From an uncultured bacterium (GTDB taxonomy: Bacteria; Bacillota; Clostridia; Lachnospirales; Lachnospiraceae), in contig CANDBT010000014.1 in NCBI GenBank assembly GCA_947383005.1, positions 35,984 through 99,983 on the forward strand: 64,000 nt of DNA. The letters run 5' to 3'. This document shows positions 1-64,000 of this stretch, one piece after another; the first letter of the stretch is position 1; each line of letters opens with the position of its first letter. Position numbers and translations under genes: made by a program. The notes under the pieces are model-generated. The model did no database searches, had not been told where the DNA came from, and was given only the letters and a program-made list of their open reading frames with translations.

Positions 1-54
1 GCTTCCATATGCAACCCTCTTTCTCTTTCTGATCTATCCGTGAAGCAAATGATT

Positions 55-85
55 GTAACAGTTCAGATACCCCCTGAACTGTTAC
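55..85. repeat. R2 repeat, short copy with 8-bp target duplication
   Basis: A 31-base palindrome, GTAACAGTTCAG with its inverted copy, separated by a 7-base loop. The same 8 bases, AAATGATT, stand directly on both sides (47-54 and 86-93), which is the signature of an insertion. This is the shortest form of the R2 family; other copies lie near 6.5, 21.3, 25.1, 28.9, 31.3, 45.7, 47.0, 55.4 and 56.3 kb. Confidence 0.85.
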
Positions 86-112
86 AAATGATTTGCCAAT
101 ACCGTTTACCTA

Positions 113-190
113 TATAAAGCCATCTTCCCCTACTCGCCGCGCGGCCCGCACGCCGCTTTAGCGGCATATTCCTCTGTGCGGGCCTGTGCA
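113..190. repeat. R1 hairpin repeat, copy A
   Basis: GC-rich intergenic repeat. An outer stem GGCCCGCAC/GTGCGGGCC encloses an inner stem GCCGC/GCGGC, preceded by CTTCCCCTACTCG. It is nearly identical to the copy at 46569-46645. Other copies lie near 5.2, 33.77 and 46.5 kb. Function unknown; it sits between genes and could act as an RNA or DNA fold. Confidence 0.75.
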
Positions 191-197
191 TATGAAT

Positions 198-228
198 CGG
201 GACTGCCTCCGGACGGATGGCAGTCCCG
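198..228 (-). terminator. Hairpin after the DUF3798 gene
   Basis: Ten-base-pair stem CGGGACTGCC/GGCAGTCCCG with an 11-base loop, 20 bases past the stop codon of the DUF3798 gene. No good T-run follows on the minus strand, so termination is plausible but not strong. Confidence 0.45.
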
Positions 229-247
229 GACTTTGTAAAATGTCCTA

Positions 248-1474
248 TTACAACGTAATAAACTTACCTAATACTACAAAGAAATTATCATAGCTCTTTC
301 CGCTTTCAATATCTGTATATTTCCGGACGCTCACATCACCGCCGGCAAATTCAGAAAAGATATTGGTAAATGCGTCCAGATCCGCACGTTCGGTAATCTC
401 ACCGTTACAGTAGGAAATCGCATACTCAACAGCGCAATTGATAAACATGGTATGCATAGGAGCACTCCAGGCACCCATACGTCCGCTCATCTCGTTTTCT
501 GCCAGCTTTGCGCTGATCTGCTCCTGCATATAGCTCACATCACCCTTTTTGTCTTCTGGAATCTCAATTCCCAAAGCTCCGGGGAAAGCGTAAAATACGC
601 TGGGGTTGTCGGGCAAAGGATAAATAGCTTTAGCTTCATATACCGCTTTGCACATCGGCTCCTGCTGTCCGGCATTTGTTCCGAAAAATGCCGTATCTGC
701 TCCGTATTCTTCCACCTTACGCGGCACATCTTCCAAAATAAACTGCTGAGTAGCGGCAATACCGGCATCGCTCATCGGATCAGGAGAAGTCCCGTCTACA
801 AAGGTTAAGCCCAACTCCTCGCATTTTGCCTTCATGTTGTCATGACGGGCAATATTCAAAGGCTGTGCCATATGACGCGGGAAAGAATAGTGGACCACGG
901 TGGTGGCGCCCATCTCTGCTGCCGCTTCTGCTACTGCCGTTCCCATCTCTGCCACATCCGGATGGAATACCAGGTCGGCGGCCGCACAGATAACATCCGG
1001 CGCCTCACTGGGAACACCTGCCAAAAGCAGGATATCCGGCCGTTTCTCACGAACCTTCTCCATAGCTGCCGCAGTGCCTTCCATAGCCGTATTGCAGATA
1101 ATCGCTTTTACATCTGGATCTGCTGCCAGGGACAATGCGATGGAAATGGTCGTTTCCTGTTCGCTGGCCGCCTTATCCGGGAAAGTCTGATGGATGATCA
1201 TATCGCCAAATTTTTCTTTTACGCCTTCTGCCGCCCGATATTCCTCTTCCGCCTGTGATACGGTAGAGGTCAGGATACCGATTTTAAAATCCCCTGCCGG
1301 TGCTGCTTCTGCTTCTGTTTCCGCCTCAGCGGAATCCCCCTCTGCCTGAGCCTGAGTCTGTTCTGCCGCCTGGGTCGGAGCTGCTGTCGTATCTGCCGTA
1401 CCGCCGGAAGATCCACAGCCTGCCAAGGAAAACGCCATCGCCGCAGCCATCATTACCGATACTACTTTTTTCAT
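248..1474 (-). CDS. DUF3798 family substrate-binding-like lipoprotein
   Basis: The 408-residue protein starts with a lipoprotein signal (MKKVVSVMMAAAMAFSLAGC), so the mature protein should be lipid-anchored at Cys20 outside the cell. A low-complexity Ala/Glu/Thr linker follows (about residues 22-60), then a globular domain beginning DFKIGILTSTVSQAEEEYRA. That domain matches the DUF3798 family, which has a type-1 periplasmic-binding-protein-like fold; the ligand is not known. The start was chosen at the ATG behind GGAGG rather than 13 codons upstream, because the signal peptide begins there. No permease or ATPase gene is adjacent, so it may be a solitary sensor or binding protein. Family fairly sure, role unknown. 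Confidence 0.75.
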   Translation of the reverse strand: MKKVVSVMMAAAMAFSLAGCGSSGGTADTTAAPTQAAEQTQAQAEGDSAEAETEAEAAPAGDFKIGILTSTVSQAEEEYRAAEGVKEKFGDMIIHQTFPDKAASEQETTISIALSLAADPDVKAIICNTAMEGTAAAMEKVREKRPDILLLAGVPSEAPDVICAAADLVFHPDVAEMGTAVAEAAAEMGATTVVHYSFPRHMAQPLNIARHDNMKAKCEELGLTFVDGTSPDPMSDAGIAATQQFILEDVPRKVEEYGADTAFFGTNAGQQEPMCKAVYEAKAIYPLPDNPSVFYAFPGALGIEIPEDKKGDVSYMQEQISAKLAENEMSGRMGAWSAPMHTMFINCAVEYAISYCNGEITERADLDAFTNIFSEFAGGDVSVRKYTDIESGKSYDNFFVVLGKFITL

Positions 1475-1575
1475 TGTTTTTCCTCCATTATTTTTTGAGT
1501 TCTCTTGAAACATAAAACCGGCACAGCAAACATTCCCTTTTAAAGTTTGCCGTTCCTTCTATGAAAACAGCCCTG

Positions 1576-1590
1576 CGGCGAAAACCGCCG
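1576..1590 (-). terminator. Small hairpin after pepD
   Basis: Five-base-pair stem CGGCG/CGCCG with a GTTTT-type loop, about 20 bases past the pepD stop and followed on the minus strand by a short T-rich stretch. Weak candidate terminator. Confidence 0.35.
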
Positions 1591-1610
1591 GCTACTTTCC
1601 ACTTTAACCT

Positions 1611-3074
1611 CTAATATTCAAGCATCCCTTCCAGCGTAAGACAAAGCATTTCCCATTCTTTCTGCACTACACTGACCAGGACACTCTCATCAGGTGTATG
1701 GGCTCCCGTAATCTGAGTCCCCGTACAAACAATATCCGCATCAGGAAACTGCCGGAAAAACGCCCCGCACTCATTTCCGCCATGGGATATCTCAATAACC
1801 AGCTTTTTGCCGAACCGCTTTTCAAAAATCCGCTGGATCAATGCGCTGAGACGGCTATCCGATTTGTATTCCCACTCCGGTGAAGAAGACTCAATCATGA
1901 ATTCCGCACCCAGGCATCGTGCCAGCCGCCGGTTCTTATCTATCAGATACTGTTTCTTGCTGTCCAAACCGCTCCTGTACAATGTACGTACCACTACCTG
2001 GGAACCCTCTGTCCTTATCACACCGATATTCCCGCTTGTTTCCGGCACTCCCGGCACTTCCGCGTTCATTGCTACCAGGCCGCAATCAATATTTAGCAAA
2101 AGATCCAAAAGCCGTTCGGTTTCTTCCTGAAGAAATACATCCTCATCCGGCTCAGACTGCTCAAAAAGAACTTTTATCTGCGGATCGCTGGCTTTAAATT
2201 CCTTCTTTAAAGCCTGCTGCCACCAGGCCAGCTTTTCTTCCAGCTCTTTTTCCTGTTCCGGCAAATAGACAATCTTTGCCTCCGCCTCCCGGCAGATGGC
2301 ATTGGTCTGAAGTCCGCCTTCCAGGCTGCTTAGCCCAACCCCAAACTCCTGATTGAGCGAAGAGACAATTCTGGCCAAAAGCAGATTGGCATTGCCCCTC
2401 TCCTTTGTAATATCCAGTCCGCTGTGGCCCCCTTTAAGGCCCCTTATCTTTAGCTTTGCCCATTTCCCGTTATTTAAAGCTTGTCCGCGTTTCAAGGTTA
2501 AGGTCATACGGATAGAAGTGACCCCTGCGCATCCCACGACAATCCCTTCATCGCTGCAGTCCAGGTTGATAATCACTCTGCCCTTGATTTTGGAAAAATC
2601 CAGAGCTTTAATCCCGCTCATCCCCGCTTCCTCATCAGCAGTCAGCACCACTTCCAGGCTGGGATGCGAAATATCCTGTGCTTCCAGCACACACATGGCA
2701 AAAGCCACGCCTGTCGCGTCGTCCGCTCCCAGCGTTGTGCCGTCGGCATAGATTCTGTCCCCGTCACGCAAAACCATAATGGGATCCGTTTTAAAATCAT
2801 GAATCTTATCAGCATTTTTTTCACAAACCATATCCAAATGGGCCTGAAGAACCACTACAGGAGCATTCTCATATCCCGGCGTAGCCGGCTTTTTGATAAT
2901 CAGGTTATATTTTTCGTCCTGATAAGTTTCCAATCCCAGCTCACGACAGAAATGATAAATATAATCGCTGATTTCCTTCTCGTTTTTCGATCCGTGAGGA
3001 ATCCGGCAAAGCTGGCTGAAAATCTCAAATACTCTAGCTGGTTCCAAACCTCTTAAACACTCATACACCAACAT
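1611..3074 (-). CDS. pepD: Aminoacyl-histidine (Xaa-His) dipeptidase PepD
   Basis: The 487-residue protein matches the M20-family zinc dipeptidases that split Xaa-His dipeptides such as carnosine in the cytoplasm. Metal and catalytic landmarks are in order: QAHLDMVCEKN, TTLGADDATGVA, TADEEAGM and, near the C-terminus, EISHGGNECGAF. The length is normal for PepD (about 480-490). The start follows an AGGGGATG-like site. The next gene upstream on the same strand, a zinc alcohol dehydrogenase, ends 24 bases away, so the two may be cotranscribed. The enzyme class is secure; the preferred dipeptide is not deducible. Confidence 0.92.
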   Translation of the reverse strand: MLVYECLRGLEPARVFEIFSQLCRIPHGSKNEKEISDYIYHFCRELGLETYQDEKYNLIIKKPATPGYENAPVVVLQAHLDMVCEKNADKIHDFKTDPIMVLRDGDRIYADGTTLGADDATGVAFAMCVLEAQDISHPSLEVVLTADEEAGMSGIKALDFSKIKGRVIINLDCSDEGIVVGCAGVTSIRMTLTLKRGQALNNGKWAKLKIRGLKGGHSGLDITKERGNANLLLARIVSSLNQEFGVGLSSLEGGLQTNAICREAEAKIVYLPEQEKELEEKLAWWQQALKKEFKASDPQIKVLFEQSEPDEDVFLQEETERLLDLLLNIDCGLVAMNAEVPGVPETSGNIGVIRTEGSQVVVRTLYRSGLDSKKQYLIDKNRRLARCLGAEFMIESSSPEWEYKSDSRLSALIQRIFEKRFGKKLVIEISHGGNECGAFFRQFPDADIVCTGTQITGAHTPDESVLVSVVQKEWEMLCLTLEGMLEY

Positions 3075-3097
3075 CCCCTCCTTTTCGTTTCCCTGTT

Positions 3098-4117
3098 TTA
3101 TGTAAAATCAAGGATTACTTTTAGCATCTTCCCCGAATTCTCATCCAATTCCTTAAAGGCCCGAGGTGCGTCATCAAATTTATAAACATTGGTAATGATT
3201 TTTTCCAAAGGTATCTTTCCCTCGTTTACCAAATCGATAAGCTCTAAAAAATCCGACTTTAAGGAATTGCGGGAACCGTACACATTCAATTCCTTTTTTT
3301 GAATCATTGTAAAGTTAAAATCCAAATTTTGCTTCCCTACCCCAATCAGCACCATCCTGCCGCCGAAGGCCGCCGCATCAATGCAGTTTTGAAATGTCGA
3401 AGGCAGTCCTACCGCTTCTATAGTCACATCAAAGCCGCTCCCCCCGGTAATATCATCCACAATCTCCTGATAAGTCTCCGGTCCTTTTATGGCAACCGCT
3501 CCATCTACGCCAAATTCTTTGGCATATTGTATTTTTACTTCCGACACATCTGTGATGTATACAAGTGCTCCCCGCTGCTTGGCAGCAACCGCTGCCAGAA
3601 TGCCAATAGTGCCAGCGCCCACAATGAGCACTTTATCCCCCGGCTTTACGTCTGCTCTTTTTACCCCATGATAGCTGATGCACAAAGGCTCGATAACCGC
3701 TAAAACTTTGGGGTCTAAGCCCTTCCCGTCATAAATCCGTTCCAGGGGCATCGTAATATATTCCGAAAAAGCACCTTCTCTTTGAACACCCATGGTCTGA
3801 TTGTCCATACAGGCATTGACCAGGCCACGCTTGCAGGAATAACATTCCCCGCAATTAAAATAAGGATTGCAGGTAACGATCATTCCCGGCTTCAATCCAT
3901 ACTCATTATCATCCACTTCCAGGATCTCGGCAGAAAATTCATGACCCGGAGTCCTTGGATAGGAAAAATACGCAAACGTGCCTCTGTAAGAACCCAGGTC
4001 GCTCCCGCAGATCCCTCCATAGAGCAGCTTCAGCAAAGCTTCCCCCGGTTTTCGTACCGGACGCGGGATGTCCTTAAAGACCGCTTTTTGCGGGTTCTCA
4101 ATAAAAACAGCTTTCAT
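3098..4117 (-). CDS. Zinc-dependent alcohol/polyol dehydrogenase
   Basis: A 339-residue medium-chain dehydrogenase of the sorbitol/threonine dehydrogenase type. Catalytic zinc ligands are in GGICGSDLGSYRG and TPGHEFSAEI; the structural zinc knuckle is CNPYFNCGECYSCKRG; the NAD-binding Rossmann turn is VLIVGAGTIG, followed by TDVSEVK, where the acidic residue favours NAD over NADP. Likely oxidises a polyol, sugar acid or secondary alcohol; the substrate cannot be read from sequence. It is divergent from a GntR/FCD regulator, and a palindromic TGTATACA lies in its promoter, so it is probably that regulator's target. Not necessarily linked functionally to the downstream pepD. Confidence 0.88.
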   Translation of the reverse strand: MKAVFIENPQKAVFKDIPRPVRKPGEALLKLLYGGICGSDLGSYRGTFAYFSYPRTPGHEFSAEILEVDDNEYGLKPGMIVTCNPYFNCGECYSCKRGLVNACMDNQTMGVQREGAFSEYITMPLERIYDGKGLDPKVLAVIEPLCISYHGVKRADVKPGDKVLIVGAGTIGILAAVAAKQRGALVYITDVSEVKIQYAKEFGVDGAVAIKGPETYQEIVDDITGGSGFDVTIEAVGLPSTFQNCIDAAAFGGRMVLIGVGKQNLDFNFTMIQKKELNVYGSRNSLKSDFLELIDLVNEGKIPLEKIITNVYKFDDAPRAFKELDENSGKMLKVILDFT

Positions 4118-4142
4118 TGTATTTTAGCTCCTTTTCACTCTT

Positions 4143-4198
4143 ATTGTATACATCATAATATAAACGATCCCTTCATTATTGTCAAGTGCAAACTCTAA
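4143..4198 (-). promoter_or_regulatory. Promoter and candidate GntR operator of the dehydrogenase
   Basis: On the minus strand TTGACA is followed after 17 bases by TATATT. Just downstream, at 4145-4152, lies the perfect palindrome TGTATACA (reading ATTGTATACATC), typical of FadR/FCD-type GntR operators. The divergent GntR gene is the natural binder. Confidence 0.55.
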
Positions 4199-4386
4199 TT
4201 TTCCACTAATATTTCCGTTTAATATTCATATTTTTATAAAATATAGCTAAAACTTTTTTTGTATCTCAAAAAAGTTTTGTATTTTTTTCTTTTTACCTTT
4301 TTATTACTTCGTTTCTTATTTCATGTTGTATTCAAATATTTTAGCGCTGATACGCAAAGGTTCAGAAAAGTTTTTTCAGGTTTCTC

Positions 4387-4415
4387 TTGGTTTTTCCCCT
4401 TGTTTCCTCTATAAT
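4387..4415 (+). promoter_or_regulatory. Promoter of the GntR regulator gene
   Basis: TTGGTT at 4387-4392 and TATAAT at 4410-4415 with 17-base spacing, about 50 bases before the start codon. The 4118-4466 interval is A/T-rich and holds nothing else recognisable. Confidence 0.7.
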
Positions 4416-4466
4416 TAAAGGTAACATCATGAAATTAACGAATATCATCTCAGGAGGTTTTCTGGC

Positions 4467-5132
4467 ATGGCACAAAAGAGTTTAAAATCCCAAGCTTACG
4501 ATAATATCAAAGAAAAAATACTGAATTGTGAGTATGCGCCTGGTGTCCATTTAAACGAGGCTGTTCTTTGTGAAACTTTTAACGTAAGCCGTACTCCTAT
4601 CCGGGACGCCCTAAGCCGCCTGGAACAAGAAGGCCTGGTTACTATCCGTTCCAAAAAAGGAATCGTCGTATCCAGCCTGTCTATTTCCGAAGCCAACAAT
4701 ATTTTTGAACTGCGGCTCCTGCTGGAACCTTACGGCATACGAAATTATGGTTATACCCTGGATGAAAGCAGGCTTTTAAGCTTTTATCAGTCCCTTCTCC
4801 GTCTGGATATCACCCAGGATGAAAAATCATTTTTTGTTTTGGATGACAACTTCCATAATTTCCTGAACAGCGCAGTACCCAATCATTACATACAAGAGTA
4901 CTTTAACATCATCAACAACCAAAATCAGCGTTTCCGCATCATCACCGGGCAAAGGGCAGCCCAACGCCTTGAAGATACCCGAAACGAACATTTAGCCATT
5001 GTCAAAGCCTGTATTAAAAAAGAGTGGAAATCAGCGGCGGACGCCATGTATGAACATTTGATCCAATCGAAAAATGCAACATTTGAATTGTTGCTGAATA
5101 ATCAGGAACTACAATTTCAAGATAATCCATAA
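4467..5132 (+). CDS. GntR family transcriptional regulator, FCD (FadR) subfamily
   Basis: A 221-residue regulator. The N-terminal winged helix includes NVSRTPIRDALSRLEQEGLV, the classic GntR recognition segment (about residues 35-55). The C-terminal helical FCD ligand domain shows its metal/ligand residues in DDNFHNFL and RNEHLAIVKA. The start is the ATG 7 bases after AGGAGG. It is divergent from the zinc dehydrogenase at 3098-4117 and probably represses it in response to a small carboxylate or sugar acid. Length is standard; the ligand is unknown. Confidence 0.92.
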   Translation: MAQKSLKSQAYDNIKEKILNCEYAPGVHLNEAVLCETFNVSRTPIRDALSRLEQEGLVTIRSKKGIVVSSLSISEANNIFELRLLLEPYGIRNYGYTLDESRLLSFYQSLLRLDITQDEKSFFVLDDNFHNFLNSAVPNHYIQEYFNIINNQNQRFRIITGQRAAQRLEDTRNEHLAIVKACIKKEWKSAADAMYEHLIQSKNATFELLLNNQELQFQDNP

Positions 5133-5159
5133 GCCCCTTGACGCATTTTCCTGACACAC

Positions 5160-5256
5160 TTTCCTAATCGAGCAGGGGAGGGGCTTTCCCCTACTCGTCG
5201 CGCGGTCCGTGTGCTGCGTCAGCAGCAAACTTCCACACGCGGGCCTGTATATATAG
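5160..5256. repeat. R1 hairpin repeat, copy B
   Basis: Diverged R1 copy between convergent genes. It starts with the hairpin CGAGCAGGGGA/TCCCCTACTCG, then has the inner stem GCTGC/GCAGC and an imperfect outer stem GGTCC-GTGT/ACACGCGGGCC. The inner stem differs from copy A (GCCGC/GCGGC) but still pairs. Confidence 0.7.
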
Positions 5257-5287
5257 AAGAACTGTACATATAGAAGAATAAACAATC

Positions 5288-5314
5288 GGCGCCACCGGCA
5301 AAATCGGCGGCGCC
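5288..5314 (-). terminator. Terminator-like hairpin after the malic enzyme gene
   Basis: Stem GGCGCC plus CCG around a CAAAAT loop, 12 bases past the malic enzyme stop; on the minus strand it runs into a T-rich GATTGTTTATT. Probably the end of that transcript. Confidence 0.5.
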
Positions 5315-5325
5315 CTCTTGTCATA

Positions 5326-6501
5326 CTATTTTCTCACGGCTCCTGATAACACCGCCGCTTCTTTTACCCGCATAGCCACATGTTTTGCCACGCGAGGGTC
5401 CAAGGCCGAAGGAATAATGTATTCGGCACACAGCTTCTCCGGCTCTACCAACTCCGCAATCGCTTTTGCCGCCGCAAGTTTCATCTCATAATTGATATCC
5501 CTGGCTCCGGCATCCAAGGCTCCCCGGAAAATACCCGGAAAAGCAAGGACATTGTTGATCTGATTAGGACAATCAGAACGTCCTGTTCCCATAACTCTCA
5601 CTCCCGCAGCCATAGCTTCGTCATACATGATCTCGGGAACCGGATTTGCCATGGCAAATACAATAGGATCCGTACTCATGGTTTTGATCATCTCCGGCTT
5701 TAAGGCTCCACCCACGGAAACACCCACAAACACATCGGCTCCCGCCAGTGCATCGGCCAAAGTCCCTTTCTTATCTTCCCGGTTGGTAATCTCACAGAGC
5801 ATTTTTTTGTGATCGGCAATGCCTATTCCTCTGTCTTTATAGAGGATGCCATTTTCATCACAAGCGATAATATGTTTAACCCCCGCATTCAGCATCATTT
5901 TAATAATGGCTGTTCCGGCAGAACCCGGCCCATTGAGCACCACCTTAATCTCATCAATCTTCTTTCCGACTACTTTCAGGGCATTGATAAGGGCAGCAGT
6001 CACTACGATAGCCGTACCATGCTGGTCGTCATGGAACACGGGAATATCCAGTTCTTCCTCAAGACGCCGTTCAATCTCAAAACATTTGGGGGAAGCAATA
6101 TCTTCCAGGTTGATGCCGCCAAATACCGGGGCAATCTGCTTTACGGCCTTTATAATTTCTTCCGTATCCTTCGTATCCAGGCAAATAGGAAACGCATCTA
6201 CACCGCCGAACTGCTTAAAAAGAACGGCTTTTCCTTCCATAACCGGTATAGCCGCTTCTGCTCCGATATCCCCCAGGCCAAGCACCGCTGTGCCGTCAGA
6301 AACCACACCCACCAAATTACTCTTTGCCGTGTATTGAAATACACTCTTTTTATCCCTGGCAATCTCCTTACAGGGTTCCGCCACTCCGGGTGTATAGGCA
6401 ATACTCAGATCATCCCGGTTTTCCAGCTTTACCTTGCTGGCTACCTGGATTTTGCCCTTATGTTCACTGTGCAGTTTCAATGCTTCCTCATAGTAATTCA
6501 T
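5326..6501 (-). CDS. NAD(P)-dependent malic enzyme (oxaloacetate-decarboxylating)
   Basis: A 391-residue short malic enzyme converting malate to pyruvate, CO2 and NAD(P)H in the cytoplasm. Conserved blocks: the catalytic Tyr in AYTPGVAEPCKEIA, the catalytic Lys in IPVMEGKAVLFK, the metal-binding segment with FHDDQHGTAIVV, and the dinucleotide turn NGPGSAGTAI. It lacks the phosphotransacetylase extension of MaeB enzymes, as is usual in Firmicutes. The start is the second ATG of an ATG-ACG-ATG series, because it stands 7 bases behind AGGAGG. It is convergent with the GntR gene and has no obvious operon partner. Confidence 0.92.
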   Translation of the reverse strand: MNYYEEALKLHSEHKGKIQVASKVKLENRDDLSIAYTPGVAEPCKEIARDKKSVFQYTAKSNLVGVVSDGTAVLGLGDIGAEAAIPVMEGKAVLFKQFGGVDAFPICLDTKDTEEIIKAVKQIAPVFGGINLEDIASPKCFEIERRLEEELDIPVFHDDQHGTAIVVTAALINALKVVGKKIDEIKVVLNGPGSAGTAIIKMMLNAGVKHIIACDENGILYKDRGIGIADHKKMLCEITNREDKKGTLADALAGADVFVGVSVGGALKPEMIKTMSTDPIVFAMANPVPEIMYDEAMAAGVRVMGTGRSDCPNQINNVLAFPGIFRGALDAGARDINYEMKLAAAKAIAELVEPEKLCAEYIIPSALDPRVAKHVAMRVKEAAVLSGAVRK

Positions 6502-6557
6502 CGTCATTCCTCCTCATTGATGGAAATAATTATTTCTGAAATTCATTGATTTATCAC

Positions 6558-6595
6558 AACAATTCAGACGTCGGGGATTTGGCATCTGAACTGTT
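6558..6595. repeat. R2 repeat, degenerate short copy
   Basis: AACAATTCAGA paired with TCTGAACTGTT around a 16-base loop. The left end has lost the GTAACAG sequence and no target duplication is visible. Its right end overlaps the stop codon of the adjacent EamA remnant. Confidence 0.6.
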
Positions 6596-6779
6596 ATTGG
6601 TATATTCCAAAAGAAAAAAGACCCATGATTGCCATAACGGTTCCCACAGCAGAAAACCCTGTTACCGGCTCTCTTAACACCAATGCGGAAGTGATGATCG
6701 TGACAACCGGGTCCGAATAAATGTAAACAAAGGTCGGTTCTAAACAAGCGCCACTGGCGCTTAGATCCCAAAGATACAA
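6594..6779 (-). pseudogene. Remnant of an EamA/DMT-family transporter C-terminus
   Basis: The frame reads LEPTFVYIYSDPVVTIITSALVLREPVTG, then FSAVGTVMAIMGLFSFGIYQ. That is the usual end of EamA (drug/metabolite) transporters: LEP, YSDPVVT, LREP and a last glycine-rich membrane helix. Only about 45 matching residues remain. The part before LEP is replaced by an R3 hairpin (6740-6764) and the stop codon lies in a degenerate R2 repeat, so the gene was cut down between two repeats. Confidence 0.55.
6740..6764. repeat. R3 hairpin, minimal copy
   Basis: CTAAACAAGCGC-CACTG-GCGCTTAG: a short stem with a CACTG loop. The same loop, with different but still paired arms, occurs at 11966-11992 (reverse strand), 57157-57186 and 60953-60979. 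Confidence 0.65.
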
Positions 6780-6789
6780 GCCGCACGGA

Positions 6790-8145
6790 TTATCTAGTCA
6801 AATCCCTCACCCACTTATATTTCCGAAAACGATATACCACCCAAGGAATTTTCCCCACTTCATCCAGGCAGGTACAGGCATAAACCACAAGCGGAGACCA
6901 GTGCATGGCAAATGCCCCAACAAGCGCCAGGGGAATAGCCAGCAGCCACATACAGACAATCAAGCTGTACATATCAAACAAAGTATCGCCGCCCCCGTCC
7001 AACACACCATTTATCAAAACAGTATTGATACAGCGGCCAATCATATAGACTGCGATAATCCCCATCATTCCCGTGAGATACGCTCTGGCCTGGGATGTCA
7101 GGATTACCATATTTATGATAAAAGGCGTCACAGCAAGTACAAGGACGGCAGAAAAAAAGCCAATGGCATAAGAAATATTTTTCAGTTTTATCCCATATGC
7201 CTTTCCGCGCTCAAGGCGCCCCGCACCGAGTTCATTCCCCACCATGATCCCCGCCGCGCTTCCAACACCATTGCACATACAGCAGATCAGGTCACGGACA
7301 ACCGCCGCTACAGAATTGGCCGCCGCCGCATCAATCCCCATATGTCCCATGATGGCGGTATAGGATGTAAATCCGACTCCCCAACATAAGGAACCTCCCA
7401 TAAGCGGCAGGCATTGTCTTACAAAATCAGACTTAAGATGCCCGGGCAGCTTAAAAAACCTGCCAAAGGCCGGACGGATATAAGATTCTCCTGATGATAC
7501 GGCCATACACAAGGCCAGCTCAGCAATACGGGAAATGGTAGTGGCTAAAGCTGCCCCTCTCGCCTGCATCCTCGGCGCACCCAGCAATCCAAAGATAAAT
7601 ACGGCATTCAGGCCGATGTTTAAAAGTACCGCACAAGAACTGATAAGTGCACAAGGCTTTACATGGTCCGACACTTTCATAACAGCCAGATAACATTGGG
7701 AAATGCCTGTGAGCAAGTATGACCAGCCTGCAACGCGCAAATAAGAACTGCCAACGGCAATCAGTGTGGCATCCGGCGTAAAAATATGCATAAGCAGCTC
7801 CGGCGCCAATTCACAAGCAAGAAAAAACAGGACAGAAACGGCGCCGCCAAACCGCAGCATCAGATTAAAAATATTTTCCAGTGTATATTTATCCCCCTTT
7901 CCCCAATACTGGGCGCCGAGGATAGCTCCCGCCGCCGTAATAGCTGAAAGAAACATATTCTGGATAAACTGAATCTGAGTCGCCAGAGAAACGGCTGTCA
8001 TCTCACTCTGCGCAACCTTTCCCAGCATCAACGCATCTCCTGCCGCTACTGACGCAAGCATCAGGTTTTGAAGCGCGATTGGCAGGGCAAGCCTTAGCAG
8101 GATTTTATAAAATTCCTTTTTATCGATCTGTGTCTCCGGTTTCAT
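6790..8145 (-). CDS. MATE family efflux transporter
   Basis: A 451-residue integral membrane protein of the MATE/NorM family, with 12 predicted hydrophobic segments in two homologous halves. The N-terminus has the usual LRLALPIALQNLMLASVAAGDALMLGK pattern, and the second half has MGGSLCWGVGFTSYTAIMGHMG. It exports cationic drugs or metabolites by Na+ or H+ antiport in this family; the substrate here is unknown. The start follows GGAGGAGAAA. The DUF1848 gene ends 9 bases upstream on the same strand, so the two are probably cotranscribed. Confidence 0.9.
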   Translation of the reverse strand: MKPETQIDKKEFYKILLRLALPIALQNLMLASVAAGDALMLGKVAQSEMTAVSLATQIQFIQNMFLSAITAAGAILGAQYWGKGDKYTLENIFNLMLRFGGAVSVLFFLACELAPELLMHIFTPDATLIAVGSSYLRVAGWSYLLTGISQCYLAVMKVSDHVKPCALISSCAVLLNIGLNAVFIFGLLGAPRMQARGAALATTISRIAELALCMAVSSGESYIRPAFGRFFKLPGHLKSDFVRQCLPLMGGSLCWGVGFTSYTAIMGHMGIDAAAANSVAAVVRDLICCMCNGVGSAAGIMVGNELGAGRLERGKAYGIKLKNISYAIGFFSAVLVLAVTPFIINMVILTSQARAYLTGMMGIIAVYMIGRCINTVLINGVLDGGGDTLFDMYSLIVCMWLLAIPLALVGAFAMHWSPLVVYACTCLDEVGKIPWVVYRFRKYKWVRDLTR

Positions 8146-8154
8146 TTTCTCCTC

Positions 8155-9081
8155 CTAATTTACCCCTGTTTTCGTCCTGAAAGCCTTTTGCACCCCTTGA
8201 ACAATCGTATCCTCAGCTCCCACCGTTCCCAACAATAAAGGAGATTCCGGGTCATGGAACTTAAAATTGTCAAAAGCCTTCTGCGGTGTTTTGTTGGCAT
8301 AACAGTATTTGCAGCCATTCATACAGGTATCATAAGCCCCGATATCACGGCTTTCGATGCAATGGCAGCCCTGTCTCATCCCTTTATGTTTTCTGTCCCT
8401 GAACACAATGCCGTTAGCCCTGCCAAGGATATCCAGTGTCATGCAGCCAGAAGCCTTGATGCCATATCGGGTAAAGTCACCATTTGTCCCACAGGTCTGG
8501 ATGGAGATGCCATATTTTTTCGCAGTAAAACCGAGCCCCCGGGCCAGTACATCCATATCCTGTACAGACAGAAGAACCAGCTCCGGCATATTCGCCTCAA
8601 GCTTCTTATACATCTCCACAAAGCTGAAAATACAGTGGTCAATATGGGGAGCCAGCTTCCCCGCCATCCTCTCAAAGGTCTCCAGATGCCGTCCTATCGT
8701 ATATTCCTTTGTCAAAAGCACCGGATCATACCGCCATGCAATACGCTGCTTTCCTACCAATCCTGACAGTTTTATCAGGGTTTCCATACTTTCTTCTATA
8801 TCAGGAACCCCCGGCTCAATATCCTTTCCATATGCGGTAATCGTATAATGAAAATAAGTGTTGAAACGGCCTGTAATCTCATGCAGCCTCGACAAGATAG
8901 GCTTATAATTTTTGGAGCAGAATACAACACAGTCCACTTTGTCAGGTGTAAGTTCATAGCGGTTCACCTTATTCGGGAACAATGGATTGCGTACCAGCAC
9001 ATAGCCTTCCTCAAACCGGCGCAGCAGCCACTGTGTATAGTATTGGACAGTATCTGTCCGTCCTCCGGTATTGATAATCAT
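8155..9081 (-). CDS. DUF1848 family protein
   Basis: A 308-residue protein matching the DUF1848 family, whose biochemical role is not established. The opening MIINTGGRTDTVQYYTQWLLRRFEEGYVLVRNP and the conserved CVVFCSKNYKP are typical. The C-terminus carries cysteines in CMTLDILGRANG, GCHCIESRDIGAYDTCMNGCKYCYANKTP; the C-x3-C-x2-C spacing suggests a metal or iron-sulfur site and recalls radical-SAM-associated proteins. Start at the ATG behind GGGAGGATTAT. The MATE exporter begins 9 bases downstream. Family sure, function not. Confidence 0.85.
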   Translation of the reverse strand: MIINTGGRTDTVQYYTQWLLRRFEEGYVLVRNPLFPNKVNRYELTPDKVDCVVFCSKNYKPILSRLHEITGRFNTYFHYTITAYGKDIEPGVPDIEESMETLIKLSGLVGKQRIAWRYDPVLLTKEYTIGRHLETFERMAGKLAPHIDHCIFSFVEMYKKLEANMPELVLLSVQDMDVLARGLGFTAKKYGISIQTCGTNGDFTRYGIKASGCMTLDILGRANGIVFRDRKHKGMRQGCHCIESRDIGAYDTCMNGCKYCYANKTPQKAFDNFKFHDPESPLLLGTVGAEDTIVQGVQKAFRTKTGVN

Positions 9082-9281
9082 ATAATCCTCCCTTTTATCA
9101 CAATGTCAGCTCCCCATAAAAATTTTCAAACTGATTTTATGATATTTTTCCTAATAAATCAATTATTCAAAGAAAAAAATTTTATCTCTTAATGAACTAT
9201 TTCCTGGATTGAGCAAAAATGCCCATATTCCCCAATGTCATGATACCAGGGTCAAAAGGTCAAAAAATCCCGATGCCGTTA

Positions 9282-9482
9282 TTAGCAATCTGCCGGAATT
9301 CCCTCACTACAAAATATCGGAGCTTTTCTATGGCAAAGCTCCACACAATGCCCGCACCCGGTACATTTTTCAGCCCACACTTCACTTCTAAAACCCGGCA
9401 GCATATGAATCGCCTGTGACGGGCATTCTGCAATACAGGCGCCGCAGCCAATACATTTTTGCGGATTAATATAAGCTTTCAT
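9282..9482 (-). CDS. Small 2[4Fe-4S] ferredoxin-like protein
   Basis: A 66-residue protein with two cluster motifs: CIGCGACIAECPSQAI and CTGCGHCVELCHRKAP. Both are C-x2-C-x2-C-x3-C, the second with His before the last Lys/Ala block. It probably carries electrons for a neighbouring redox enzyme. The start was set at the ATG behind GGAGG (MKAYINPQKC), not at the longer in-frame extension. The next gene upstream on this strand is the FMN-binding protein, 136 bases away. Bases 9082-9281 hold nothing else recognisable. Confidence 0.85.
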   Translation of the reverse strand: MKAYINPQKCIGCGACIAECPSQAIHMLPGFRSEVWAEKCTGCGHCVELCHRKAPIFCSEGIPADC

Positions 9483-9618
9483 CAATTCCTCCAACAGCGT
9501 CATAAGTTGCGCTACTTGCAATATTGTCTACCGGACTAAATTCCCGCAGCTTTATAATAAGCAAAAACGAGTACAGAGCACCTTTAGGGAACTCCGCACC
9601 CGCCGCTTTTTGTCCGTT

Positions 9619-10014
9619 TTACAGAACTTTCTTGTTATCTGATCCAGGTGTCGTCACAATTACCTTTTCCGGCGTAATTACCAATGCACCCTTTGCCGTA
9701 GCCGCACCGTTGAACATTTTTTCCACCATAGCCTTAAACGTATCGACAACCGCACCCTCTGTCACATACTCCGCGACACCCTTGATCTGATAACCTTCCA
9801 GGGACTTTGCATCATATACGGAAATAGCAATCCTGCCGCCGTTTGCCTTCAGATTGTTCAGCGTAGTCTCAAGAAATACATCCCCTACTACCAGCTTCCC
9901 ATCTTCCGTTACGTCCTTGAACGCTACAGGGACAACATTCGGCTCATTGTCCGCACAGGTAGCCATATCCCACATACTCTCTGCCAGCAGTTTTTTTACA
10001 TTTTCATTCAACAT
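9619..10014 (-). CDS. Pyridoxamine 5'-phosphate oxidase-like FMN-binding protein
   Basis: A 131-residue split-barrel protein: MLNENVKKLLAESMWDMATC, then EPNVVPVAFKDVTEDGKLVVGDVFLETTLNNLKANGGRIAISVYD. This is the small PNPOx-like family that binds FMN (or F420/haem in relatives). The genes next to it (small ferredoxin, MATE exporters) fit a redox or detoxification role, but no substrate can be named. The start was chosen at the ATG 7 bases after AGGAGG, not at the in-frame ATG 16 codons upstream, which lies in the -10 region of its promoter. Confidence 0.82.
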   Translation of the reverse strand: MLNENVKKLLAESMWDMATCADNEPNVVPVAFKDVTEDGKLVVGDVFLETTLNNLKANGGRIAISVYDAKSLEGYQIKGVAEYVTEGAVVDTFKAMVEKMFNGAATAKGALVITPEKVIVTTPGSDNKKVL

Positions 10015-10062
10015 TAGATTAACCTCCTGAATTTCGTTTCTGTTTTGGATTTGATATACCAA

Positions 10063-10091
10063 ATTATAACTGACAGGCTTTGCCGGTACAA
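10063..10091 (-). promoter_or_regulatory. Promoter of the FMN-binding protein gene
   Basis: On the minus strand TTGTAC, a 17-base spacer and TATAAT, about 50 bases before the start codon. Strong match to the vegetative consensus. Confidence 0.7.
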
Positions 10092-10251
10092 TATATTAAC
10101 AAATTAGTGAGTCGCTAATAAATTTCATAGTAACTCCCCATGCCTGCCATCAGGCACCACCATGAATGAAAAGGATTTACTGCGTAGATTGAAATCTTCT
10201 TATCGATATTAAGGCGCATCAGTCAAATACTATCTCTGAGTTTTCCTGTGA

Positions 10252-11580
10252 TCACTGGCACATTTGCCGGGATACTCTGAAATAATATGGCACTTCAAAC
10301 ACCAACATAGCCGACCACCCGATAAAACAAGCAAATGCAATCCCCACAATCCCCCCAGCGGGCGCCAAAACATATGTACATGCCGTTCTTACCGTAATCT
10401 GAATCAGTGTCCCGCAAATCGTCGTATACATTTTTCCCATACCCCTGAAAAATCCCTGAAACCCGTTGGTAAATGCCGGCCACAAGTAAAAAACAGACAT
10501 ATACAATAAATACCGGCTGCCCAAACGCACCACTTCGTCCGCCTCTGCCCCGGCAATAAACAGCGACACAATCGTTTTCCGGAAGAAAAACGTCACCGTC
10601 CCAATCATCAGCCAGTAGCATGCTTCCAGCCGAAGCCCTGCAAAAAAGCCCTTGTTAATCCGATCTTGCTTTCCCGCGCCACGGTTTTGCGCAACATACG
10701 TCGAAATTGCCGCCGCAATCCCCTGCTCCGGAATGCAGGCAAAATCATCGACTTTCGTAACCGTCTGAAATGCTGCAATAGCGGTAACACCCAGGCTGTT
10801 GACCTGCCCTTGAATCAATACCTTGCCAATTGGCTGGGCTGCTTGCTGCAGTGCTGTCGGTCCCCCATAAGAAAGAATTTTCCACAGCATTTCTCTCTTG
10901 ATTTGCCATTGTTGCCGCGTTGGGCAAAGTACCTTTGTCTTCACGGTAAGATATCCTGCTGCCAAAACGGCAGAACACCCTTCCGCGACTACGGTCGTGA
11001 CTGCGCTGCACACAATGCCAAATCTGAAAACACCCAGAAAAACCAAATCCAATACCGCATTTAACACCGCCGAAAATGCCAAAAACTTTAACGGCGTTTT
11101 CGAATCTCCTATACTCTTTAACCCTGCTGACAACGCATTATAAAAAAAGGTAAACGGAAGCCCCAAAAACGTAATTTTTAAATAAACAACCGTCATCTCA
11201 AAAATTTCCGGCGGCACATCCATCGCTTGCAGCAGATACGGCGCAAGCCCAACGCAGATCACCATCAAAATACCACTTGCCCCAGCCCCAAACAACAGCA
11301 TTGTTGCCATAGACTGCCGCAACTTTTGCCACTTCCCTGCGCCAAAATACTCACTCATCAAAACGCCGGCGCCAATACAAAGCCCGCTGACCGCCAAAAT
11401 AACCAAATTCATCACCGGTGCGGCAATTCCCTCCGCCGCAAGCGCTTCCTTACCAATAAAACGCCCGGCGATGACGGAATCTACCGCATTATAAGCAAGC
11501 TGCAGCCAATTGCCAAGTAAAACAGGCAGCGCGTATTTCCATAAATGCCCCTGCGCCGATCCGACAGTCATATCACGCAT
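10252..11580 (-). CDS. MATE family efflux transporter (second copy)
   Basis: A 442-residue MATE transporter with 12 hydrophobic segments, opening HLWKYALPVLLGNWLQLAYNAVDSVIAGRFIGKEALAAEGIAAP, typical of the bacterial DinF/NorM-like branch. It differs clearly from the MATE protein at 6790-8145, so it is not a recent duplicate. It probably exports toxic cations or metabolites. It has its own promoter (11741-11769), and the roughly 150-base leader contains two tiny overlapping reading frames (11636-11705), which may matter for its control. Confidence 0.9.
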   Translation of the reverse strand: MRDMTVGSAQGHLWKYALPVLLGNWLQLAYNAVDSVIAGRFIGKEALAAEGIAAPVMNLVILAVSGLCIGAGVLMSEYFGAGKWQKLRQSMATMLLFGAGASGILMVICVGLAPYLLQAMDVPPEIFEMTVVYLKITFLGLPFTFFYNALSAGLKSIGDSKTPLKFLAFSAVLNAVLDLVFLGVFRFGIVCSAVTTVVAEGCSAVLAAGYLTVKTKVLCPTRQQWQIKREMLWKILSYGGPTALQQAAQPIGKVLIQGQVNSLGVTAIAAFQTVTKVDDFACIPEQGIAAAISTYVAQNRGAGKQDRINKGFFAGLRLEACYWLMIGTVTFFFRKTIVSLFIAGAEADEVVRLGSRYLLYMSVFYLWPAFTNGFQGFFRGMGKMYTTICGTLIQITVRTACTYVLAPAGGIVGIAFACFIGWSAMLVFEVPYYFRVSRQMCQ

Positions 11581-11635
11581 AAAATACTCCTTTTGATCAT
11601 GTCATGCACAAGTTCCAAAGGGAGGCATAGAAGGA

Positions 11636-11686
11636 TTATATCCCCACAATTTTCTTTGCCGCTTCAAGAAAGGCTTGTTCAGACAT
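11636..11686 (-). CDS. Leader micro-ORF 2 (16 codons) or decayed gene start
   Basis: Reads MSEQAFLEAAKKIVGI then stop. Its ATG lies inside micro-ORF 1 in another frame. It could be a translated leader peptide controlling the MATE gene 56 bases downstream. It could equally be the stump of a regulator: LEAAKKI resembles a TetR N-terminus. Not recognisable as a known peptide. Confidence 0.3.
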   Translation of the reverse strand: MSEQAFLEAAKKIVGI

Positions 11687-11705
11687 TCTGATCTTTATCT
11701 GTCAT
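11679..11705 (-). CDS. Leader micro-ORF 1 (8 codons) ahead of the MATE gene
   Basis: MTDKDQNV then stop. The ATG is preceded by a perfect AGGAGGAAAGC ribosome site and lies about 30 bases after the -10 box. Its stop codon overlaps the start of micro-ORF 2, an arrangement seen in attenuator leaders. Translation is likely; the purpose is inferred. Confidence 0.35.
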   Translation of the reverse strand: MTDKDQNV

Positions 11706-11740
11706 GCTTTCCTCCTATGCGCAGGAATCCGCCTGATCTT

Positions 11741-11769
11741 ATTATACAATAAGCCAGATTTTCCCGCAA
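11741..11769 (-). promoter_or_regulatory. Promoter of the second MATE gene
   Basis: Minus strand TTGCGG, 17-base spacer, TATAAT. The only good promoter in the 590-base gap between the MATE gene and the acid-sugar operon. Confidence 0.65.
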
Positions 11770-11859
11770 TCGTTATTTTTTAGCCCACAGTCTGTCACCT
11801 TTTGTTACTGTTTACGTGCATTCACAGCAACTGGCAAAAATTCATGAAAATCGCCTGCG

Positions 11860-12090
11860 GCGGTCCTAAGCGCTAGTACTGCCTTGCGGAAATTCCGGTG
11901 AATTCGGCACTCGCTATTTCCGCCCTCTGCACGCCTGCAAAGCTAGACGTAGGCACCGCTACGTTGCTAAGCGCCAGTGGCGCTTGTTCAGCAAGGACCG
12001 GAACGGAGTGTGGCAACCATCTTCCTTTGCGCGAAGTGCAAACCCACGCGGATCGTTTTGTATTATAGGACGCATTTTCCTATGATATAA
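11860..12090. repeat. R3 repeat region, long copy
   Basis: Contains the CACTG-loop hairpin (11966-11992), then GCAACCATCT-CCTTTGCGCGAAGTGC, then a terminal hairpin TTTTGTATTATAGGA/TCCTATGATATAAAA (12055-12090). The same ordered blocks recur at 57053-57236, so this is one repeat family with both hairpins. Apart from this repeat, the promoter and the terminator, the 11581-12171 gap shows no gene. Confidence 0.65.
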
Positions 12091-12130
12091 AAAAGAGGAC
12101 CTCTGGCTCATAAGAGTCTGAAGTTCTCTT
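12088..12130 (-). terminator. Terminator of the acid-sugar operon
   Basis: Eleven-base-pair stem AAGAGAACTTC/GAGGTCCTCTT (one mismatch) followed on the minus strand by TTTTTTA, about 40 bases after the last operon gene. A good intrinsic terminator. Confidence 0.75.
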
Positions 12131-12171
12131 CTCTTTTACGGATTGTATTTTTTCACAGCCTCCTAACTTCC

Positions 12172-13002
12172 TTATCTGTTGTATACCTGAGAAAAAATGG
12201 GCTTCAGATATTCTATAGATTTCCTGGCAGAAACCTCCTGATCGGGTATCTGCATAACCTCAACGCTGAAGACGCCATCGTAACCGCTGTCCCGAAACGC
12301 CTGAATGGTCTTCTGGAGATTCAGTCCCGCGGAGCCCGGATAACGACGGTTGCTGTCAGCCAAATGGACATAGACCGTATATGGCGCATAGTCTTTAATT
12401 GCCTGGTACAGATCCTTTTCTTCCATATTCATGTGGAAGACATCTGCCATCAGCTTAAAATGAGGGTGATCTACGGCGTCCACAAAGGCTGCGCCTTCTG
12501 CCATTGTATTGATAAAGTTGCTCTGAAGGGTATTGATGGTTTCCAGCGCGACCGTCACATTTTTCCCGGCAGCATAAGCACTGATCCGGCGGAAAACAGC
12601 CACGGCAGTATCATAGGTAGTCTGACAGGGAATGCCTGGCGTGTACTGCCCCCGAATCCGGCCCACATTCACATTTGCCCCCAAATACGAGGCAAAGCCG
12701 ATCACCCGATACATGCGGTCCAGCGCTATCTTCTGCCTGGCAGGATCGGGATCCACAAACGAAATTCCTAATTGTCCATAAACTTCCCCAGTACAGACCA
12801 GAGGAATGGACAGCGCATATTTTTCAGCCAATCCCTTGATCCATGCCCAGTCCAGCTTGTCCGGATCCACGGTCATCAGTTCCGCTCCTTCATAGCCCAG
12901 GGCGGCGATATCGTGAAAGCTCTTTTCCAGATCGCCCTGATAGGAAGTCACACTGGGGGCAATAGCAACATCTGGCGTTGCAACCTGATAACATAGTTTC
13001 AT
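12172..13002 (-). CDS. TIM-barrel sugar phosphate isomerase/epimerase family protein
   Basis: A 276-residue xylose-isomerase-like TIM barrel (hydroxypyruvate isomerase/AP-endonuclease-2 superfamily). Visible metal-site segments: YEGAELMTVDP, VALETINTLQSNFINT, KLMADVFHMNMEE and GVFSVEVMQ. In known DUF1537 pathways a relative, OtnI, isomerises 2-oxo-tetronate, and this protein may fill that slot. It is the last gene of the ten-gene operon, 75 bases downstream of the aldolase gene, with its own AGGAGA site. The exact reaction is inferred only. Confidence 0.8.
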   Translation of the reverse strand: MKLCYQVATPDVAIAPSVTSYQGDLEKSFHDIAALGYEGAELMTVDPDKLDWAWIKGLAEKYALSIPLVCTGEVYGQLGISFVDPDPARQKIALDRMYRVIGFASYLGANVNVGRIRGQYTPGIPCQTTYDTAVAVFRRISAYAAGKNVTVALETINTLQSNFINTMAEGAAFVDAVDHPHFKLMADVFHMNMEEKDLYQAIKDYAPYTVYVHLADSNRRYPGSAGLNLQKTIQAFRDSGYDGVFSVEVMQIPDQEVSARKSIEYLKPIFSQVYNR

Positions 13003-13077
13003 ATTTAATTCATCTCCTTTCCTGCATGGGACAGCACTTTTTTGGTATCTGCCAAGGCAGCCCGTTAAACCGTCATC

Positions 13078-13887
13078 TTACTTCAAAGCAGCTTCCATGT
13101 CCTTATAATTACGGGTGATCTTTTCCCAGTACTGTTTATCCTCAGAAGCGATCCCTGAGTAGTAACGCTGCTTGTAGGTGTACCAAAGCATTTCAAATTC
13201 GTAGCCCATCATCAGACCGGCCTTCGCGTTCTTTTCCCAGCCATCGGTAACCTGATAGATGGCCTTGCGCAGCTCGTAAGCGTCCACGATGCCGGGACCA
13301 AAGCGCTTCAGAAAATCAAAGGCTTCAAAGTTGGAAATGCCGCCCATGACACACTCTTTAGATGAATCCACCTCCTTGGTTTTCTGAAAAATACGGGCGC
13401 ATGCTTCATATACCGGTTCAGAATTCAGATCCGCATAAGTCAGTCCTAAAGAGCGTGCCATGTCCACCCGGCCAATCACCACTTCCCCAATCCGCGGAAA
13501 TTCATCCAATTCTGTCATCTTCTGGAAGTGCTCGGAGCCGGTAATCGTTTCCACATTGATGCAGGGAACAGTATCGTAGCCTTCCTCTGCCGGGAATACC
13601 TTTTCAAACATATCCATGAATTTTTTGGCGGCAAACTCTGTCTCCACCATTGGCGCCACGATCTTCTCTGCGCCGATGGTACGTCCGTTGCGCAGGTCGG
13701 TCAGCGCCTCAACGCCGCCGATCTTCAGGATGATGGGAACCCCTGCTGCCATTGTGATTTCCTTCAGTCGAAAGAGCTCTTCCATACGGGCTCCTTCGCC
13801 CTCAAACTCGGTCTTGATTCCGATCAGATGGTATTCCTCCCGCATTCGGCGCAGATGATCTGCCATTTGTCTCTCTAATAGATTCAT
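13078..13887 (-). CDS. Aldolase of the HpcH/HpaI (citrate lyase beta-like) superfamily
   Basis: A 269-residue protein related to the pyruvate/PEP-binding aldolase family that includes HpaI, GarL and citrate lyase beta. Key blocks are a GIKTEFEGEGARMEEL start, PIILKIGGVEAL, VAPMVETEFAAKKF (acidic metal ligand), PCINVETITG and GEVVIGRVDMARSLG. It probably cleaves or decarboxylates a 2-oxo or hydroxy acid to pyruvate or a similar fragment. Its ATG overlaps the stop of the LeuD-like gene by 4 bases, so translation is coupled. In the operon it sits directly after the hydratase, suggesting dehydration or hydration followed by carbon-carbon cleavage. Substrate unknown. Confidence 0.72.
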   Translation of the reverse strand: MNLLERQMADHLRRMREEYHLIGIKTEFEGEGARMEELFRLKEITMAAGVPIILKIGGVEALTDLRNGRTIGAEKIVAPMVETEFAAKKFMDMFEKVFPAEEGYDTVPCINVETITGSEHFQKMTELDEFPRIGEVVIGRVDMARSLGLTYADLNSEPVYEACARIFQKTKEVDSSKECVMGGISNFEAFDFLKRFGPGIVDAYELRKAIYQVTDGWEKNAKAGLMMGYEFEMLWYTYKQRYYSGIASEDKQYWEKITRNYKDMEAALK

Positions 13888-14414
13888 GACTGCATTTCTC
13901 CTTCCTCCGTTTTCAGCGCCGCCATTTTCCTGGCTATCGTCTCTTCCAGTCCGCCGTTTTCGTAGATCTCCATCAGAAAATCCGGCGTCTTCTCGGTTTC
14001 ATAGGAAGTTCCCTGCGTCTGATTGACAACCAGGCCCTTCAAAAGGTCAACCGTCACCTCATCGCCCTCGTTGATCTTCCGAGACGCATCCTTCAGAATA
14101 ACCAAAGGCAGGCCAAGATTTACGGAATTGCGCAGGAACAGGCGGGCATAGGACTCAGCGATGATGCAGGCGATCCCCCGGTTCTTGATAACCAGGGGCG
14201 CAGCCTGTCTGGAACTGCCGCAGCCGAAATTCCTGCCCGCCACAAGGATATCTCCGTCCCGGCGCTTTTTGCCGAACTCAGGGCGGACATTTTCAAAGCA
14301 GTGGGTGCTCTGTTCCATCGCATCCAGGCTGATCAGATATTTGGTGGGGATAATATGATCCGTATCTACATTGTGGCCAAATTTCCAAACACGTCCATTC
14401 ATCTCTTTCTTCAT
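13884..14414 (-). CDS. LeuD-type aconitase-family hydratase, small subunit
   Basis: A 176-residue swivel-domain subunit of the 3-isopropylmalate dehydratase/homoaconitase family. Signature DTDHIIPTKYL and AGRNFGCGSSRQAAPLVIKNRG, where the Ser-Ser-Arg binds substrate carboxylate. It pairs with the large subunit encoded 15 bases upstream. No leuA or leuB is nearby, so leucine synthesis is unlikely. Related catabolic enzymes hydrate maleate, citraconate or dimethylmaleate. Start at the ATG behind GGGGAGGAAGAACG; the stop overlaps the aldolase start. Confidence 0.85.
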   Translation of the reverse strand: MKKEMNGRVWKFGHNVDTDHIIPTKYLISLDAMEQSTHCFENVRPEFGKKRRDGDILVAGRNFGCGSSRQAAPLVIKNRGIACIIAESYARLFLRNSVNLGLPLVILKDASRKINEGDEVTVDLLKGLVVNQTQGTSYETEKTPDFLMEIYENGGLEETIARKMAALKTEEGEMQS

Positions 14415-14429
14415 CGTTCTTCCTCCCCC

Positions 14430-15692
14430 TTACACATGCTCCGGAGAGCAGATATAACCAGCCACAGCGGAAGCGGCAGCTACTGCCGGCCCGGATAGAT
14501 AAATGAAGCTGTCCTTATGCCCCATACGTCCGGTAAAATTCCGGGCAGTCGTAGACAGACAAACCTCGCCCTCCGCCAGCACACCCATATGACGTCCTCC
14601 GCAGGGACCGCAATTAGGGGTGCAAACCGCACAGCCGGCTTCAATCATGGTCTCGATATAACCATTTTTCAGGGACTCCATATACACCTCCTGGCTGCCG
14701 GGAATGACCACCATGCGGACATGGTCCGCCAGCTTCTTCCCTTCCAGGATCCTGGCTGCGATCCTCATATCCTCTACACGGCCATTCGTGCAGGAGCCGA
14801 AGAAAACCTGATCTACCCGCACATGCTCCTTTTCCACCTCGCTGACAGGTTTGGCGTTCTCGGGAAGGCTTGGCAGAGCCACCTGCGGTTCCAGATCGGA
14901 TACATCCAGTTCGAGCACCTGACAGTATTTAGCGTCTGCATCGGCGGTGTAGACCTGATAGGGGCGGCGTGCCCGTTTCGTCAGATAATCCAGAGTCTCC
15001 GGATTAGGATCGAAGAAACAGCACTTCGCTCCGGCTTCAATAACCATATTCGCCATCGTAAAACGGCTGGATAAAGAAACATCGTCCAACGCTTCCCCGC
15101 AGAATTCGATAGCTTTGTAATTGGCGCCCTCCACGCCGATCTTACTGATCACATAGAGAATCAGATCCTTGCCCACAACGCCAGGCCTCACTTTGCCTTT
15201 AAGCACCACCTTCATCGTCTCGGGAACCTGCATCCAGATCTCACCGAACACCATAGCGTAGAGCATATCGGTGCTTCCCATACCTGTGCTCAATGCTCCC
15301 AGCGCGCCATAGGTGCAGGTGTGGGAATCCGCGCCGATCACGATATCGCCGGGAACTACATAACCGTGATCGGGAACCATAACATGGCAAATCCCTACCC
15401 GGCCCACCTCATAGAACTTCAGGCCAAATTCTTTTGAAAATTCCCGGCAGATCTTGTTATACTCTGCCGCAGCCACATTGTTATTGGGTATGGAATGGTC
15501 AGTAAGGATCAAGATCCGATCCTTATCAAATATCCGGTCACAGCCCAGGCGGCGGAAACCCTGGATGGCCAGCACAGAGGTGCTTTCATTTCCCACAATA
15601 AAATCCACCTTAGCATTTACGAACTCACCGGCATGGACCTCATCCCGGCCACAGTGAGCCGCCATAATTTTTTCAGCAATCGTGTGTCCCAT
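14430..15692 (-). CDS. LeuC-type aconitase-family hydratase, large subunit
   Basis: A 420-residue catalytic subunit binding a [4Fe-4S] cluster. The three cysteine ligands are visible in FFGSCTNGRVEDM and in CAVCTPNCGPCGG. The N-terminal VDFIVGNESTSVLAIQGF and the ADSHTCTYGALGALSTGMGSTD block are standard for the short (LeuC/HacA) subgroup. With the LeuD-type subunit it should reversibly hydrate an unsaturated di- or tricarboxylate. Context (acid-sugar kinase, TctABC, aldolase) points to catabolism. The ATG 6 codons inside the longest frame was chosen because it follows AAAGGAGAAAAA. Confidence 0.87.
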   Translation of the reverse strand: MGHTIAEKIMAAHCGRDEVHAGEFVNAKVDFIVGNESTSVLAIQGFRRLGCDRIFDKDRILILTDHSIPNNNVAAAEYNKICREFSKEFGLKFYEVGRVGICHVMVPDHGYVVPGDIVIGADSHTCTYGALGALSTGMGSTDMLYAMVFGEIWMQVPETMKVVLKGKVRPGVVGKDLILYVISKIGVEGANYKAIEFCGEALDDVSLSSRFTMANMVIEAGAKCCFFDPNPETLDYLTKRARRPYQVYTADADAKYCQVLELDVSDLEPQVALPSLPENAKPVSEVEKEHVRVDQVFFGSCTNGRVEDMRIAARILEGKKLADHVRMVVIPGSQEVYMESLKNGYIETMIEAGCAVCTPNCGPCGGRHMGVLAEGEVCLSTTARNFTGRMGHKDSFIYLSGPAVAAASAVAGYICSPEHV

Positions 15693-15746
15693 TTTTTCTC
15701 CTTTCATGGCGCTCTTTCCACGTCATCATGGCAGATTTGGATGTTA

Positions 15747-17264
15747 TCAGGTTTCAGGCGTCTTTTTGCCATCGGACTTCTTCATTTTTTTCATCAGGGT
15801 GGGGCCAAGCAACGTCAGCACCAGAACAACCCAGATCACACGGGAGATACCGGTCTCAAACATAATACCATAAGATCCGCCGGACAGGTTCATGGCTATA
15901 GCGAAGTTTGTTTCTGCAATAGGTCCCATAACGATTCCCAGCACCAGAGGCGCATACTGATAACCACTGGACACCATCAGATAACCCAGCACGCCGAATA
16001 CGATGAACAAGTAGGAATCGAAAATCAGTCCACGGGTGGCGTAGGAGCCGATGATGCAGATCAGCATAACGGCGGGAACCATGTAAGACAGATCTACCTT
16101 GATAATATGGGAGGCCAGAGCCGTATAGCCGAGGCCAAACACAAACATCAAAACCGTTGCCACCAGCAAGGCGATAAATACGCCATAGACCTCGTTGCCG
16201 TATGCCTGCATGATGCGGGGGCCGGGGGTAATACCCTTCAAGGTAAGAGCCGCCAGCAGGACAGCGGCAGTGTTGCTGCCGGGGATGCCGATGGTCAGCG
16301 CATTCACACCGGCGCCGGCAGCTACCGCGTTGTTGGCGGCTTCCGAGGCAATGATGCCCTCAGGCTCGCCCTTGCCGAAGTTATCCCGGTTCTTTGACCA
16401 GGTCCGGGCCTGGGAATAGCTCATCAGGGCAGCCGCATTCACACCGGCGCCAGGAATGATCCCCACAAACAAACCGATCAGAGCGGACCGGATAAGAGCC
16501 GCAGGATAGCGCAGCGAAAGCCTCACGCCCTGCAGGATACCACCAAGGCCAACCTCGGCGCCCTTTCCTGCATGGGAGCCGTCCTTTTCGCTGATCAGGC
16601 TGATCATAGCCGGAAAAGCGAAAACACCGCACATGCAGGCAACCATCGGGATGCCCTCGTACAATTCAAAAAAGCCGAAGGTGAGTCGGGTGGAGCCGTA
16701 GGTGGGTTCCGCGCCGATGGCCGCCATCAAAAGGCCCATAGCGCCGGCCAGCCCCCCCTTTAACGGATCCTTCTCTGAGATTACGATGATTACGCTAATG
16801 CCGATTAAGGCAAGCAGAAAGATGTCCACAGTACGAAACTGCAGCGCATACTGGGAGATGGGCTTGAGCACCACGATACAGATGATGGTGGCGATAATGC
16901 CGCCCACCGTGGATGCGCCCAGAGATATGCCTAACGCCTGGGCAGGCTTGCCCTGCTGGCACATGGGATACCCATCCAGCAGCGTGGCCATAGCACCGGA
17001 TGCGCCGGGGGTATTGATCAGGATAGCGGAAATAGAGCCGCCATACTGAACCGACATATAGACAGCCACGATAAACACCAGGGCTCCGCTCACCGGAAAG
17101 GCCAGGGTAATGGGCAGCATCATGGCACAGGTATTGCCTGCGTTCAGGCCTGGAATACTGCCTGCCACCAGGCCGATCACCGTGCCCAGCACAATCAGAA
17201 GCAAATTATTAACAGTAAAGACCGTTGCGGCGCCGTTTGCCATATATTGCATAATTTCAGACAT
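15747..17264 (-). CDS. tctA: Tripartite tricarboxylate transporter, large permease TctA
   Basis: A 505-residue membrane protein with about 11-12 hydrophobic segments. The family hallmark GLVAGSIPGLNAGNTCAMMLP lies near residue 35-55, and a second glycine-rich block, GLFVGIIPGAGVNAAALMSYSQ, lies in the middle. With TctB and TctC it imports carboxylates driven by Na+ or H+. Gene order C-B-A is as expected. The start at MSEIMQYM follows a GGAGGGGG site; the longer frame would place TctB codons in the protein. Confidence 0.93.
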   Translation of the reverse strand: MSEIMQYMANGAATVFTVNNLLLIVLGTVIGLVAGSIPGLNAGNTCAMMLPITLAFPVSGALVFIVAVYMSVQYGGSISAILINTPGASGAMATLLDGYPMCQQGKPAQALGISLGASTVGGIIATIICIVVLKPISQYALQFRTVDIFLLALIGISVIIVISEKDPLKGGLAGAMGLLMAAIGAEPTYGSTRLTFGFFELYEGIPMVACMCGVFAFPAMISLISEKDGSHAGKGAEVGLGGILQGVRLSLRYPAALIRSALIGLFVGIIPGAGVNAAALMSYSQARTWSKNRDNFGKGEPEGIIASEAANNAVAAGAGVNALTIGIPGSNTAAVLLAALTLKGITPGPRIMQAYGNEVYGVFIALLVATVLMFVFGLGYTALASHIIKVDLSYMVPAVMLICIIGSYATRGLIFDSYLFIVFGVLGYLMVSSGYQYAPLVLGIVMGPIAETNFAIAMNLSGGSYGIMFETGISRVIWVVLVLTLLGPTLMKKMKKSDGKKTPET

Positions 17265-17283
17265 GATTCCGATCCCCCTCCAA

Positions 17284-17793
17284 TCAAAGAAAAGTTTCCA
17301 GGATTCCCTGAGGCAGAGAAATGCCCAGCCAAAGTTCAAAGATCCCGTAAAGTGCGGCAGTCACAGCGATGGAATAGAGAAGCATGACCTTATAGTTGCG
17401 GATACCCAGAAAGTAGGATACACCGAACAGATAGATCAAAGACAGGGGAATAAAGCCCACGTAGGGCAGCAGTATAGGATGCAGCAGCGTAAACACCGCA
17501 ACGCCCAGCCGCTTTTTGGTCAGACCCAGCACGCAATCCCAGCGTGCCTTTCTTACCGGTTCATGGGCGGCTGCCTCTTCCCGTTCAGCAATAAGCTCCC
17601 TGCGGAATTTAACGACACAGTTTACCAGATTGGCAGCGATCAGTACTGCAACAATCATGGAGATAATGATGGGATAGCGCAGTGCATTATAAGGCAGGGT
17701 ATGCGCAGAAAACCAATACACAACCAGAAAAATAAGGCTGAAGTAGGCGAAAAGATATTCCTTGATCGAGTACTTGATAAATTTTATAAACAC
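17284..17793 (-). CDS. tctB: Tripartite tricarboxylate transporter, small membrane subunit TctB
   Basis: A 169-residue protein with four predicted membrane helices (FAYFSLIFLVVYWFSAHTLP, YPIIISMIVAVLIAANLVN, LLHPILLPYVGFIPLSLIYLFGVSYF, VMLLYSIAVTAALYGIFELWLG), as in TctB. The start is most likely the GTG (VFIKFIKYSIKEY), 7 bases after GGAAAGGAGAGAAC, rather than the upstream ATG, which falls before the ribosome site. TctA begins 19 bases downstream. The 118 bases between tctC and tctB hold only a small CTTGCG/CGCAAG hairpin, perhaps slowing transcription after tctC. Confidence 0.87.
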   Translation of the reverse strand: MFIKFIKYSIKEYLFAYFSLIFLVVYWFSAHTLPYNALRYPIIISMIVAVLIAANLVNCVVKFRRELIAEREEAAAHEPVRKARWDCVLGLTKKRLGVAVFTLLHPILLPYVGFIPLSLIYLFGVSYFLGIRNYKVMLLYSIAVTAALYGIFELWLGISLPQGILETFL

Positions 17794-17912
17794 CCTGTTC
17801 TCTCCTTTCCAAAACTTATTTGTTAAAATCAATCCCTGGCGGCATTCGCCAAATGCTCATCTGATACTGCCTTGCGTCGCAAGCACGGCACTTGACTCAT
17901 TGCTTACGGGAA

Positions 17913-18908
17913 TCAGCCCCCCAGAAGCTCTGCATATTCCTGGAGCAGATCGTTGTAACGAGCCATCTCTTCCGTGGCCGTTTCCGAATCCTGAACAGCG
18001 ACATAACCGCCCTGGCCATTCTCCTCCAACATCTTCAGATACTCAGGATTTTCAAAGGCGCTCTTTAAAGCATTGTACAGAATCTCATAACGCTCAGGAT
18101 ATTTCTCGATGAAGCCCTTCTCGGTAAACAGCACATAACGCACGTCGATCTCATCGATATCGATACCCAGGGCCTCGTTGATGGTAGGAACACCGGCCAG
18201 AGTCTCAATGGTGTTCTCATCCTTGGCAATCCCTAAAACGTTGGTATCCTCAAAGATAGACACACAACCGAAATAGTTGCAGAACAGCGCGTCCACTTCT
18301 CCATTGACAACTGCCAGACGTGCCTTGGAACCGCCGGTATAGCCAACCACATTCCAGTCAACACCCAGCGCTTCCTCCATCTGGGCAGCCATCAGAGCGC
18401 ACATATCCGTCGGAGTGGAAATACCAACGGAAACAGAACCGGCTGGCTGGCTTTTGGTGTACTCAACGAACTCTTCCAGAGTCTGGTAAGGAGCGTCTTT
18501 ACGGACAAACACAGCTCCGGGGTCTGTGGTAAAGGTGCACAAATAGTCGAAATCATCCAGGCCAAAGGGAGCCTTGTTGACGATCCAGTTGCAGATCAGG
18601 CTGGCTTCCGATTTGATGCTCAGAGTATAGCCGTCAGGCTCGTTGCCCAGCATTTTGTTGATACCGATGACGCCTGCGCCGCCTTCCACGCTCTCGATAT
18701 TAAACAGAACGCCCAGGTTTTCCTCTGCGTAGGGCTGGAACTGGCGGACAGCCGTCTCCATGCCGCCGCCGGGAGCGGCAGGGATGATAAAATCAATATT
18801 TTTCTCAGGATAGGCGTTTGCATTGACAGATTTTTTTGCATTACTGCCGCAGGCAGTCAGGAACAGTGCCATAGCTAGAACAAGAATGGGGGCAAATACT
18901 TTTTTCAT
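17913..18908 (-). CDS. tctC: Tripartite tricarboxylate transporter, substrate-binding lipoprotein TctC
   Basis: A 331-residue extracytoplasmic binding protein of the Bug/TctC family. It has a lipoprotein signal, LVLAMALFLTACGS (lipid-anchored Cys near residue 19). The mature start YPEKNIDFIIPAAPGGGMETAVRQFQPY has the family's PxGGG ligand loop, and the second conserved strand is VSVGISTPTDMCALMAAQMEE. It captures a carboxylate for TctAB; the ligand cannot be read. The start at MKKVFAPI has AAGGAGAAATATT before it. Confidence 0.92.
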   Translation of the reverse strand: MKKVFAPILVLAMALFLTACGSNAKKSVNANAYPEKNIDFIIPAAPGGGMETAVRQFQPYAEENLGVLFNIESVEGGAGVIGINKMLGNEPDGYTLSIKSEASLICNWIVNKAPFGLDDFDYLCTFTTDPGAVFVRKDAPYQTLEEFVEYTKSQPAGSVSVGISTPTDMCALMAAQMEEALGVDWNVVGYTGGSKARLAVVNGEVDALFCNYFGCVSIFEDTNVLGIAKDENTIETLAGVPTINEALGIDIDEIDVRYVLFTEKGFIEKYPERYEILYNALKSAFENPEYLKMLEENGQGGYVAVQDSETATEEMARYNDLLQEYAELLGG

Positions 18909-18985
18909 AATATTTCTCCTTATTGTTTTTTTATGCTCTATCTTTATCACCGGACTTCCGGGCAAAAATATATGCGATGTAAGTT

Positions 18986-20068
18986 TTACTGATCCGCTTT
19001 GGCGTTTGCCATACGGATGCCATAGCCTATGGCATTGACCAGGCTCAACGCGTTGGCCCGGCCGCTTCCGGCGCAGTCGAATGCGGTGCCGTGATCTACG
19101 CTGACCCGGATAATAGGCAGCCCCAGAGTCACATTGATGCCAGCCACCGCATCCCAGCGGCATTCGGCTTTGTTGTACACAAACCCTTTCACTTTCAGCG
19201 GAATGTGTCCCTGGTCGTGATACATGGCCACCACAATATCATACCAGCCTCCCAGGGCTTTGGAAAATACGGTATCGGGAGGCGTGGGCTTCCCGTCCGG
19301 AATGGCAATGCCTTCTGCCATGGCAATTACGATAGCCGGCTGGATCTCTTCCATCTCCTCCCGACCGAACATACCGTTCTCACCACAATGAGGATTCAGG
19401 CCAGCCACAGCGATCCGGGGCTGCCTGATACCAAGGGCCTTGCAGCCGGCATGGGCAATACGAATCACATCCAGAACCCGATCCTTTTTCACCCGGTCAC
19501 AGGCTTCCCGCAGGGAGACATGGGTAGATACATGAATAACCCGCAGCTCCTTGTGGATCAACATCATGGCATATTTGCTGGTTTTTGTATAATCAGCGTA
19601 AATTTCGGTATGCCCGCTATAATGATAACCCGCCATATTGATCGCCTCTTTGCTGAGGGCATTTGTGATCGTGGCATCTACCTCTCCAGCCATAGCCAGT
19701 TCAATGACCTTTTTTACATACTGGAAAGCCGCCTCGCCTCCCAACGCGCAGGCTCCCACCTGAAACGGCTTGAACTCTCCGGCGCTTCCCGGTATGTCGC
19801 CAGGCTGCATGATCCCCAAATCCAGCACATCGATGATGCCATAGGTAAACCTTGCCTCACTGACAGTGTGAACAGGCCTTATCTTCATGTCAATGCCGGA
19901 AACCACCTTTGCAGCCTCGGCAGCATACTCCATGCAGCACACATCACCAACCACCAGCGGGCGGCAGCGGTCATAAATGCGTTTATCTGCCAGCGCCTTG
20001 ATCGTAACCTCAGGGCCGATGCCGTAAGGATCGCCCATCGTAATGCCAAGAACAGGACTGTTTTTCAT
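18986..20068 (-). CDS. PdxA family dehydrogenase (PdxA2 type)
   Basis: A 360-residue NAD-dependent oxidative decarboxylase of the 4-hydroxythreonine-4-phosphate dehydrogenase family. Landmarks: ITMGDPYGIGPEVTIKAL, the metal-binding His in YHYSGHTEIYADYTKTSKYAMML, HVSTHVSLREACDRV and AMYHDQGHIPLKVKGF. No other vitamin B6 gene is near, and it lies beside a DUF1537 kinase. The pair matches described acid-sugar pathways in which the kinase makes 4-phospho-D-threonate or -erythronate and PdxA2 converts it to dihydroxyacetone phosphate and CO2. The start at MKNSPVLG follows AAGGAGG. Confidence 0.88.
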   Translation of the reverse strand: MKNSPVLGITMGDPYGIGPEVTIKALADKRIYDRCRPLVVGDVCCMEYAAEAAKVVSGIDMKIRPVHTVSEARFTYGIIDVLDLGIMQPGDIPGSAGEFKPFQVGACALGGEAAFQYVKKVIELAMAGEVDATITNALSKEAINMAGYHYSGHTEIYADYTKTSKYAMMLIHKELRVIHVSTHVSLREACDRVKKDRVLDVIRIAHAGCKALGIRQPRIAVAGLNPHCGENGMFGREEMEEIQPAIVIAMAEGIAIPDGKPTPPDTVFSKALGGWYDIVVAMYHDQGHIPLKVKGFVYNKAECRWDAVAGINVTLGLPIIRVSVDHGTAFDCAGSGRANALSLVNAIGYGIRMANAKADQ

Positions 20069-20096
20069 AAAAGCCGCCTCCTTTTCCTTCGTTTGC

Positions 20097-21239
20097 TCAC
20101 AGGATCTGCCGGTAAATCTCCCGGGCATCGTCAGGGGTAACTTCCCGCATATTATTTGCCAGCAGACGGGTAACCTCCATTCCGGAAGCCACCAACACCT
20201 CCAGATCCTCTTTGGGTACGCCAAACTCAGAAAGAGAGATAGGGATATCCAGGTGCTCCACGATACGATTTAGACTTGCGATGACAGCAGCGGATTTTTC
20301 CTCCGCAGTCCCGGCCTCACCGCCGATACAGTGGTCATAAGCCTCTGCCAGCCGTTCACGGCAGGCAGGTTCATTGAAGCGCATAACCGGCGCCAGCAGC
20401 ATGGCATTGGACACGCCATGGGCAATGTGATATTTACCGCCTAATGGGTAGCTGAGAGCATGAACCGCTGTGGTTCCTGATGCGGTGATGGCAACACCAG
20501 CGTAAAAACTGGCCAGCTGCATCTTATTCCTGGCGTCCATAGCTCCGGGATCATTGCATGCCTGTTCGATATTCTTCAAAATCAGATCCAGAGCTTGTAT
20601 GGCAAAAAGATCGCTGAAAGGATTTGCCTTTTTGCTGGTCCAGCACTCAATGGCATGAGCCAGAGCATCCACACCTGTAGCTGACGCAAGCTTCCCGGTC
20701 ATCACTGCATCCAGAATCACGTAATCAGCGATCATATTGCTGTTCACAATCCCGACCTTGAGCTCTTTTTCCGGCACAGCTACGATAGCGTTGGGAGTAG
20801 CTTCAGAGCCGGTGCCGGCAGTAGTAGGAATCATCAGCGTTTTGATACACTTTTTCGCGCGGCCGGGCTCATCCAGCAATTCCCTGACACCGTACTCATC
20901 CGTCATCAGGATGGAGGCAAGCTTTGCCGTGTCCTGTACGCTTCCGCCGCCTACTGCCATGATAAAGTCTGCGCCGTAGTCTTTGCACTGATCCACCAGC
21001 CTCTGAACTTCCCAATAAGTGGGTTCCGCAGGCAGATCATCCAAAACGGTAAAAGGAATCCCGGTCTTTTTAACCTTCGCCACCGACAGATCCAGAAGCC
21101 CCGCCGCCTCGATTCCTTTGTCCGTAAAAACAGCCAGGCGCGTCACCTGATTTTCCTTGAGAATACCAGGAATATTTTCCAGTGCGTCCTCACCGCTGAA
21201 TACAGCATGAGGCATCTTCAAAAGATATTTGGTAAGCAT
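20097..21239 (-). CDS. Iron-containing alcohol dehydrogenase
   Basis: A 380-residue group III (iron-activated) dehydrogenase. Cofactor loop AVGGGSVQDTAKLASIL, conserved GTGSEATPNAIV, and metal ligands in DALAHAIECWTSKKANP and AVHALSYPLGGKYHIAHGVSNAMLL. In this operon it probably interconverts a hydroxy acid (or polyol) and the corresponding oxo compound before the kinase or hydratase steps. Its RBS, AAGGAGG, lies directly downstream of an R2 repeat that separates it from the kinase gene. Confidence 0.9.
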   Translation of the reverse strand: MLTKYLLKMPHAVFSGEDALENIPGILKENQVTRLAVFTDKGIEAAGLLDLSVAKVKKTGIPFTVLDDLPAEPTYWEVQRLVDQCKDYGADFIMAVGGGSVQDTAKLASILMTDEYGVRELLDEPGRAKKCIKTLMIPTTAGTGSEATPNAIVAVPEKELKVGIVNSNMIADYVILDAVMTGKLASATGVDALAHAIECWTSKKANPFSDLFAIQALDLILKNIEQACNDPGAMDARNKMQLASFYAGVAITASGTTAVHALSYPLGGKYHIAHGVSNAMLLAPVMRFNEPACRERLAEAYDHCIGGEAGTAEEKSAAVIASLNRIVEHLDIPISLSEFGVPKEDLEVLVASGMEVTRLLANNMREVTPDDAREIYRQIL

Positions 21240-21264
21240 GGGAACACTCCTCCTTATTCATTGT

Positions 21265-21308
21265 GTAACAGTTCAAACGGGTATCTTCTTGCCCGTCTGA
21301 ACTGTTAC
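21265..21308. repeat. R2 repeat, medium copy forming the kinase C-terminus
   Basis: GTAACAGTTCAAACGGGTATCTTC...CCCGTCTGAACTGTTAC, with an inner ATCTTCTTGCCCG segment shared with the long R2 copies. ATTCATT occurs on both sides (21256-21262 and 21309-21315), a near-perfect target duplication with a one-base offset. Bases 21273-21308 are translated as the last residues of the DUF1537 kinase. Confidence 0.75.
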
Positions 21309-22550
21309 ATTCATTCTGGCGCGAATACGCGCTGCCAATTCACAAAACAGCCCTGGCTCTCCAAATCCGCCGGATTTCGAAATGATGTGATACTGTTTAT
21401 CCCGATATTGGAATACGGCCAGGACAACACCGGGAGCCATCTCACACACCGGGATCAGCCCCGCAACATTGACAGCCCGCATCAGCGCCAGTAGCGTATC
21501 ACCGCCGGTACAAAGGATCGTGGCATCCAGACCGGCATCCAACAACAGTTTCATCAGGAGACCCAGCTGAGACGCTATCTGTATCCGTGTATCCTCCACG
21601 GTCAGCCCCTGGTGTCCGGCGTAATATGCCGTGTCATCCTCGCCAGCAGAATCATTAACATCCAGGATGTAACAGCCATTTTTGTTGGCCAGAGCCAGCC
21701 AGTTTTGAATTTCTTCCTGTCCCTCCGGACTTTTGGGCCAGGCCGGGTCAAGCTTCTGATGCGGTTTCAGATGGACATGGGGAAAACCAGCCTCTTTTGC
21801 TGTCTGCATCTGCCGGATCGTCACCGGATTTACGCTGCCGCAGACGATGAACAAATCTGGCTTCAGCTTCGGAAGCTCCGGCCCGCTGCCTTCCAGTCCT
21901 AAAATCTCTGCCAGCACTGCCGCGAAGCCGGCACAGCCGGCGGACAGCCGCAGACCCTTTTGCCCTAGCTGCCTTCCAATCCATTCCAGCTCTTCATCGC
22001 TCTGCGCATCATAGAGCTGGATCCCTGGAAGCGTCTCACATTCCTCTCCAAATCTGTGGAGGATGACAGGGGTAGCAGACTGCCGGCCAATCAGTTCTGC
22101 GACCGAGGACTGCCGCACCGGCTCAAAAGGGTCTTTCCCGAATACGCTGTCCGTAACAGGTATACCGTCAATATAATGAATACCGTTTTTGGTCACCCGG
22201 TTCATTTTAGGAAACGCAGGCAGGAAGGGCATCGTATCCATTCCGGCAGCATCCAGCACCGCTGTTAATTCCGCTCCCACATTCCCTCTCAAACACGAGT
22301 CTGTTTTTTTGTAAATGTATTGGCAGCCGGCTTTCAGCGCAGCCTGGACTGCCTGATATACCACACCATACGCCTCTTCCGCGTTCAAGTGCCGTGTCTC
22401 GGCATCCAGTACCAAAACCTCTGCTCTAGTCTGTGCGACATCAAAAGTCAGGTCTGTAACCACGCAGGTAGCTGCCCCACGTGCCGCAAACTGGACGCCG
22501 GTATCCAACGCACCGGTGAAGTCATCGGCAATGATCAGCAATTTGGCCAT
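21273..22550 (-). CDS. DUF1537 family four-carbon acid-sugar kinase
   Basis: A 425-residue kinase of the DUF1537 (DtnK/OtnK/LtnK) family, which phosphorylates threonate, erythronate or their 2-oxo forms. Conserved: LIIADDFTGALDTGVQFAARG, YKKTDSCLRGNVGAEL, LPAFPKMNRVTKNGIHYIDG, VTDSVFGKDPF, FIVCGSVNPVTIRQM and the C-terminal nucleotide-binding CTGGDTLLALMR...SKSGGFGEPGLF. The last 11 residues (VTVQTGKKIPV) and the stop codon come from an inserted R2 repeat, so the native C-terminus was altered without touching the core. First gene of the operon. Confidence 0.92.
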   Translation of the reverse strand: MAKLLIIADDFTGALDTGVQFAARGAATCVVTDLTFDVAQTRAEVLVLDAETRHLNAEEAYGVVYQAVQAALKAGCQYIYKKTDSCLRGNVGAELTAVLDAAGMDTMPFLPAFPKMNRVTKNGIHYIDGIPVTDSVFGKDPFEPVRQSSVAELIGRQSATPVILHRFGEECETLPGIQLYDAQSDEELEWIGRQLGQKGLRLSAGCAGFAAVLAEILGLEGSGPELPKLKPDLFIVCGSVNPVTIRQMQTAKEAGFPHVHLKPHQKLDPAWPKSPEGQEEIQNWLALANKNGCYILDVNDSAGEDDTAYYAGHQGLTVEDTRIQIASQLGLLMKLLLDAGLDATILCTGGDTLLALMRAVNVAGLIPVCEMAPGVVLAVFQYRDKQYHIISKSGGFGEPGLFCELAARIRARMNVTVQTGKKIPV

Positions 22551-22600
22551 ACACTTCTCCTTACTCTCAATGCGTTCATTATTGAATCACTTTAAATCCT

Positions 22601-22623
22601 ATGCGTTACATTGCTTTACGCAT
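22601..22623 (-). promoter_or_regulatory. Candidate operator of the acid-sugar operon
   Basis: Perfect inverted repeat ATGCGT-N11-ACGCAT between the operon promoter (minus strand TTGCAA 22675-22680, 17-base spacer, TAAAAT 22652-22657) and the kinase start. Another TGCGTT half-site lies at 22571. Probable binding site of the divergent PrpR-type regulator; inferred from position and symmetry. Confidence 0.5.
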
Positions 22624-22651
22624 CACATTTGTTTTTTGTAATCTTGACCAT

Positions 22652-22680
22652 ATTTTACAGCTTATTTACAAAATTTGCAA
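22652..22680 (-). promoter_or_regulatory. Promoter of the acid-sugar operon
   Basis: Minus-strand TTGCAA, 17-base spacer, TAAAAT: a sigma-A-type promoter about 100 bases before the kinase start. No GG-N10-GC sigma54 site is seen. Confidence 0.5.
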
Positions 22681-22728
22681 GCATTTATACGTTTTATATC
22701 GTTTAAATTTGAAACAAACAAAAAAATA

Positions 22729-22757
22729 TTGACCTATATTGGTCTATATGCTACAAT
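22729..22757 (+). promoter_or_regulatory. Promoter of the PrpR-type regulator with internal palindrome
   Basis: TTGACC, 17-base spacer, TACAAT. The -35 and spacer contain GACC-TATATT-GGTC, a symmetrical site that could give autoregulation. Confidence 0.6.
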
Positions 22758-22792
22758 ATGTCTAAATATTAAACACTCAAGGAGGGAGCACA

Positions 22793-24577
22793 ATGGATGC
22801 AACGATCCGCATTCTCGGCATCGCACCATATTCCGGAATGGCAACACTGATGTCCGCATTGGCGGAAGAATATCCGCAGATCAATCTGACCATATTCGTT
22901 GGCGACATGGAACAGGGGCTGGAAATAGTAAAGAATAATTTTCATGGTAACTACGACGCGGTAATCTCACGTGGCGGTACCGCGCAGATGCTCCGCAGCC
23001 ATCTGTCCTTACCCGTAATAGAAGTAGATATTTCCATGTATGATATTCTGTGCGCCATGAAACTGGCCAATGGTCTTGTTGGCAAGACAGCCGTGGTTTC
23101 GTTCGCTAATATCACCGACAGCGCCCGCATGCTATGCGATCTGTTGGAATATGAAATCGACATCTACACAATAGACACCCCTTCTGACATTGAGTCCACA
23201 CTGCGCCAACTTCAGCTTAATCAGTATCAGTACATCCTCTGTGATGTAATCGTTGACACGACCGCCAAACGCCTGGGGATGAATTCGATCCTTATCACCT
23301 CAGGAACCGAGAGCATTCGCCGCGCGTTCATACAGGTACTGCTGCTGTGTCAGGGGTTGGAGCACCTCCGTCAGGAAAATATTTTCTTCCGGCAACTGCT
23401 GCAGGGCCAGATCGGAGATACTGTAGTATTTGACGACCGGCAAAATCTATATCTCTCCACGCTTAATGTAATCGCCCCGGCGATGCTGGATATGCTGCGC
23501 CGTGAACTGCCGGAATCCCTGAACGAGCAGGAGCGCCGCATCATACGTACCCTGGACGGAATACTATATTCCATTCATGCCCGGAGAATCGTCAGTCGGA
23601 CAACGACCTATGTGGCCTTTTTCTTTACTTTTCGGAAAGCGCCTCCTGCCATCAACCAAAACGGCATCCGTTTTTTCACCCGCACTGAGACGGAATCCGT
23701 ATTTTTCAGTAGTATCTTCGGCTATACAGGTGTTCTCGGTGCACTGCAGGTGGAAATCGATAAAATCAGTCAGAGCTCCGCCCCTGTGGTGATCACCGGG
23801 GAGGATGGCACCGGCAAAAGTTTCATTGCCAGGGCTCTGTATTTGCGTGGGCAGCTGCAGAACGATCCTCTGGTGTTCCTCAATTGTAATCTTCTCAATG
23901 ATAAAAGTTGGGATTTTCTTCTGGAAAACAGCAGTTCTCCGATCTCCGATCAGGACATTACGATTTATTTTGAAAATATTGACGTGCTTTCCGCCAAGCA
24001 GCAGCGGCGGCTGCTGGCCGTTCTTTCAGAAATGGAGGTATGCCAGCGGAACCGGGTCATCTTTTCCTGCATCTGCCGCCCTGGAGAATACACGTCTGAG
24101 GCAGGTTCCCTGTTTATGGATAAGCTTTGCTGTCTTTCCCTGTATCTCCCTCCTCTGCGAAAAATGCCGGAACGCATCCCCATTCTGGTAAACCTGTACC
24201 TCGGTCATCTAAAGGCGGATCTCTCACAGCCAATCGTGGGTGTGGAACCCCATGCCATGACCATGATGCAAAATTTCCAGTGGCCGTATAATTATACCCA
24301 GTTCCGCCGGGTTATCGGAGAGCTGGCGACAACTGCTACCGGCTCAGTCATCACAGCGGATCATGTCCGCGCAGTTCTGGAAAAGGAGCGTCACGTAGGT
24401 GTATTTTCGCCGCAGGCCGAAAATTCGTCCGTCCCCCTGGATCTGAACCGGACACTGGATGAGATCAATCAGGATGTAGCTATCCGGGTCGTTGCGGAAA
24501 CCAACGGAAACCAGACCGCCGCCGCCAAACGCCTCGGCATTAGTCGGACCACACTCTGGCGTTTGCTGCGGAAATAG
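22793..24577 (+). CDS. PrpR-type transcriptional regulator with degenerate AAA+ domain
   Basis: A 594-residue regulator. Residues about 1-190 match the PrpR N-terminal sensor domain (IRILGIAPYSGM, YDAVISRGGTAQMLR, LPVIEVDISMYDIL). A linker follows, then an AAA+ domain with Walker A GEDGTGKSFIARAL (about residue 333) and a weak Walker B ITIYFENIDVLS. The C-terminal Fis-type helix-turn-helix is NGNQTAAAKRLGISRTTLWRLLRK. The stretch between Walker A and B is about 40 residues shorter than in sigma54 activators, and the GAFTGA loop is absent. It should therefore act without sigma54 contact. Divergent from the acid-sugar operon, its probable target. Confidence 0.85.
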   Translation: MDATIRILGIAPYSGMATLMSALAEEYPQINLTIFVGDMEQGLEIVKNNFHGNYDAVISRGGTAQMLRSHLSLPVIEVDISMYDILCAMKLANGLVGKTAVVSFANITDSARMLCDLLEYEIDIYTIDTPSDIESTLRQLQLNQYQYILCDVIVDTTAKRLGMNSILITSGTESIRRAFIQVLLLCQGLEHLRQENIFFRQLLQGQIGDTVVFDDRQNLYLSTLNVIAPAMLDMLRRELPESLNEQERRIIRTLDGILYSIHARRIVSRTTTYVAFFFTFRKAPPAINQNGIRFFTRTETESVFFSSIFGYTGVLGALQVEIDKISQSSAPVVITGEDGTGKSFIARALYLRGQLQNDPLVFLNCNLLNDKSWDFLLENSSSPISDQDITIYFENIDVLSAKQQRRLLAVLSEMEVCQRNRVIFSCICRPGEYTSEAGSLFMDKLCCLSLYLPPLRKMPERIPILVNLYLGHLKADLSQPIVGVEPHAMTMMQNFQWPYNYTQFRRVIGELATTATGSVITADHVRAVLEKERHVGVFSPQAENSSVPLDLNRTLDEINQDVAIRVVAETNGNQTAAAKRLGISRTTLWRLLRK

Positions 24578-24624
24578 TTAGGACGCTGCAAAAAAATGAA
24601 TTTTCATTTTTTCTCTGATGCGTA

Positions 24625-24679
24625 GAAAAGACGAAAAAGTGCGCAAACTCCAATGTTTACGCACTTTTTCGTCTTTTTA
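24625..24679. terminator. Strong bidirectional terminator
   Basis: A 23-base stem (AAAAGACGAAAAAGTGCG... and its complement, two mismatches) with a short loop and A/T runs on both sides. It can end the regulator transcript on the plus strand and the tRNA-Thr transcript on the minus strand. Confidence 0.85.
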
Positions 24680-24695
24680 GACCCCTTATTCTCAA

Positions 24696-24768
24696 AGCTC
24701 CCGGCCGGACTCGAACCGGCGACCCACGCATTACGAATGCGTTGCGCTACCAACTGCGCTACGGAAGC
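24696..24768 (-). tRNA. tRNA-Thr (anticodon CGT)
   Basis: 73-base cloverleaf: acceptor GCTTCCG/CGGGAGC, anticodon arm ACGCA-TTCGTAA-TGCGT giving CGT, T arm GCCGG-TTCGAGT-CCGGC. CCA is not encoded. Confidence 0.95.
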
Positions 24769-24800
24769 TTAAAAGCAAAAACGCTTTCACCTTTTTATAC

Positions 24801-24820
24801 AAAAAAGCCGCCGATGGCGG
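24801..24820 (-). terminator. Terminator between tRNA-Glu and tRNA-Thr
   Basis: Minus-strand hairpin CCGCC-ATC-GGCGG followed by CTTTTTT. It may end or attenuate the Pro-Glu tRNA transcript before tRNA-Thr. Confidence 0.7.
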
Positions 24821-24830
24821 ATTCTCTGTA

Positions 24831-24902
24831 TGACCTCACCGGGAATCGAACCCGGGTTTACGCCGTGAGAGGGCGTCGTCTTGACCGCTTGACCATGAGG
24901 CC
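24831..24902 (-). tRNA. tRNA-Glu (anticodon CTC), copy 1
   Basis: 72 bases; acceptor GGCCTCA/TGAGGTC with one G-T pair, anticodon arm ACGCC-CTCTCAC-GGCGT giving CTC, T arm CCGGG-TTCGATT-CCCGG. Identical to the copy at 46684-46755. Confidence 0.95.
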
Positions 24903-24918
24903 ACAATAGCATAAAACA

Positions 24919-24992
24919 TCGAGGCGACAAGATTCGAACTTGCGGCCTCTGCGTCCCGAACGCAGCGCTCTACCAAACTGAGCCACGCCTCG
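24919..24992 (-). tRNA. tRNA-Pro (anticodon CGG), copy 1
   Basis: 74 bases; acceptor CGAGGCG/CGCCTCG, anticodon arm CTGCG-TTCGGGA-CGCAG giving CGG. First tRNA of the operon; identical to the copy at 46799-46872. Confidence 0.95.
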
Positions 24993-25003
24993 ACATCTCC
25001 TAT

Positions 25004-25032
25004 ACTATAATATAAATTTTTCGTTTTGTCAA
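25004..25032 (-). promoter_or_regulatory. Promoter of tRNA operon 1
   Basis: Minus-strand TTGACA, 17-base spacer, TATAGT, about 12 bases before the tRNA-Pro gene. Near-consensus. Confidence 0.85.
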
Positions 25033-25061
25033 CAAATTTTTGCATTTCTCAAAAGTTGGGT

Positions 25062-25212
25062 GTAACAGTTCAGACGGCGGAGAATTTAACATGAATTTTG
25101 GGCGTCGAGCTTGCTTGTAAGCCCAAATTCATGTTAAATTCCACATCGGATGAATATCCGATGCTTCTTGTCCGGCGCAGGCGGGCAAGAAGATACCCGT
25201 CTGAACTGTTAC
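25062..25212. mobile_element. R2 long element P1 (MITE-like, 8-bp target duplication)
   Basis: 151-base element with terminal inverted repeats GTAACAGTTCAGACGG/CCGTCTGAACTGTTAC and perfect 8-base duplications AGTTGGGT at 25054-25061 and 25213-25220. Inside are three further hairpins: arms 25082-25103/25121-25141 around a 17-base loop (25104-25120), CATCGGAT/ATCCGATG and CTTCTTGTCCGGC/GCGGGCAAGAAG. No coding capacity. GTAA ends and 8-bp duplications are hallmarks of the IS66 family, so an IS66-like transposase may mobilise it (inference). Confidence 0.85.
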
Positions 25213-25278
25213 AGTTGGGTGTTTCGCTAGATATAATGCGGAAATGTTCTTATCTGTCATACATAAGTGCCTCTCCCT

Positions 25279-26538
25279 TTACATTAATCCGGGAATCAGC
25301 ATCGGTACATACAAAATCAGGAAAAACACTAAAATCAATCCCAACAAATATGGCACTACTGCTTTCGCAATTTTCTCAATCGGCAATCCTGTAATCCCCG
25401 AAGCGACAAAAAGATTAATTGCCACCGGCGGCGTAATCATACCAATGGCAATGCCTACTACGAACACGATGCCAAAATGAACAAGACTGATGCCCATCGC
25501 ATTAACCAAAGGCAAAAAGACCGGGGTAAGAATAATAATTGCCGAAGAAGTTTCCATAAATACACCGGCAATCAAAATAATCACGGCAATCAGCAACATG
25601 ATAATGTAAGGATTGCTAGAGACACTTAATACGGAACTGGAAATTGCTTCCGGTATTTTCCAGTTGGCCAGCACCCAGCCAAAAGGACCGCTGCAGGATA
25701 TAATAATCATAATGACGGCTGAAGTTTTCGCGCTGCCTTTCATTATATTAAATAATTCTTTGGGTCCCATATCCCGGTACACGAAAACCGATACTAAAAT
25801 AGCATAAATCACAGCTACATCTGCTGCCTCGGAGGGAGTAAAATATCCGGAAAAAATCCCGCCAAGGATGATCAGCGGCATCAAAATCCCCCAAATTGCT
25901 TTGGCGAAAGTTTTTGCCACATTTTTGATAGAAAAAGCGGCTCCTTTTGGATAATTCTGTTTATGTGCCTCAAATAAAGAAATGGCAATCAAAATCGCCC
26001 CCATCAATATCCCTGGCAAAAAACCGTTCTTAAACAGAGTATTAACACTTTGTTCGGCAATCACCGCATAAAGAACCATTGGAACTGAAGGCGGAATAAC
26101 TACGCCAATTGTCCCGGCAGCAGCAATCAATGCTGCAGATTTCGCTTCATCGTAACCTCTCTTTTTCAGTTCCGGAATTAATGTCGCACCTACTGCGGCA
26201 GTTGTCGCCGCACCGGAGCCGGAAATCGCCGCAAAAAACATGCCGGCCAAAACCGATACAATTGACAAACCGCCTTTAATCATTCCCAGCAACGCTTCCG
26301 CAAATTCCACCAATACCTTGGAAACCTTACCTTTGGCCATTAAATCGCCGGCAAAAATGAAAAACGGCACCGCAATCAGCGAAAACGAATCCGTAGCCGC
26401 AAACATCCGCTGCACCACCATTAACAGGGGTACTCCGCCCTTTGCCATGACTGCTACGGAGGACAGCACAATCGAAAAAGCTACAGGAACCCCCAACAGA
26501 AGCATGACAATAAAAGTAATAAACAACAACGCTGCCAT
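25279..26538 (-). CDS. dctM: TRAP transporter large permease DctM
   Basis: A 419-residue membrane protein of the TRAP large-subunit family with about 12 hydrophobic segments, opening FITFIVMLLLGVPVAFSIVLSS. Family blocks include PFFIFAGDLMAKGKVS, AISGSGAATTAAVGATLIPELKKRGYDEAKSAALIAAAGTIGVVIPPSVPMVLYAV and FMETSSAIIILTPVFLP. It moves a carboxylate with Na+ together with DctQ and DctP. The start at MAALLFIT, behind GGAAGGAGG, is 2 bases from the DctQ stop. Third gene of the T-box-led operon. Confidence 0.93.
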   Translation of the reverse strand: MAALLFITFIVMLLLGVPVAFSIVLSSVAVMAKGGVPLLMVVQRMFAATDSFSLIAVPFFIFAGDLMAKGKVSKVLVEFAEALLGMIKGGLSIVSVLAGMFFAAISGSGAATTAAVGATLIPELKKRGYDEAKSAALIAAAGTIGVVIPPSVPMVLYAVIAEQSVNTLFKNGFLPGILMGAILIAISLFEAHKQNYPKGAAFSIKNVAKTFAKAIWGILMPLIILGGIFSGYFTPSEAADVAVIYAILVSVFVYRDMGPKELFNIMKGSAKTSAVIMIIISCSGPFGWVLANWKIPEAISSSVLSVSSNPYIIMLLIAVIILIAGVFMETSSAIIILTPVFLPLVNAMGISLVHFGIVFVVGIAIGMITPPVAINLFVASGITGLPIEKIAKAVVPYLLGLILVFFLILYVPMLIPGLM

Positions 26539-26539
26539 G

Positions 26540-27037
26540 TTATGCTTCCCTCCTTCCAAACAGATGCACAAAACTCTGAATTACCGCATCCAGTGCGTGA
26601 AGAGCCATAATTCCACAGCCAATAGGAATACAGGTATAGATATAGCGCATTGGCAAACGCATGGCTGGCGAAAGCTGTTTTCCCTGTCTTCCAAAATACT
26701 GAATGCCATAATATACAATCAACACAAACAAAAAGCCGCAAAGCCCATGAATGATAATCCTCAGCATATCCTTTGCCTTACCAGGAAGACTATCCTGGAC
26801 GACGGAAATGGAAATATGGCCAGCATGCTTATATACACAACCAGCTCCCAACATTGTGCTCCAGATCAGCAAATACCGGGTCGCTTCCTCACTCCAGGCC
26901 AATGAAGTAAAAAAAATCCGGCAAATAATCTGCGCACCAGTGATAATCACCATCGCACCCAGCATAAATACGATTGCAGCTTCCATGACCTTATCCAATA
27001 TATCACTGAATTTATGAATACCATGAATAATAACCAA
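26540..27037 (-). CDS. dctQ: TRAP transporter small permease DctQ
   Basis: A 165-residue protein with four membrane helices, the usual DctQ layout (MEAAIVFMLGAMVIITGAQIICRI..., SEEATRYLLIWSTMLGAG, HISISVVQDSLPGKAKD..., then two more helices). Start codon TTG, 10 bases after GAAAGGGG. Stop is 2 bases before the DctM start, implying coupling. Works with DctM and the binding protein encoded upstream. Confidence 0.9.
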   Translation of the reverse strand: MVIIHGIHKFSDILDKVMEAAIVFMLGAMVIITGAQIICRIFFTSLAWSEEATRYLLIWSTMLGAGCVYKHAGHISISVVQDSLPGKAKDMLRIIIHGLCGFLFVLIVYYGIQYFGRQGKQLSPAMRLPMRYIYTCIPIGCGIMALHALDAVIQSFVHLFGRREA

Positions 27038-27160
27038 AATTGGATTCCCCTTTCGTAAATCGTCCTTAAATTTTCATGCTCCCGCAATCCGAAAACGCCT
27101 CAAATCCATTCGCTTTTCTGCGAAAAACGACTGCTCTTCGGTGTGATTGCCCCGCACTTT

Positions 27161-27215
27161 GCGCTCCTGCTTTGCTTCTCCTGCTTTGCTTCTCCTGCTT
27201 TTCTTCTCCGCTTTG
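27161..27215. repeat. Short tandem repeat in the dctP-dctQ spacer
   Basis: The 14-base unit CTTCTCCTGCTTTG occurs about two and a half times in direct array, giving a strongly skewed pyrimidine tract. No reading frame is supported; role unknown. Confidence 0.5.
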
Positions 27216-27250
27216 ATCGGCGCTGGGCAGGCATATCCGTCCATGACTTA

Positions 27251-27286
27251 CCCCATGGCCAATCACTTTGCCGATTAACCATGGGG
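27251..27286 (-). terminator. Intercistronic hairpin after dctP
   Basis: Perfect CCCCATGG/CCATGGGG stem 12 bases past the dctP stop, without a T-run. Such hairpins usually protect or partly terminate binding-protein messages so that the binding protein exceeds the permease. Confidence 0.55.
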
Positions 27287-27298
27287 CAATACCATTAT

Positions 27299-28399
27299 TT
27301 ATTGCATTTTCGCAATCACATCCTGGATTCTGGACACATAATCACTGTATTCGCTATACTGCTCATACACTGGCTGTACAGCCTCTTTGAACGACGCCAA
27401 ATCCGGTTCCTCGATTACTTCCATTCCATTATCTTTCAAAGCCTGAAGCTGGTCGCTTTCCTGCTCCGCCACCCATGCACGCTCATACTCCGCTGCCTCC
27501 TGCGCGGCATCCAGGAAAATTTGCTGTGTATCGGCATCCAGACTATCAAACAGGGAAGAACTCATCGTGATAATTGCTGTTGAATAGGAATGACGATCCA
27601 ACGTCACATATTTCTGAGACTCCCACAAACTATAAGAATAAATGACATTGATCGGATTTTCTTGTCCCTGGACGGTCCCCTGCTGAAGTGCGGTTAAAGC
27701 ATCAGCCCATGCCATAGGCGTGGCATTAACCCCCATCGCCTGAAAACTGGCAGTGTAAACGTCATTTTCCATAATGCGGATGGTCATTCCCTCTAAATCT
27801 GCCGCGCTTTCAATTGGCTTTACACTGTTGGTCAAATTACGGAAACCACGTTCTGCATAAGCCAGACCTTTAAGTCCGGATTCCTCCAAAGTATCCAAAA
27901 GTTCACGGCCGATTTCGCCGTCCAGCACGGCATAAGCCTCTTCATTGCTGGCAAACAGATAAGGCATATCCAACACACCCATATCGGAAGAGAAATTGAT
28001 AAACGGGCCGCTGGTGATAATTCCCATATCCAGAGTGCCAATCTGCATGCTTTCCAGCATATCACGCTCTCCTCCCAAAGTACCATTAGGATAAATCTCA
28101 ATGGCATACGCATTATTGGTACGCTCGGCAATCAGCTCGGCAAACTTTTCCGCCGCTACCTGGAAGCTGTCCTGCTCGTTGACAGTAGTCCCCAGTTTGA
28201 ATACCGTGGCGCCTTCCGGAGCCGCCTGCGTACCCTCGCCTGATTCCTCATTTGCCGCATCCGCTCCTGCGGCTGTTGTCCCTGCTGTTTCTGCAGATGT
28301 TGTTCCTGTACTTTGGCTGTCAGAAGAACCGCATCCGGTCATACCTAAAGCCAGCGCCGCCGATAATGCCAGCGCCACAATTTTTGTACTCTTTTTCAT
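27299..28399 (-). CDS. dctP: TRAP transporter substrate-binding lipoprotein DctP
   Basis: A 366-residue binding protein. Lipoprotein signal IVALALSAALALGMTGC, then an Ala/Thr/Glu-rich linker to residue 60. The DctP domain begins TVFKLGTTVNEQDSFQVAAEKFAELIAERTNN and includes GGERDMLESMQIGTLDMGIITSGP, NLTNSVKPIESAADLEGMTIRIMEN and the signature MAWADALTALQQGTVQGQENP. The conserved Arg of IRIMEN binds the ligand carboxylate in this family. Transcribed from a T-box leader, which suggests that the cargo relates to an amino acid. Confidence 0.92.
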   Translation of the reverse strand: MKKSTKIVALALSAALALGMTGCGSSDSQSTGTTSAETAGTTAAGADAANEESGEGTQAAPEGATVFKLGTTVNEQDSFQVAAEKFAELIAERTNNAYAIEIYPNGTLGGERDMLESMQIGTLDMGIITSGPFINFSSDMGVLDMPYLFASNEEAYAVLDGEIGRELLDTLEESGLKGLAYAERGFRNLTNSVKPIESAADLEGMTIRIMENDVYTASFQAMGVNATPMAWADALTALQQGTVQGQENPINVIYSYSLWESQKYVTLDRHSYSTAIITMSSSLFDSLDADTQQIFLDAAQEAAEYERAWVAEQESDQLQALKDNGMEVIEEPDLASFKEAVQPVYEQYSEYSDYVSRIQDVIAKMQ

Positions 28400-28477
28400 A
28401 ATTATCCATCCTCCTAAATGATAAATAATAATCTATTGTCATCTGTCATGGTAAAATAACAGAAATGACCTTCTCCT

Positions 28478-28824
28478 GCAAAACAAAAACAGCCCTTGTC
28501 CCAAGAGACAAAAGCTGAATTCTTCTGCGGTACCACTCTTATTGCTGCCATCATGACAGCCTCTCATTCCCGTCAGCCACAATAATGGCCTAACAGGCGG
28601 TGCAGTAACGGACACCTGCCGATCCAACCTACACAAACAACATTCGTCACTCTTCAGCCGGACTGCTCAAAGGCGATTTTCCCGAAAACCCAGCCACTGT
28701 GTTACACCACCCCACAGCTCTCTGCAGACCTCGTAATCGGTACTCTTCCTTATCAACACATTTCTCTGTGAAATTCTGCTAACTCTTCCGTCAACCACTC
28801 GAACGATTCAAACGGCCGGAAATT
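28478..28824 (-). promoter_or_regulatory. T-box leader controlling the TRAP transporter operon
   Basis: The minus strand carries the T-box core AAGAGTGGTACCGCA (28526-28540), the AG-bulge motif AGAGAGC (near 28720), the AGTA element in GAAGAGTACC (near 28740) and a GCCTTTGAGCAG segment (near 28668). An intrinsic terminator follows (28478-28516). These are the parts of a tRNA-sensing T-box. The triplet after CTGAA (GAG, near 28650) is one specifier candidate, but the fold was not computed. Uncharged tRNA should favour read-through into dctP. Confidence 0.85.
28481..28516 (-). terminator. T-box terminator hairpin
   Basis: Stem AGCTTTTGTCTC/GGGACAAGGGCT followed by GTTTTTGTTTTG; the competing structure to the T-box antiterminator. 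Confidence 0.8.
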
Positions 28825-28830
28825 ATTGTT

Positions 28831-28859
28831 ATCATAACTCTGTCAAAATCATTTGTCAA
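28831..28859 (-). promoter_or_regulatory. Promoter of the T-box/TRAP operon
   Basis: Minus-strand TTGACA, 17-base spacer, TATGAT; near-consensus and correctly placed about 90 bases before stem I. Confidence 0.85.
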
Positions 28860-28893
28860 TAGAGAGTTTTATTTGCAAGCCAAAACATATGGC

Positions 28894-29049
28894 AAATCAG
28901 TTACTGCTCACGGAGGCGCATCTTCTTGCCCGGCTACGCCGGACAAGAAGCATCGGGCGTCCGCCCGATGGGGAAAACCGGGTAAAAACAGGCTTACAAG
29001 CAAGCTTGACGCCTGTTTTTACCCGGTTTTCCCCGCCCTGTGAACTGTT
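28894..29049. mobile_element. R2 long element P2
   Basis: Same architecture as P1 in the opposite orientation: a diverged left end (GTTACTGCTCACGG), CTTCTTGCCCGGC/GCCGGACAAGAAG, CATCGGGCG/CGCCCGATG, then perfect 24-bp arms (28970-28993 and 29011-29034) around the loop TTACAAGCAAGCTTGAC, and the right end TGAACTGTTAC. The arm sequence is unrelated to that of P1. No target duplication is visible. It ends 4 bases past the stop of the lipoprotein gene. Confidence 0.8.
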
Positions 29050-29053
29050 ACCG

Positions 29054-29587
29054 TTAAATAATCAATTCTCTTAAGCGGTGAATAAAATCCTCCCACCCGT
29101 CAGGATAATGAGTCGCGCCATATTCGCGATAATATCCTTTATCATAATCAACAGAAAAATCGAATAATTCAATCATAGTGCAGTAATTGTCGGTTTCCGG
29201 CCAATACGGATTTCCCTCATAAACGGTCAGCGCATATTCAGAAATCAGAGTATTTAACTGCTCAACTTGTGTATCATCCAAATAATATGTTTCCGTTCTC
29301 TGGCGGGGAATCCAAACAGAAACGACAGCATCTTCCAGATCAATCGTGTACCGATCGGCGTCATGGGGACTGATTTGCTCAAACCTGTTTTCAATAACCG
29401 CTCTTGTCACTGAAGGCGCCTTGCGCAGCTCTTCTAATTTTTCCCGTTCCGAATCAGATTCACTCTCTGCCCGGCCCGCTTCCTCTCCTGTCATCTCGGA
29501 AGCGCTCAAAGGAGGATTTTCTTTCTTCCCGCAGGCCGTCAAAACCAGAATCATAACTGCCATACCGATTAGAATACTCTTTTTCAT
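29054..29587 (-). CDS. Small lipoprotein of unknown function
   Basis: 177 residues. Lipoprotein signal MKKSILIGMAVMILVLTACG, then a charged Glu/Ser linker (about 25-58), then a domain of about 115 residues with aromatic-rich strands (VVSVWIPRQRTETYYLDD, CTMIELFDFSVDYDKGYYREYGATHYPDGW). I do not recognise the family. The gene lies 14 bases after glucose-6-phosphate isomerase but has only a poor ribosome site (CCTGG), so it may depend on read-through. Its 3' end abuts an R2 element. Confidence 0.7.
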   Translation of the reverse strand: MKKSILIGMAVMILVLTACGKKENPPLSASEMTGEEAGRAESESDSEREKLEELRKAPSVTRAVIENRFEQISPHDADRYTIDLEDAVVSVWIPRQRTETYYLDDTQVEQLNTLISEYALTVYEGNPYWPETDNYCTMIELFDFSVDYDKGYYREYGATHYPDGWEDFIHRLRELII

Positions 29588-29601
29588 TTATGTTACCAGG
29601 C

Positions 29602-31182
29602 TTAAATATTAAGCAAATCACTAAACACTTTTAATGCCCCATCCGTCTCATGAGCCAATACCCGTTTGGCCAGCACCTTCCCCAACTGCACGCCTTCCTG
29701 GTCGAAGCTGTTCACATTCCATACAAATCCCTGGAACATCACTTTATTTTCAAAATGTGATAAAAGCGCCCCCAGTGTCCGGGGATTTAACTGCTCTCCA
29801 ATGATGATACTTGACGGACGTCCGCCTTCAAAATTCTTATTTTTGTTTTCATCCGCTTTACCACAGGCAAAAGCAATAATCTGGGCTGCTACATTAGCAC
29901 ACAATTTCTGCTGGCTGGTACTGTCCTGTATCACAACATCCGTACCAATCTGGTTATTTTTAAAACCAATAAACTGTAACGGTACAATCGATGTCCCCTG
30001 ATGAAGCAATTGATAGAAAGAATGCTGTCCATTAGTTCCTGGTTCGCCAAAAATCACCGGGCCTGTCTGATAATTTACCGGCTCACCGAAACGGTTCACC
30101 GACTTGCCGTTGGACTCCATATCCAACTGCTGCAAATGAGCCGGAAAACGGCTAAGCGCCTGAGAATAAGGAAGAACCGCCGTGCACAGATATCCCAGCA
30201 CATTGCGCTCATAAACACCAATCAACGCATCCAGCATAGCCGGATTTTTCATCATATCTTTATTTTTAGCCAGCTTATCCTCTTCAGCCGCCCCATCCAA
30301 AAACTGTGCGAACACTTCCGGCCCAAAAGCCAGCGACAATACCACGCCGCCCACAGCCGAACTGGATGAATAACGTCCGCCAATATAATCATCCATAAAG
30401 AAAGCAGCCAAATAATCGTCACTTTGGGCCAGCGGAGATGTCTCACTGGTAACTGCCACCATATGTCTGGAAGCATCCAGCCCCGCATTCTTTAAAGCAT
30501 CCTTGACAAACGACTCGTTCGTCAAAGTCTCAAGGGTTGTCCCGGATTTAGATACCAGGATAAAAAGGGTATGAGCCACATCAATAGAATTCAGGACTGC
30601 CGCCGCATCATCCGGATCCACATTGCTGATGAATTTCGCTTCCATTTTGAGGGTTCCCTGCTTTTTCGCCCAATTCTCAAGAGCCAGGTAAATCGCCCGC
30701 GGCCCTAAATCGCTGCCGCCGATACCAATCTGGACAACCGTGGTAAATTTCTCGCCTGCCGCATTGGCAATCTCGCCATTATGCACTTTATTGGCAAAAT
30801 CTGCCGCCTTTTTCTGCACTCCCGTATAAAAATCACGCTTGTCAACGCCATCCGCCACAACCGCTTCCCCTAACTGCCCTCGGGTCAAATGATGGAGTAC
30901 AAGGCGCTTCTCACCGGTATTGATCACCTCGCCATTATAAAGGGCTTCGAACTTGTCCACAAGCTGGGCTTCTTCCGCCAGCTTGGCCAGATTTGCCAAT
31001 ATCGCATCATCAACCTGTTTGGCCGCATAATGGTAAGCCAGCCCTTCAGCCATGGGAACATGGTAATTTTTTACACGTTCTGCACCGTTCTCCCCGGCCA
31101 TTACCTGAGCCAAGTCCACCTGCTTTACCTTTGAAAGCTCCTGAAATGAGGCAAGCGTATCCATATTGTTCCAATTGATCAT
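29602..31182 (-). CDS. pgi: Glucose-6-phosphate isomerase
   Basis: A 526-residue phosphoglucose isomerase interconverting glucose-6-P and fructose-6-P in glycolysis. Signature blocks: VVQIGIGGSDLGPRAIYLALENW, LVSKSGTTLETLTNE, GGRYSSSSAVGGVVLSLAFG and GTNGQHSFYQLLHQGTSIVPLQFIGF. It belongs to the longer SIS-domain form rather than the roughly 450-residue type common in Bacilli. The start follows AAGGAGGATACGGTT, and a near-consensus promoter lies at 31221-31249. Confidence 0.95.
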   Translation of the reverse strand: MINWNNMDTLASFQELSKVKQVDLAQVMAGENGAERVKNYHVPMAEGLAYHYAAKQVDDAILANLAKLAEEAQLVDKFEALYNGEVINTGEKRLVLHHLTRGQLGEAVVADGVDKRDFYTGVQKKAADFANKVHNGEIANAAGEKFTTVVQIGIGGSDLGPRAIYLALENWAKKQGTLKMEAKFISNVDPDDAAAVLNSIDVAHTLFILVSKSGTTLETLTNESFVKDALKNAGLDASRHMVAVTSETSPLAQSDDYLAAFFMDDYIGGRYSSSSAVGGVVLSLAFGPEVFAQFLDGAAEEDKLAKNKDMMKNPAMLDALIGVYERNVLGYLCTAVLPYSQALSRFPAHLQQLDMESNGKSVNRFGEPVNYQTGPVIFGEPGTNGQHSFYQLLHQGTSIVPLQFIGFKNNQIGTDVVIQDSTSQQKLCANVAAQIIAFACGKADENKNKNFEGGRPSSIIIGEQLNPRTLGALLSHFENKVMFQGFVWNVNSFDQEGVQLGKVLAKRVLAHETDGALKVFSDLLNI

Positions 31183-31220
31183 AACCGTATCCTCCTTGAT
31201 CTGATATAATAGCTAAAACA

Positions 31221-31249
31221 ATTATACTCTCTATCCGGCTTTTATTCAA
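31221..31249 (-). promoter_or_regulatory. Promoter of pgi
   Basis: Minus-strand TTGAAT, 17-base spacer, TATAAT, about 40 bases before the start codon. Confidence 0.8.
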
Positions 31250-31250
31250 G

Positions 31251-31274
31251 CACTTGCCCATCTGAACCGTTACA
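31251..31274. repeat. R2 half-copy (one end only)
   Basis: CTTGCCCATCTGAACCGTTAC matches the right end of R2 elements; no left end is present. Probably a deletion remnant upstream of the pgi promoter. Confidence 0.5.
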
Positions 31275-31306
31275 AATTTTACGCGTCTTTATGCAAAGGG
31301 CGCCCC

Positions 31307-31526
31307 CTAATATTCATCAATTTCTTGCTGCCTATACAACTCCTTTTTTTCACCACGATCATTATTTTCAGTTGACAGGCTTAAAACTTCCATCACAAAA
31401 TGTGGAATATCTAAAAACACGTTGCCCTTCCTTGCTTTTATATGGCAATTTATAGACACATCGGGAATAACTGTTTTGCCACTGAATTCCCTGAGCGTTT
31501 CTAATCTTATTCTCTCTGTACCCGCT
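31307..31526 (-). pseudogene. Uma2 family (DUF820) gene fragment
   Basis: Without a start codon the frame reads IRLETLREFSGKTVIPDVS, INCHIKARKGNVFLDIPHFV and MEVLSLSTENNDRGEKKELY, then RQQEIDEY and stop. The order P-D-V-S, then (D/E)xxxxx-EVLSxST, then K-x2-LY, matches the Uma2 nuclease-like fold. The part after EY, normally W-I-V-D, is missing and the N-terminal third is gone. A decayed fragment next to the direct repeat at 31524. Confidence 0.6.
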
Positions 31527-31554
31527 CCGTCTGCCGCGATGGTGGCCGGAGTTT
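31524..31554. repeat. Left direct repeat flanking the toxin-antitoxin module
   Basis: 31 bases beginning GCTCCGTCTGCCG and ending GGTGGCCGGAGTTT; 28 of 31 match the copy at 33144-33174 in the same orientation. Each copy can form a CTCCGGC/GCCGGAG hairpin (imperfect here). Confidence 0.75.
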
Positions 31555-31644
31555 CATCTTAGGCTCATTTAATGCACTAATTGATACAATTTTTCTCGAC
31601 AGATGAACCCACTTTGTGTATCATATTCTTAGAGGTAATACTTT

Positions 31645-32055
31645 ATGAATCCAAACTACAACCAGAATTATACACGGGAAGAAATTGATACTGTTCTTGA
31701 AAAGATAAAGTCCTGTGTTGAAAAAAATAGATATACCATCTCCCTGAATGAAAACCGCCAGGAGAACATAGACTTTATTAATGAGTACAATATCCGAAGT
31801 GATAAGCAAAAATCTATATTGTTGCAAATTGAGACAAACGACTTCTGCCATTCGCTTCAGAACACAAAAATCGGATATGAATACGAAGTTCTCTATGTGT
31901 TTGTCCCTCAAGTACAGCTCTTCAATGCCGAAGGCGGGGAAGAAACTGTTGACATATATATTAAATTCAATGTAATTGACCTTCCATCAGGAAGCAGAGC
32001 TGTCGTTATATCATTTCATAAAAGGAATAAACCCATCGATTACCTGTTTCGATAA
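31645..32055 (+). CDS. MqsR-like type II toxin (predicted)
   Basis: 136 residues. The C-terminal half (NDFCHSLQNTKIGYEYEVLYVFVP..., VDIYIKFNVID, AVVISFHKR) has the strand order of MqsR, whose end reads ESDFYKSM...QDVYRP...VYLKITVI...VLIVSFKEK. MqsR is a RelE-fold mRNA interferase. The N-terminus is an extended helical segment. It is followed after 26 bases by an antitoxin with an MqsA-like zinc finger and a Panacea domain, the toxin-first order also seen for mqsRA. Toxicity is inferred from this pairing. Confidence 0.65.
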   Translation: MNPNYNQNYTREEIDTVLEKIKSCVEKNRYTISLNENRQENIDFINEYNIRSDKQKSILLQIETNDFCHSLQNTKIGYEYEVLYVFVPQVQLFNAEGGEETVDIYIKFNVIDLPSGSRAVVISFHKRNKPIDYLFR

Positions 32056-32081
32056 TGGTGGGTAGAAAGGAGGAGCTACAG

Positions 32082-33077
32082 ATGAATACAAAGAAAGTAT
32101 TTTGTGAAAAGTGCAGAAACGATGTGGATTACGTTGTTGCAACTACACCGATGACTGGTTCCATCAGGGAAAAAGAATATTCCTATATTGGGAAGGAAGC
32201 CCATTGCGCTGAATGTGGTTCCCATATTTATGTTGCAGAAATCTCAGACGCAAACCTGCGTGCTCTGTACGATGTATATCGGCAGAATAACGGGATCATT
32301 GCCCTTGATCAGATCCGGGAAATTCCCGTGAAATATGCTATTGGGAAAAGACCTCTTTCTCTCCTCCTTGGATGGGGAGAACAAACCTTCTCCCGGTACT
32401 ACGACGGAGATATGCCTACAAAACAATATTCAGACATTCTTGTCCGAATCTACAATGAGCCTTTGTTTTATTCTGAACTGCTCGAATCAAATAAAAGGCA
32501 ACTGAAATCAGCTCTCGCTTATGAAAAAAGCCGCCGTGCTGTTGATGCATTGCTCTCTCCTGATGTGCCGACAAACAGCAAAATCAGCCTTGTCATCCAA
32601 TACTTGCTGAACCAGTGCGAAGATATCACTCCACTCGCCCTGCAGAAGGCTCTCTATTATATTCAGGGCTTTTACTATGCCTTCTATCAGGCATTTCTCT
32701 TTACAGAGGACTGTCAGGCATGGGTACATGGTCCGGTCTACAAGGACATATACTTCCGCTATAAAGATTATCGATTTGATCCCATTGAAAAGCCAGAGGA
32801 CTTTGACTCGAATGTGTTCTCTTCCGGAGAGAAAGCCATCTATGACAGCGTCATAGATAATTTGTGCTGCTACAGTGGAAAGGTGCTTGAACGTTTCACC
32901 CACAACGAGGCTCCGTGGCTTACCACTCGAGGGGATCTTCCTATCACAGCTCCGTCTGATCGTATAATTGATAAAGAACTCATTGGAAACTATTTCAGCA
33001 CGGTGAAGGCAAAGTATAACATGCTCAGTCCCGACGACATCAGAGAGTATGCACAGGCTATGTTCTTTCGTAAATAA
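32082..33077 (+). CDS. MqsA-like zinc-finger/HTH antitoxin with Panacea (DUF4065) domain
   Basis: 331 residues in three parts. (1) A zinc finger, CEKCRNDVDY...CAECGSHIY (about 5-50), as in MqsA. (2) A Cro/XRE-type helix-turn-helix around LSLLLGWGEQTFSRYYDGDMPTKQYSDILVRI (about 95-130). (3) A DUF4065/SocA 'Panacea' domain (about 165-325) with LVIQYLLNQCEDITPLALQKALYYIQGFYYAF and AWVHGPVYKDIYFRYKDY. Panacea domains neutralise diverse toxins. The start is the ATG 8 bases after AAAGGAGG. A clear terminator follows. Confidence 0.87.
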   Translation: MNTKKVFCEKCRNDVDYVVATTPMTGSIREKEYSYIGKEAHCAECGSHIYVAEISDANLRALYDVYRQNNGIIALDQIREIPVKYAIGKRPLSLLLGWGEQTFSRYYDGDMPTKQYSDILVRIYNEPLFYSELLESNKRQLKSALAYEKSRRAVDALLSPDVPTNSKISLVIQYLLNQCEDITPLALQKALYYIQGFYYAFYQAFLFTEDCQAWVHGPVYKDIYFRYKDYRFDPIEKPEDFDSNVFSSGEKAIYDSVIDNLCCYSGKVLERFTHNEAPWLTTRGDLPITAPSDRIIDKELIGNYFSTVKAKYNMLSPDDIREYAQAMFFRK

Positions 33078-33109
33078 ACGCGCTTAAATCTCTATGTCTG
33101 TTTTTCATT

Positions 33110-33140
33110 GAGCATCTGCTATTGTGGATGCTCTTTTTTT
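33110..33140 (+). terminator. Terminator of the toxin-antitoxin operon
   Basis: GAGCATC/GATGCTC stem, 10-base loop, then seven T's; 30 bases past the antitoxin stop. Confidence 0.85.
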
Positions 33141-33143
33141 GTT

Positions 33144-33174
33144 GCTCCGGCTGCCGTAATGGTGGCCGGAGTTT
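33144..33174. repeat. Right direct repeat flanking the toxin-antitoxin module
   Basis: Matches 31524-31554 at 28 of 31 positions. Here the CTCCGGC/GCCGGAG stem is perfect and is followed by a T-run. Confidence 0.75.
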
Positions 33175-33230
33175 TTTCAAAAAAATCTCATTTTCAAGGA
33201 CAGTATTATTTGAGATCTTCTTATGCCTGC

Positions 33231-33420
33231 TCAGCTTGCGCCGTCTGTATAAAGGGCATCTATAGTGTCCAGCAGGCCGGCAAGATGATAGTTTAAGCTT
33301 CCGCACCAGACAAATGTATACCTGTTTGCGTTCACTTCTATCTTGGTTCCATCGATATAGAGCTCTTTGAGCGTAATGAGCCCTTCCTTTTGCAGCGACG
33401 CAATTTTATAAGGTTTTCCA
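33231..33420 (-). pseudogene. IS1182-family transposase fragment
   Basis: The frame reads PYKIASLQKEGLITLKELYI then DGTKIEVNANRYTFVWCGSL, then a divergent tail ending DALYTDGAS and stop. FxDGTKIEANANKYTFVW is the hallmark of IS1182-type DDE transposases. Only about 40 informative codons survive, so it is an inactive remnant. Confidence 0.7.
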
Positions 33421-33453
33421 GGGGTATTGTTACAAATATGCTACACTTGAACT

Positions 33454-33702
33454 TTAAACTTTGATAAGTTCAATAGTCGCTCTTACCTCGTCTATTGTCT
33501 TGTGGTTGTATACCCCGGTTGCCCGTATCCTTGAAAACATGCCCCATAAGAAGGTCAATACAGCGCCGGTTTCCCCCGGCAGAGTCAAGCAGCGTCTCAA
33601 ATGTGTGACGGCACTTATGCGGGGTATGCTGCATCTCCAATTTATCCATGATGGCGCCCCATTCCTTGCGGTATGCTGCAACAGAGACAGGCTGTATAAT
33701 TC
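33454..33702 (-). pseudogene. Tyrosine recombinase/integrase C-terminal remnant, frameshifted
   Basis: One frame gives YRKEWGAIMDKLEMQHTPHK, CRHTFETLLDSAGGNRRCID and LLMGHVFKDTGNRG: the HxxR and LMGH boxes of phage-type integrases. A one-base shift then gives VYNHKTIDEVRATIELIKV, containing the catalytic Tyr region. The frameshift separates the His/Arg box from the Tyr, so the remnant cannot be active. Confidence 0.7.
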
Positions 33703-33744
33703 CAATCAGCTATCAGTCAACGTGCGCCGCTGGGCGCACCCGAA

Positions 33745-33812
33745 TAGGGCAGGGGAAATCCCCCCTGCCCGCCGCGCGGCCCGCATGCTGCATGAACAGC
33801 ACACTTTTCTTT
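33745..33812. repeat. R1 hairpin repeat, copy C (truncated)
   Basis: First hairpin GGGCAGGGG-AAAT-CCCCCTGCCC, then GCCGCGCGGCCCGCATGCTGC; the right arm is lost. The first stem differs from copies B and D (CGAGTAGGGG type) but remains paired. Confidence 0.65.
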
Positions 33813-35844
33813 AACCCCATCTTTCTTCCATCAGCTCAAACAACTCCCCATCCCGCAAATGGTTCTCCATATTCATCACCAGCATCACTCTCCGGTCTTC
33901 TTCAGAATACAAAAATTCCCTTTGCCATTGATAAAAATGCGGCCCGTCACCCAGATTGCGCAAATAGCTCATCAACCCTTCCAGTACCCAGGCCGTCTGC
34001 TTGATATCCGTGAGGCATTCATTGGCATAAAACCCATGCCATTTCCCATGTTCACGCTCCCGCATAGCCTGGTTTGCTTTCAGATAGGCTTTCCGCCCTT
34101 TGCCTACCAAATAAAACGCCTCTTGGTAGTCCCCTTCCAATGCTTTCTGCAGCCCTTTTGCTGCGAGAGAAGCTCCTTCATAGCAGTAGCGGTAAATCTT
34201 CGCCTGAAGCCAAAGCGAATCTTCAAACAGCTCCCGTTCGGCTCCATCCAGGCAAGCCCCCGTTTGTTCACATTCCCTTAACAGTTTCCGGCTTCCTTCT
34301 TCGCCATGCCGGCACAGTTCCCCATACCAATTGATCTGTCCATTCAAGGTATCTGCTTTTGTCGCCCACCGGAGCTCCTTTGCTGCCCTGCTTTTGTCCT
34401 TCATGTACTGGGAAATAATGATCCTGCACACATGATTGGCAAACTGCTCGCCGGCACGGTCATCCTCATGCGGGCCATAGAAAAGCGCAGCAGCAAAATA
34501 TTCCCGGAAGCACGCAGCTATCTCCTCCTTGTGCGCTTTTCCGTAATAATCCTCAATATAGCGATAAAGCTGGGCATCGATATCCAGATCACCCTCCCTC
34601 CACAGCACGGAGAGGAAATCCAGATAAAACACATGAGGCTTAATATTGGAACAATTAATCAGCCAATAATCTCTCATCCCCCGCCCCAATACCTCATCCA
34701 GTTCCTCCTTTATCAGAGAAGGCGGATTCGGAAGCATCGTGACATGGTTGGCTGCCTGAAGGTCATAAAATGATACATGATAATAAATCCCATGCTTTCC
34801 CTGCGCGTCTTCTTTAGGTAAAGCTGGTATCCGCGGATTATGATTTCCCTGCCTGCGTGTTACCATCTTGCCAAAACCGTTATCTGCCCAAATATAAATC
34901 ACATCTTCAGGAAGATCCAGCCAGCCAGCCTGATACAGCTCCATGATTTCCCCATACAGATTCGTACAGCAGAGGGCTTCGCTGTCGGCCTCCTTCACCA
35001 TCGCATATTGCAGGCGAATCAGACGGCTAATCAGCTCCCCGCGGGCTGCCGGCGTATCATATACAGGGTCATTTTCCCAAAACGGGACATCCCCCTGGCC
35101 CCGAAAACCGATATTCCAGACTACCCGCTGCCCTTTTTGCTCTTCAATAGCTTCTTTCCAAAGTTTTTGATATTTTTCGCTGTACTGTTCATAAGAAGGC
35201 GCCAGTCCCGGATAGGCCCTGGCAAACATTTCCGCTCCCAGAGGCTCCGCATGATGATGAGTCAGATAAAGCCCCCTGTCAAACACCAGCCTGCGGTTCA
35301 TCCGGGAATTTTTATCCGTACCGGGAATAACCATATTTCCCCCGCAGCGCAAAAGCGCCTCCAATGCCATTTCCCAGGGGCCGTCTGCCCTGCGCCCTAC
35401 CTTCCAGGTATGCAACAGCACCTCGTCATTCAAAAACCATCCACGAAGCCGGACGGCAAACGGCTTTGACTGCACCATATATGTCCTGTCCACTTCTTTA
35501 AAATCCTCTGCTGCAATCACCTGGTCGTTCCAAAACCAAAAATCCCGAATCCCCAGTATTTCCCGGCTTATCCGATAAATCCCATAGATAAATCCGAAAT
35601 CTTCCGAAGCTTCTATGATCAATTCGTCTCCCGTTGCAAAAATCCGATAACACTCTTTCTCCTGTTCCCCATTTTGCAGACGGATAGCCGAACAAATCTC
35701 CTCTTCCCCCCGCTCCCTTCCTTTATCCGTCGAGAGCATACATGTCTTTTTTAAATCCCTTGCCAAATCAGCCGCTGCCAGCAAAACCGGCAACGGCTGA
35801 TTCACGGCAAGAATCAATGTATCCGAAAAAATCTTCATTTTCAT
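33811..35844 (-). CDS. Glycoside hydrolase family 115 (alpha-glucuronidase-type) protein
   Basis: A 677-residue protein with the GH115 arrangement: N-terminal Rossmann-like domain (DTLILAVNQPLPVLLAAADLARDL...FIYGIYRISREILGI), then the barrel with RLRGWFLNDEVLLHTWKVG, GGNMVIPGTDKNSRMN, LTHHHAEPLGAEMFARAYPG, WNIGFRGQGDVPFWE and IYYHVSFYDLQAANHVTMLPNPPSL. Known members remove 4-O-methyl-glucuronic acid from xylan. It lacks a signal peptide and is shorter than typical GH115 (about 800-1000), so it probably acts on imported oligosaccharides in the cytoplasm. Directly downstream of a sugar ABC importer. Confidence 0.85.
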   Translation of the reverse strand: MKMKIFSDTLILAVNQPLPVLLAAADLARDLKKTCMLSTDKGRERGEEEICSAIRLQNGEQEKECYRIFATGDELIIEASEDFGFIYGIYRISREILGIRDFWFWNDQVIAAEDFKEVDRTYMVQSKPFAVRLRGWFLNDEVLLHTWKVGRRADGPWEMALEALLRCGGNMVIPGTDKNSRMNRRLVFDRGLYLTHHHAEPLGAEMFARAYPGLAPSYEQYSEKYQKLWKEAIEEQKGQRVVWNIGFRGQGDVPFWENDPVYDTPAARGELISRLIRLQYAMVKEADSEALCCTNLYGEIMELYQAGWLDLPEDVIYIWADNGFGKMVTRRQGNHNPRIPALPKEDAQGKHGIYYHVSFYDLQAANHVTMLPNPPSLIKEELDEVLGRGMRDYWLINCSNIKPHVFYLDFLSVLWREGDLDIDAQLYRYIEDYYGKAHKEEIAACFREYFAAALFYGPHEDDRAGEQFANHVCRIIISQYMKDKSRAAKELRWATKADTLNGQINWYGELCRHGEEGSRKLLRECEQTGACLDGAERELFEDSLWLQAKIYRYCYEGASLAAKGLQKALEGDYQEAFYLVGKGRKAYLKANQAMREREHGKWHGFYANECLTDIKQTAWVLEGLMSYLRNLGDGPHFYQWQREFLYSEEDRRVMLVMNMENHLRDGELFELMEERWG

Positions 35845-35884
35845 CCCATCTCCTGCCTTTAGCGCATATTATTTTCTTTAATTT

Positions 35885-36730
35885 TCAGCCCTTAATTCCA
35901 TCCATGGCAATCCCGTTCACCAGATATTTTTGGAAGAAAATAAAGAATATGATAACCGGCAAAAGCGAGATAACGGACATAGCAAACAATCCGCCATAGT
36001 TATTGTACGAGTTCGGGTCCAGGTACATATTTAAAGCCAGCGAAATCGTAAATTTTTTCGTCGTGCTCATAAAAATCAACGGCTGGAAAAAATCCTGCCA
36101 AATCCAGTAGAACGCAAAGATTGAAGCAGTAACCAACGCCGGTTTAACCACCGGGACCAAAACCCTGAACAAGATACCGGCTTTCCCGCATCCGTCAATC
36201 ATCGCTGCCTCATCCAGCTCTTTGGGGATTCCCCTGAAGAACTGAACCATCAAAAAGATGAAGAATGCCCCGCCGAAAAACCAGGGAATAATCAGGGCAA
36301 CCCGCGTATCGATCAATCCCAGCTTTTTCAAAATAATATACTGCGGAACCACCATAACCTGCGGCGGAATCATCATGGTCATCATTACACATCCAAATAA
36401 AAAGTTGGAACCCCAGAACTTGATCCGGGTAAACGCGTAAGCAGCCAGCAGGGAAATAAACACGCACCCCACCGTACCGACTACCGTTACCAGAACGGTA
36501 GTAACAAAGAATGTGGCAAACGAAACATTGCCCACCCCTTCCAGCCCGCTTCTGTAGTTTGTCCCTGCATCCCATACCTTAGGAATCAGGGAATAAGCAT
36601 CCTGGAACATGGTATCATTGCTCTTAAATGAACTGGCCACCAGCCATAACATCGGATAAATCATAATAAAGCCCAAAGCGCAAGCCCCGATATGAAATAT
36701 CACCGCATGTATCTCCCTCTTTGTCTTCAT
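35885..36730 (-). CDS. Carbohydrate ABC transporter permease, MalG type
   Basis: A 281-residue permease with six hydrophobic segments and the conserved cytoplasmic EAA loop ELDEAAMIDGCGKAGILFRVLVPVVKPAL, which contacts the ATPase. It forms the membrane pore with the MalF-type subunit encoded 11 bases upstream. No ATPase gene is present, so a shared MsmK-type ATPase elsewhere is expected, as is common in Firmicutes. Confidence 0.93.
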   Translation of the reverse strand: MKTKREIHAVIFHIGACALGFIMIYPMLWLVASSFKSNDTMFQDAYSLIPKVWDAGTNYRSGLEGVGNVSFATFFVTTVLVTVVGTVGCVFISLLAAYAFTRIKFWGSNFLFGCVMMTMMIPPQVMVVPQYIILKKLGLIDTRVALIIPWFFGGAFFIFLMVQFFRGIPKELDEAAMIDGCGKAGILFRVLVPVVKPALVTASIFAFYWIWQDFFQPLIFMSTTKKFTISLALNMYLDPNSYNNYGGLFAMSVISLLPVIIFFIFFQKYLVNGIAMDGIKG

Positions 36731-36741
36731 CGCCCGTCACC

Positions 36742-37644
36742 TCAGTTTTCATAATGAACCCAGTTATTTTGTGTCTTAAACAAAATTACCGTAAATACAG
36801 CGATAATTGCCACCAGAACCCAGGCCAACGCACAAGAGTAACCCATGTCAAAATAGGTAAATGCCCGCCGGTACAGATAAAGCACATAAGACAGCGTGCT
36901 GTCTAAAGGCCCTCCGTCAGTGATGACATAGCTTTCCGTAAATACCCGGAAACCATTGATAATCTGTAAAATCAGGTTAAAGAAAATTGTCGGAGTCAAC
37001 ATGGGAAGCGTAATTCTGGTAAATACCTGCCAGGGCTTGCCGCCATCTACCATAGCCGACTCATAGAGGGAATTGGGAATCTGTTTAAGAGCCGACAAAA
37101 AAATCAACATAGAAGAACCGAACTGCCAAACGCCCATAATGACAATAACGATCAGCGCGGTTTTCGGATTCCCCAGAAATGACATCTTCTGCTGGACACC
37201 GAACAGCCCAAGCAGCGACATCACCACACCTTTATTGCCAAAAAACTGCTTCCAGACAATCGAGACTGCGATACTCCCGCCTATGATAGACGGAACATAG
37301 TACAGCGTCCTGTACAGCCCCAGACCTTTGTGATTCTGATTTAACAGCATGGCCACAAACAAGGCAAACGCCAACCGCAAAGGAACCAAAAGGAACACAT
37401 AAGAAAACGTAACCTTCAACGACTGGATAAAGGTATCATCCTGTGTAAAAATACGGATGTAATTGCTAAACCCGATCATCGACGGTGTGTTCAGCAAATT
37501 AAAATCGGTAAACGAATAGTAAATCGAGATAATAGCCGGTACCAGCCACATCAGAAGGAAACCGAAAATCCATGGTGAAAGGAAAAGATAGCCTGCGATA
37601 TTATCTTTGAGTTTATAATGCTGTTTTTTTGACGGCTTTGCCAT
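36742..37644 (-). CDS. Carbohydrate ABC transporter permease, MalF type
   Basis: A 300-residue permease with six membrane helices, N-terminus YLFLSPWIFGFLLMWLVPAIISIYYSFTDF and EAA loop NSLYESAMVDGGKPWQVFTRITLPMLTP. Partner of the MalG-type permease. Second gene of the importer operon, downstream of the binding-protein gene and separated from it by a hairpin. Confidence 0.93.
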   Translation of the reverse strand: MAKPSKKQHYKLKDNIAGYLFLSPWIFGFLLMWLVPAIISIYYSFTDFNLLNTPSMIGFSNYIRIFTQDDTFIQSLKVTFSYVFLLVPLRLAFALFVAMLLNQNHKGLGLYRTLYYVPSIIGGSIAVSIVWKQFFGNKGVVMSLLGLFGVQQKMSFLGNPKTALIVIVIMGVWQFGSSMLIFLSALKQIPNSLYESAMVDGGKPWQVFTRITLPMLTPTIFFNLILQIINGFRVFTESYVITDGGPLDSTLSYVLYLYRRAFTYFDMGYSCALAWVLVAIIAVFTVILFKTQNNWVHYEN

Positions 37645-37672
37645 TGTGGATACTTCCCCCTTTCCTGTTCAA

Positions 37673-37709
37673 ACATCCTTTGCGCTGATATTCAGCGGCA
37701 AAGGATGTC
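37673..37709 (-). terminator. Intercistronic hairpin after the sugar-binding protein gene
   Basis: ACATCCTTTGC with its complement plus an inner GCTG/CAGC stem, no T-run. It probably stabilises the binding-protein message or partly terminates it, setting binding protein above permease. Confidence 0.55.
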
Positions 37710-37732
37710 AGTGAAGCGTGTCTCATTGCCCG

Positions 37733-39112
37733 TCAGTTATTTCTTGCCAGGATCTCATCTGCCTTCTTGTGGAACGAAGCAGCCGCGTCTTCCGAGCTCA
37801 TCTGCTCATAAAAAGCAGCGTTGCAGGCATCCGCAAAAGCTTTATTGATTTCCGACATACCAGTCGGGTCTGGCGCGGGTGTCGCCCCTGCCATCGATGA
37901 AGCCAGATCAACATAGGCAAACATATCCTGCTGCTGCGGGGCCATCTTCCCGGAACCGGTCAGATAATCCCTGGCAATAGAGGAAGAAGGTGTACCTCTT
38001 TCCGCCATCATAATATCATTCGCCGTATCGGAATTCAAAAACCAGTTGATAAATTCTGCGGCTTCTTTCTTATGGCTGGAAGTCTCCGCAATCGATAAAA
38101 ACATCCCCGGCTTCATCCACAAGCCCTTCTTGTCCTCGGAACCAATCGTCGGCGGAGTAACCATCTTAATTTTGTCATTGGACGAAGCCACCAGTGTAGA
38201 ATAGTTGTTCCAGTTTTGTGTAAATGCGCCTTCACCCGTCACTACCGGACCCGCTTCCAGGCCAAGCGTATCAATCTGCTCCATCTCATCCGGCGTGGGA
38301 ACCAGATCCTGATCCATAGCATCCTTAAACATCCGGATATAATCCGCCATCAATTGATCATCCGCATAACCGAGGGATTTCTGGTCGTCGCTGAACAACT
38401 GGTTCCCGTGCTGGCGCACCCAATAATTGAACAGGTTCGTATCCAGGCTGGGATTAATCACGGCCGCGTCGGCCACTCCGGCTTCCTTTAATTTCTGGTT
38501 CATCGCGATAAACTCATCCCAGGTCCAACCGCTTTCCGGCTCTTCCACTCCTGCTTTCTGCAATACCTCCGGATTGTAAGGGAAAGTCACAAGAGAAGTG
38601 GAAAGCACCAGCCCTGCCATTTTCCCGTTAATCTTCGCACTGTTTAGCAATGACTCGTCAATTCCTGATACATCAATAGTTTTATCATCAATATACGGCT
38701 GTAAATCTGCAATGGAATTGTTCTTCGCATAAGTTGATATGTAAAGATAATCCATCTGTACAATGTCCGGCATGGAACCGGAAGCCGCTTCCGTGGACAG
38801 CTTATCAAAATATCCGTCCCATCCTGCCGGAACCGGCTCAAAAGTAATATTAGGATGCTCTGCCGTATAGGCATCCAGGATCTTCTGCGTATAATCATGT
38901 CTGGACTGCGAGCCCCACCAGGTGAATTTTAGCGTAATCGCGTCGCCTTCATTTCCTGCCGCTGCCTGCGCCGCCGTGCTGCCTGTCTGCGCTCCCGCAT
39001 CGTTCGCCGCCGACGAATTTCCGGCGCCGGAATCCCCAGAGCCTGAACACCCCGTCAATGACGACATCGCCATCCCCATCGAAAGTAAAAGCGCAATTGT
39101 TCTCTTTTTCAT
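37733..39112 (-). CDS. Sugar ABC transporter substrate-binding lipoprotein
   Basis: A 459-residue family 1 solute-binding protein. Signal MKKRTIALLLSMGMAMSSLTGC (lipid-anchored Cys22), then a Gly/Ser/Ala linker. The mature domain begins ITLKFTWWGSQSRHDYTQKILDAYTAEHPNITFEPVPAGWDGYFDKLSTEAASGSMPDIVQMDY, the classic oligosaccharide-binding pattern. With the GH115 enzyme downstream, the ligand may be an acidic xylo-oligosaccharide (inference). The 233 bases upstream are A/T-rich with no clear gene. Confidence 0.92.
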   Translation of the reverse strand: MKKRTIALLLSMGMAMSSLTGCSGSGDSGAGNSSAANDAGAQTGSTAAQAAAGNEGDAITLKFTWWGSQSRHDYTQKILDAYTAEHPNITFEPVPAGWDGYFDKLSTEAASGSMPDIVQMDYLYISTYAKNNSIADLQPYIDDKTIDVSGIDESLLNSAKINGKMAGLVLSTSLVTFPYNPEVLQKAGVEEPESGWTWDEFIAMNQKLKEAGVADAAVINPSLDTNLFNYWVRQHGNQLFSDDQKSLGYADDQLMADYIRMFKDAMDQDLVPTPDEMEQIDTLGLEAGPVVTGEGAFTQNWNNYSTLVASSNDKIKMVTPPTIGSEDKKGLWMKPGMFLSIAETSSHKKEAAEFINWFLNSDTANDIMMAERGTPSSSIARDYLTGSGKMAPQQQDMFAYVDLASSMAGATPAPDPTGMSEINKAFADACNAAFYEQMSSEDAAASFHKKADEILARNN

Positions 39113-39345
39113 AAAAATTCCCCTTTCTTCTCTCGTTTTATTTCTTTACTTTCGGCTTTTTTAATACTTATTTTGTATTTTTTTGCCTTTCTGTGTTATA
39201 GTTTACCAAAACCTTTTCTTTCTGAATATGGAATTAACCGAAAGAGAACTTGAAAAAAACCGACTTTTACCAAATGGTCGAGTGATTCTGCAGAAATATA
39301 GGAACATATTGACAAATCCTTTAACTCGCAGGTACAGCAGAGAGG

Positions 39346-40908
39346 TCAGTCTTGGCGCGGGCAGCAGCTTCCCCGGTATTCTGCCGGGGTCATCCCTGTC
39401 GTTTTATGGAATATTTTAGAAAAATACTGGCCATCCGGCGAATATCCCACCAACTCTGCCAGGCTGGCTATCCGCATCTCCGGCTCAAACTGCAAAAGCC
39501 GTTTAGCCATTTCCACTCTCTGTTCAATCAGCCAGGCAGAATATTTGCTGTGCATCACCCGCTGAAAAACCCGGCTGAGATACTCTTCATTCCGATACAG
39601 CACATTTTTGGCCAAAAAACGTAAGTTTAACGTCTGACAATCAAAATAATAAAATGTAGCAACCAGCATCTCCTTCATTCGCTGTTGTTCTTTGTCTTTC
39701 CCTTGCATAAATCCTTTACATTCTGCCAGAAAACAAGCTGTCCGGACGCACAGCCCTCTCTCCTGCGCCGCCTCCTGTACATTTTCCCCCAATTTCCCCA
39801 GCAGGATTTCTCCTGCCTCTTTATTTTCCCCGGCAGCTTTGGGAAGGCTTTTCCCATATAATACCTTCACTATCCAATTGGACGTTTCCGTCATTTGCAC
39901 CAGGGAATATTTTTTCCTCTTCATCTTTAAAAATGTAAAATAGACTTCCCGAAACAGTCCTGCCTCATCGAAAGCATCCCTGAATAAAGAGAAATCCACT
40001 ACCGCCCCCATCAGCCCCCGGGCCCGGGAGAAATATGAACAAGAGAGAAGCTCGGTAATATTTTCCGCCTGCCCCATGCGGAACAATTCTTCAATCTGCA
40101 GATAAAGGGCGCCTACGTCATTAATCTTCCCCTTTTCGCTGAGCGCAGTAAATATCGGCACCGAACTTCGTTTGCCCAATTCATCTCTGACCATACGGGC
40201 ACTCTCTTCCATCTTATCCGCCTGCTCGTCCAGCATAAAAACCATCTGATTCCGGACATAGGCAAACAGAAGCACATAAGAAAAACCAATCTGCTCCCTG
40301 AACATATTTTGCAGGATAAACTGTTCCAGATAATCAAAACCGGTTTCCCGGGAAAAAGCCATCAGCCTCACCTGAATATGCTGTACATCATGTTCCGCGG
40401 CAAAAAGCCGGAAATCCGCTTCCCTGAACGCTTCTCCGAAAATCATATCGCGAAACAACTGCTCCCTGGCCTTTGGCAAAAGGCGCTCTACCGTATTGCG
40501 ATATTCCTCCTCTTGTTTTTTCATGGAACATTTGTCCTGAATCTGCTTCTTTACTTTTTCCAGCACCTCCTGAATCTGATATTCGTCACATGGCTTCATC
40601 AGATAATAGCGGATTCCCTGCTCCATCGCCTTGCTGGTATAGGCAAATTCCCCATAACCGGAAAGAATCACAAATTCAACCCAGGGCATCTCTTCCCTGG
40701 TCTTTTTGATTAACTCGATTCCGTCCATTCCCGGCATCTTAATATCGGTCAGGACAATATCCGGGGCAAATTCCCGGATTTTTTTCAGCCCTTCGATGCC
40801 GTTCCAAGCCGTACCGACCAACTGCACGCCGTATTTTTCCCAATCGATCAAATTCGCCATGCCTTCACGTTCAATCTCTTCATCATCAACAATCAGCAGT
40901 TTATACAT
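39346..40908 (-). CDS. YesN-type response regulator (REC + AraC DNA-binding domain)
   Basis: 520 residues. N-terminal receiver domain (YKLLIVDDEEIEREGM; phospho-acceptor Asp in DIVLTDIKMPGMDG; ILSGYGEF; YLMKPCDE), a long middle region, and a C-terminal AraC-type double helix-turn-helix (LSRVFQRVMHSKYSAWLIEQRVEMAKRLL...ELVGYSPDGQYFSKIFHKTTGMTPAEYR). Likely activates the neighbouring sugar importer operon. Start is the ATG 6 bases after AAGGAGC. Its cognate kinase, encoded two genes upstream, is truncated, so signalling may be broken. Confidence 0.9.
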   Translation of the reverse strand: MYKLLIVDDEEIEREGMANLIDWEKYGVQLVGTAWNGIEGLKKIREFAPDIVLTDIKMPGMDGIELIKKTREEMPWVEFVILSGYGEFAYTSKAMEQGIRYYLMKPCDEYQIQEVLEKVKKQIQDKCSMKKQEEEYRNTVERLLPKAREQLFRDMIFGEAFREADFRLFAAEHDVQHIQVRLMAFSRETGFDYLEQFILQNMFREQIGFSYVLLFAYVRNQMVFMLDEQADKMEESARMVRDELGKRSSVPIFTALSEKGKINDVGALYLQIEELFRMGQAENITELLSCSYFSRARGLMGAVVDFSLFRDAFDEAGLFREVYFTFLKMKRKKYSLVQMTETSNWIVKVLYGKSLPKAAGENKEAGEILLGKLGENVQEAAQERGLCVRTACFLAECKGFMQGKDKEQQRMKEMLVATFYYFDCQTLNLRFLAKNVLYRNEEYLSRVFQRVMHSKYSAWLIEQRVEMAKRLLQFEPEMRIASLAELVGYSPDGQYFSKIFHKTTGMTPAEYRGSCCPRQD

Positions 40909-40918
40909 CACCGGCTCC

Positions 40919-41452
40919 TTATAGTTGGTAAAACCTGATCATCCGTCCTGTGTTTTTTCCGGCTTCCTCGCCAATCAGGTTATATCCTTTTTGACAATAA
41001 TGAAATTCGTCTTTCATTAATCCACGATCCGCAAATGTTTTAAACGAACTGCTCACCAAAATAATGTCTTCATTCTCCCTGGCCAATTCTTCCTGTGCCT
41101 GCTGAATAGGCACATACAGCATCCGGTCATCCCGATGGTTCCCTATCTGAATCAGAAAACATTTCCTGATATCACATTCCTGGCAATACGAATGGATAAA
41201 TCTGGCCGTACGCGCCTTGTAAATCTCCGGTGAGGTATGCAAATCCCCGTCTGTACATCCCTGGCACCAGACCATCCCTTTCAGCTTTATGTAATATCCA
41301 TGGTTAAGCAGCCACCGTTCCCCGGATTTCATCCGCTTGACGGCATCCTGATAATAAGCCTTACCAGGCAGCCACTCCTCAATCGAAGACCCGCCTTTGG
41401 CGCAGGAAATACCGACAATCGGAATCCCCGTCTCATGATAGCACGCGAAGAA
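40919..41452 (-). pseudogene. Sialate O-acetylesterase-like (SGNH) esterase, 5' half deleted
   Basis: Open frame reading FFACYHETGIPIVGISCAKG, GSSIEEWLPGKAYYQDAVKR..., KGMVWCQGCTDGDLHT and so on to FADRGLMKDEFHYCQKGYNLIGEEAGKNTGRM. It matches the middle and end of the SASA/acetyl-xylan-esterase family; the usual WHQGE-D motif is WCQGCTDGD. The N-terminal block with the catalytic Ser is missing. The frame begins within the last codons of the truncated kinase, where a deletion has fused the two genes. Probably inactive. Confidence 0.7.
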
Positions 41453-42884
41453 TCATTTTGGGGACAAAATAGGCTTCCAAGTTTCCTTCCTTTTCCACAA
41501 CAAATCTGGCCCGGTTTTTATAACGGTACTGCTGGACAGCGATATAGTTTTCCAACATATCCAATTCCTCTTTCGCCGTTACATACGCCTTCTTCGATAA
41601 CACTCCCCGCAGCAAGCTGCCCAATTCCATAACCATCCGGGAAGCATCTGCAGAACTTCCCGCTTTTATCATCCAATTTAATGAATTTAGCGTATTATAC
41701 AAAAAATGAGGATTAATCTGTGACTGCAGCATCTTATATTTCGTATCTTTAATCAGAATCTGTTTCTCATAGTTTTCATGAATTAAGTAATCAATTTGTG
41801 TCAGCATAGTATCAAATTCACGAGTCAGGCGACCGGTTTCATCCCGGGAAGGATTGGATGGAAGAAGTCCTTTTGCCCCTTTGAAATCCCCTTGCTCCAC
41901 CACTTTCATCGACTCTGACAACTGTTCCAACGGCCTGGTTATTGCTGCCGAAAGGCTGTGTAAGACCAGAACCGCCCCGGCAAAAACTATGGCAATAGTA
42001 AGGGAAACGAAATAACGCAGCCGCAAGACCTGGCCATAAATTTCTGAATAAGGGAAAAAATTTACATACATCCAACCGGTTTCCCTTGATTTTTCATAGC
42101 ACAGAAACGTACGCTCGCCTTGGACATTCATAATTTTCCATCCCTTTTCCTCGTCCATATCCGGCAGCTCGATACCATGAATATCGGTTTCCTGATAAAT
42201 CATTCCCTGGTCTGAATACACCAAAAGCGTCGCATGTTCCGCCTCCAGCACTTTGGCCTGCCGTTCAATTAATTTTGCGATATCACTGGTGAAAATCAGG
42301 CTCCCCATATAATCCAGCGTGGCATTTTTCACTTCCAAAATATCTCTTCCCGAAATCAGGTAAGGATAATTTTCAGTAGGGGAAAAACTTACATAGCCGC
42401 CGCGCTTCTCGTGATACTGCTGCAATAGCATCTCCATTACCTGTGGCTCAATCTGGCCGGTATAAGCTCCCGCCGTAAATGTAACCTGTTTCTGATCGGT
42501 ATAAACCACGTTTCGAATAATATCCTGGGAAAAGATCTGATTTTGAAGAATAGTCATTAACTGCTGTTTGGCATAACCATATTCACGCGACAGATAATCC
42601 ATATCCTGCATCTGGGACAATTTGTTTTGCACTTCGCTTCCCGTAGCAATGGAAACCGTCAGCGCTTCTATCTGAGCCAGGTTTGCATTCACCTGCTGGG
42701 CAAAAAAATCCAATTCAGCCTGTGATTTTTCGTAGAGATGGCGATCGTAAATACGAAATGTTATCTGCATAGCAGCCGCCATAATCAGATAAATCAATAC
42801 GGCAATAACGAGAAATGTAATCGTTATTTTTTGAGAAAGCCTGGCATCATCAAAATGCTTTTTCCATTTTCTTATCCTTTTCAT
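41433..42884 (-). pseudogene. YesM-type sensor histidine kinase, truncated before the ATPase domain
   Basis: 483 codons. N-terminal membrane helix (ITITFLVIAVLIYLIMAAAM), extracellular sensor region, second helix (FVSLTIAIVFAGAVLVLHSLS), HAMP, then the His-kinase dimerisation block with phospho-acceptor His in SQINPHFLYNTLNSLNWMI. The frame stops at YFVPKMILRVLS, where family members continue MILQPLVENAxKHG into the HATPase domain. About 110-120 residues, including the whole ATP-binding site, are lost, so autophosphorylation should be impossible. The start could also be 6 codons further upstream. Confidence 0.78.
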
Positions 42885-42940
42885 TTGTTTCCTGTTCCTC
42901 ATCCAAAAAACTTATCAAAATCATAGTTACAAAATTTATC

Positions 42941-42969
42941 TTGTACTATCCTGCTTTTTTTGTTATAGT
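42941..42969 (+). promoter_or_regulatory. Promoter of the YkgJ-like gene
   Basis: TTGTAC, 17-base spacer, TATAGT; 44 bases before the start codon. Confidence 0.75.
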
Positions 42970-43012
42970 AAAGTCAACTCATTGCCTTCGTAAGTAAAGA
43001 AACGGAGTTTTT

Positions 43013-43678
43013 ATGAATCGCTATATTGATTTAAGTGAAATCTCAGATGGAAAACGATATACATCCAAAGATCTTGTAAAAGTCGGCTGCGACGATTGCC
43101 GGGGCTGTTCAGCCTGCTGTGAAAGCATGGCTGATACCATTATTTTAGATCCTTTCGATCTATACAACCTGACAAAAGAGCTGCGTATTCCCGCTGCCGC
43201 CTTATTGCATCATCAGATTGATCTGAGTGTGGTGGACGGCGTGATTCTGCCTCATATGAAAATGGCTGACAGCACCAACCGGTGTCCTTTTTTAGATGGA
43301 AACGGAAGATGCTCCATCCACCATTTTCGCCCCGGCCTTTGCCGGTTGTTTCCTCTGGGACGTTACTATGAAAATCGTTCTTTTTCCTATTTTCTTCAGA
43401 TAAAAGAATGCAAAAAGTCCAATCGCACCAAAGTTAAGGTGCAAAAATGGATTGGCATAGCGGATTTTGAACGTTATGAAACCTTTATCGGAGATTGGCA
43501 CTATTTTTTAAAAGACCTTCAAAAACCATTGGCTGAACATGACGGTAAATGGGCAAAAAATGTCAATATGGAAATTCTTCAGCAATTCTTTTTCATTCCT
43601 TATGACACTTGCCAGGATTTTTACCCGCAGTTTTACGAACGGCTTAACACGTCCTCCCATCATATTCAAATTTTGTAA
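43013..43678 (+). CDS. YkgJ family cysteine cluster protein
   Basis: 221 residues with the CxxCxxCC-type zinc/iron-sulfur cluster of the YkgJ (UPF0153) family: GCDDCRGCSACCESM near the N-terminus, RCPFLDGNGRCSIHHFRPGLCRLFPLGR in the middle and KECKKS later. Function of the family is not established; a metal cluster is likely. Own promoter and RBS (ACGGAG). Convergent with the serpin gene. No linked partner. Confidence 0.85.
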   Translation: MNRYIDLSEISDGKRYTSKDLVKVGCDDCRGCSACCESMADTIILDPFDLYNLTKELRIPAAALLHHQIDLSVVDGVILPHMKMADSTNRCPFLDGNGRCSIHHFRPGLCRLFPLGRYYENRSFSYFLQIKECKKSNRTKVKVQKWIGIADFERYETFIGDWHYFLKDLQKPLAEHDGKWAKNVNMEILQQFFFIPYDTCQDFYPQFYERLNTSSHHIQIL

Positions 43679-43724
43679 GGAAAAGGGGACTGCCGAAAAC
43701 AGCCCCCCCAACACCTGCCATTTT

Positions 43725-45665
43725 TCAATCCGTTACCGCGACATAACTGGCCTCCCCGGAAAAGCCCTTTTCCCCAAACTCCTCTTCTGGCCATTCCGCT
43801 ACAAATTCATAAACTTTCCCATGCTTTAAAGGAATAATCCATTGATCCGTGTACACCGTCTCCAACGGCTTGGCTGCCTCTGTTTTTCCCAGTTGGGAGA
43901 TATCCCATTCACGGACAGTTAGCGTTTTGGGCATAACCGCACAGCCAAAAATATAACTGACTTCTTCCATTTGGTTATAATCGGGAATATCTAAAATGTC
44001 TGTCCGCTTTACATCAATATCCAAAGGATGGCTGCCACATGCCTCCACTCCTCTCATCTCCCCGTTTTCCTGCCACCGCCAGGAATAATTGCCAGGCTGG
44101 ATTGAAAATTGGCTCATCGTACTAGACAAGGCATCGCTGAGTTGGATCTCGGGCGCCTCGGTCAAAAGGACATCATGTTCTGCCAGCGGCAAACCGCAGG
44201 GCGCTTCTTCCGCCTCTTCCCCTGCCTCTTCTGCCGGATTTCTGCATATGCCCAAAAACAGCCAGGCATTGTGGCAATCATCCCAAATTCCAAACAAAAA
44301 CGGGCGGTTGAGAATCATCTCGGCTTCTTCCTCATTTTCTTTGAGCGCTCCTCTAGCCATGGCTATCATGGTATAAGCGGCTCCCTCTACTCCCTGCTCA
44401 TCCACGCCGATATGTGTCTGCTGAATCACACTCGATACCAGCAAGGAATCCGGAGAAATCCCTCCAAATTCTGCCTGCGGCCCGAACATCCGGTTTATCC
44501 CCATAGCTTTTAACGGATCATTCAATGAATAGCCGCTCCCAAAAGCAAATTTAGGTATTTTCCAGATCACCTTTCCGTCGACCCAGTCTCTTTCCGTGAG
44601 CTGCATCGCATCCCGCATTTTTTCCGGGCTTTCCAGAAATTCCCCCACGCTTCGTCCTTCATCCGGCAGCAAAAATACCATCCGGCAGCGATTATCCGTA
44701 TCCAGGCAGGAAAGCGTATACCCCTCTTCTTTGACAAAACTTCCCTCGCGTTGTTCCCGATTCAGATAAGGCACGGTAACACTCCCTCCATCCTCAAGAT
44801 AAAAACTATCCTCCTGGGTTTTCTCCTCTGCAAACGGCTCTGCCCAGCCTCCGTAAAAATACAGGGTATTTAAAATGGCCATCAACGTAGCCGGGTCGAC
44901 CTCTATCTGGGGTTCCAGCACTCCGTTGGTCTTTTCAGCAATCCATTTTCCCATCTGCTTCCCCGTATCCGGGTTTCCAAAATCCACACCGTAAGAAGAG
45001 GCAAAGAACTTTTCCGCCGCCAGTTTTTGATATTCTTCATAAACCGGAAGCTGGCCGGATATCCACAGGGAATTGCCCAGACGTATGGCGCTTCGGTAAT
45101 CTCCTATACCATAATGAGCCATCATTTCCTGTTCCCTCTGGTTGCTGTAAGTATACCATTGATAAAGCTTGCTGCACTGATCCGCCAGTTCCTGTTGGTT
45201 CTCCACGCCCAGTTTTTCCAATATCTGGCTGGCAGTCTCCCCCTGTGCGCCGCAACCCGCCAGGGCCAATGTGTAATACAGGCTTAAAGGACTGTAATTT
45301 TCATTCCCTTTCGTCCCTTTCAAGATGATGCTTCCGCTTTCATAGGCAAACTGAGCGAGTCCTTTGGCAAAGTCTTCCGAAATCTGATGCTCATTCAGCA
45401 GTTGTTCCCAGCCTTCATAGTCCTCCGGCGAAAGCTCTGCTTTTTTTGGTTCCCATGCCTCCCATGTTTTCCCTTTCTCCATATTCAGTTCATTTACGAT
45501 ATCCCCGCTTTCTTTTTCGGGCGTATCCCTCTGCTTGTTCAAATCCATCTCCGTTCCCTGGTCCTGAACCGATGGCACACCGGGTTTCTGGCATCCGGCA
45601 ACCGCAGATGACACCGCCGCTGCTGCCAGCAAATAAGCGATAAACCGTTTTGCGATTTTTTCCAT
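43725..45665 (-). CDS. Lipoprotein serpin with an extra C-terminal domain
   Basis: 646 residues. Lipoprotein signal ending SSAVAGC (Cys24), an acidic linker to about residue 90, then a serpin domain (about 95-485): NENYSPLSLYYTLALAGCGAQGETASQILEKLG, NSLWISGQLPVYEEYQKL, LMAILNTLYFYGGWAEPF, and the hinge/reactive loop HIGVDEQGVEGAAYTMIAMARGALKENEEEAEM before NRPFLFGI. Counting from the hinge places Lys or a neighbour at P1, suggesting a trypsin-like target protease (inference). About 160 further residues form a beta-rich domain I cannot name. Anchored outside, it could guard against host or rival proteases. Confidence 0.88.
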   Translation of the reverse strand: MEKIAKRFIAYLLAAAAVSSAVAGCQKPGVPSVQDQGTEMDLNKQRDTPEKESGDIVNELNMEKGKTWEAWEPKKAELSPEDYEGWEQLLNEHQISEDFAKGLAQFAYESGSIILKGTKGNENYSPLSLYYTLALAGCGAQGETASQILEKLGVENQQELADQCSKLYQWYTYSNQREQEMMAHYGIGDYRSAIRLGNSLWISGQLPVYEEYQKLAAEKFFASSYGVDFGNPDTGKQMGKWIAEKTNGVLEPQIEVDPATLMAILNTLYFYGGWAEPFAEEKTQEDSFYLEDGGSVTVPYLNREQREGSFVKEEGYTLSCLDTDNRCRMVFLLPDEGRSVGEFLESPEKMRDAMQLTERDWVDGKVIWKIPKFAFGSGYSLNDPLKAMGINRMFGPQAEFGGISPDSLLVSSVIQQTHIGVDEQGVEGAAYTMIAMARGALKENEEEAEMILNRPFLFGIWDDCHNAWLFLGICRNPAEEAGEEAEEAPCGLPLAEHDVLLTEAPEIQLSDALSSTMSQFSIQPGNYSWRWQENGEMRGVEACGSHPLDIDVKRTDILDIPDYNQMEEVSYIFGCAVMPKTLTVREWDISQLGKTEAAKPLETVYTDQWIIPLKHGKVYEFVAEWPEEEFGEKGFSGEASYVAVTD

Positions 45666-45735
45666 ATTCTCTCCTCCTTTTGCATAAATCCCTGATTACT
45701 GCTGCTGTAAATGCAAGTAATCCTTCCCGCTATTT

Positions 45736-45779
45736 TCCGGCGCAGGCAGGCAAGAAACTACCCGTCCAAACCGTTATAA
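45736..45779. repeat. R2 partial copy P4 (right end)
   Basis: TTCCGGCGCAGGCAGGCAAGAAACTACCCGTC... ending CCAAACCGTTAT; about 45 bases aligning with the right end of P1. The rest of the 45666-45929 gap holds two simple hairpins (GCTTCGCGAA type and TTATCA-AATTTGC/GCAAATT-TGATAA, 45888-45921) and no gene. Confidence 0.6.
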
Positions 45780-45929
45780 ATACAATACGGCCGACAAAGA
45801 AAATTTTATGGAAAATATTGATTAAATATATTACAGGAACCGCTTCGCGAACCCTGTAATCGGATTTTCGGCGCAAAGAACGCGCCTTTTATCATAATTT
45901 GCTTTGCAAATTCTGATAAGTTATACTAT

Positions 45930-46409
45930 TCAGACTGCCGGAAGCCGATAGACTCCCCTAATCTCCTGAATATTTACCTGTGCCACAAGAACCGGTTCAT
46001 TAATCTCTATCTCCTGGCAAACTTTGCTGCGGACAGGCATCTTTTCCCAAACCGTCCCGTTTTCCAGAACGATATCGAGAGTAAACTCTGACATATAACG
46101 GGTGCTGATATAAATCTTGCCGGCGCAGCGCCCGTAACAAAAATAAATCGAATTGGCGCGAAACAGAGTGTACCGCTTATAAGCAGGCGAAAGGAACGGC
46201 AGCGGGATAATCATTCCCAGTAAGAAAACGCTCAAATAATCGATGGGATTTTTGACGTGGAAAGCGGCCTCCATTGTCATCAAAAGCATACCCAGGATAA
46301 TCAGATCACAAATATAGGCAGACGACAGCTTATCGAAAAATGCCTCTTTTTCCTGCTTTATGATATATCTCCGAATCTTTTTTCTGGCCCGCTGCCATGG
46401 AATTTCCAT
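45930..46409 (-). CDS. Hypothetical membrane protein
   Basis: 159 residues. A basic N-terminus (WQRARKKIRRYIIKQEKEAF) is followed by two hydrophobic helices (YICDLIILGMLLMTMEAAFHV and YLSVFLLGMIIPLPFLSPAY), then a beta-rich cytoplasmic or external domain of about 80 residues. I do not recognise the family; it has the look of PH-like membrane proteins. The ATG 8 bases after GGAGG was chosen over the in-frame TTG two codons upstream. No operon partner. Confidence 0.65.
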   Translation of the reverse strand: MEIPWQRARKKIRRYIIKQEKEAFFDKLSSAYICDLIILGMLLMTMEAAFHVKNPIDYLSVFLLGMIIPLPFLSPAYKRYTLFRANSIYFCYGRCAGKIYISTRYMSEFTLDIVLENGTVWEKMPVRSKVCQEIEINEPVLVAQVNIQEIRGVYRLPAV

Positions 46410-46487
46410 AATCAATTCCTCCGAAATTTATGCAAATCTGCTTACAAAAATCGAGTAAGGAAAGTTTTTGTAACTGAACAACAACAA

Positions 46488-46556
46488 GCCTTTTCCCTGC
46501 CCGCCGCGCGGCCCATGCGCCGCTTCTGCGGCATACTTCCTCTGCATGGGACTGCG
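46488..46556. repeat. R1 hairpin repeat, copy D1
   Basis: Stem GCCCATGC/GCATGGG(A) with inner GCCGC/GCGGC. Relative to copy A (GCCCGCAC/GTGCGGGC) both sides of the outer stem changed together, keeping the pairing. Confidence 0.75.
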
Positions 46557-46558
46557 CA

Positions 46559-46645
46559 ATCGAGTAGGGAAGAGCCATCTTCCCCTACTCGCCGCGCGGC
46601 CCGCACGCTGCTTTAGCGCATATTCCTCTGTACGGGCCTGTGCAT
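46559..46645. repeat. R1 hairpin repeat, copy D2
   Basis: Begins with hairpin CGAGTAGGGAAG/CTTCCCCTACTCG, then the same sequence as copy A with few changes (inner GCTGC, one base lost, outer stem CGCAC/GTACG). In tandem with D1. Confidence 0.75.
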
Positions 46646-46673
46646 AAAAAAAGCCTTGGACAATCTCCAAAGC
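46646..46673 (-). terminator. Terminator of tRNA operon 2
   Basis: Minus-strand GCTTTGGA-GATTG-TCCAAGGC followed by seven T's, 11 bases past tRNA-Glu. Confidence 0.85.
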
Positions 46674-46683
46674 TTTTGCTTTA

Positions 46684-46755
46684 TGACCTCACCGGGAATC
46701 GAACCCGGGTTTACGCCGTGAGAGGGCGTCGTCTTGACCGCTTGACCATGAGGCC
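46684..46755 (-). tRNA. tRNA-Glu (anticodon CTC), copy 2
   Basis: Identical over 72 bases to the gene at 24831-24902. Confidence 0.95.
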
Positions 46756-46798
46756 GTACCATTAAATATTTGCTTATCTTCTATACATTTGCAGGAAA

Positions 46799-46872
46799 TC
46801 GAGGCGACAAGATTCGAACTTGCGGCCTCTGCGTCCCGAACGCAGCGCTCTACCAAACTGAGCCACGCCTCG
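46799..46872 (-). tRNA. tRNA-Pro (anticodon CGG), copy 2
   Basis: Identical over 74 bases to the gene at 24919-24992; first tRNA of the second operon. Confidence 0.95.
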
Positions 46873-46883
46873 ACACCTTGTTT

Positions 46884-46912
46884 AGTATAATATGAATTTT
46901 CCCAATTGTCAA
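46884..46912 (-). promoter_or_regulatory. Promoter of tRNA operon 2
   Basis: Minus-strand TTGACA, 17-base spacer, TATACT. Equivalent to the promoter of operon 1 with a diverged spacer. Confidence 0.85.
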
Positions 46913-46953
46913 TCGAATTTTCACGTAATTCATGGCCAACTATCCGCTATAAT

Positions 46954-47012
46954 ATAACAGTTCACAGGGCGCATCTTCTTGTCCGGCTACGCCGAACAAG
47001 AAGCATCGGGCG
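46954..47012. repeat. R2 long element P3, truncated
   Basis: Left end ATAACAGTTCACAGGGCGC, then CTTCTTGTCCGGC/GCCGAACAAGAAG and GCATCGGGCGT, where the match to P2 stops. The remaining two thirds of the element are replaced by the type I toxin-like locus, whose -35 box starts at the break point. Confidence 0.75.
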
Positions 47013-47041
47013 TTGAAATCCCTGTCGAAATATGGTAATAT
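47013..47041 (+). promoter_or_regulatory. Promoter of the small toxin-like message
   Basis: TTGAAA, 17-base spacer, TAATAT. Predicted start near 47048, giving a roughly 100-base leader rich in GGAGGG/CCCTCC complementarity able to hide the ribosome site. Confidence 0.65.
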
Positions 47042-47150
47042 CTCTTTGGGACTACCAGGATGGTAGGCGGTTAGCCCTCCCCGGAGGGACTGTGACCCTC
47101 CGTTTACATAGAAACCTGAAAGGGAATCAGAGAAAGGAGGGCTGAGCCAT

Positions 47151-47249
47151 ACGGATATTTTAGGACTTATTGCAGTGTTAAGTTTCGGCTTAACCTGCTT
47201 TGGTATCGGATATACATTCGGTAAAGATAGTAACAAACCACAGAAATAG
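47151..47249 (+). CDS. Small holin-like (type I toxin-like) membrane peptide with disrupted start
   Basis: 32 codons encode a helix of the form DILGLIAVLSFGLTCFGIGY followed by TFGKDSNKPQK: one membrane span with a charged lysine-rich tail, as in small type I (holin-like) toxins of Firmicutes. AAAGGAGG lies 10 bases upstream. The in-frame first codon is ACG; the DNA reads GCC-AT-AC-GGAT, which would become ATG-GAT if the two bases AC were removed. The peptide is therefore either silenced or started from ACG. An antisense promoter at 47366-47394 faces it. Confidence 0.6.
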   Translation, partial: TDILGLIAVLSFGLTCFGIGYTFGKDSNKPQK

Positions 47250-47359
47250 CCGCCCTCCCGTGACAAGGTAAGCGGCTATAGCTGTAAACTTATGAATCGG
47301 GCTAACCGTCTATCGGTAACTCCCGTGGGGGCGTCTATTATCAGCAGATGCCTCTCTTT
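47240..47359 (-). ncRNA. Predicted antisense antitoxin RNA
   Basis: Minus-strand promoter TTGAAC (47389-47394), 17-base spacer, TATTCT (47366-47371). The transcript would start near 47359 and end at the hairpin ATAGCCGC/GCGGCTAT (47246-47279), which is shared with the end of the toxin message, giving 3' overlap as in TxpA/RatA-type pairs. No expression evidence; inferred from promoter, hairpin and layout. Confidence 0.5.
47246..47279. terminator. Shared hairpin at the toxin/antitoxin ends
   Basis: Eight-base-pair stem ATAGCCGC/GCGGCTAT with an 18-base loop, containing the toxin stop codon in its 5' arm. Probable bidirectional terminator for both RNAs. Confidence 0.55.
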
Positions 47360-47453
47360 ATCTAAAGAATAGCACAATCTGCGGGAAAGTTCAAGGATTT
47401 TTCTGCCGGCTAAGATAAACTTATAAACAGTTTTGCCTTGAGGCAATCCAATT

Positions 47454-50400
47454 TCACTGAAAATCAAACAGCGACAACTGGTTGCTCTCCGGCAAGTCCC
47501 CCAAAAGCCCCAAGTCCGCCATCAAATCACACAGGCTTTTACTGATTTTCGCCCGGTTGCGGAAATCTTCCCTGGAGAGAAAAACACCTTCTGCCGCAGC
47601 CTCCTCCACGCCTTCCGCCGCCTTATCGCCCATGCCGTCAATACTGCTGAGGGAGGGCATCAGCTTCCCGTCAATAATCTGGAAATGGTTCGCTTTTGCC
47701 CGGTAAATATCAATAGGCATAAATTCGAAGCCTCTGGCATACATTTCCTGCACAATCCGCATATCCCGCAGGCTGTCCTGCTCTTTTTTGGATAAGCTGT
47801 CCGCCCTTCTGCGGTAATCCTCCAGATAATATTCCAGCCGCTCCTTTCCCTGGCACATCAGCTCATAGGAAAATCCGCTGGCCCGTATACTGAAAAAAGC
47901 CGCATAGTAAGCAAGAGGATAAAACACTTTACAGTAAGCTACCCGCCATGCCATCATCACATAAGCCGCCGCATGGGCTTTGGGGAACATATATTTGATT
48001 TTCAGGCAGGAGTCAATATACCATTGAGGCACATCGTGCTTTTTCATCTCCTCAATCCAGTCCGGCTTTAAACCTTTCCCTTTTCTGACACTTTCCATAA
48101 TCGTAAAAGAAAGCCCTTCTTCCAGTCCCTGCTGAATCAGATAGACCATAATATCGTCACGGCAGCATATAGCGGTCTGAATCGTAGCCTGTCCGCTTAA
48201 AATCAAATCTTTGGCATTGCCCAACCATACATCCGTACCATGGGCCAGGCCGGCAATCCTGACCAAATCGGAAAAATATTTGGGCTGGGCATCAATAAGC
48301 ATCTGCATAGCAAAATCCGTGCCGAATTCCGGGATGCCCATGGCTCCCAACTGGCAGCCGCCGATATCTTCAGGGGAAATGCCCAGGGCAGACGTATTCT
48401 GGAACAGGGACATCACCTCCGGCGAATCCAAAGGAATATCCTTTACCGGATCCAAGCCGGTCAAATCCTGTAGCATACGGATCATTGTCGGATCATCATG
48501 TCCCAGAATATCCAGTTTCAGCAGATTATGGTCAATCGAATGATAATCAAAATGAGTGGTTATGGTCTTAGTTGTCATATCGTTGGCCGGACGCTGCACC
48601 GGGGTAAACGAATAAATCTCCTCCCCGATAGGCAGGACCACAATCCCACCCGGATGCTGGCCCGTGGTACGGCGAACGCCCACACAGCCCTGGACTATAC
48701 GGTCAATTTCACAATTTCGTTTGTGGATGCCCCGTTCTTCATAATATTGTTTGACATAGCCGAAAGCTGTCTTGTCCGCTAATGTACCGATTGTCCCGGC
48801 CCGGAAAGTCTGCCCTTTGCCAAAAATCACTTCCGTATAATCATGGGCCTTGCTTTGATATTCACCGGAAAAATTCAAATCGATATCCGGCTCCTTATCC
48901 CCCTTAAACCCAAGAAACGTCTCGAAAGGAATATCAAAACCGGCTTTAGTCAAGGGTGTTCCGCAGACCGGACAAGCTTTATCCGGCATATCGCAGCCTG
49001 CCATGCCGGAAAATTTTTTCACTTCTTCCGAATCAAAATCATAGTAGTGGCATTGGGAACAGTAATAGTGAGGACTTAACGGATTTACCTCGGTGATCCC
49101 CGACATTGTCGCCACGAAAGAAGATCCGACCGAACCGCGGGAGCCGACCAGATATCCGTCTTCATTCGACTTCCACACCAGCTTCTGCGCAATAATATAC
49201 ATCACGGCAAAACCATTGGATATAATGGAATTCAGTTCGCGTTCCAACCGTTCCACCACGATTTCCGGCAATTTTTCCCCATACATCTCATAAGCCCGGT
49301 CATAACAAATTTTCCGTAATGTTTCATCGGAATTCTCAATCACCGGAGGACATTTATCCGGCCTTACAGGGGCAATCGGCTCGCACATATCGGCAATTTT
49401 CCGGGTATTGGCAATCACAACCTCTTCGGCTTTATCCGGCCCCAGGTATTCAAACTCTTTCAGCATTTCCTCTGTCGTCCGCAAATATAACGGCGCCTGC
49501 TGATCCGCATCACTGAAGTTCTGCCCGGCCATCAGAATCCGCCGGTACACTTCGTCCTCCGGATTTAAAAAATGTACGTCGCAAGTCGCGCAGACCGGCT
49601 TATCCAGCTCTTCCCCCATATGAATAATCCGCCAATTCAGCTCCTGCAAATCCTCTGCCGACTTTACCGGGCTTTTTTCATCCCGCAGCATAAAGGAATT
49701 ATTCCCTAAAGGCTGGATTTCCAGATAATCGTAAAACCCGGCAATCTTCACCAGCTCCGCCTCGGGAAGCCCCCGCAGCATGGCCTGATATAACTCTCCC
49801 GCCTCACAGGCCGAACCGATGATCAGCCCCTCCCGGTACTGTGCCAGCAGGCTTTTGGGAATTCGGGGACGTTTGGCAAAATAATTGATGTGCGACCAGG
49901 AAACCAAGCGGTACAAGTTTGTCCGCCCTACCTCGTTTTTAGCCAAAATAATCACATGAAAAGTAGGAAGCTTCCGGATCATGTCCGCGCTGAGCGCACT
50001 CATTTCGTTGAGTTGATCAAGATTTTCCACATCCCTGGCTTCCAGCATTTCTGCAAATTTCCTGAATATCTCTGCCGTGGCCCCTGCGTCGTCTACCGCC
50101 CGGTGATGATTTTCCAAAGAGACATTCAATGCTTTAGCTACCGTATCCAGCTTAAACCGGTTCAGATTGGGCAGCAGATGGCGCGCTAATGCCACGGTAT
50201 CCAATACCGTAGGGTTAAAATCAATGCCCTGGGCTTTCGCCTTACAGGAAATGAAACTTACATCAAAAGAAGCATTGTGAGCTACCAGGACACAATCCTG
50301 ACAGAAAGCAAGGAACCGGGGCAGGACCGTGTCAATTTTAGGCGCTGATAAAACCATATTATCGTTGATCCCTGTAAGCTGTTCAATCGCAAAAGGAATA

Positions 50401-51908
50401 GGCTCATCCGGGTTTACAAAAGTACTGAACCTGTCCGTAACCACACCCTTTTCCACTTTCACCGCGCCAATCTCAATAATCTGATTTTTTTCCGGGCTGA
50501 AACCGGTAGTCTCAATATCAAACACCACATAAGAGCCAGATAAGCTTTGCCCCCGGGAATTTTCCACCAGCTCCTTCATATCGTCAACCAGATATCCCTC
50601 CACCCCATAGATAACCTTGAAATCATCCCCTTTATCGAGAGCATGGCTGGCATCGGGAAATGCCTGCACGCAGCCATGGTCGGTTATGGCAATCGCCGGC
50701 ATTCCCCAGGACTTGGCCCGTTTTACGATATCCTTTACTTCCGATACCCCGTCCATATCGCTCATCTTGGTATGACAGTGAAGCTCCACCCGTTTTAACG
50801 GACTGTTGTCCTTCCGTTTTTCGGTAAAATCCTCTCCCTTTTTAATTCCCCGCACAGAACCGATAGAAAGTTCGCCGTCAAACCGGTCAATCGTAGTCAT
50901 TCCCTGCAGGCGGATAAAACTTCCGGCCGCTACTGCCTTTTCCATATCGGCAACCGAACTTTCATCGGCAAACATCTTTACCGTAATGGTATCGGTAAAA
51001 TCCGTCAAATGAAAAATGATAATCGTCTTTCCGCTTCGCAGCAGGCGGCTTTCCCTGTCCAAAATCTTCCCGCGAATAATAACCTCACCGATTTCTCCTT
51101 CGATTTTTTCGATTTCGATAAAATCATCGGCAAAATCCCGTCCATACAGCACATCCGGATTATCCGATCTCTTCGTCCGATAGCCCGAACTCCAATCGCT
51201 CTTTTTCCCTCCGCCTTTACGGCTGCCATGAAAACCGCTCTCCGCGGCTTTATCCTGTGTCAGCGTGTTCACGCCTGTTGAAGCCGCTTGCCTTTCAGCC
51301 GCTCTTTCCGCTAAAGCAGCTCCTTCCTGGTTCCCAACAGCCCTGTCCCCGGCAGCAACCGCTTCTTTTTTTATATCAACAGACAAGAGGGTTTTCCTTG
51401 TTTGGACAGCGGGTATGTAGATGAAGGCTATCTCCACCGGCAGCCCGCACCGTTCATGAAATACTTTTTCCAAAACCCGTTTCAAATCCCCGGCCTTCTC
51501 TTTATTGACCATGGTATCTTCTATTGTCATCTGCAGAAAATCCGGCTGGACAAATGTGCATTGGGCTTTGCGGAACATATTGTACTCTACTATACTGTAA
51601 TGTTTCAGCTCCATCAATAAACTTTCGCGATAGGCAGCCAAAAGCTTTTCCGGCGTGTACTGCCCGGAAAGGCGGTACTTTTCCACAATCTTTACCTGAA
51701 TCCGTTTCCCCGGAAAAAGCTGGTCATGGATTCCTTTTTCCAAATCATAAATATTTTTCTTATGGATCAGGCGCGGACTGATGATAAAAACGCGAATAGA
51801 GCTTCGGTCCCGGCTCATGGATACTTTTTCCACTTCCGCCAAGCCCAGAAGCTCCTTCATCTGCTCTGCTAAATGCAATCCGGGAAATACTTCCAAAAAT
51901 CCCTTCAT
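47454..51908 (-). CDS. polC: DNA polymerase III alpha subunit, PolC type
   Basis: 1484 residues, the replicative polymerase of low-GC Gram-positives. Order of domains: N-terminal region (1-330), OB fold with FIRLQGMTTIDRFDGEL, split PHP domain (VELHCHTKMSDMDGVSEV) interrupted by the DnaQ-like 3'-5' exonuclease (SYVVFDIETTGFSPEKNQIIEIGAV, HNASFDVSF, HRAVDDAGATAEIF), then the polymerase core with the metal-binding GDKEPDIDLNFSGEYQ and the PolC zinc-finger segment CSQCHYYDFDS...CDMPDKACPVCGTPL, and HHH/C-terminal domains. Length normal. Last gene of the housekeeping cluster. Confidence 0.97.
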   Translation of the reverse strand: MKGFLEVFPGLHLAEQMKELLGLAEVEKVSMSRDRSSIRVFIISPRLIHKKNIYDLEKGIHDQLFPGKRIQVKIVEKYRLSGQYTPEKLLAAYRESLLMELKHYSIVEYNMFRKAQCTFVQPDFLQMTIEDTMVNKEKAGDLKRVLEKVFHERCGLPVEIAFIYIPAVQTRKTLLSVDIKKEAVAAGDRAVGNQEGAALAERAAERQAASTGVNTLTQDKAAESGFHGSRKGGGKKSDWSSGYRTKRSDNPDVLYGRDFADDFIEIEKIEGEIGEVIIRGKILDRESRLLRSGKTIIIFHLTDFTDTITVKMFADESSVADMEKAVAAGSFIRLQGMTTIDRFDGELSIGSVRGIKKGEDFTEKRKDNSPLKRVELHCHTKMSDMDGVSEVKDIVKRAKSWGMPAIAITDHGCVQAFPDASHALDKGDDFKVIYGVEGYLVDDMKELVENSRGQSLSGSYVVFDIETTGFSPEKNQIIEIGAVKVEKGVVTDRFSTFVNPDEPIPFAIEQLTGINDNMVLSAPKIDTVLPRFLAFCQDCVLVAHNASFDVSFISCKAKAQGIDFNPTVLDTVALARHLLPNLNRFKLDTVAKALNVSLENHHRAVDDAGATAEIFRKFAEMLEARDVENLDQLNEMSALSADMIRKLPTFHVIILAKNEVGRTNLYRLVSWSHINYFAKRPRIPKSLLAQYREGLIIGSACEAGELYQAMLRGLPEAELVKIAGFYDYLEIQPLGNNSFMLRDEKSPVKSAEDLQELNWRIIHMGEELDKPVCATCDVHFLNPEDEVYRRILMAGQNFSDADQQAPLYLRTTEEMLKEFEYLGPDKAEEVVIANTRKIADMCEPIAPVRPDKCPPVIENSDETLRKICYDRAYEMYGEKLPEIVVERLERELNSIISNGFAVMYIIAQKLVWKSNEDGYLVGSRGSVGSSFVATMSGITEVNPLSPHYYCSQCHYYDFDSEEVKKFSGMAGCDMPDKACPVCGTPLTKAGFDIPFETFLGFKGDKEPDIDLNFSGEYQSKAHDYTEVIFGKGQTFRAGTIGTLADKTAFGYVKQYYEERGIHKRNCEIDRIVQGCVGVRRTTGQHPGGIVVLPIGEEIYSFTPVQRPANDMTTKTITTHFDYHSIDHNLLKLDILGHDDPTMIRMLQDLTGLDPVKDIPLDSPEVMSLFQNTSALGISPEDIGGCQLGAMGIPEFGTDFAMQMLIDAQPKYFSDLVRIAGLAHGTDVWLGNAKDLILSGQATIQTAICCRDDIMVYLIQQGLEEGLSFTIMESVRKGKGLKPDWIEEMKKHDVPQWYIDSCLKIKYMFPKAHAAAYVMMAWRVAYCKVFYPLAYYAAFFSIRASGFSYELMCQGKERLEYYLEDYRRRADSLSKKEQDSLRDMRIVQEMYARGFEFMPIDIYRAKANHFQIIDGKLMPSLSSIDGMGDKAAEGVEEAAAEGVFLSREDFRNRAKISKSLCDLMADLGLLGDLPESNQLSLFDFQ

Positions 51909-51983
51909 TTACGCCTCATACTCCTCTGTTTATTTATACTCACGGGCATAAAATCCCTCACCCACCTGTGTTCCTGTCAAATT

Positions 51984-52013
51984 TCCTTTAGGGAAACGCC
52001 TTGCTCAGCGTTT
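51984..52013 (-). terminator. Hairpin between ispG and polC
   Basis: GGGAAACGC/GCGTTTCCC with an 8-base loop in the 110-base gap between ispG and polC. No T-run; possibly an RNA processing or attenuation element. Confidence 0.4.
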
Positions 52014-52019
52014 CCCGCG

Positions 52020-53075
52020 CTAGAGCGTGTTTGACAATTCCTCCCTCAGCGCCGCCAAAAGCTCATTTTCCGGCAGCTTGCGGATCACCTGCCCATGGCG
52101 GATCAACAGCCCCTCGCCAATACCGCCGGCAATCCCCAAATCGGCCTCTTTCGCCTCTCCCGGCCCGTTGACCACACACCCCATGACCGCCACTTTCAAA
52201 TCCAGATGATCAAACTCCTCTACCATCGTTTCCACCTGGTTAGCCAGGGAAATCAAATCAATCTGGGTTCGGCCGCAGGTCGGGCAGGATACCACTTCTA
52301 TACCGCCTTTCTTAAGTCCCAGCGCCCGCAAAATCAGCTTTGCCGACTTTATCTCTTCCACCGGGTCGCCAGTCAGGGAAACCCTTATCGTATCGCCAAT
52401 CCCCTGATTTAAAATAATCCCCAATCCTACAGCAGACTTAATATTGCCGGAAGTCAAGGTCCCTGCTTCCGTAATTCCCACATGCAGGGGATAATCCGTC
52501 TTTTCGCTGATCAGCTCGTGAGCTTTTACGCACATCATGACATCGGAAGATTTGATGCTGATAACCAGATTGCCGTATCCCATCTGTTCAATCATGGCCG
52601 TCTTTTCCAGGGCGCTCTCCACGAGGCCCTCCGCTGTCACTCCTCCGTATTTTTCAATCAGGCGCTTTTCCAGCGAACCGCTGTTGACTCCTACCCGGAT
52701 AGGAACATCACGCTCCCTGGCTTTATCCACCACGGCCTTGACTCTATCCGGCGCGCCGATATTCCCCGGGTTGATGCGGATTTTGTCTGCCCCATGTTCA
52801 ATCGCCGCTATAGCCAGACGATAATCAAAATGAATATCAGCTACCAGCGGAATGTGGATCCGGCGTTTTATCTCCTCTAAGCTTTCTGCCGCCGCCATAG
52901 TCGGCACAGCCACCCGGATAATCTCACAGCCGGCCCGTTCCAGCCTGAGAATTTGCGCCACCGTCCCTTCAGCGTCTTCCGTCCGGGTATTGCACATCGA
53001 TTGAATACGGATGGGATTATCCCCACCGATAAGTACGCTCCCGATCCGGATTTCCTTTGTCCTTTTTCTTTCCAT
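52020..53075 (-). CDS. ispG: 4-hydroxy-3-methylbut-2-enyl diphosphate synthase IspG (GcpE)
   Basis: 351 residues. A [4Fe-4S] enzyme of the non-mevalonate isoprenoid pathway, converting MEcPP to HMBPP. Opening IGGDNPIRIQSMCNTRTEDAEGT and PLVADIHFDYRLA are diagnostic; cluster ligands lie in SCPTCGRTQIDL and GCVVNGPGEAKEADLGIAGG. Start at the ATG 8 bases after GGAGG; the in-frame GTG upstream is less likely. It lies with dxr, an enzyme of the same pathway. Confidence 0.96.
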   Translation of the reverse strand: MERKRTKEIRIGSVLIGGDNPIRIQSMCNTRTEDAEGTVAQILRLERAGCEIIRVAVPTMAAAESLEEIKRRIHIPLVADIHFDYRLAIAAIEHGADKIRINPGNIGAPDRVKAVVDKARERDVPIRVGVNSGSLEKRLIEKYGGVTAEGLVESALEKTAMIEQMGYGNLVISIKSSDVMMCVKAHELISEKTDYPLHVGITEAGTLTSGNIKSAVGLGIILNQGIGDTIRVSLTGDPVEEIKSAKLILRALGLKKGGIEVVSCPTCGRTQIDLISLANQVETMVEEFDHLDLKVAVMGCVVNGPGEAKEADLGIAGGIGEGLLIRHGQVIRKLPENELLAALREELSNTL

Positions 53076-53119
53076 CCACGCATCCTCCCTCACCCGCTAC
53101 TTGTATCCAAACTGCTATC

Positions 53120-54190
53120 CTACAGCAGCTTCCGTATATCGTTAAACAGCACCAGCACCATAAGCATCATCAGAACTACCATACCGGCGGCATGAACCAT
53201 ACCTTCTTTTTCCGGATTAATCGGCCTGCCCCGCAGCACTTCAACCAGCAAAAACAGCAAACGTCCTCCGTCCAGCGCCGGAATGGGAAGCAGATTCATA
53301 ATCCCTAAGGTAGCGCTGAGCAGAAGCCCCCAGGTAGCAAAAATATTAATGAGTGCCGCCAGCCCGGCCCGCTGCCCTTCTTCAATAGTCTCTCCCACCA
53401 TGGTCACGATACCCACAGGCCCTGCCACCGAGTCTTCCACCTTCATCTGTCCCTGGAATAACATCCTTATCCCATCGACTGTGGTACTGATGCAGTAGCT
53501 GACTTCATAGAAGCTGTAACGCAAAAATTCCAGCGGGTTCTCCGCCTTTTGGTAATTTCCGTAAAAACTTACCCCCATCATGTAGGACTGGTACTCCTGA
53601 TTAAACTTCGGCGTCAATTGAGCCACTCTTTGCTCTGCTTTTGCCTTTTTATCCTCGATACCGTCCGGGTATCTCTCATACCGAATCGTCAACGGCTCTC
53701 CCGGATGAGATAAAAGATACATCGAGACATCCCTGCGTGAGGAAATTTTCCGCTTGTTTATCCTGGTCAGCTTATCCCCCGGCTGTAGCCCTGCTTCGGC
53801 TGCCGGCGATCCCTCTATCACTTCGTAAAGCACAGGCATATCGTGACCGACCTGAGCCACGATCACCATGGCAAACAGGAAGGCCAACACCAGATTAAAT
53901 ATTGGCCCTGCCGCAATCACCGAAATCCTCGCCCAAACCGATTTGTTATTAAATGCTTTGGGATCGGGATTATCCGCGTCCTCGCCAATCATCATACAAG
54001 ATCCGCCAAAAGGCAGACATTTGACGGAGTAACGGGTTTCCCCATACACGAAGCTCCAAATCCTCGGCCCCATGCCAATAGAAAACTCCACCACTCCGAT
54101 CCCGTTCAACTTGGCAAACAGAAAATGGCCAAATTCATGAACCAGCACAAGTACGCCAAACAGCAATATCCCTGCCAGAATATTCAGCAA
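53120..54190 (-). CDS. rseP: RIP (site-2) metalloprotease RseP
   Basis: 356-residue intramembrane zinc protease. Zinc-binding HEFGHFLFAK in the first membrane helix, one PDZ domain (about 110-190, SPAAEAGLQPGDKLTRINKRKISS), and the third zinc ligand in NLLPIPALDGGRLLFLLVEVLRG. Cuts membrane-bound anti-sigma factors or signal peptides in relatives. Start codon TTG, 1 base after the dxr stop and behind AGGTGG, so translation is coupled to dxr. Confidence 0.94.
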   Translation of the reverse strand: MLNILAGILLFGVLVLVHEFGHFLFAKLNGIGVVEFSIGMGPRIWSFVYGETRYSVKCLPFGGSCMMIGEDADNPDPKAFNNKSVWARISVIAAGPIFNLVLAFLFAMVIVAQVGHDMPVLYEVIEGSPAAEAGLQPGDKLTRINKRKISSRRDVSMYLLSHPGEPLTIRYERYPDGIEDKKAKAEQRVAQLTPKFNQEYQSYMMGVSFYGNYQKAENPLEFLRYSFYEVSYCISTTVDGIRMLFQGQMKVEDSVAGPVGIVTMVGETIEEGQRAGLAALINIFATWGLLLSATLGIMNLLPIPALDGGRLLFLLVEVLRGRPINPEKEGMVHAAGMVVLMMLMVLVLFNDIRKLL

Positions 54191-54191
54191 A

Positions 54192-55334
54192 CTACCACCT
54201 GCTTTCTATATATTCATAAGTTTCCCGCTCGGCAGCCAAAATCTGCTCTACATCCGGCTGCTCCACAATCTGATGATGCTCCATAGCACCCTCAATCATC
54301 TCAATAATGGCCGGATAAGAAATTTCTTTCTTTAAAAACCGTGCCACCGCATATTCATTAGCCGCATTGTACACCGTAGGCAACGAACCGCCCCGCCGCC
54401 CTGCTTCATATGCCAGCTTCAATCCCCGGAACACCTCCGTATCCGGCTCTTCAAAAGTAATTGTCCCCAATTTGGCAAAATCCAGACGCTGTCCCGGCAG
54501 ATATCGCCGATGAGGATAATACAAAGCATATTGGATGGGCAATTTCATGTCCGGAACGCCTAATTGCGCCATGACTGCGCCGTCTGTAAATTCCACCATG
54601 GAATGAATCACGCTTTGCGGCTGGACTACCACCTGCACCTGATCCATATCCACTCCAAACAGCCATCTGGCTTCCATCACTTCCAGCCCCTTATTGACCA
54701 TCGTGGAAGAATCAATAGTAATTTTTCGTCCCATCGTCCAGTTCGGATGTTTTAACGCGTCTTCCACCTGAACCCCGGCAATCCTTTCCCTGCTCCATCC
54801 CCGGAACGGACCGCCGGATGCAGTCAGAAGGATCTTATGGACGGTCCGCCCTTCTTCTCCGTTCAGACACTGGAAAATCGCACTGTGTTCACTGTCTACC
54901 GGAAGGATTCTCACCCCTCGTTCTCTGGCCAGAGGCATAATCATATGTCCTGCCGTAACCAGCGTCTCCTTATTGGCCAGGGCAATATCTTTTCCTGCCT
55001 TCATCGCTGCTATCGTAGGCCGGATGCCGATCATCCCCACAACCGCCGTTACCAGGATTTCCGCCTGCGGCTCCGCCGCCACTTCCAAAAGCCCCTCCAT
55101 ACCGGATACTACCCGCACCGGCTCGTCAGCCAACAACCCCTTTAGCTCCCTTGCTTTTTCTTCTTCCCACACACACGCCAGGGAGGGATGGAACCTCCGC
55201 ACTTGCTGCTCCAGTAAACGGACATTGCTGCCTGCCGCCAGTGCAGTCACCTGAATATCCCCGTTTTGTTCGACAATTTCCAATGTCTGTGTTCCGATAG
55301 AACCGGTAGAGCCAAGTATAGCAATTTTTTTCAT
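54192..55334 (-). CDS. dxr: 1-deoxy-D-xylulose 5-phosphate reductoisomerase
   Basis: 380 residues; makes MEP from DXP with NADPH. N-terminal KKIAILGSTGSIGTQTLEIV binds NADPH; KDIALANKETLVTAG, the metal-binding PVDSEHSAIFQCL and LTASGGPFRG loop, and MGRKITIDSSTMVNKGLEVMEA are standard. Follows cdsA; an R2 repeat (55365-55408) is inserted just upstream of its AGGAGG-type ribosome site. Confidence 0.96.
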   Translation of the reverse strand: MKKIAILGSTGSIGTQTLEIVEQNGDIQVTALAAGSNVRLLEQQVRRFHPSLACVWEEEKARELKGLLADEPVRVVSGMEGLLEVAAEPQAEILVTAVVGMIGIRPTIAAMKAGKDIALANKETLVTAGHMIMPLARERGVRILPVDSEHSAIFQCLNGEEGRTVHKILLTASGGPFRGWSRERIAGVQVEDALKHPNWTMGRKITIDSSTMVNKGLEVMEARWLFGVDMDQVQVVVQPQSVIHSMVEFTDGAVMAQLGVPDMKLPIQYALYYPHRRYLPGQRLDFAKLGTITFEEPDTEVFRGLKLAYEAGRRGGSLPTVYNAANEYAVARFLKKEISYPAIIEMIEGAMEHHQIVEQPDVEQILAAERETYEYIESRW

Positions 55335-55364
55335 CCGTATATCATCCTCCCGTATTGAATGATT

Positions 55365-55408
55365 GTAACAGTTCAGACAGGTATCTTCTTGCCCGTTTGA
55401 ACTGTTAC
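55365..55408. repeat. R2 repeat, medium copy with perfect 8-bp target duplication
   Basis: 44 bases, GTAACAGTTCAGACAGGTATCTTC... to TTTGAACTGTTAC. GAATGATT lies on both sides (55357-55364, 55409-55416). The right duplication overlaps the cdsA stop codon (55415-55417), so the element landed exactly between two essential genes. Confidence 0.85.
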
Positions 55409-55414
55409 GAATGA

Positions 55415-56215
55415 TTACCGTAAAAAAGTCACCGCAAAATAAATCGCCGGCGCAGTAAATAATACGCTGTCAAAACGATCCAGTATCCCTCCATGGCCGG
55501 GAATCAGATGACCATAATCCTTTATGCCATGGTTTCTCTTGATCGCCGACGCTGCCAAATCCCCCACCTGGGAAATTACTGCCGCAATGGCACAGGCAAG
55601 GGCACAGGCAAGCTTAGGGTCTGCCACCTGGGTCATCTTCTCTCCGAATAAAGAAGCATACACCAATCCCAGGACTGCTGCCCCGATGACTCCTCCCACA
55701 GCGCCTTCTATCGTCTTTTTCGGACTCAGCACCGGCGTCAATTTATGCTTCCCCGCCAACATACCTGCACAATAAGCACAAGTATCGCATCCCCAGGAGC
55801 TGATAAAAATCAGCCATACCAGATAAAGCCCGTCTGCCATAGCCCTCACCTGATACAGATAAGAAAGCATAACCGCCACATAGAACACGCCAAAAAATGC
55901 CACGGTCACTTCTTCCGTTTTGTACCGGGGAAACCGGAAAACATAAATTCCCATCAATACCATCAAAGCGGCTATGGCCATCAACGTGACATAGAGCTGC
56001 CCGTCATACCAAATCAGCCCGTAATATGCCACAGTGGTCAGATAACCCACCATGCCTAAAAGGCTTTTTTCAATCTTCATCACCCGATACAACTCAAACA
56101 GCCCGGTCAAGGATATAAGCCCCGCTGTCAAATAGAGGAACCATCCGCCCTTCCCTACAATCAGAATAGCAAAAATGACCAGAATTATACCACTAGCCAA
56201 ACGTTTTCCAAACAT
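55415..56215 (-). CDS. cdsA: Phosphatidate cytidylyltransferase CdsA
   Basis: 266 residues with about seven or eight membrane helices; makes CDP-diacylglycerol for phospholipid synthesis. The C-terminal signature SQVGDLAASAIKRNHGIKDYGHLIPGHGGILDRFDS is diagnostic. Start after AAGGAGGAGCCGGG. A second R2 copy (56248-56278) sits between it and uppS. Confidence 0.95.
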   Translation of the reverse strand: MFGKRLASGIILVIFAILIVGKGGWFLYLTAGLISLTGLFELYRVMKIEKSLLGMVGYLTTVAYYGLIWYDGQLYVTLMAIAALMVLMGIYVFRFPRYKTEEVTVAFFGVFYVAVMLSYLYQVRAMADGLYLVWLIFISSWGCDTCAYCAGMLAGKHKLTPVLSPKKTIEGAVGGVIGAAVLGLVYASLFGEKMTQVADPKLACALACAIAAVISQVGDLAASAIKRNHGIKDYGHLIPGHGGILDRFDSVLFTAPAIYFAVTFLR

Positions 56216-56247
56216 CCCGGCTCCTCCTTACGCATATCCAAACAGTA

Positions 56248-56278
56248 GTAACAGTTCAGATAACCCTTGAACGGTTAC
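56248..56278. repeat. R2 repeat, short copy
   Basis: 31 bases, GTAACAGTTCAG...TTGAACGGTTAC. Flanks AAACAGTA and AAACAATA agree at 7 of 8 positions, a slightly decayed target duplication. Confidence 0.75.
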
Positions 56279-56290
56279 AAACAATAACCT

Positions 56291-57010
56291 TTATACGCCG
56301 CCAAATCTCCGATTCCTTTTATTATACGCAAGAATCGCCTTTTCCAATTCCTCCTGATTAAAATCCGGCCACAAACAATCGGTAATATAAATCTCCGTAT
56401 AAGCCATCTGCCAGAGCAAATAATTGGAAAGGCGCAGCTCTCCGCTGGTGCGAATCAAAAGATCCGGGTCCGGTATGCCTGCCGTGTCAAGATAGCCTTC
56501 GATAAGCGTCTCCGTAATATCCCCGGGTTTTTGCTTTCCGGCCACGCAATCCTCCGCCAGCCGCCGCACCGCCCGGGTAATCTCGTCGCGGCTGCCGTAA
56601 TTGACCGCAATCACAAAAGTCAGGCCCGTATTATCCTTGGTCTCCGATTCCAGGCGGTCAAGGCCGCGGATAATATCCTGAGCAAACCGGGTCCGGTCCC
56701 CAATCATAATCACACGCACATTGTTGGCGGAAGCGATTTTCAGCAGCCTCACCATATAAAAGCGGAATAACTGCATAAGCGCCCCCACTTCCTCCTCCGA
56801 CCGTTTCCAGTTCTCCGTGGAAAAGCCGTAAACCGTCAAATACTCGATTCCCATCCGCGCTGCATTTTCCACCGTTTTCTCCACGGCCACACAGCCCTCC
56901 TTGTGGCCCATCGTCCGGGGAAGGCCCCTTTTCCTGGCCCAGCGGCCGTTTCCGTCCAAAATCAATGCCACATGTCTTGGGACAACCATTTTACCCAGAT
57001 TCTCTGCCAT
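56291..57010 (-). CDS. uppS: Isoprenyl transferase (undecaprenyl diphosphate synthase)
   Basis: 239 residues; builds the C55 lipid carrier for cell-wall synthesis. Signature VALILDGNGRWARKRGLPRTMGHKEG with the metal-binding Asp, YGFSTENWKRSEEEV, VNYGSRDEI, and C-terminal DLLIRTSGELRLSNYLLWQMAYTEIYITDCLWPDF. Start at MAENLGKMV behind ACGGAGGCGGGAG; the longer in-frame extension would run into an R3 repeat. Confidence 0.95.
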   Translation of the reverse strand: MAENLGKMVVPRHVALILDGNGRWARKRGLPRTMGHKEGCVAVEKTVENAARMGIEYLTVYGFSTENWKRSEEEVGALMQLFRFYMVRLLKIASANNVRVIMIGDRTRFAQDIIRGLDRLESETKDNTGLTFVIAVNYGSRDEITRAVRRLAEDCVAGKQKPGDITETLIEGYLDTAGIPDPDLLIRTSGELRLSNYLLWQMAYTEIYITDCLWPDFNQEELEKAILAYNKRNRRFGGV

Positions 57011-57052
57011 CTCCCGCCTCCGTAAAAATATTGAAAACTTGAGGAATACCAT

Positions 57053-57236
57053 GACATAAAAGTGTGCGTCTTGACACACACTCGCGCCAGAGCGCGATTG
57101 CAACAGCAACCATCTTTCTTTGCGCGAAGTGCGCTCTACATTCCACTTCGATCGTTGCTAAACAAGTGTCACTGGCACTCAGTAACCCCGCGGAGCGTTT
57201 TGCATCATAGGACACAATTTCCTATGACACAAAACA
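57053..57236. repeat. R3 repeat, long copy
   Basis: Shares in order GCAACCATCT-CTTTGCGCGAAGTGC, the CACTG-loop hairpin (57157-57186, arms AAGTGT/GCACTC) and the end hairpin TTTTGCATCATAGGA/TCCTATGACACAAAA with the copy near 12 kb. ATGACATAAAA and ATGACACAAAA mark its two ends in the same orientation. Occupies the uppS-frr gap. Confidence 0.65.
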
Positions 57237-57278
57237 GCAGGACAGGTAATATCCCCTGTCCTCCCTGTAATCCGCTTA

Positions 57279-57833
57279 TTAAACCGTCATAATCTCCTTA
57301 GTCTTTGCCTCTACTGCCGCATCAATCTTATCAATCATTTTGTCCGTAATTTTCTGTATCTTCTCCACTCCCAGTTTCAGGTCGTCTTCGGACATCTCGC
57401 TTGCCTTCTCCATCTTTTTAAATGTTTCATTGGCATCCCGCCGGATATTGCGAACAGCCACCTTAGCGCCTTCGCCTTTCTTCTTCACTTCTTTAGCCAA
57501 ATCTTTTCTGCGCTCCTCTGTCAGTTCCGGAAAAGACAGGCGGATCACGTTGCCGTCATTGGTGGGATGGATACCCAGATCCGACATATTGATCGCTTTC
57601 TCTATTGCTTTTAACAAACTTTTCTCCCAAGGCTGGATCACCATCATCCGCGCCTCCGGTATGCTGATGTTACCTACCTGCTGAATCGGTGTCGGCGTCC
57701 CATAATAATCCACCCGGATCTTGTCCAGCACATGAGGATTGGCACGGCCTGCACGAATCGTGGAAAATTCGCTCAGCAACACCTCCAAAGACTTATTCAT
57801 CTTGTCCTCATACATTTTTAACTGTTCCTGCAT
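57279..57833 (-). CDS. frr: Ribosome recycling factor
   Basis: 184 residues, two-domain RRF that splits post-termination ribosomes with EF-G. Typical blocks: EFSTIRAGRANPHVLDKIRVDYYGTPTPIQQVGNISIPEARMMVIQPWEKS and NDGNVIRLSFPELTEERRKDLAKEVKKKGE, AVRNIRRDANE. RBS GGAGGGGAAT; 12 bases downstream of pyrH. Confidence 0.97.
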   Translation of the reverse strand: MQEQLKMYEDKMNKSLEVLLSEFSTIRAGRANPHVLDKIRVDYYGTPTPIQQVGNISIPEARMMVIQPWEKSLLKAIEKAINMSDLGIHPTNDGNVIRLSFPELTEERRKDLAKEVKKKGEGAKVAVRNIRRDANETFKKMEKASEMSEDDLKLGVEKIQKITDKMIDKIDAAVEAKTKEIMTV

Positions 57834-57845
57834 ATTCCCCTCCTG

Positions 57846-58574
57846 CTAATCTACGGTCACAATCGTGCCATTTATTTTTCCCTGCATTGCATTGGCAATG
57901 CTGTCCTTCTCGTTCAAATCAAACACGGCCATCGGCATCTTATGCTCTAAACACATAATGGAAGCGGTAAGATCCACTACCGCCAGCTTTTTGTCAATCA
58001 CCTCCTGGATGGTGATCCGGTCATACCGTTTCGCCTGTGGATTTACTGCCGGGTCGCTGTCATATACCCCGTCAACTGACTTAGCCAAAAGAATGCCATC
58101 CGCTTCCATCTCCACGGCCCGCAAAGTTATGCCGGTATCGGTGGAAAAATACGGATGTCCTGTACCTCCGGCAAAAAACACCACCATTCCCTCTTCAAAA
58201 TACCCGTTGGCCAGGTCTTTGGAAAAAAGCTCCGTCATCGAGCCGCAGGCAAAAGGAGTCAGTATCTTCGTCTTCATACCGGCGCTACGAAAAATCTCCG
58301 ACACATAAATACAATTCATCACTGTAGCCAGCATGCCAATCTGGTCTGCCTTGGTCCGGTCAATAGCCTCGCTGGTGCGGCCCCGCCAGAAATTGCCCCC
58401 TCCGATAACAATTCCCACCTGGACCCCCGCGTCTGCGGAAAGCTTAACCTGTCTGGCTACCTCCTTTACGGTAGCCTCGTCAAAACCGGTCTTCTTCGGC
58501 CCTGCCAGCGCCTCGCCGCTGAGTTTTAAAAACACCCGTCTTTTCTTATCCTGTCCGTCGCATCTTCCATCCAT
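57846..58574 (-). CDS. pyrH: Uridylate kinase PyrH
   Basis: 242 residues; phosphorylates UMP to UDP. Amino-acid-kinase fold with RRVFLKLSGEALAG, VGIVIGGGNFWRG, TKADQIGMLATVMN, VVFFAGGTGHPYFSTDTGITLRAVEMEAD and DLTASIMCLEHKMPMAVFDLN. First gene of the cluster. The usual upstream genes rpsB and tsf are absent; a Uma2 fragment lies there instead. A -10-like TATGAT is at 58610-58615 on the minus strand. Confidence 0.97.
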   Translation of the reverse strand: MDGRCDGQDKKRRVFLKLSGEALAGPKKTGFDEATVKEVARQVKLSADAGVQVGIVIGGGNFWRGRTSEAIDRTKADQIGMLATVMNCIYVSEIFRSAGMKTKILTPFACGSMTELFSKDLANGYFEEGMVVFFAGGTGHPYFSTDTGITLRAVEMEADGILLAKSVDGVYDSDPAVNPQAKRYDRITIQEVIDKKLAVVDLTASIMCLEHKMPMAVFDLNEKDSIANAMQGKINGTIVTVD

Positions 58575-58665
58575 GTATCGTTTCTCCTATCGTGTTTCGC
58601 TCTTTGGATATCATACCACATCCGAAAGATTTTGAAAAGACAATTTAAGTAATTAATCTATTTGG

Positions 58666-59115
58666 ATGCTGCCACCCAGCACCATACATCAGCGGATATT
58701 GTCATTTTTGCATCTGGAAATAGGGAATCACATCCGTTCAAAGGAAGGGACTTGTGGAGTCTTTCCGACTCCTTTTGCTGTATTCCTCTGTGCAGATGAT
58801 TCTAAACACCTGGAACCGGACATATCTGTGATCTGTGATCAAGGCAAACTGGATGAACACGGTTGTAAAGGCGCCCCGGACTGGGTCATTGAGATTGTGT
58901 CTCCCAGCAGCAGAACCATGGACTACTATACAAAACTTTCTCTATACCGCAAAGCCGGTGTCCGGGAATACTGGATCGTTGATCCGATGAAGCAGACGAT
59001 CTTGGTCTATGATATGGAGCAGGCCGCAGCGCCTACCATTTACTCTTTTTCTGATACAATCAATGTAATTACTTATAATAGTCTGGAAATTAATTTTTCC
59101 AAGTTGCCATTGTGA
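58666..59115 (+). pseudogene. Uma2 family (DUF820) gene, N-terminus lost
   Basis: 149 codons. MLPPSTIHQRILSFLHLEIG corresponds to an internal APPSxxHQ segment of Uma2 proteins. The following DISVICDQGKLDEHGCKGAPDWVIEIVSPSSRTMDYYTKLSLYRKAGVREYWIVD is intact and holds the PD-(D/E)XK-like residues. About 35 N-terminal codons are missing and an in-frame TAA precedes the ATG. No ribosome site is seen. Probably an inactive leftover cut at the pyrH promoter. Confidence 0.75.
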
Positions 59116-59193
59116 TTTAGAAAAGCACTATAAACCGTTTACAAAGGAAGATGCCAAGAGGATTGATCTGCCGGATCTGCTGAAGAATGTTCG

Positions 59194-59574
59194 CTACCAG
59201 ACCGACATTTCCGGCACCTTCGGGATGGTGTCCTTGCCTCCCTCATGAAGAAAGCGAGGTAGCAATCCGCTGTCAATTGACAGCAACTTCCCGTAGTTGC
59301 CAACAAGCAAATATAACACTTGCATCTGCTCCTTTGGCTCATATTCAATCCGCTGTTCTTCCGTCATCAGGCAGATAAACCCGCCATATTTGATTATGCC
59401 CGGCCCCACCGCCAGCTCGCTCCCCTACACCCGGATCCCGCATCCCTGGATAATCCCCTGGCCGTACTCCTGGTATTCCAACTGGATATGTGAGAAAGAA
59501 TAGTCCCGTAACGACCACAAAAGTTCCTTCTTCAGTATCCGGTTCTGTTCAAATAATGGATATAAATTCTGCAT
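59194..59574 (-). pseudogene. Gene remnant with internal amber codon, beside VgrG-like DNA
   Basis: Behind a good GGAGGAAAGGAAAG site the frame reads MQNLYPLFEQNRILKKELLW, SLRDYSFSHIQLEYQEYGQG, IIQGCGIRV, then TAG (59425-59427), then GSELAVGPGIIKYGGFICLM, TEEQRIEYEPKEQMQVLYLL and VGNYGKLL. The two halves clearly belong to one protein. The last 30 codons look unrelated, and the overlapping plus strand carries another open tail (59112-59249). I do not recognise the family; the neighbourhood suggests a contractile-injection-associated protein. Confidence 0.5.
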
Positions 59575-59595
59575 CTTTCCTTTCCTCCAATCCGG

Positions 59596-60810
59596 TTATT
59601 CCCTTGTTCCTATTATGTCTATGGTTTGCGTCTGCAGGATGCCTGCTTTATTCGAGAAAAAATAATAAACGATTTGGCCGTTTTCATAGTAGACACCCGA
59701 GAAGGTTTCCCCGAATCTTTCCATATCCGCTTCTGTGAAATTCCACTTTCTCAAGGGAATGCGCCTCTCGTTTTTAGAATCAAAATCCTGTACGGATAGA
59801 TACGGTTCTTCTGCAAATGTATGGATAGAGATAAAAAATTCCTCCTCAATAATGATATTTCCAGGGAACCCATTAAAAAATATCCAATTGTCCATATCAT
59901 CAATTTCTATTTTTTCAATCTGCCGGATATCCTCCCCATCCCATAGCATAAGATTCCAATAAGAATCCGTATCCTCTTCCAGATAAAAAACCCCTCTGTC
60001 GTCATAATCCACGAATACGCTGGTTTTTGCTTCAAAAAGGGGAACCAGCTTTCCGTTTTCCCATTTGGAAAACGCCGTTTTGCCTTTCCTGGGATCTTCA
60101 CGGACAATCATCTCTTTGTTGTTTCTTATAATAAAACCGGGTCTTTTTTCCCGTTCCAGCTTACCAATTTCCTTTGCCTCTAATGTCTCTAAATCAATTG
60201 CTATAATTTTTAAATACTTTGTAGAATTACTATATCCATAAAGTAATGCACCGCATATGTATTGGGGGGAAAAACTTGCAAATTCCCTTCGGCTCTTTAC
60301 CTCAAAGTCTGGATCATAGATAATGATTTCACTGTTTCCCTCCTCTGTTTGGGAAATACAGACCAATTGATCTTTATACTTAAAATGGCGGTATGCCCAC
60401 GATACTTCAGGCAAAAGCTCCTCCGGGAACATCCATGAATCATAGCTGCCAGTATCATCCCTGTTATAAAAAACAAGCTTTGTATGCATCGAATTGACCA
60501 ATAAATATTCCCCAAATACAGTAGCTTGATTATTCAAAAAATATACATGCTCATTTTCAAGATCATTCCCTTCGGTCTCTGGCTTTTCTTCTGCCTCTGT
60601 CTCTTCTTCGGTCTCTGCTCTTCCTTCAGTTCCTGCCTTTTCTTCGGTCTCTGCTTTTTCTTCGATCCCTGACTTTTCTTCGGCCTCTGTCTCTTCTTGT
60701 ATTTCCTCTTCCATGGAAACTATCTTAGGAGAGGATCCGCTGCCACTGCATGCACACAGGCTTAGACAGAATAAGACGGCAAAAATATTTTTACGGATAA
60801 GAGTCTGCAT
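59596..60810 (-). CDS. Lipoprotein with Glu-rich repeats, probable beta-propeller-like domain
   Basis: 404 residues. Lipoprotein signal NIFAVLFCLSLCAC, then about 60 residues of imperfect 6-8-residue repeats (EEKAETEEKAGTEGRAETEE), then about 320 residues with repeated four-strand units (VFGEYLLVNSMHTKLVFYNRDDTG, YKDQLVCISQTEEGNSEIIIYDPD, YLKIIAIDLETLEAKEIGKLE and so on) suggesting a propeller. Family not identified. The start behind AAGGAGG was preferred; the longer frame begins in a MITE end. Confidence 0.7.
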   Translation of the reverse strand: MQTLIRKNIFAVLFCLSLCACSGSGSSPKIVSMEEEIQEETEAEEKSGIEEKAETEEKAGTEGRAETEEETEAEEKPETEGNDLENEHVYFLNNQATVFGEYLLVNSMHTKLVFYNRDDTGSYDSWMFPEELLPEVSWAYRHFKYKDQLVCISQTEEGNSEIIIYDPDFEVKSRREFASFSPQYICGALLYGYSNSTKYLKIIAIDLETLEAKEIGKLEREKRPGFIIRNNKEMIVREDPRKGKTAFSKWENGKLVPLFEAKTSVFVDYDDRGVFYLEEDTDSYWNLMLWDGEDIRQIEKIEIDDMDNWIFFNGFPGNIIIEEEFFISIHTFAEEPYLSVQDFDSKNERRIPLRKWNFTEADMERFGETFSGVYYENGQIVYYFFSNKAGILQTQTIDIIGTRE

Positions 60811-60866
60811 TTTTAAAACCTCCTTGATATGCAAGCTTATCAACTTTGTTTGGCATTGTCTTCCTC

Positions 60867-61108
60867 CTAGTATGACCCACACTAATTAACCATATGTTTC
60901 ACTTGTCTAAATTTCCATCTGCCGCGTTGGTCTCCGCTCCGCTTCGGTCCGTGCTAAACGTGTGCCACTGGCACACAGCACCATCGGTCAACGATGCCAC
61001 CGCAGAGTCTGCCCCAGCGAAGCGAGGGTATCGCCTCCCTCTTCCGCCTTGCAGGCTGAAAATTTATCCTGCGCGAAACATAGTGGCAATTAGTGTGGGT
61101 CATACTAG
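60867..61108. mobile_element. 242-bp MITE with perfect 21-bp terminal inverted repeats
   Basis: Left end CTAGTATGACCCACACTAAT(T) at 60867-60887, its exact reverse complement at 61088-61108. After a 5-base mismatch the similarity resumes (TATGTTTC), extending the ends to about 34 bases. No coding frame. It carries an R3 CACTG-loop hairpin inside (60953-60979). It separates the Glu-rich lipoprotein gene from the VgrG-like gene. Confidence 0.85.
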
Positions 61109-61240
61109 TTTTTGTGTTCTTTCACTCTTTGTCATCCCGCGTTTTTCATGCCTGGCCTGGTGTTGATGGTAAAGCTTCCAATTCACCCATATGTTCACCA
61201 TAATAAACTCGCAAATTTTCCTTTTTTCTTATACCGGCAG

Positions 61241-61951
61241 TCAGCTCCTCAAAATATCCTTTTGCCATACCCCAATAAGAGGCGAACAGCTCTCGATATC
61301 CTCTGGACGGATGAACACGTTGTTTTCCTTTTTGAACCAGTATTCCGACATTTCCTGGCGGATCCGGTATTCCCCTGTATCCGCCCCGGTTTCTGTCTTC
61401 CTGTCTGGAATACCGAAATGATATTTTTCTCCTTTTGTCAGGCAGTCCGCAAATACCGCCGTATGGTTCATGGCTGCCAGACGCTTTATGAATTCCCAGT
61501 CGGTCTCCCGGTACTGCATCAGGAATCGTCCGATAACCTTCCCTTTTCCCTCTGCCATAATCGTTGCCGCGTTTTCATATCCCCGGTTGCAGACATCCAG
61601 CAGTTCGCTGTAGGGCAGCTTTTCCTCCTGGAAGCTTCGGGTATGCTCATCCACATCCATCAGACGCGTCCCGGAACACAGACAAAGCTCTGCCATACAG
61701 GTCTGGTTTTGTACATCCAGATGTACCTTTTCCAATACGCCATAAAACAGGATTCTTTCCTGGTTCCCCGACACGGCAAACACCTGAACCCATGTCAGTT
61801 TTTCCCCTGCTCTTATATAATCTTCCTTTTTCTCAAACGGAATCCATCCTCTCACCCTTGCCTGCGCATGCTCATTCGTCTGTTGGATGGAAGCATACTC
61901 CAAAATTTTTAATTCTTTAAACGGCCGGACAATCAACCTTTCTTCCTTCAT
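61241..61951 (-). CDS. VgrG/phage GPD-like contractile injection protein, C-terminally truncated
   Basis: 236 residues matching the first domains of VgrG/gpD spike-hub proteins: ARVRGWIPFEKKEDYIRAGEK..., VQVFAVSGNQERILFYGVLEKVHLDV, DEHTRSFQEEKLPYSELLDVC and the hallmark GRFLMQYRETDWEFIKRLAAMNHTAVFAD. The frame ends soon after at GVWQKDILRS, without the gp5-like spike. Start at MKEERLIV behind GGGAGGGATC. Probably a non-functional remnant of a contractile injection or T6SS-like cluster, cut off towards the MITE. Confidence 0.7.
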   Translation of the reverse strand: MKEERLIVRPFKELKILEYASIQQTNEHAQARVRGWIPFEKKEDYIRAGEKLTWVQVFAVSGNQERILFYGVLEKVHLDVQNQTCMAELCLCSGTRLMDVDEHTRSFQEEKLPYSELLDVCNRGYENAATIMAEGKGKVIGRFLMQYRETDWEFIKRLAAMNHTAVFADCLTKGEKYHFGIPDRKTETGADTGEYRIRQEMSEYWFKKENNVFIRPEDIESCSPLIGVWQKDILRS

Positions 61952-62081
61952 CGCCTGATCCCTCCCCTTGTCATATACTCTTTTTACCAATAACTTCCTT
62001 AGATCCTCCAGCAAATGCGCACGGATTTGCTGGAGGAAAATACTGCTTCGCAGCGCAAATTCGGCGCGGGAAACACTTTAA

Positions 62082-62360
62082 TCAGCGTTTTCCTAATAAA
62101 TAGCCCTCGCTCCATATCAAATATAATGTATTGATTACAATGATAACGCTTCCCCGACGAATATACATCCCCTTAAAAGCCGTAAAATGTATAGCAGTAA
62201 TAATATATAAGACAGCCGTAAAAGGCGAACAATATGACAAAAATAACAGCGGCTCTGAGAGAAATTTCGGGGTATGTAAAAACCAAAAACCTATAACAGG
62301 AAACCAGTTAAGAAAACTTAACACGCTTAATATAAGAAAAACCTTCATATTATTTTTCAT
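62082..62360 (-). CDS. Small hypothetical membrane protein
   Basis: 92 residues with about three hydrophobic segments (FLILSVLSFLNWFPVIGFWFL, LLFLSYCSPFTAVLYIITAIHF, GSVIIVINTLYLIW). RBS AGAGGG. No recognised family. It lies in a run of small or decayed genes of one orientation. Confidence 0.5.
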   Translation of the reverse strand: MKNNMKVFLILSVLSFLNWFPVIGFWFLHTPKFLSEPLLFLSYCSPFTAVLYIITAIHFTAFKGMYIRRGSVIIVINTLYLIWSEGYLLGKR

Positions 62361-62397
62361 AAATAAATTTTTCCCTCTTTCAACTATATTTGATTTT

Positions 62398-62500
62398 TAA
62401 TATTTTCATAATGTTTTTTGGCATCTTCTGAAACTGGTTGCCCATAGCCTTTATATCACCATCCTTTTCATTCAAGATATTGAACAAAAATTAACCATAT
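62398..62500 (-). pseudogene. Tail of a decayed gene
   Basis: Frames FLFNILNEKDGDIK and then, after a one-base shift, GYGQPVSEDAKKHYENIKNQI and stop read like one protein C-terminus broken by a frameshift. Family unknown. The remaining bases to 62548 show nothing. Confidence 0.3.
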
Positions 62501-62548
62501 TGTCTGAGCTGGTCATAATAAAATCAGGCGCAAATTTTGACGAATATT

Positions 62549-62995
62549 TTATTTTCTTAATGGTTTCTGTCCCTTCATAAACTCCTCACTGGCAAAAACG
62601 ATATCCGCCGGAAACAAATATGTGTATTCATATCCAGGAATCCCCTCAATCGCATGTGGCCCTTCTGCTTCCGTTTGTGTTTGCGTCTCCGGGCTGGTAA
62701 ACAACGTCTCCTCCTGTATCTCCGAAATGGCAGATGCCGTCTCTTCCTCCGCTGTCTCTGAAATGGCAAAAGCCGTCTCTTCCTCTGCTGTCTCTGCACC
62801 AGGAGGTACCGTTTCCCTTTCCGAAATATCACATCCTGACAGGTAACTTTTCTTCTCATCCGTTACATTTACGCTGTCTTCCACAATTGCAACATTAGGA
62901 GATGGTTCGTTATCCTTATGGCTGATAATCAATATAATCATTAACACTAACAATCCTGCCGACACAAAATAACTATATTTTTTTCTATATTTCAT
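62549..62995 (-). CDS. Membrane-anchored protein with acidic repeats
   Basis: 148 residues: one N-terminal membrane helix (FVSAGLLVLMIILIIS), then a Glu/Ala/Ser-rich segment with the repeat ETAEEETAFAISETAEEETASAISE, then a short end (IEGIPGYEYTYLFPADIVFASEEFMKGQKPLRK). No known domain. Its ATG overlaps the stop of the decayed frame upstream (ATGA-style), suggesting an ancestral operon. Confidence 0.5.
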   Translation of the reverse strand: MKYRKKYSYFVSAGLLVLMIILIISHKDNEPSPNVAIVEDSVNVTDEKKSYLSGCDISERETVPPGAETAEEETAFAISETAEEETASAISEIQEETLFTSPETQTQTEAEGPHAIEGIPGYEYTYLFPADIVFASEEFMKGQKPLRK

Positions 62996-63186
62996 TTGTC
63001 ACCCCAATGTCTATCCCTCGCATATTTGGCATGATCGTATCGTCATTTACCACTATTTTTCCAACCGATAATCAAATAGTGTGTTACATAATCAGATTTA
63101 AAATAATCCGCCTTATACTTTGTAAAGTCTTTTTCACTATCGTCATACGGATTATGCCAAAAAGTGTGTGCCTTCATTCCTTTCAC
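62985..63186 (-). pseudogene. Frameshifted small gene
   Basis: From a GTG behind AAGGGGG the frame reads VKGMKAHTFWHNPYDDSEKD, FTKYKADYFKSDYVTHYLII and stops. A second frame gives LSVGKIVVNDDTIMPNMRGI, DIGVTNEI and ends by overlapping the next gene's ATG. The two parts probably formed one C-terminus. Family not identified. Confidence 0.35.
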
Positions 63187-63222
63187 TATATATCCCCCTT
63201 TTCCAAAATACCATCTTCATAA

Positions 63223-63696
63223 TTACTTAAACATTTTTTCAATATTTTCATCGTTAATCAAAACTATATCAAGAATATTATCCATATACTCATCGTCAGA
63301 AAAGATATTCATCGACTCATTGATAAGTGCTATATTATTAGATATTTTACTTTGATATGGCAATTCTCCGGTGCGATCAATATACCATAACTCTTCATAA
63401 ATCAATCTTTTCTCTCTAACCTTTAAATACCCATAGTGTTCCACCCCTCCTCCCCACCATTGATTAAACAGGCATGGAAACTTCGGATTCTCTGATATGC
63501 GAATTACTGATATGCCTATCTTAGGATCCGAATACTCCCCTATTTTATAAACACCGTTATCATACGAATAGACTTTTAAAACACCGTCAGCTTCATCAAC
63601 TTGAATAATTATTAATTCTGGAATGCCATTTTTATCTAAATCTCTTAATGAAACGCCAGAATAAGATTGCGTTTTATTAGGAAAACACACTGTCAA
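63223..63696 (-). CDS. VCBS/FG-GAP-like protein fragment (N-terminus lost)
   Basis: 157 codons with SLRDLDKNGIPELIII, the Asp/Asn-rich calcium-loop pattern seen in FG-GAP and similar exported repeats, followed by VYSYDNGVYKIGEY and a 100-residue tail. There is no signal peptide and no ribosome site. The frame continues upstream into the recombinase 3' flank (63697-63720), so the gene was probably cut by that insertion. Confidence 0.5.
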   Translation of the reverse strand: MTVCFPNKTQSYSGVSLRDLDKNGIPELIIIQVDEADGVLKVYSYDNGVYKIGEYSDPKIGISVIRISENPKFPCLFNQWWGGGVEHYGYLKVREKRLIYEELWYIDRTGELPYQSKISNNIALINESMNIFSDDEYMDNILDIVLINDENIEKMFK

Positions 63697-63720
63697 AAGG
63701 ATTTCATGCTTTGGCGGGGG

Positions 63721-64000
63721 TCAGCCCGCCTCGGCGGTGTCAGTGGTATTGATTTCAATGTACTCGGCAATCCGGCGGAACTCGTCCGCAAACTTAAAAT
63801 GAACGCTGATATTGCCGTTTTCGTAAACCTTGATATGGTCTACCAGTTCAATCAGGATTTCGCGGGTCAGCTTTTCGATGTTCTGATATTTTGAAAAGCT
63901 ACCAGTGCGGGATGCTGCTGGTCAACGCCGTTTGAAAGCTGTTTTCGTTCAGCCGTCAGCCGGGCCAGCAAATCCGAGAGCCCGGCGGCCTGCCGTTCAT
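63721..64000 (-). pseudogene. Large serine recombinase C-terminus (DUF4368), partial
   Basis: Enters from beyond the window. One frame gives LLARLTAERKQLSNGVDQQHPALVA; after a frame change SFSKYQNIEKLTREILIELV, DHIKVYENGNISVHFKFADE and FRRIAEYIEINTTDTAEAG then stop. The end matches the DUF4368 tail of resolvase/invertase-type recombinases found on conjugative elements. The change of frame near 63895 suggests damage, unless it is a sequencing error. Confidence 0.6.

Follow-up and report, generated by a model that had tools for sequence, protein, structure and literature searches.

The window analysed here, a 64,000-nucleotide stretch of DNA from an uncultured Lachnospiraceae bacterium, holds two related elements, P1 and P2, which by their sequence are members of subfamilies A and B, respectively, of one large, non-autonomous, MITE-like mobile family. 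A mobility signature, a high copy number, covariation, a conserved hairpin apex, a gradation of forms inside each subfamily and recombinant copies are all observed. The element is best read as a structured RNA, or a DNA hairpin, that is carried by a transposon. We consider it probable that this MITE-like element of about 150 bp with three hairpins is under selection for pairing and apex in its mobile copies, and that its arms drift by paired changes and are swapped by recombination.

As the preliminary description reported, P1 and P2 lie in opposite orientation and have in common their ends, a CTTCTTG hairpin (H1), a CATCGG hairpin (H2) that differs on both sides between them, and a 17-base loop identical at 16 of 17 positions, which caps a third hairpin (H3) with a stem of about 23 bp (Table 1). 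The span first given for P1 (25062–25212) stands, whereas that for P2 (28894–29049) is corrected to 28900–29051. The arms of P2 pair perfectly; those of P1 do carry a bulge, but the single bulged base is not their sole flaw, as there are mismatches at the ends too. The arms have indeed changed between the elements, but to call them completely different was an overstatement: they agree in length and register, and a comparison of P2 with a typical copy of subfamily A (L023) finds 11 of the 23 base pairs in common and 12 different. Both elements fold far more stably than their shuffles (z −11.4 to −12.3, with P2 taken at its uncorrected ends, 28894–29049).

Table 1. Positions of P1, P2 and their parts in the window.
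Feature	Position	Strand	Basis or remark
P1, whole element, subfamily A	25062..25212	- (strand reading TTACAAGC, hairpins H1-H2-H3)	R1 match C14:61056-61148 minus; ends and duplication
P1 left target-site duplication AGTTGGGT	25054..25061	.	sequence; shuffled-partner control
P1 right target-site duplication AGTTGGGT	25213..25220	.	
P1 terminal inverted repeat GTAACAGTTCAGACGG	25062..25077	+	
P1 terminal inverted repeat, opposite end	25197..25212	-	
P1 H3 arm, one base bulged	25080..25103	.	
P1 17-nt loop, minus strand TTACAAGCAAGCTCGAC	25104..25120	-	apex G-CUUG-C on plus strand; predicted fold
P1 H3 second arm	25121..25143	.	
P1 H2 hairpin (CATCGG)	25144..25163	.	predicted fold
P1 H1 hairpin (CTTCTTG)	25164..25192	.	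predicted fold
P1 sub-threshold match to RF01699 (Clostridiales-1 RNA)	25072..25202	+	full model length, 39.4 bits vs cut-off 48, E 2.4e-6
P2, whole element, subfamily B	28900..29051	+	R1 match C14:64932-65023 plus; without target duplication
P2 left terminal inverted repeat	28900..28915	+	
P2 right terminal inverted repeat	29036..29051	-	
P2 H1 hairpin	28922..28950	.	predicted fold
P2 H2 hairpin	28951..28970	.	predicted fold
P2 H3 arm	28971..28993	.	pairing perfect
P2 17-nt loop TTACAAGCAAGCTTGAC	28994..29010	+	
P2 H3 second arm	29011..29033	.	

That the element is mobile, as had been surmised, appears from the sequences of its copies, namely from their target-site duplications and number. 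The R1 model has 119 matches in this genome, obtained by scoring 150 of 2703 first-look candidates, and 3 of these are reverse-strand repeats of other matches. High copy number, a near-constant short length (mostly 147–156 bp in the copies listed), 16-bp terminal inverted repeats and a target-site duplication of fixed length (8 bp), all features by which MITEs are recognised, are found here. An exact 8-bp duplication flanks P1, and P2 has none. Among 100 copies the duplication is exact in 33, has one mismatch in 22 and two in 11, hence 66 of 100 within two mismatches, against a chance level with shuffled partners of 0.5, 1.2 and 4.2 (about 6 in total). These 100 are the copies with recognised ends in a set of 162 sequences, which was assembled from 114 of 149 matches of one search (lowest score 43.8 bits; among the remainder, many are opposite-strand matches of kept copies), 35 of 64 matches of a second (59 bits or more) and, from the 39 rows of A1, a further 21, after which identical sequences were merged. 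Collecting loop-bearing elements, a check proposed at the outset, yielded 61 exact copies of the 17-base loop in the genome (none for the reversed-pattern control) and 65 Clostridia contig stretches with the loop, in which the arms are mostly different and mostly paired. Model matches occur in 63 of 299 genomes of the bacterial family, many of them weak and of the kind that any good hairpin can give; one cultured relative has at least 14. An assembly artefact or chance palindromes, in favour of which it can be said only that the genome is a draft of 136 contigs, are refuted by the 119 matches, the exact duplications and the occurrence in other genomes, and we give this reading practically no weight.

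What moves the element? Derivatives of about 44 bp that lack H3 occur, one of which (L285) has an exact duplication, so H3 may be dispensable for movement. An autonomous transposon with the same ends was not found in 1.08 Mb of loci, where pairs of ends with a duplication gave short forms only, nor was an autonomous relative among the matches listed in further searches. Viral contigs searched for the loop, and records of phages and plasmids searched for one element of subfamily A, gave no match. The IS66 family is a possible mobiliser, as 8-bp duplications and GTAA-type ends are likewise seen in its relatives (GTAAG ends in L298, L300 and L306). GTAAC-GTTCAGACGG ends were not seen in any of 31 IS66 loci, including both of this genome, among which ends flanked by a duplication could be recognised in a few only. 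Literature searches joining IS66, MITE and Lachnospiraceae, or based on the loop or end sequences, found nothing, and others led to related topics only.

Bacterial MITEs such as bcr1, ERIC, RUP and BOX are elements of 100–200 bp with inverted ends and a target duplication, mostly intergenic and strongly folded. The present family differs in that its long hairpin keeps apex and length while nearly every arm pair varies between subfamilies. The apex of H3 is strongly conserved, reading CAAG-CNAG-CTTG on one strand and G-CUNG-C on its complement. Of 159 loops, 136 have an exact GCNAGC core and 4 have T at position 10; the first searches in part presupposed a conserved loop. A 4-bp mini-stem within the loop has all its pairs in 133 of the 159 and is sometimes changed on both sides (TTATAAGCAAGCTTAAC). 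Stem length and register of H3 are near constant across copies. Wobble counts on the loop strand (AC 194, GT 149, from copies that are not independent) lean weakly and single out no strand strongly.

Within this nearly constant frame the arms vary in concert. Both-side changes occur at 21 of the 23 arm pairs, and the covariation score of 0.659 compares with 0.168 for shuffles, 0 of 500 of which reach it. Subfamilies A and B each contain graded arm forms and single compensated pair changes, and doubly compensated cells inside the subfamilies number 42 and 34 against 8 and 8 expected if independent, partly through shared descent. The claim that ordinary mutation is excluded was therefore too strong. 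In a minimum spanning tree of the 100 elements that have 20 or more of the 23 pairs, the step from A to B (L014 to L241) comprises 5 compensated changes and 5 positions with one partner unpaired, and no close A–B intermediate was found on the tree. Since this smallest step still alters 10 of 23 positions, drift is shown inside the subfamilies only. Divergence of the loop within the subfamilies (0.038 and 0.035) resembles uncompensated change in the arms (105 of 2320 and 69 of 1466 sites, about 0.045 and 0.047), which fits decay of inserted copies and selection on a mobile source. The ends of subfamily B are more variable (0.14–0.16) than its loop, and decay is thus uneven across the element.

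How do paired changes arise? Among the short edges of the tree (3 or fewer changes) they comprise 26 transversions and 19 transitions, against 47 and 127 for changes that are not compensated (p 1.7e-4, or 0.0018 when the bulge zone is left out), so a simple wobble route is disfavoured. The difference counts in favour of template switching during replication, which would copy one arm onto the other (quasipalindrome correction); complementarity would then stem from the mechanics of mutation and not from selection on the fold, a possible account to which we give less credence than to selection. Arm-to-arm copying is proposed for multi-base compensatory stem change by Monttinen and Loytynoja (2022; PMC8794818), where it is described for RNA genes, whereas the hairpins here belong to a mobile element family in which we see no inverted loops. 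Such loops, which template switching might leave behind, numbered 0 against 119 forward under a strict pattern, but that study describes them as rare too. Further points weigh against template switching: clustering of changes is weak (p 0.08), many copies retain arm mismatches, the transversion excess is not significant on one-change edges without the bulge zone (p 0.20), and the mechanism accounts neither for the conserved apex nor for a stem length that is kept from genome to genome. Gene conversion, raised in the preliminary description, or template switching between the arms may be at work, with the transversion-rich changes in its favour and the lack of inverted loops against it.

Both arms can also be replaced by exchange between copies. 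Seven of 111 copies of this genome have both arms of one type in a backbone that belongs, wholly or in part, to the other, which bears out the claim that the arms change together and can both be replaced at once; these seven recombinants keep both arms matched, and one recombinant split at the loop has unmatched arms. Snap-back capture, in which a new arm is taken from elsewhere in the genome and copied back into a perfect hairpin in one step, would suit the three different arms of elements L134, L146 and L150 in genome G018, the arms of some copies that are unique in the genome (L043), and the missing close intermediate between A and B. We regard it as very unlikely given the single paired changes within subfamilies and the near-constant stem length and register. 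The proposed search of arms against the same genome, carried out for two of them (P2 and L043), also found no donor outside the family: the P2 arm occurs within 3 mismatches at 28 places, 25 in model matches and 3 that we read as family remnants or an element at a contig end, and the unusual arm of L043 retrieves only its own two arms. Selection on mobile copies probably keeps pairing and apex instead, as folded RNA or folded DNA, and copies would decay after insertion; the arm sequence, being free, would drift by paired replacements, which may themselves come from arm-to-arm template switching, and would jump when recombination between copies exchanges a hairpin.

The known system closest to these elements is Clostridiales-1 RNA (Rfam RF01699; Weinberg et al, 2010; PMC2864571). 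The alignment with P1 and the predicted folds agree in a closing stem, a long hairpin and two further hairpins, in the same order and on the same strand; the model caps its long stem with GCUUGC, and GCUCGC also occurs in copies of both. RF01699 too has many copies in this genome, 27 above cut-off. In contrast, P1 scores 39.4 bits where the gathering cut-off requires 48, a match that is lost with a 191-base input and absent from the genome search matches listed, and neither P2 nor any of 20 other element loci matches. The places of RF01699 in the genome overlap no R1 places, and its closing stems are TGATACC or of the CTATGAAAG type as opposed to the GTAAC ends of our elements. Some RF01699 places show exact flanking repeats of 5–6 bp.

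Alternatively, the element could be a small RNA or attenuator that serves the host, truly of the Clostridiales-1 kind, and its dispersal would then be secondary. This would be in keeping with the strand and layout of P1 and with gene context: between tandem genes, the inferred RNA strand runs along the genes in 39 cases and against them in 20 (p 0.018; crude ORF calls placed 101 of the 122 elements whose loci span 1000 bases or more). It is nonetheless unlikely, as the loop and the arms of inserted copies decay about equally fast, the copy number is high with 8-bp duplications, and RF01699 matches 0 of the 20 further loci. A more speculative proposal, which we put forward tentatively, is that a single structured module, made up of a long hairpin capped by G-CUNG-C and two smaller ones, may sit in two unrelated mobile frameworks of this genome, one with GTAAC ends and 8-bp duplications, the other (Clostridiales-1) with TGATA ends and possible 5-bp duplications. 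Its arms would be free through arm-to-arm DNA copying rather than pair-by-pair selection, and only apex and stem length would be recognised, perhaps by a protein of the mobile system that binds RNA or hairpins.

The family has more than 100 copies in this genome, with others in relatives, and every copy records how a long hairpin stays paired during sequence turnover. The long-standing question of stepwise compensation versus template-switch correction is directly testable in copies that are marked by target duplications. Finally, our findings suggest that relatives of Clostridiales-1, a candidate RNA family of unknown function, are mobile elements.

The likeness between P1 and P2, the two elements in the window, is genuine and no artefact. 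As first described, they lie in inverse orientation and have in common their inverted ends, two short hairpins (H1, CTTCTTG; H2, CATCGG) and a long stem, H3, of about 23 bp around a 17-base loop that is identical at 16 of 17 positions. The four folds of P1/P2 tried have energies 11.4 to 12.3 standard deviations under shuffles. The finding is more ordinary than first stated: it is a family of structured mobile elements that covaries strongly and is akin in layout to the known RNA family Clostridiales-1 (RF01699).

Features of the window, with P1 (subfamily A) and P2 (subfamily B)
Feature	Positions	Strand	Remark
P1	25062-25212		Opposite orientation to P2
P2	28900-29051		Opposite orientation to P1
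Open reading frame	29054-29587		Stop end 2 bases from P2 end
tRNA-Glu/tRNA-Pro pair	24830-24993		Adjoins P1
tRNA-Glu/tRNA-Pro pair	46684-46873		Same anticodons, same strand as first pair
T-box leader	28501-28765	minus	Between P1 and P2, just upstream of next entry
Open reading frame	27299-28399
18-bp repeat	27164-27209		Three copies, 14-base spacing (CTCCTGCTTTGCTTCTCC)

The loop-bearing elements form a family rather than a pair. The exact loop occurs 61 times in the 5.0-Mb genome that contains the window (the pattern read backward, never), and R1, a covariance model built from an alignment of 39 elements, finds 119 matches at E <=0.001 (150 scored of 2703 candidates), three of them the opposite strand of other matches. 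An exact 19-base pattern is present in 13 of 145 relatives, this genome included. In a collection with one genome per species, a 21-base pattern marks 65 contig stretches, titled Lachnospiraceae, Clostridiaceae, Enterocloster, Hungatella and other Clostridia. Across these stretches the loop is constant and the arms differ, pairing in most but not all; H1 and H2 are kept in most, and rumen types carry different hairpins at those places. The loop pattern was not found in viral contigs, a single A element used as query matched nothing among plasmid or phage records, and searches of one literature library returned no paper for the loop or end letters, or for IS66, MITE and Lachnospiraceae jointly.

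The mobility signature is an 8-bp duplication. Ends could be read in 100 elements, drawn from this genome and from others, those listed being mostly 147-156 bp long. The two 8-bp flanks are identical in 33 of them, while 22 show one mismatch and 11 show two, against 0.5, 1.2 and 4.2 for shuffled partners; widths of 7 and 9 give no comparable signal. P1 has exact copies of AGTTGGGT on both sides, but P2 lacks a flanking duplication. IS66 transposons of relatives can have GTAAG ends and 8-bp duplications (loci L298, L300, L306); none of the 31 IS66 loci scanned showed family-like ends, most have no recognised ends, and no autonomous element with family ends is among the matches listed. Derivatives of about 44 bp, little beyond two ends (L285 276-319, L327 from 276, L281, L283, L287, L289, L291; exact 8-bp duplications at L285 and L327), have the look either of a deletion that recurred between CCGTCT repeats or of another mobile form. 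A further set of elements, reaching about 200 bp (L282, L291, L292, L023 2069-2261), resembles the family at the ends (GTTACTGTTCAC or GTAACTGTTCAG) but not in the interior and is possibly mobilised by the same enzyme. A separate repeat (GAGGGCGGAAATAGCGAGTGCCGAATTCACCGG...) adjoins some elements and sits at a contig start (L250, L267, L327).

How can both arms of a stem change and stay paired? The arms had been called unrelated; a typical A copy differs from P2 at 12 of 23 pairs. The 111 copies in this genome comprise 51 A-like, 32 B-like and 28 others. Across the 39 aligned sequences both partners vary at 21 of the 23 H3 pairs, many of them via three or four pair types, and the covariation score is 0.659 versus 0.168 for shuffles. 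Compensated double cells number 42 in A and 34 in B, where independence predicts 8 and 8, with 11 and 8 distinct states. The minimum spanning tree that links 100 well-paired elements has 47 edges free of compensated change, 15 with a single one and 37 with two to eight. The path from P1 to P2 takes at most three compensated changes per step inside A and inside B; the step that joins them, from L014 to L241, involves five, plus five positions at which one of the two elements is unpaired. Graded change is therefore shown within subfamilies only, not across the A-B gap. At the loop-proximal end of A, where a C is already bulged, a single mutation would suffice for some changes.

Part of the original claim, that both arms are replaced together, stands as a possibility through recombination between copies. 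When ends, H2 and arms were each scored A or B, seven copies (L013, L056, L057, L060, L238, L244, L249) combined two arms of a single type with one or more flanks of the opposite type; in L249 the difference is at the left end alone, and for L056 and L060 no call could be made at the left end. L053 joins a left A arm to a right B arm, and tandem copies (e.g. L026, L121, L014) have common left and different right arms, as unequal crossing-over at the loop would yield. Recombination can therefore replace both arms simultaneously. In L036 and L044 the H1 sequence has multiplied, left of H2, into a short tandem array of CTTCTTGCCC...GGGC units.

For paired changes, transitions should dominate under a wobble route. 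Arm-to-arm template switching, which need not favour them (PMC8794818), would fit the short tree edges, where paired replacements comprise 26 transversions and 19 transitions versus 47 and 127 for uncompensated changes. However, none of 119 loops is inverted, clustering of changes is weak (p 0.08), and once the bulge zone is set aside, the transversion excess on edges with one change is not significant (7 transitions, 6 transversions, p 0.20).

Three signs weakly favour the TIR-H3-H2-H1-TIR strand (TIR, terminal inverted repeat). Loop-strand mismatches are more often AC (194) than GT (149), with 16 each for H3 alone in the 39-sequence set; this strand runs along the genes in 39 of 59 tandem-gene copies; and P1 on it scores 39.4 bits against RF01699, below the cut-off of 48. 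That match vanishes when the submitted stretch is limited to 191 bases, P1 is missing from the matches listed when the genome was searched with RF01699, and no match appears at 20 other element loci. In all, that search gives 47 matches, 27 of them above the cut-off and none overlapping R1 places. The 25 Clostridiales-1 loci read have closing stems other than those of the family, and in most the long stem is capped by GCUUGC or GCUCGC. R1 reaches 37.3 bits at most on their long hairpin, by itself no proof, since the reverse strands of its own elements reach 39.5. Because of the 27 matches over cut-off, several in tandem and some bordered by exact repeats of 5-6 bp (L334-L353), Clostridiales-1 may likewise be mobile; four (L334, L335, L336, L341) of eight TGATACCA-start loci have the repeat at the same ends, an uncontrolled count, and L347 has one, but at another end. 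In the 2010 paper (PMC2864571) the table line for Clostridiales-1 reads y, n, n, and its main text lacks 'mobile' and has 'transpos' once, inside another motif's name.

Within the loop lies a 4-bp mini-stem, which pairs fully in 133 of 159 17-base loops. Of these loops, 136 retain GCNAGC, 21 depart at position 9 and 4 at position 10; paired changes of the mini-stem occur as TTATAAGCAAGCTTAAC in three loops and TTATGTGCAAGCACAAC in L237, a weaker match (59 bits). On the other strand the apex reads G-CUNG-C, a CUUG-type tetraloop in which any base may stand third. Per-site divergence from consensus in A is 0.038 in the loop and 0.053-0.061 in ends and H1, with uncompensated arm change at about 0.045 (105/2320 sites). 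B has 0.035 in the loop, 0.14-0.16 in the ends, 0.10 in H1 and 0.047 for uncompensated arm change; its high end and H1 values may partly reflect subfamily structure. We infer that inserted copies mostly decay, and that the apex and the pairing are required at the time the element moves or is copied.
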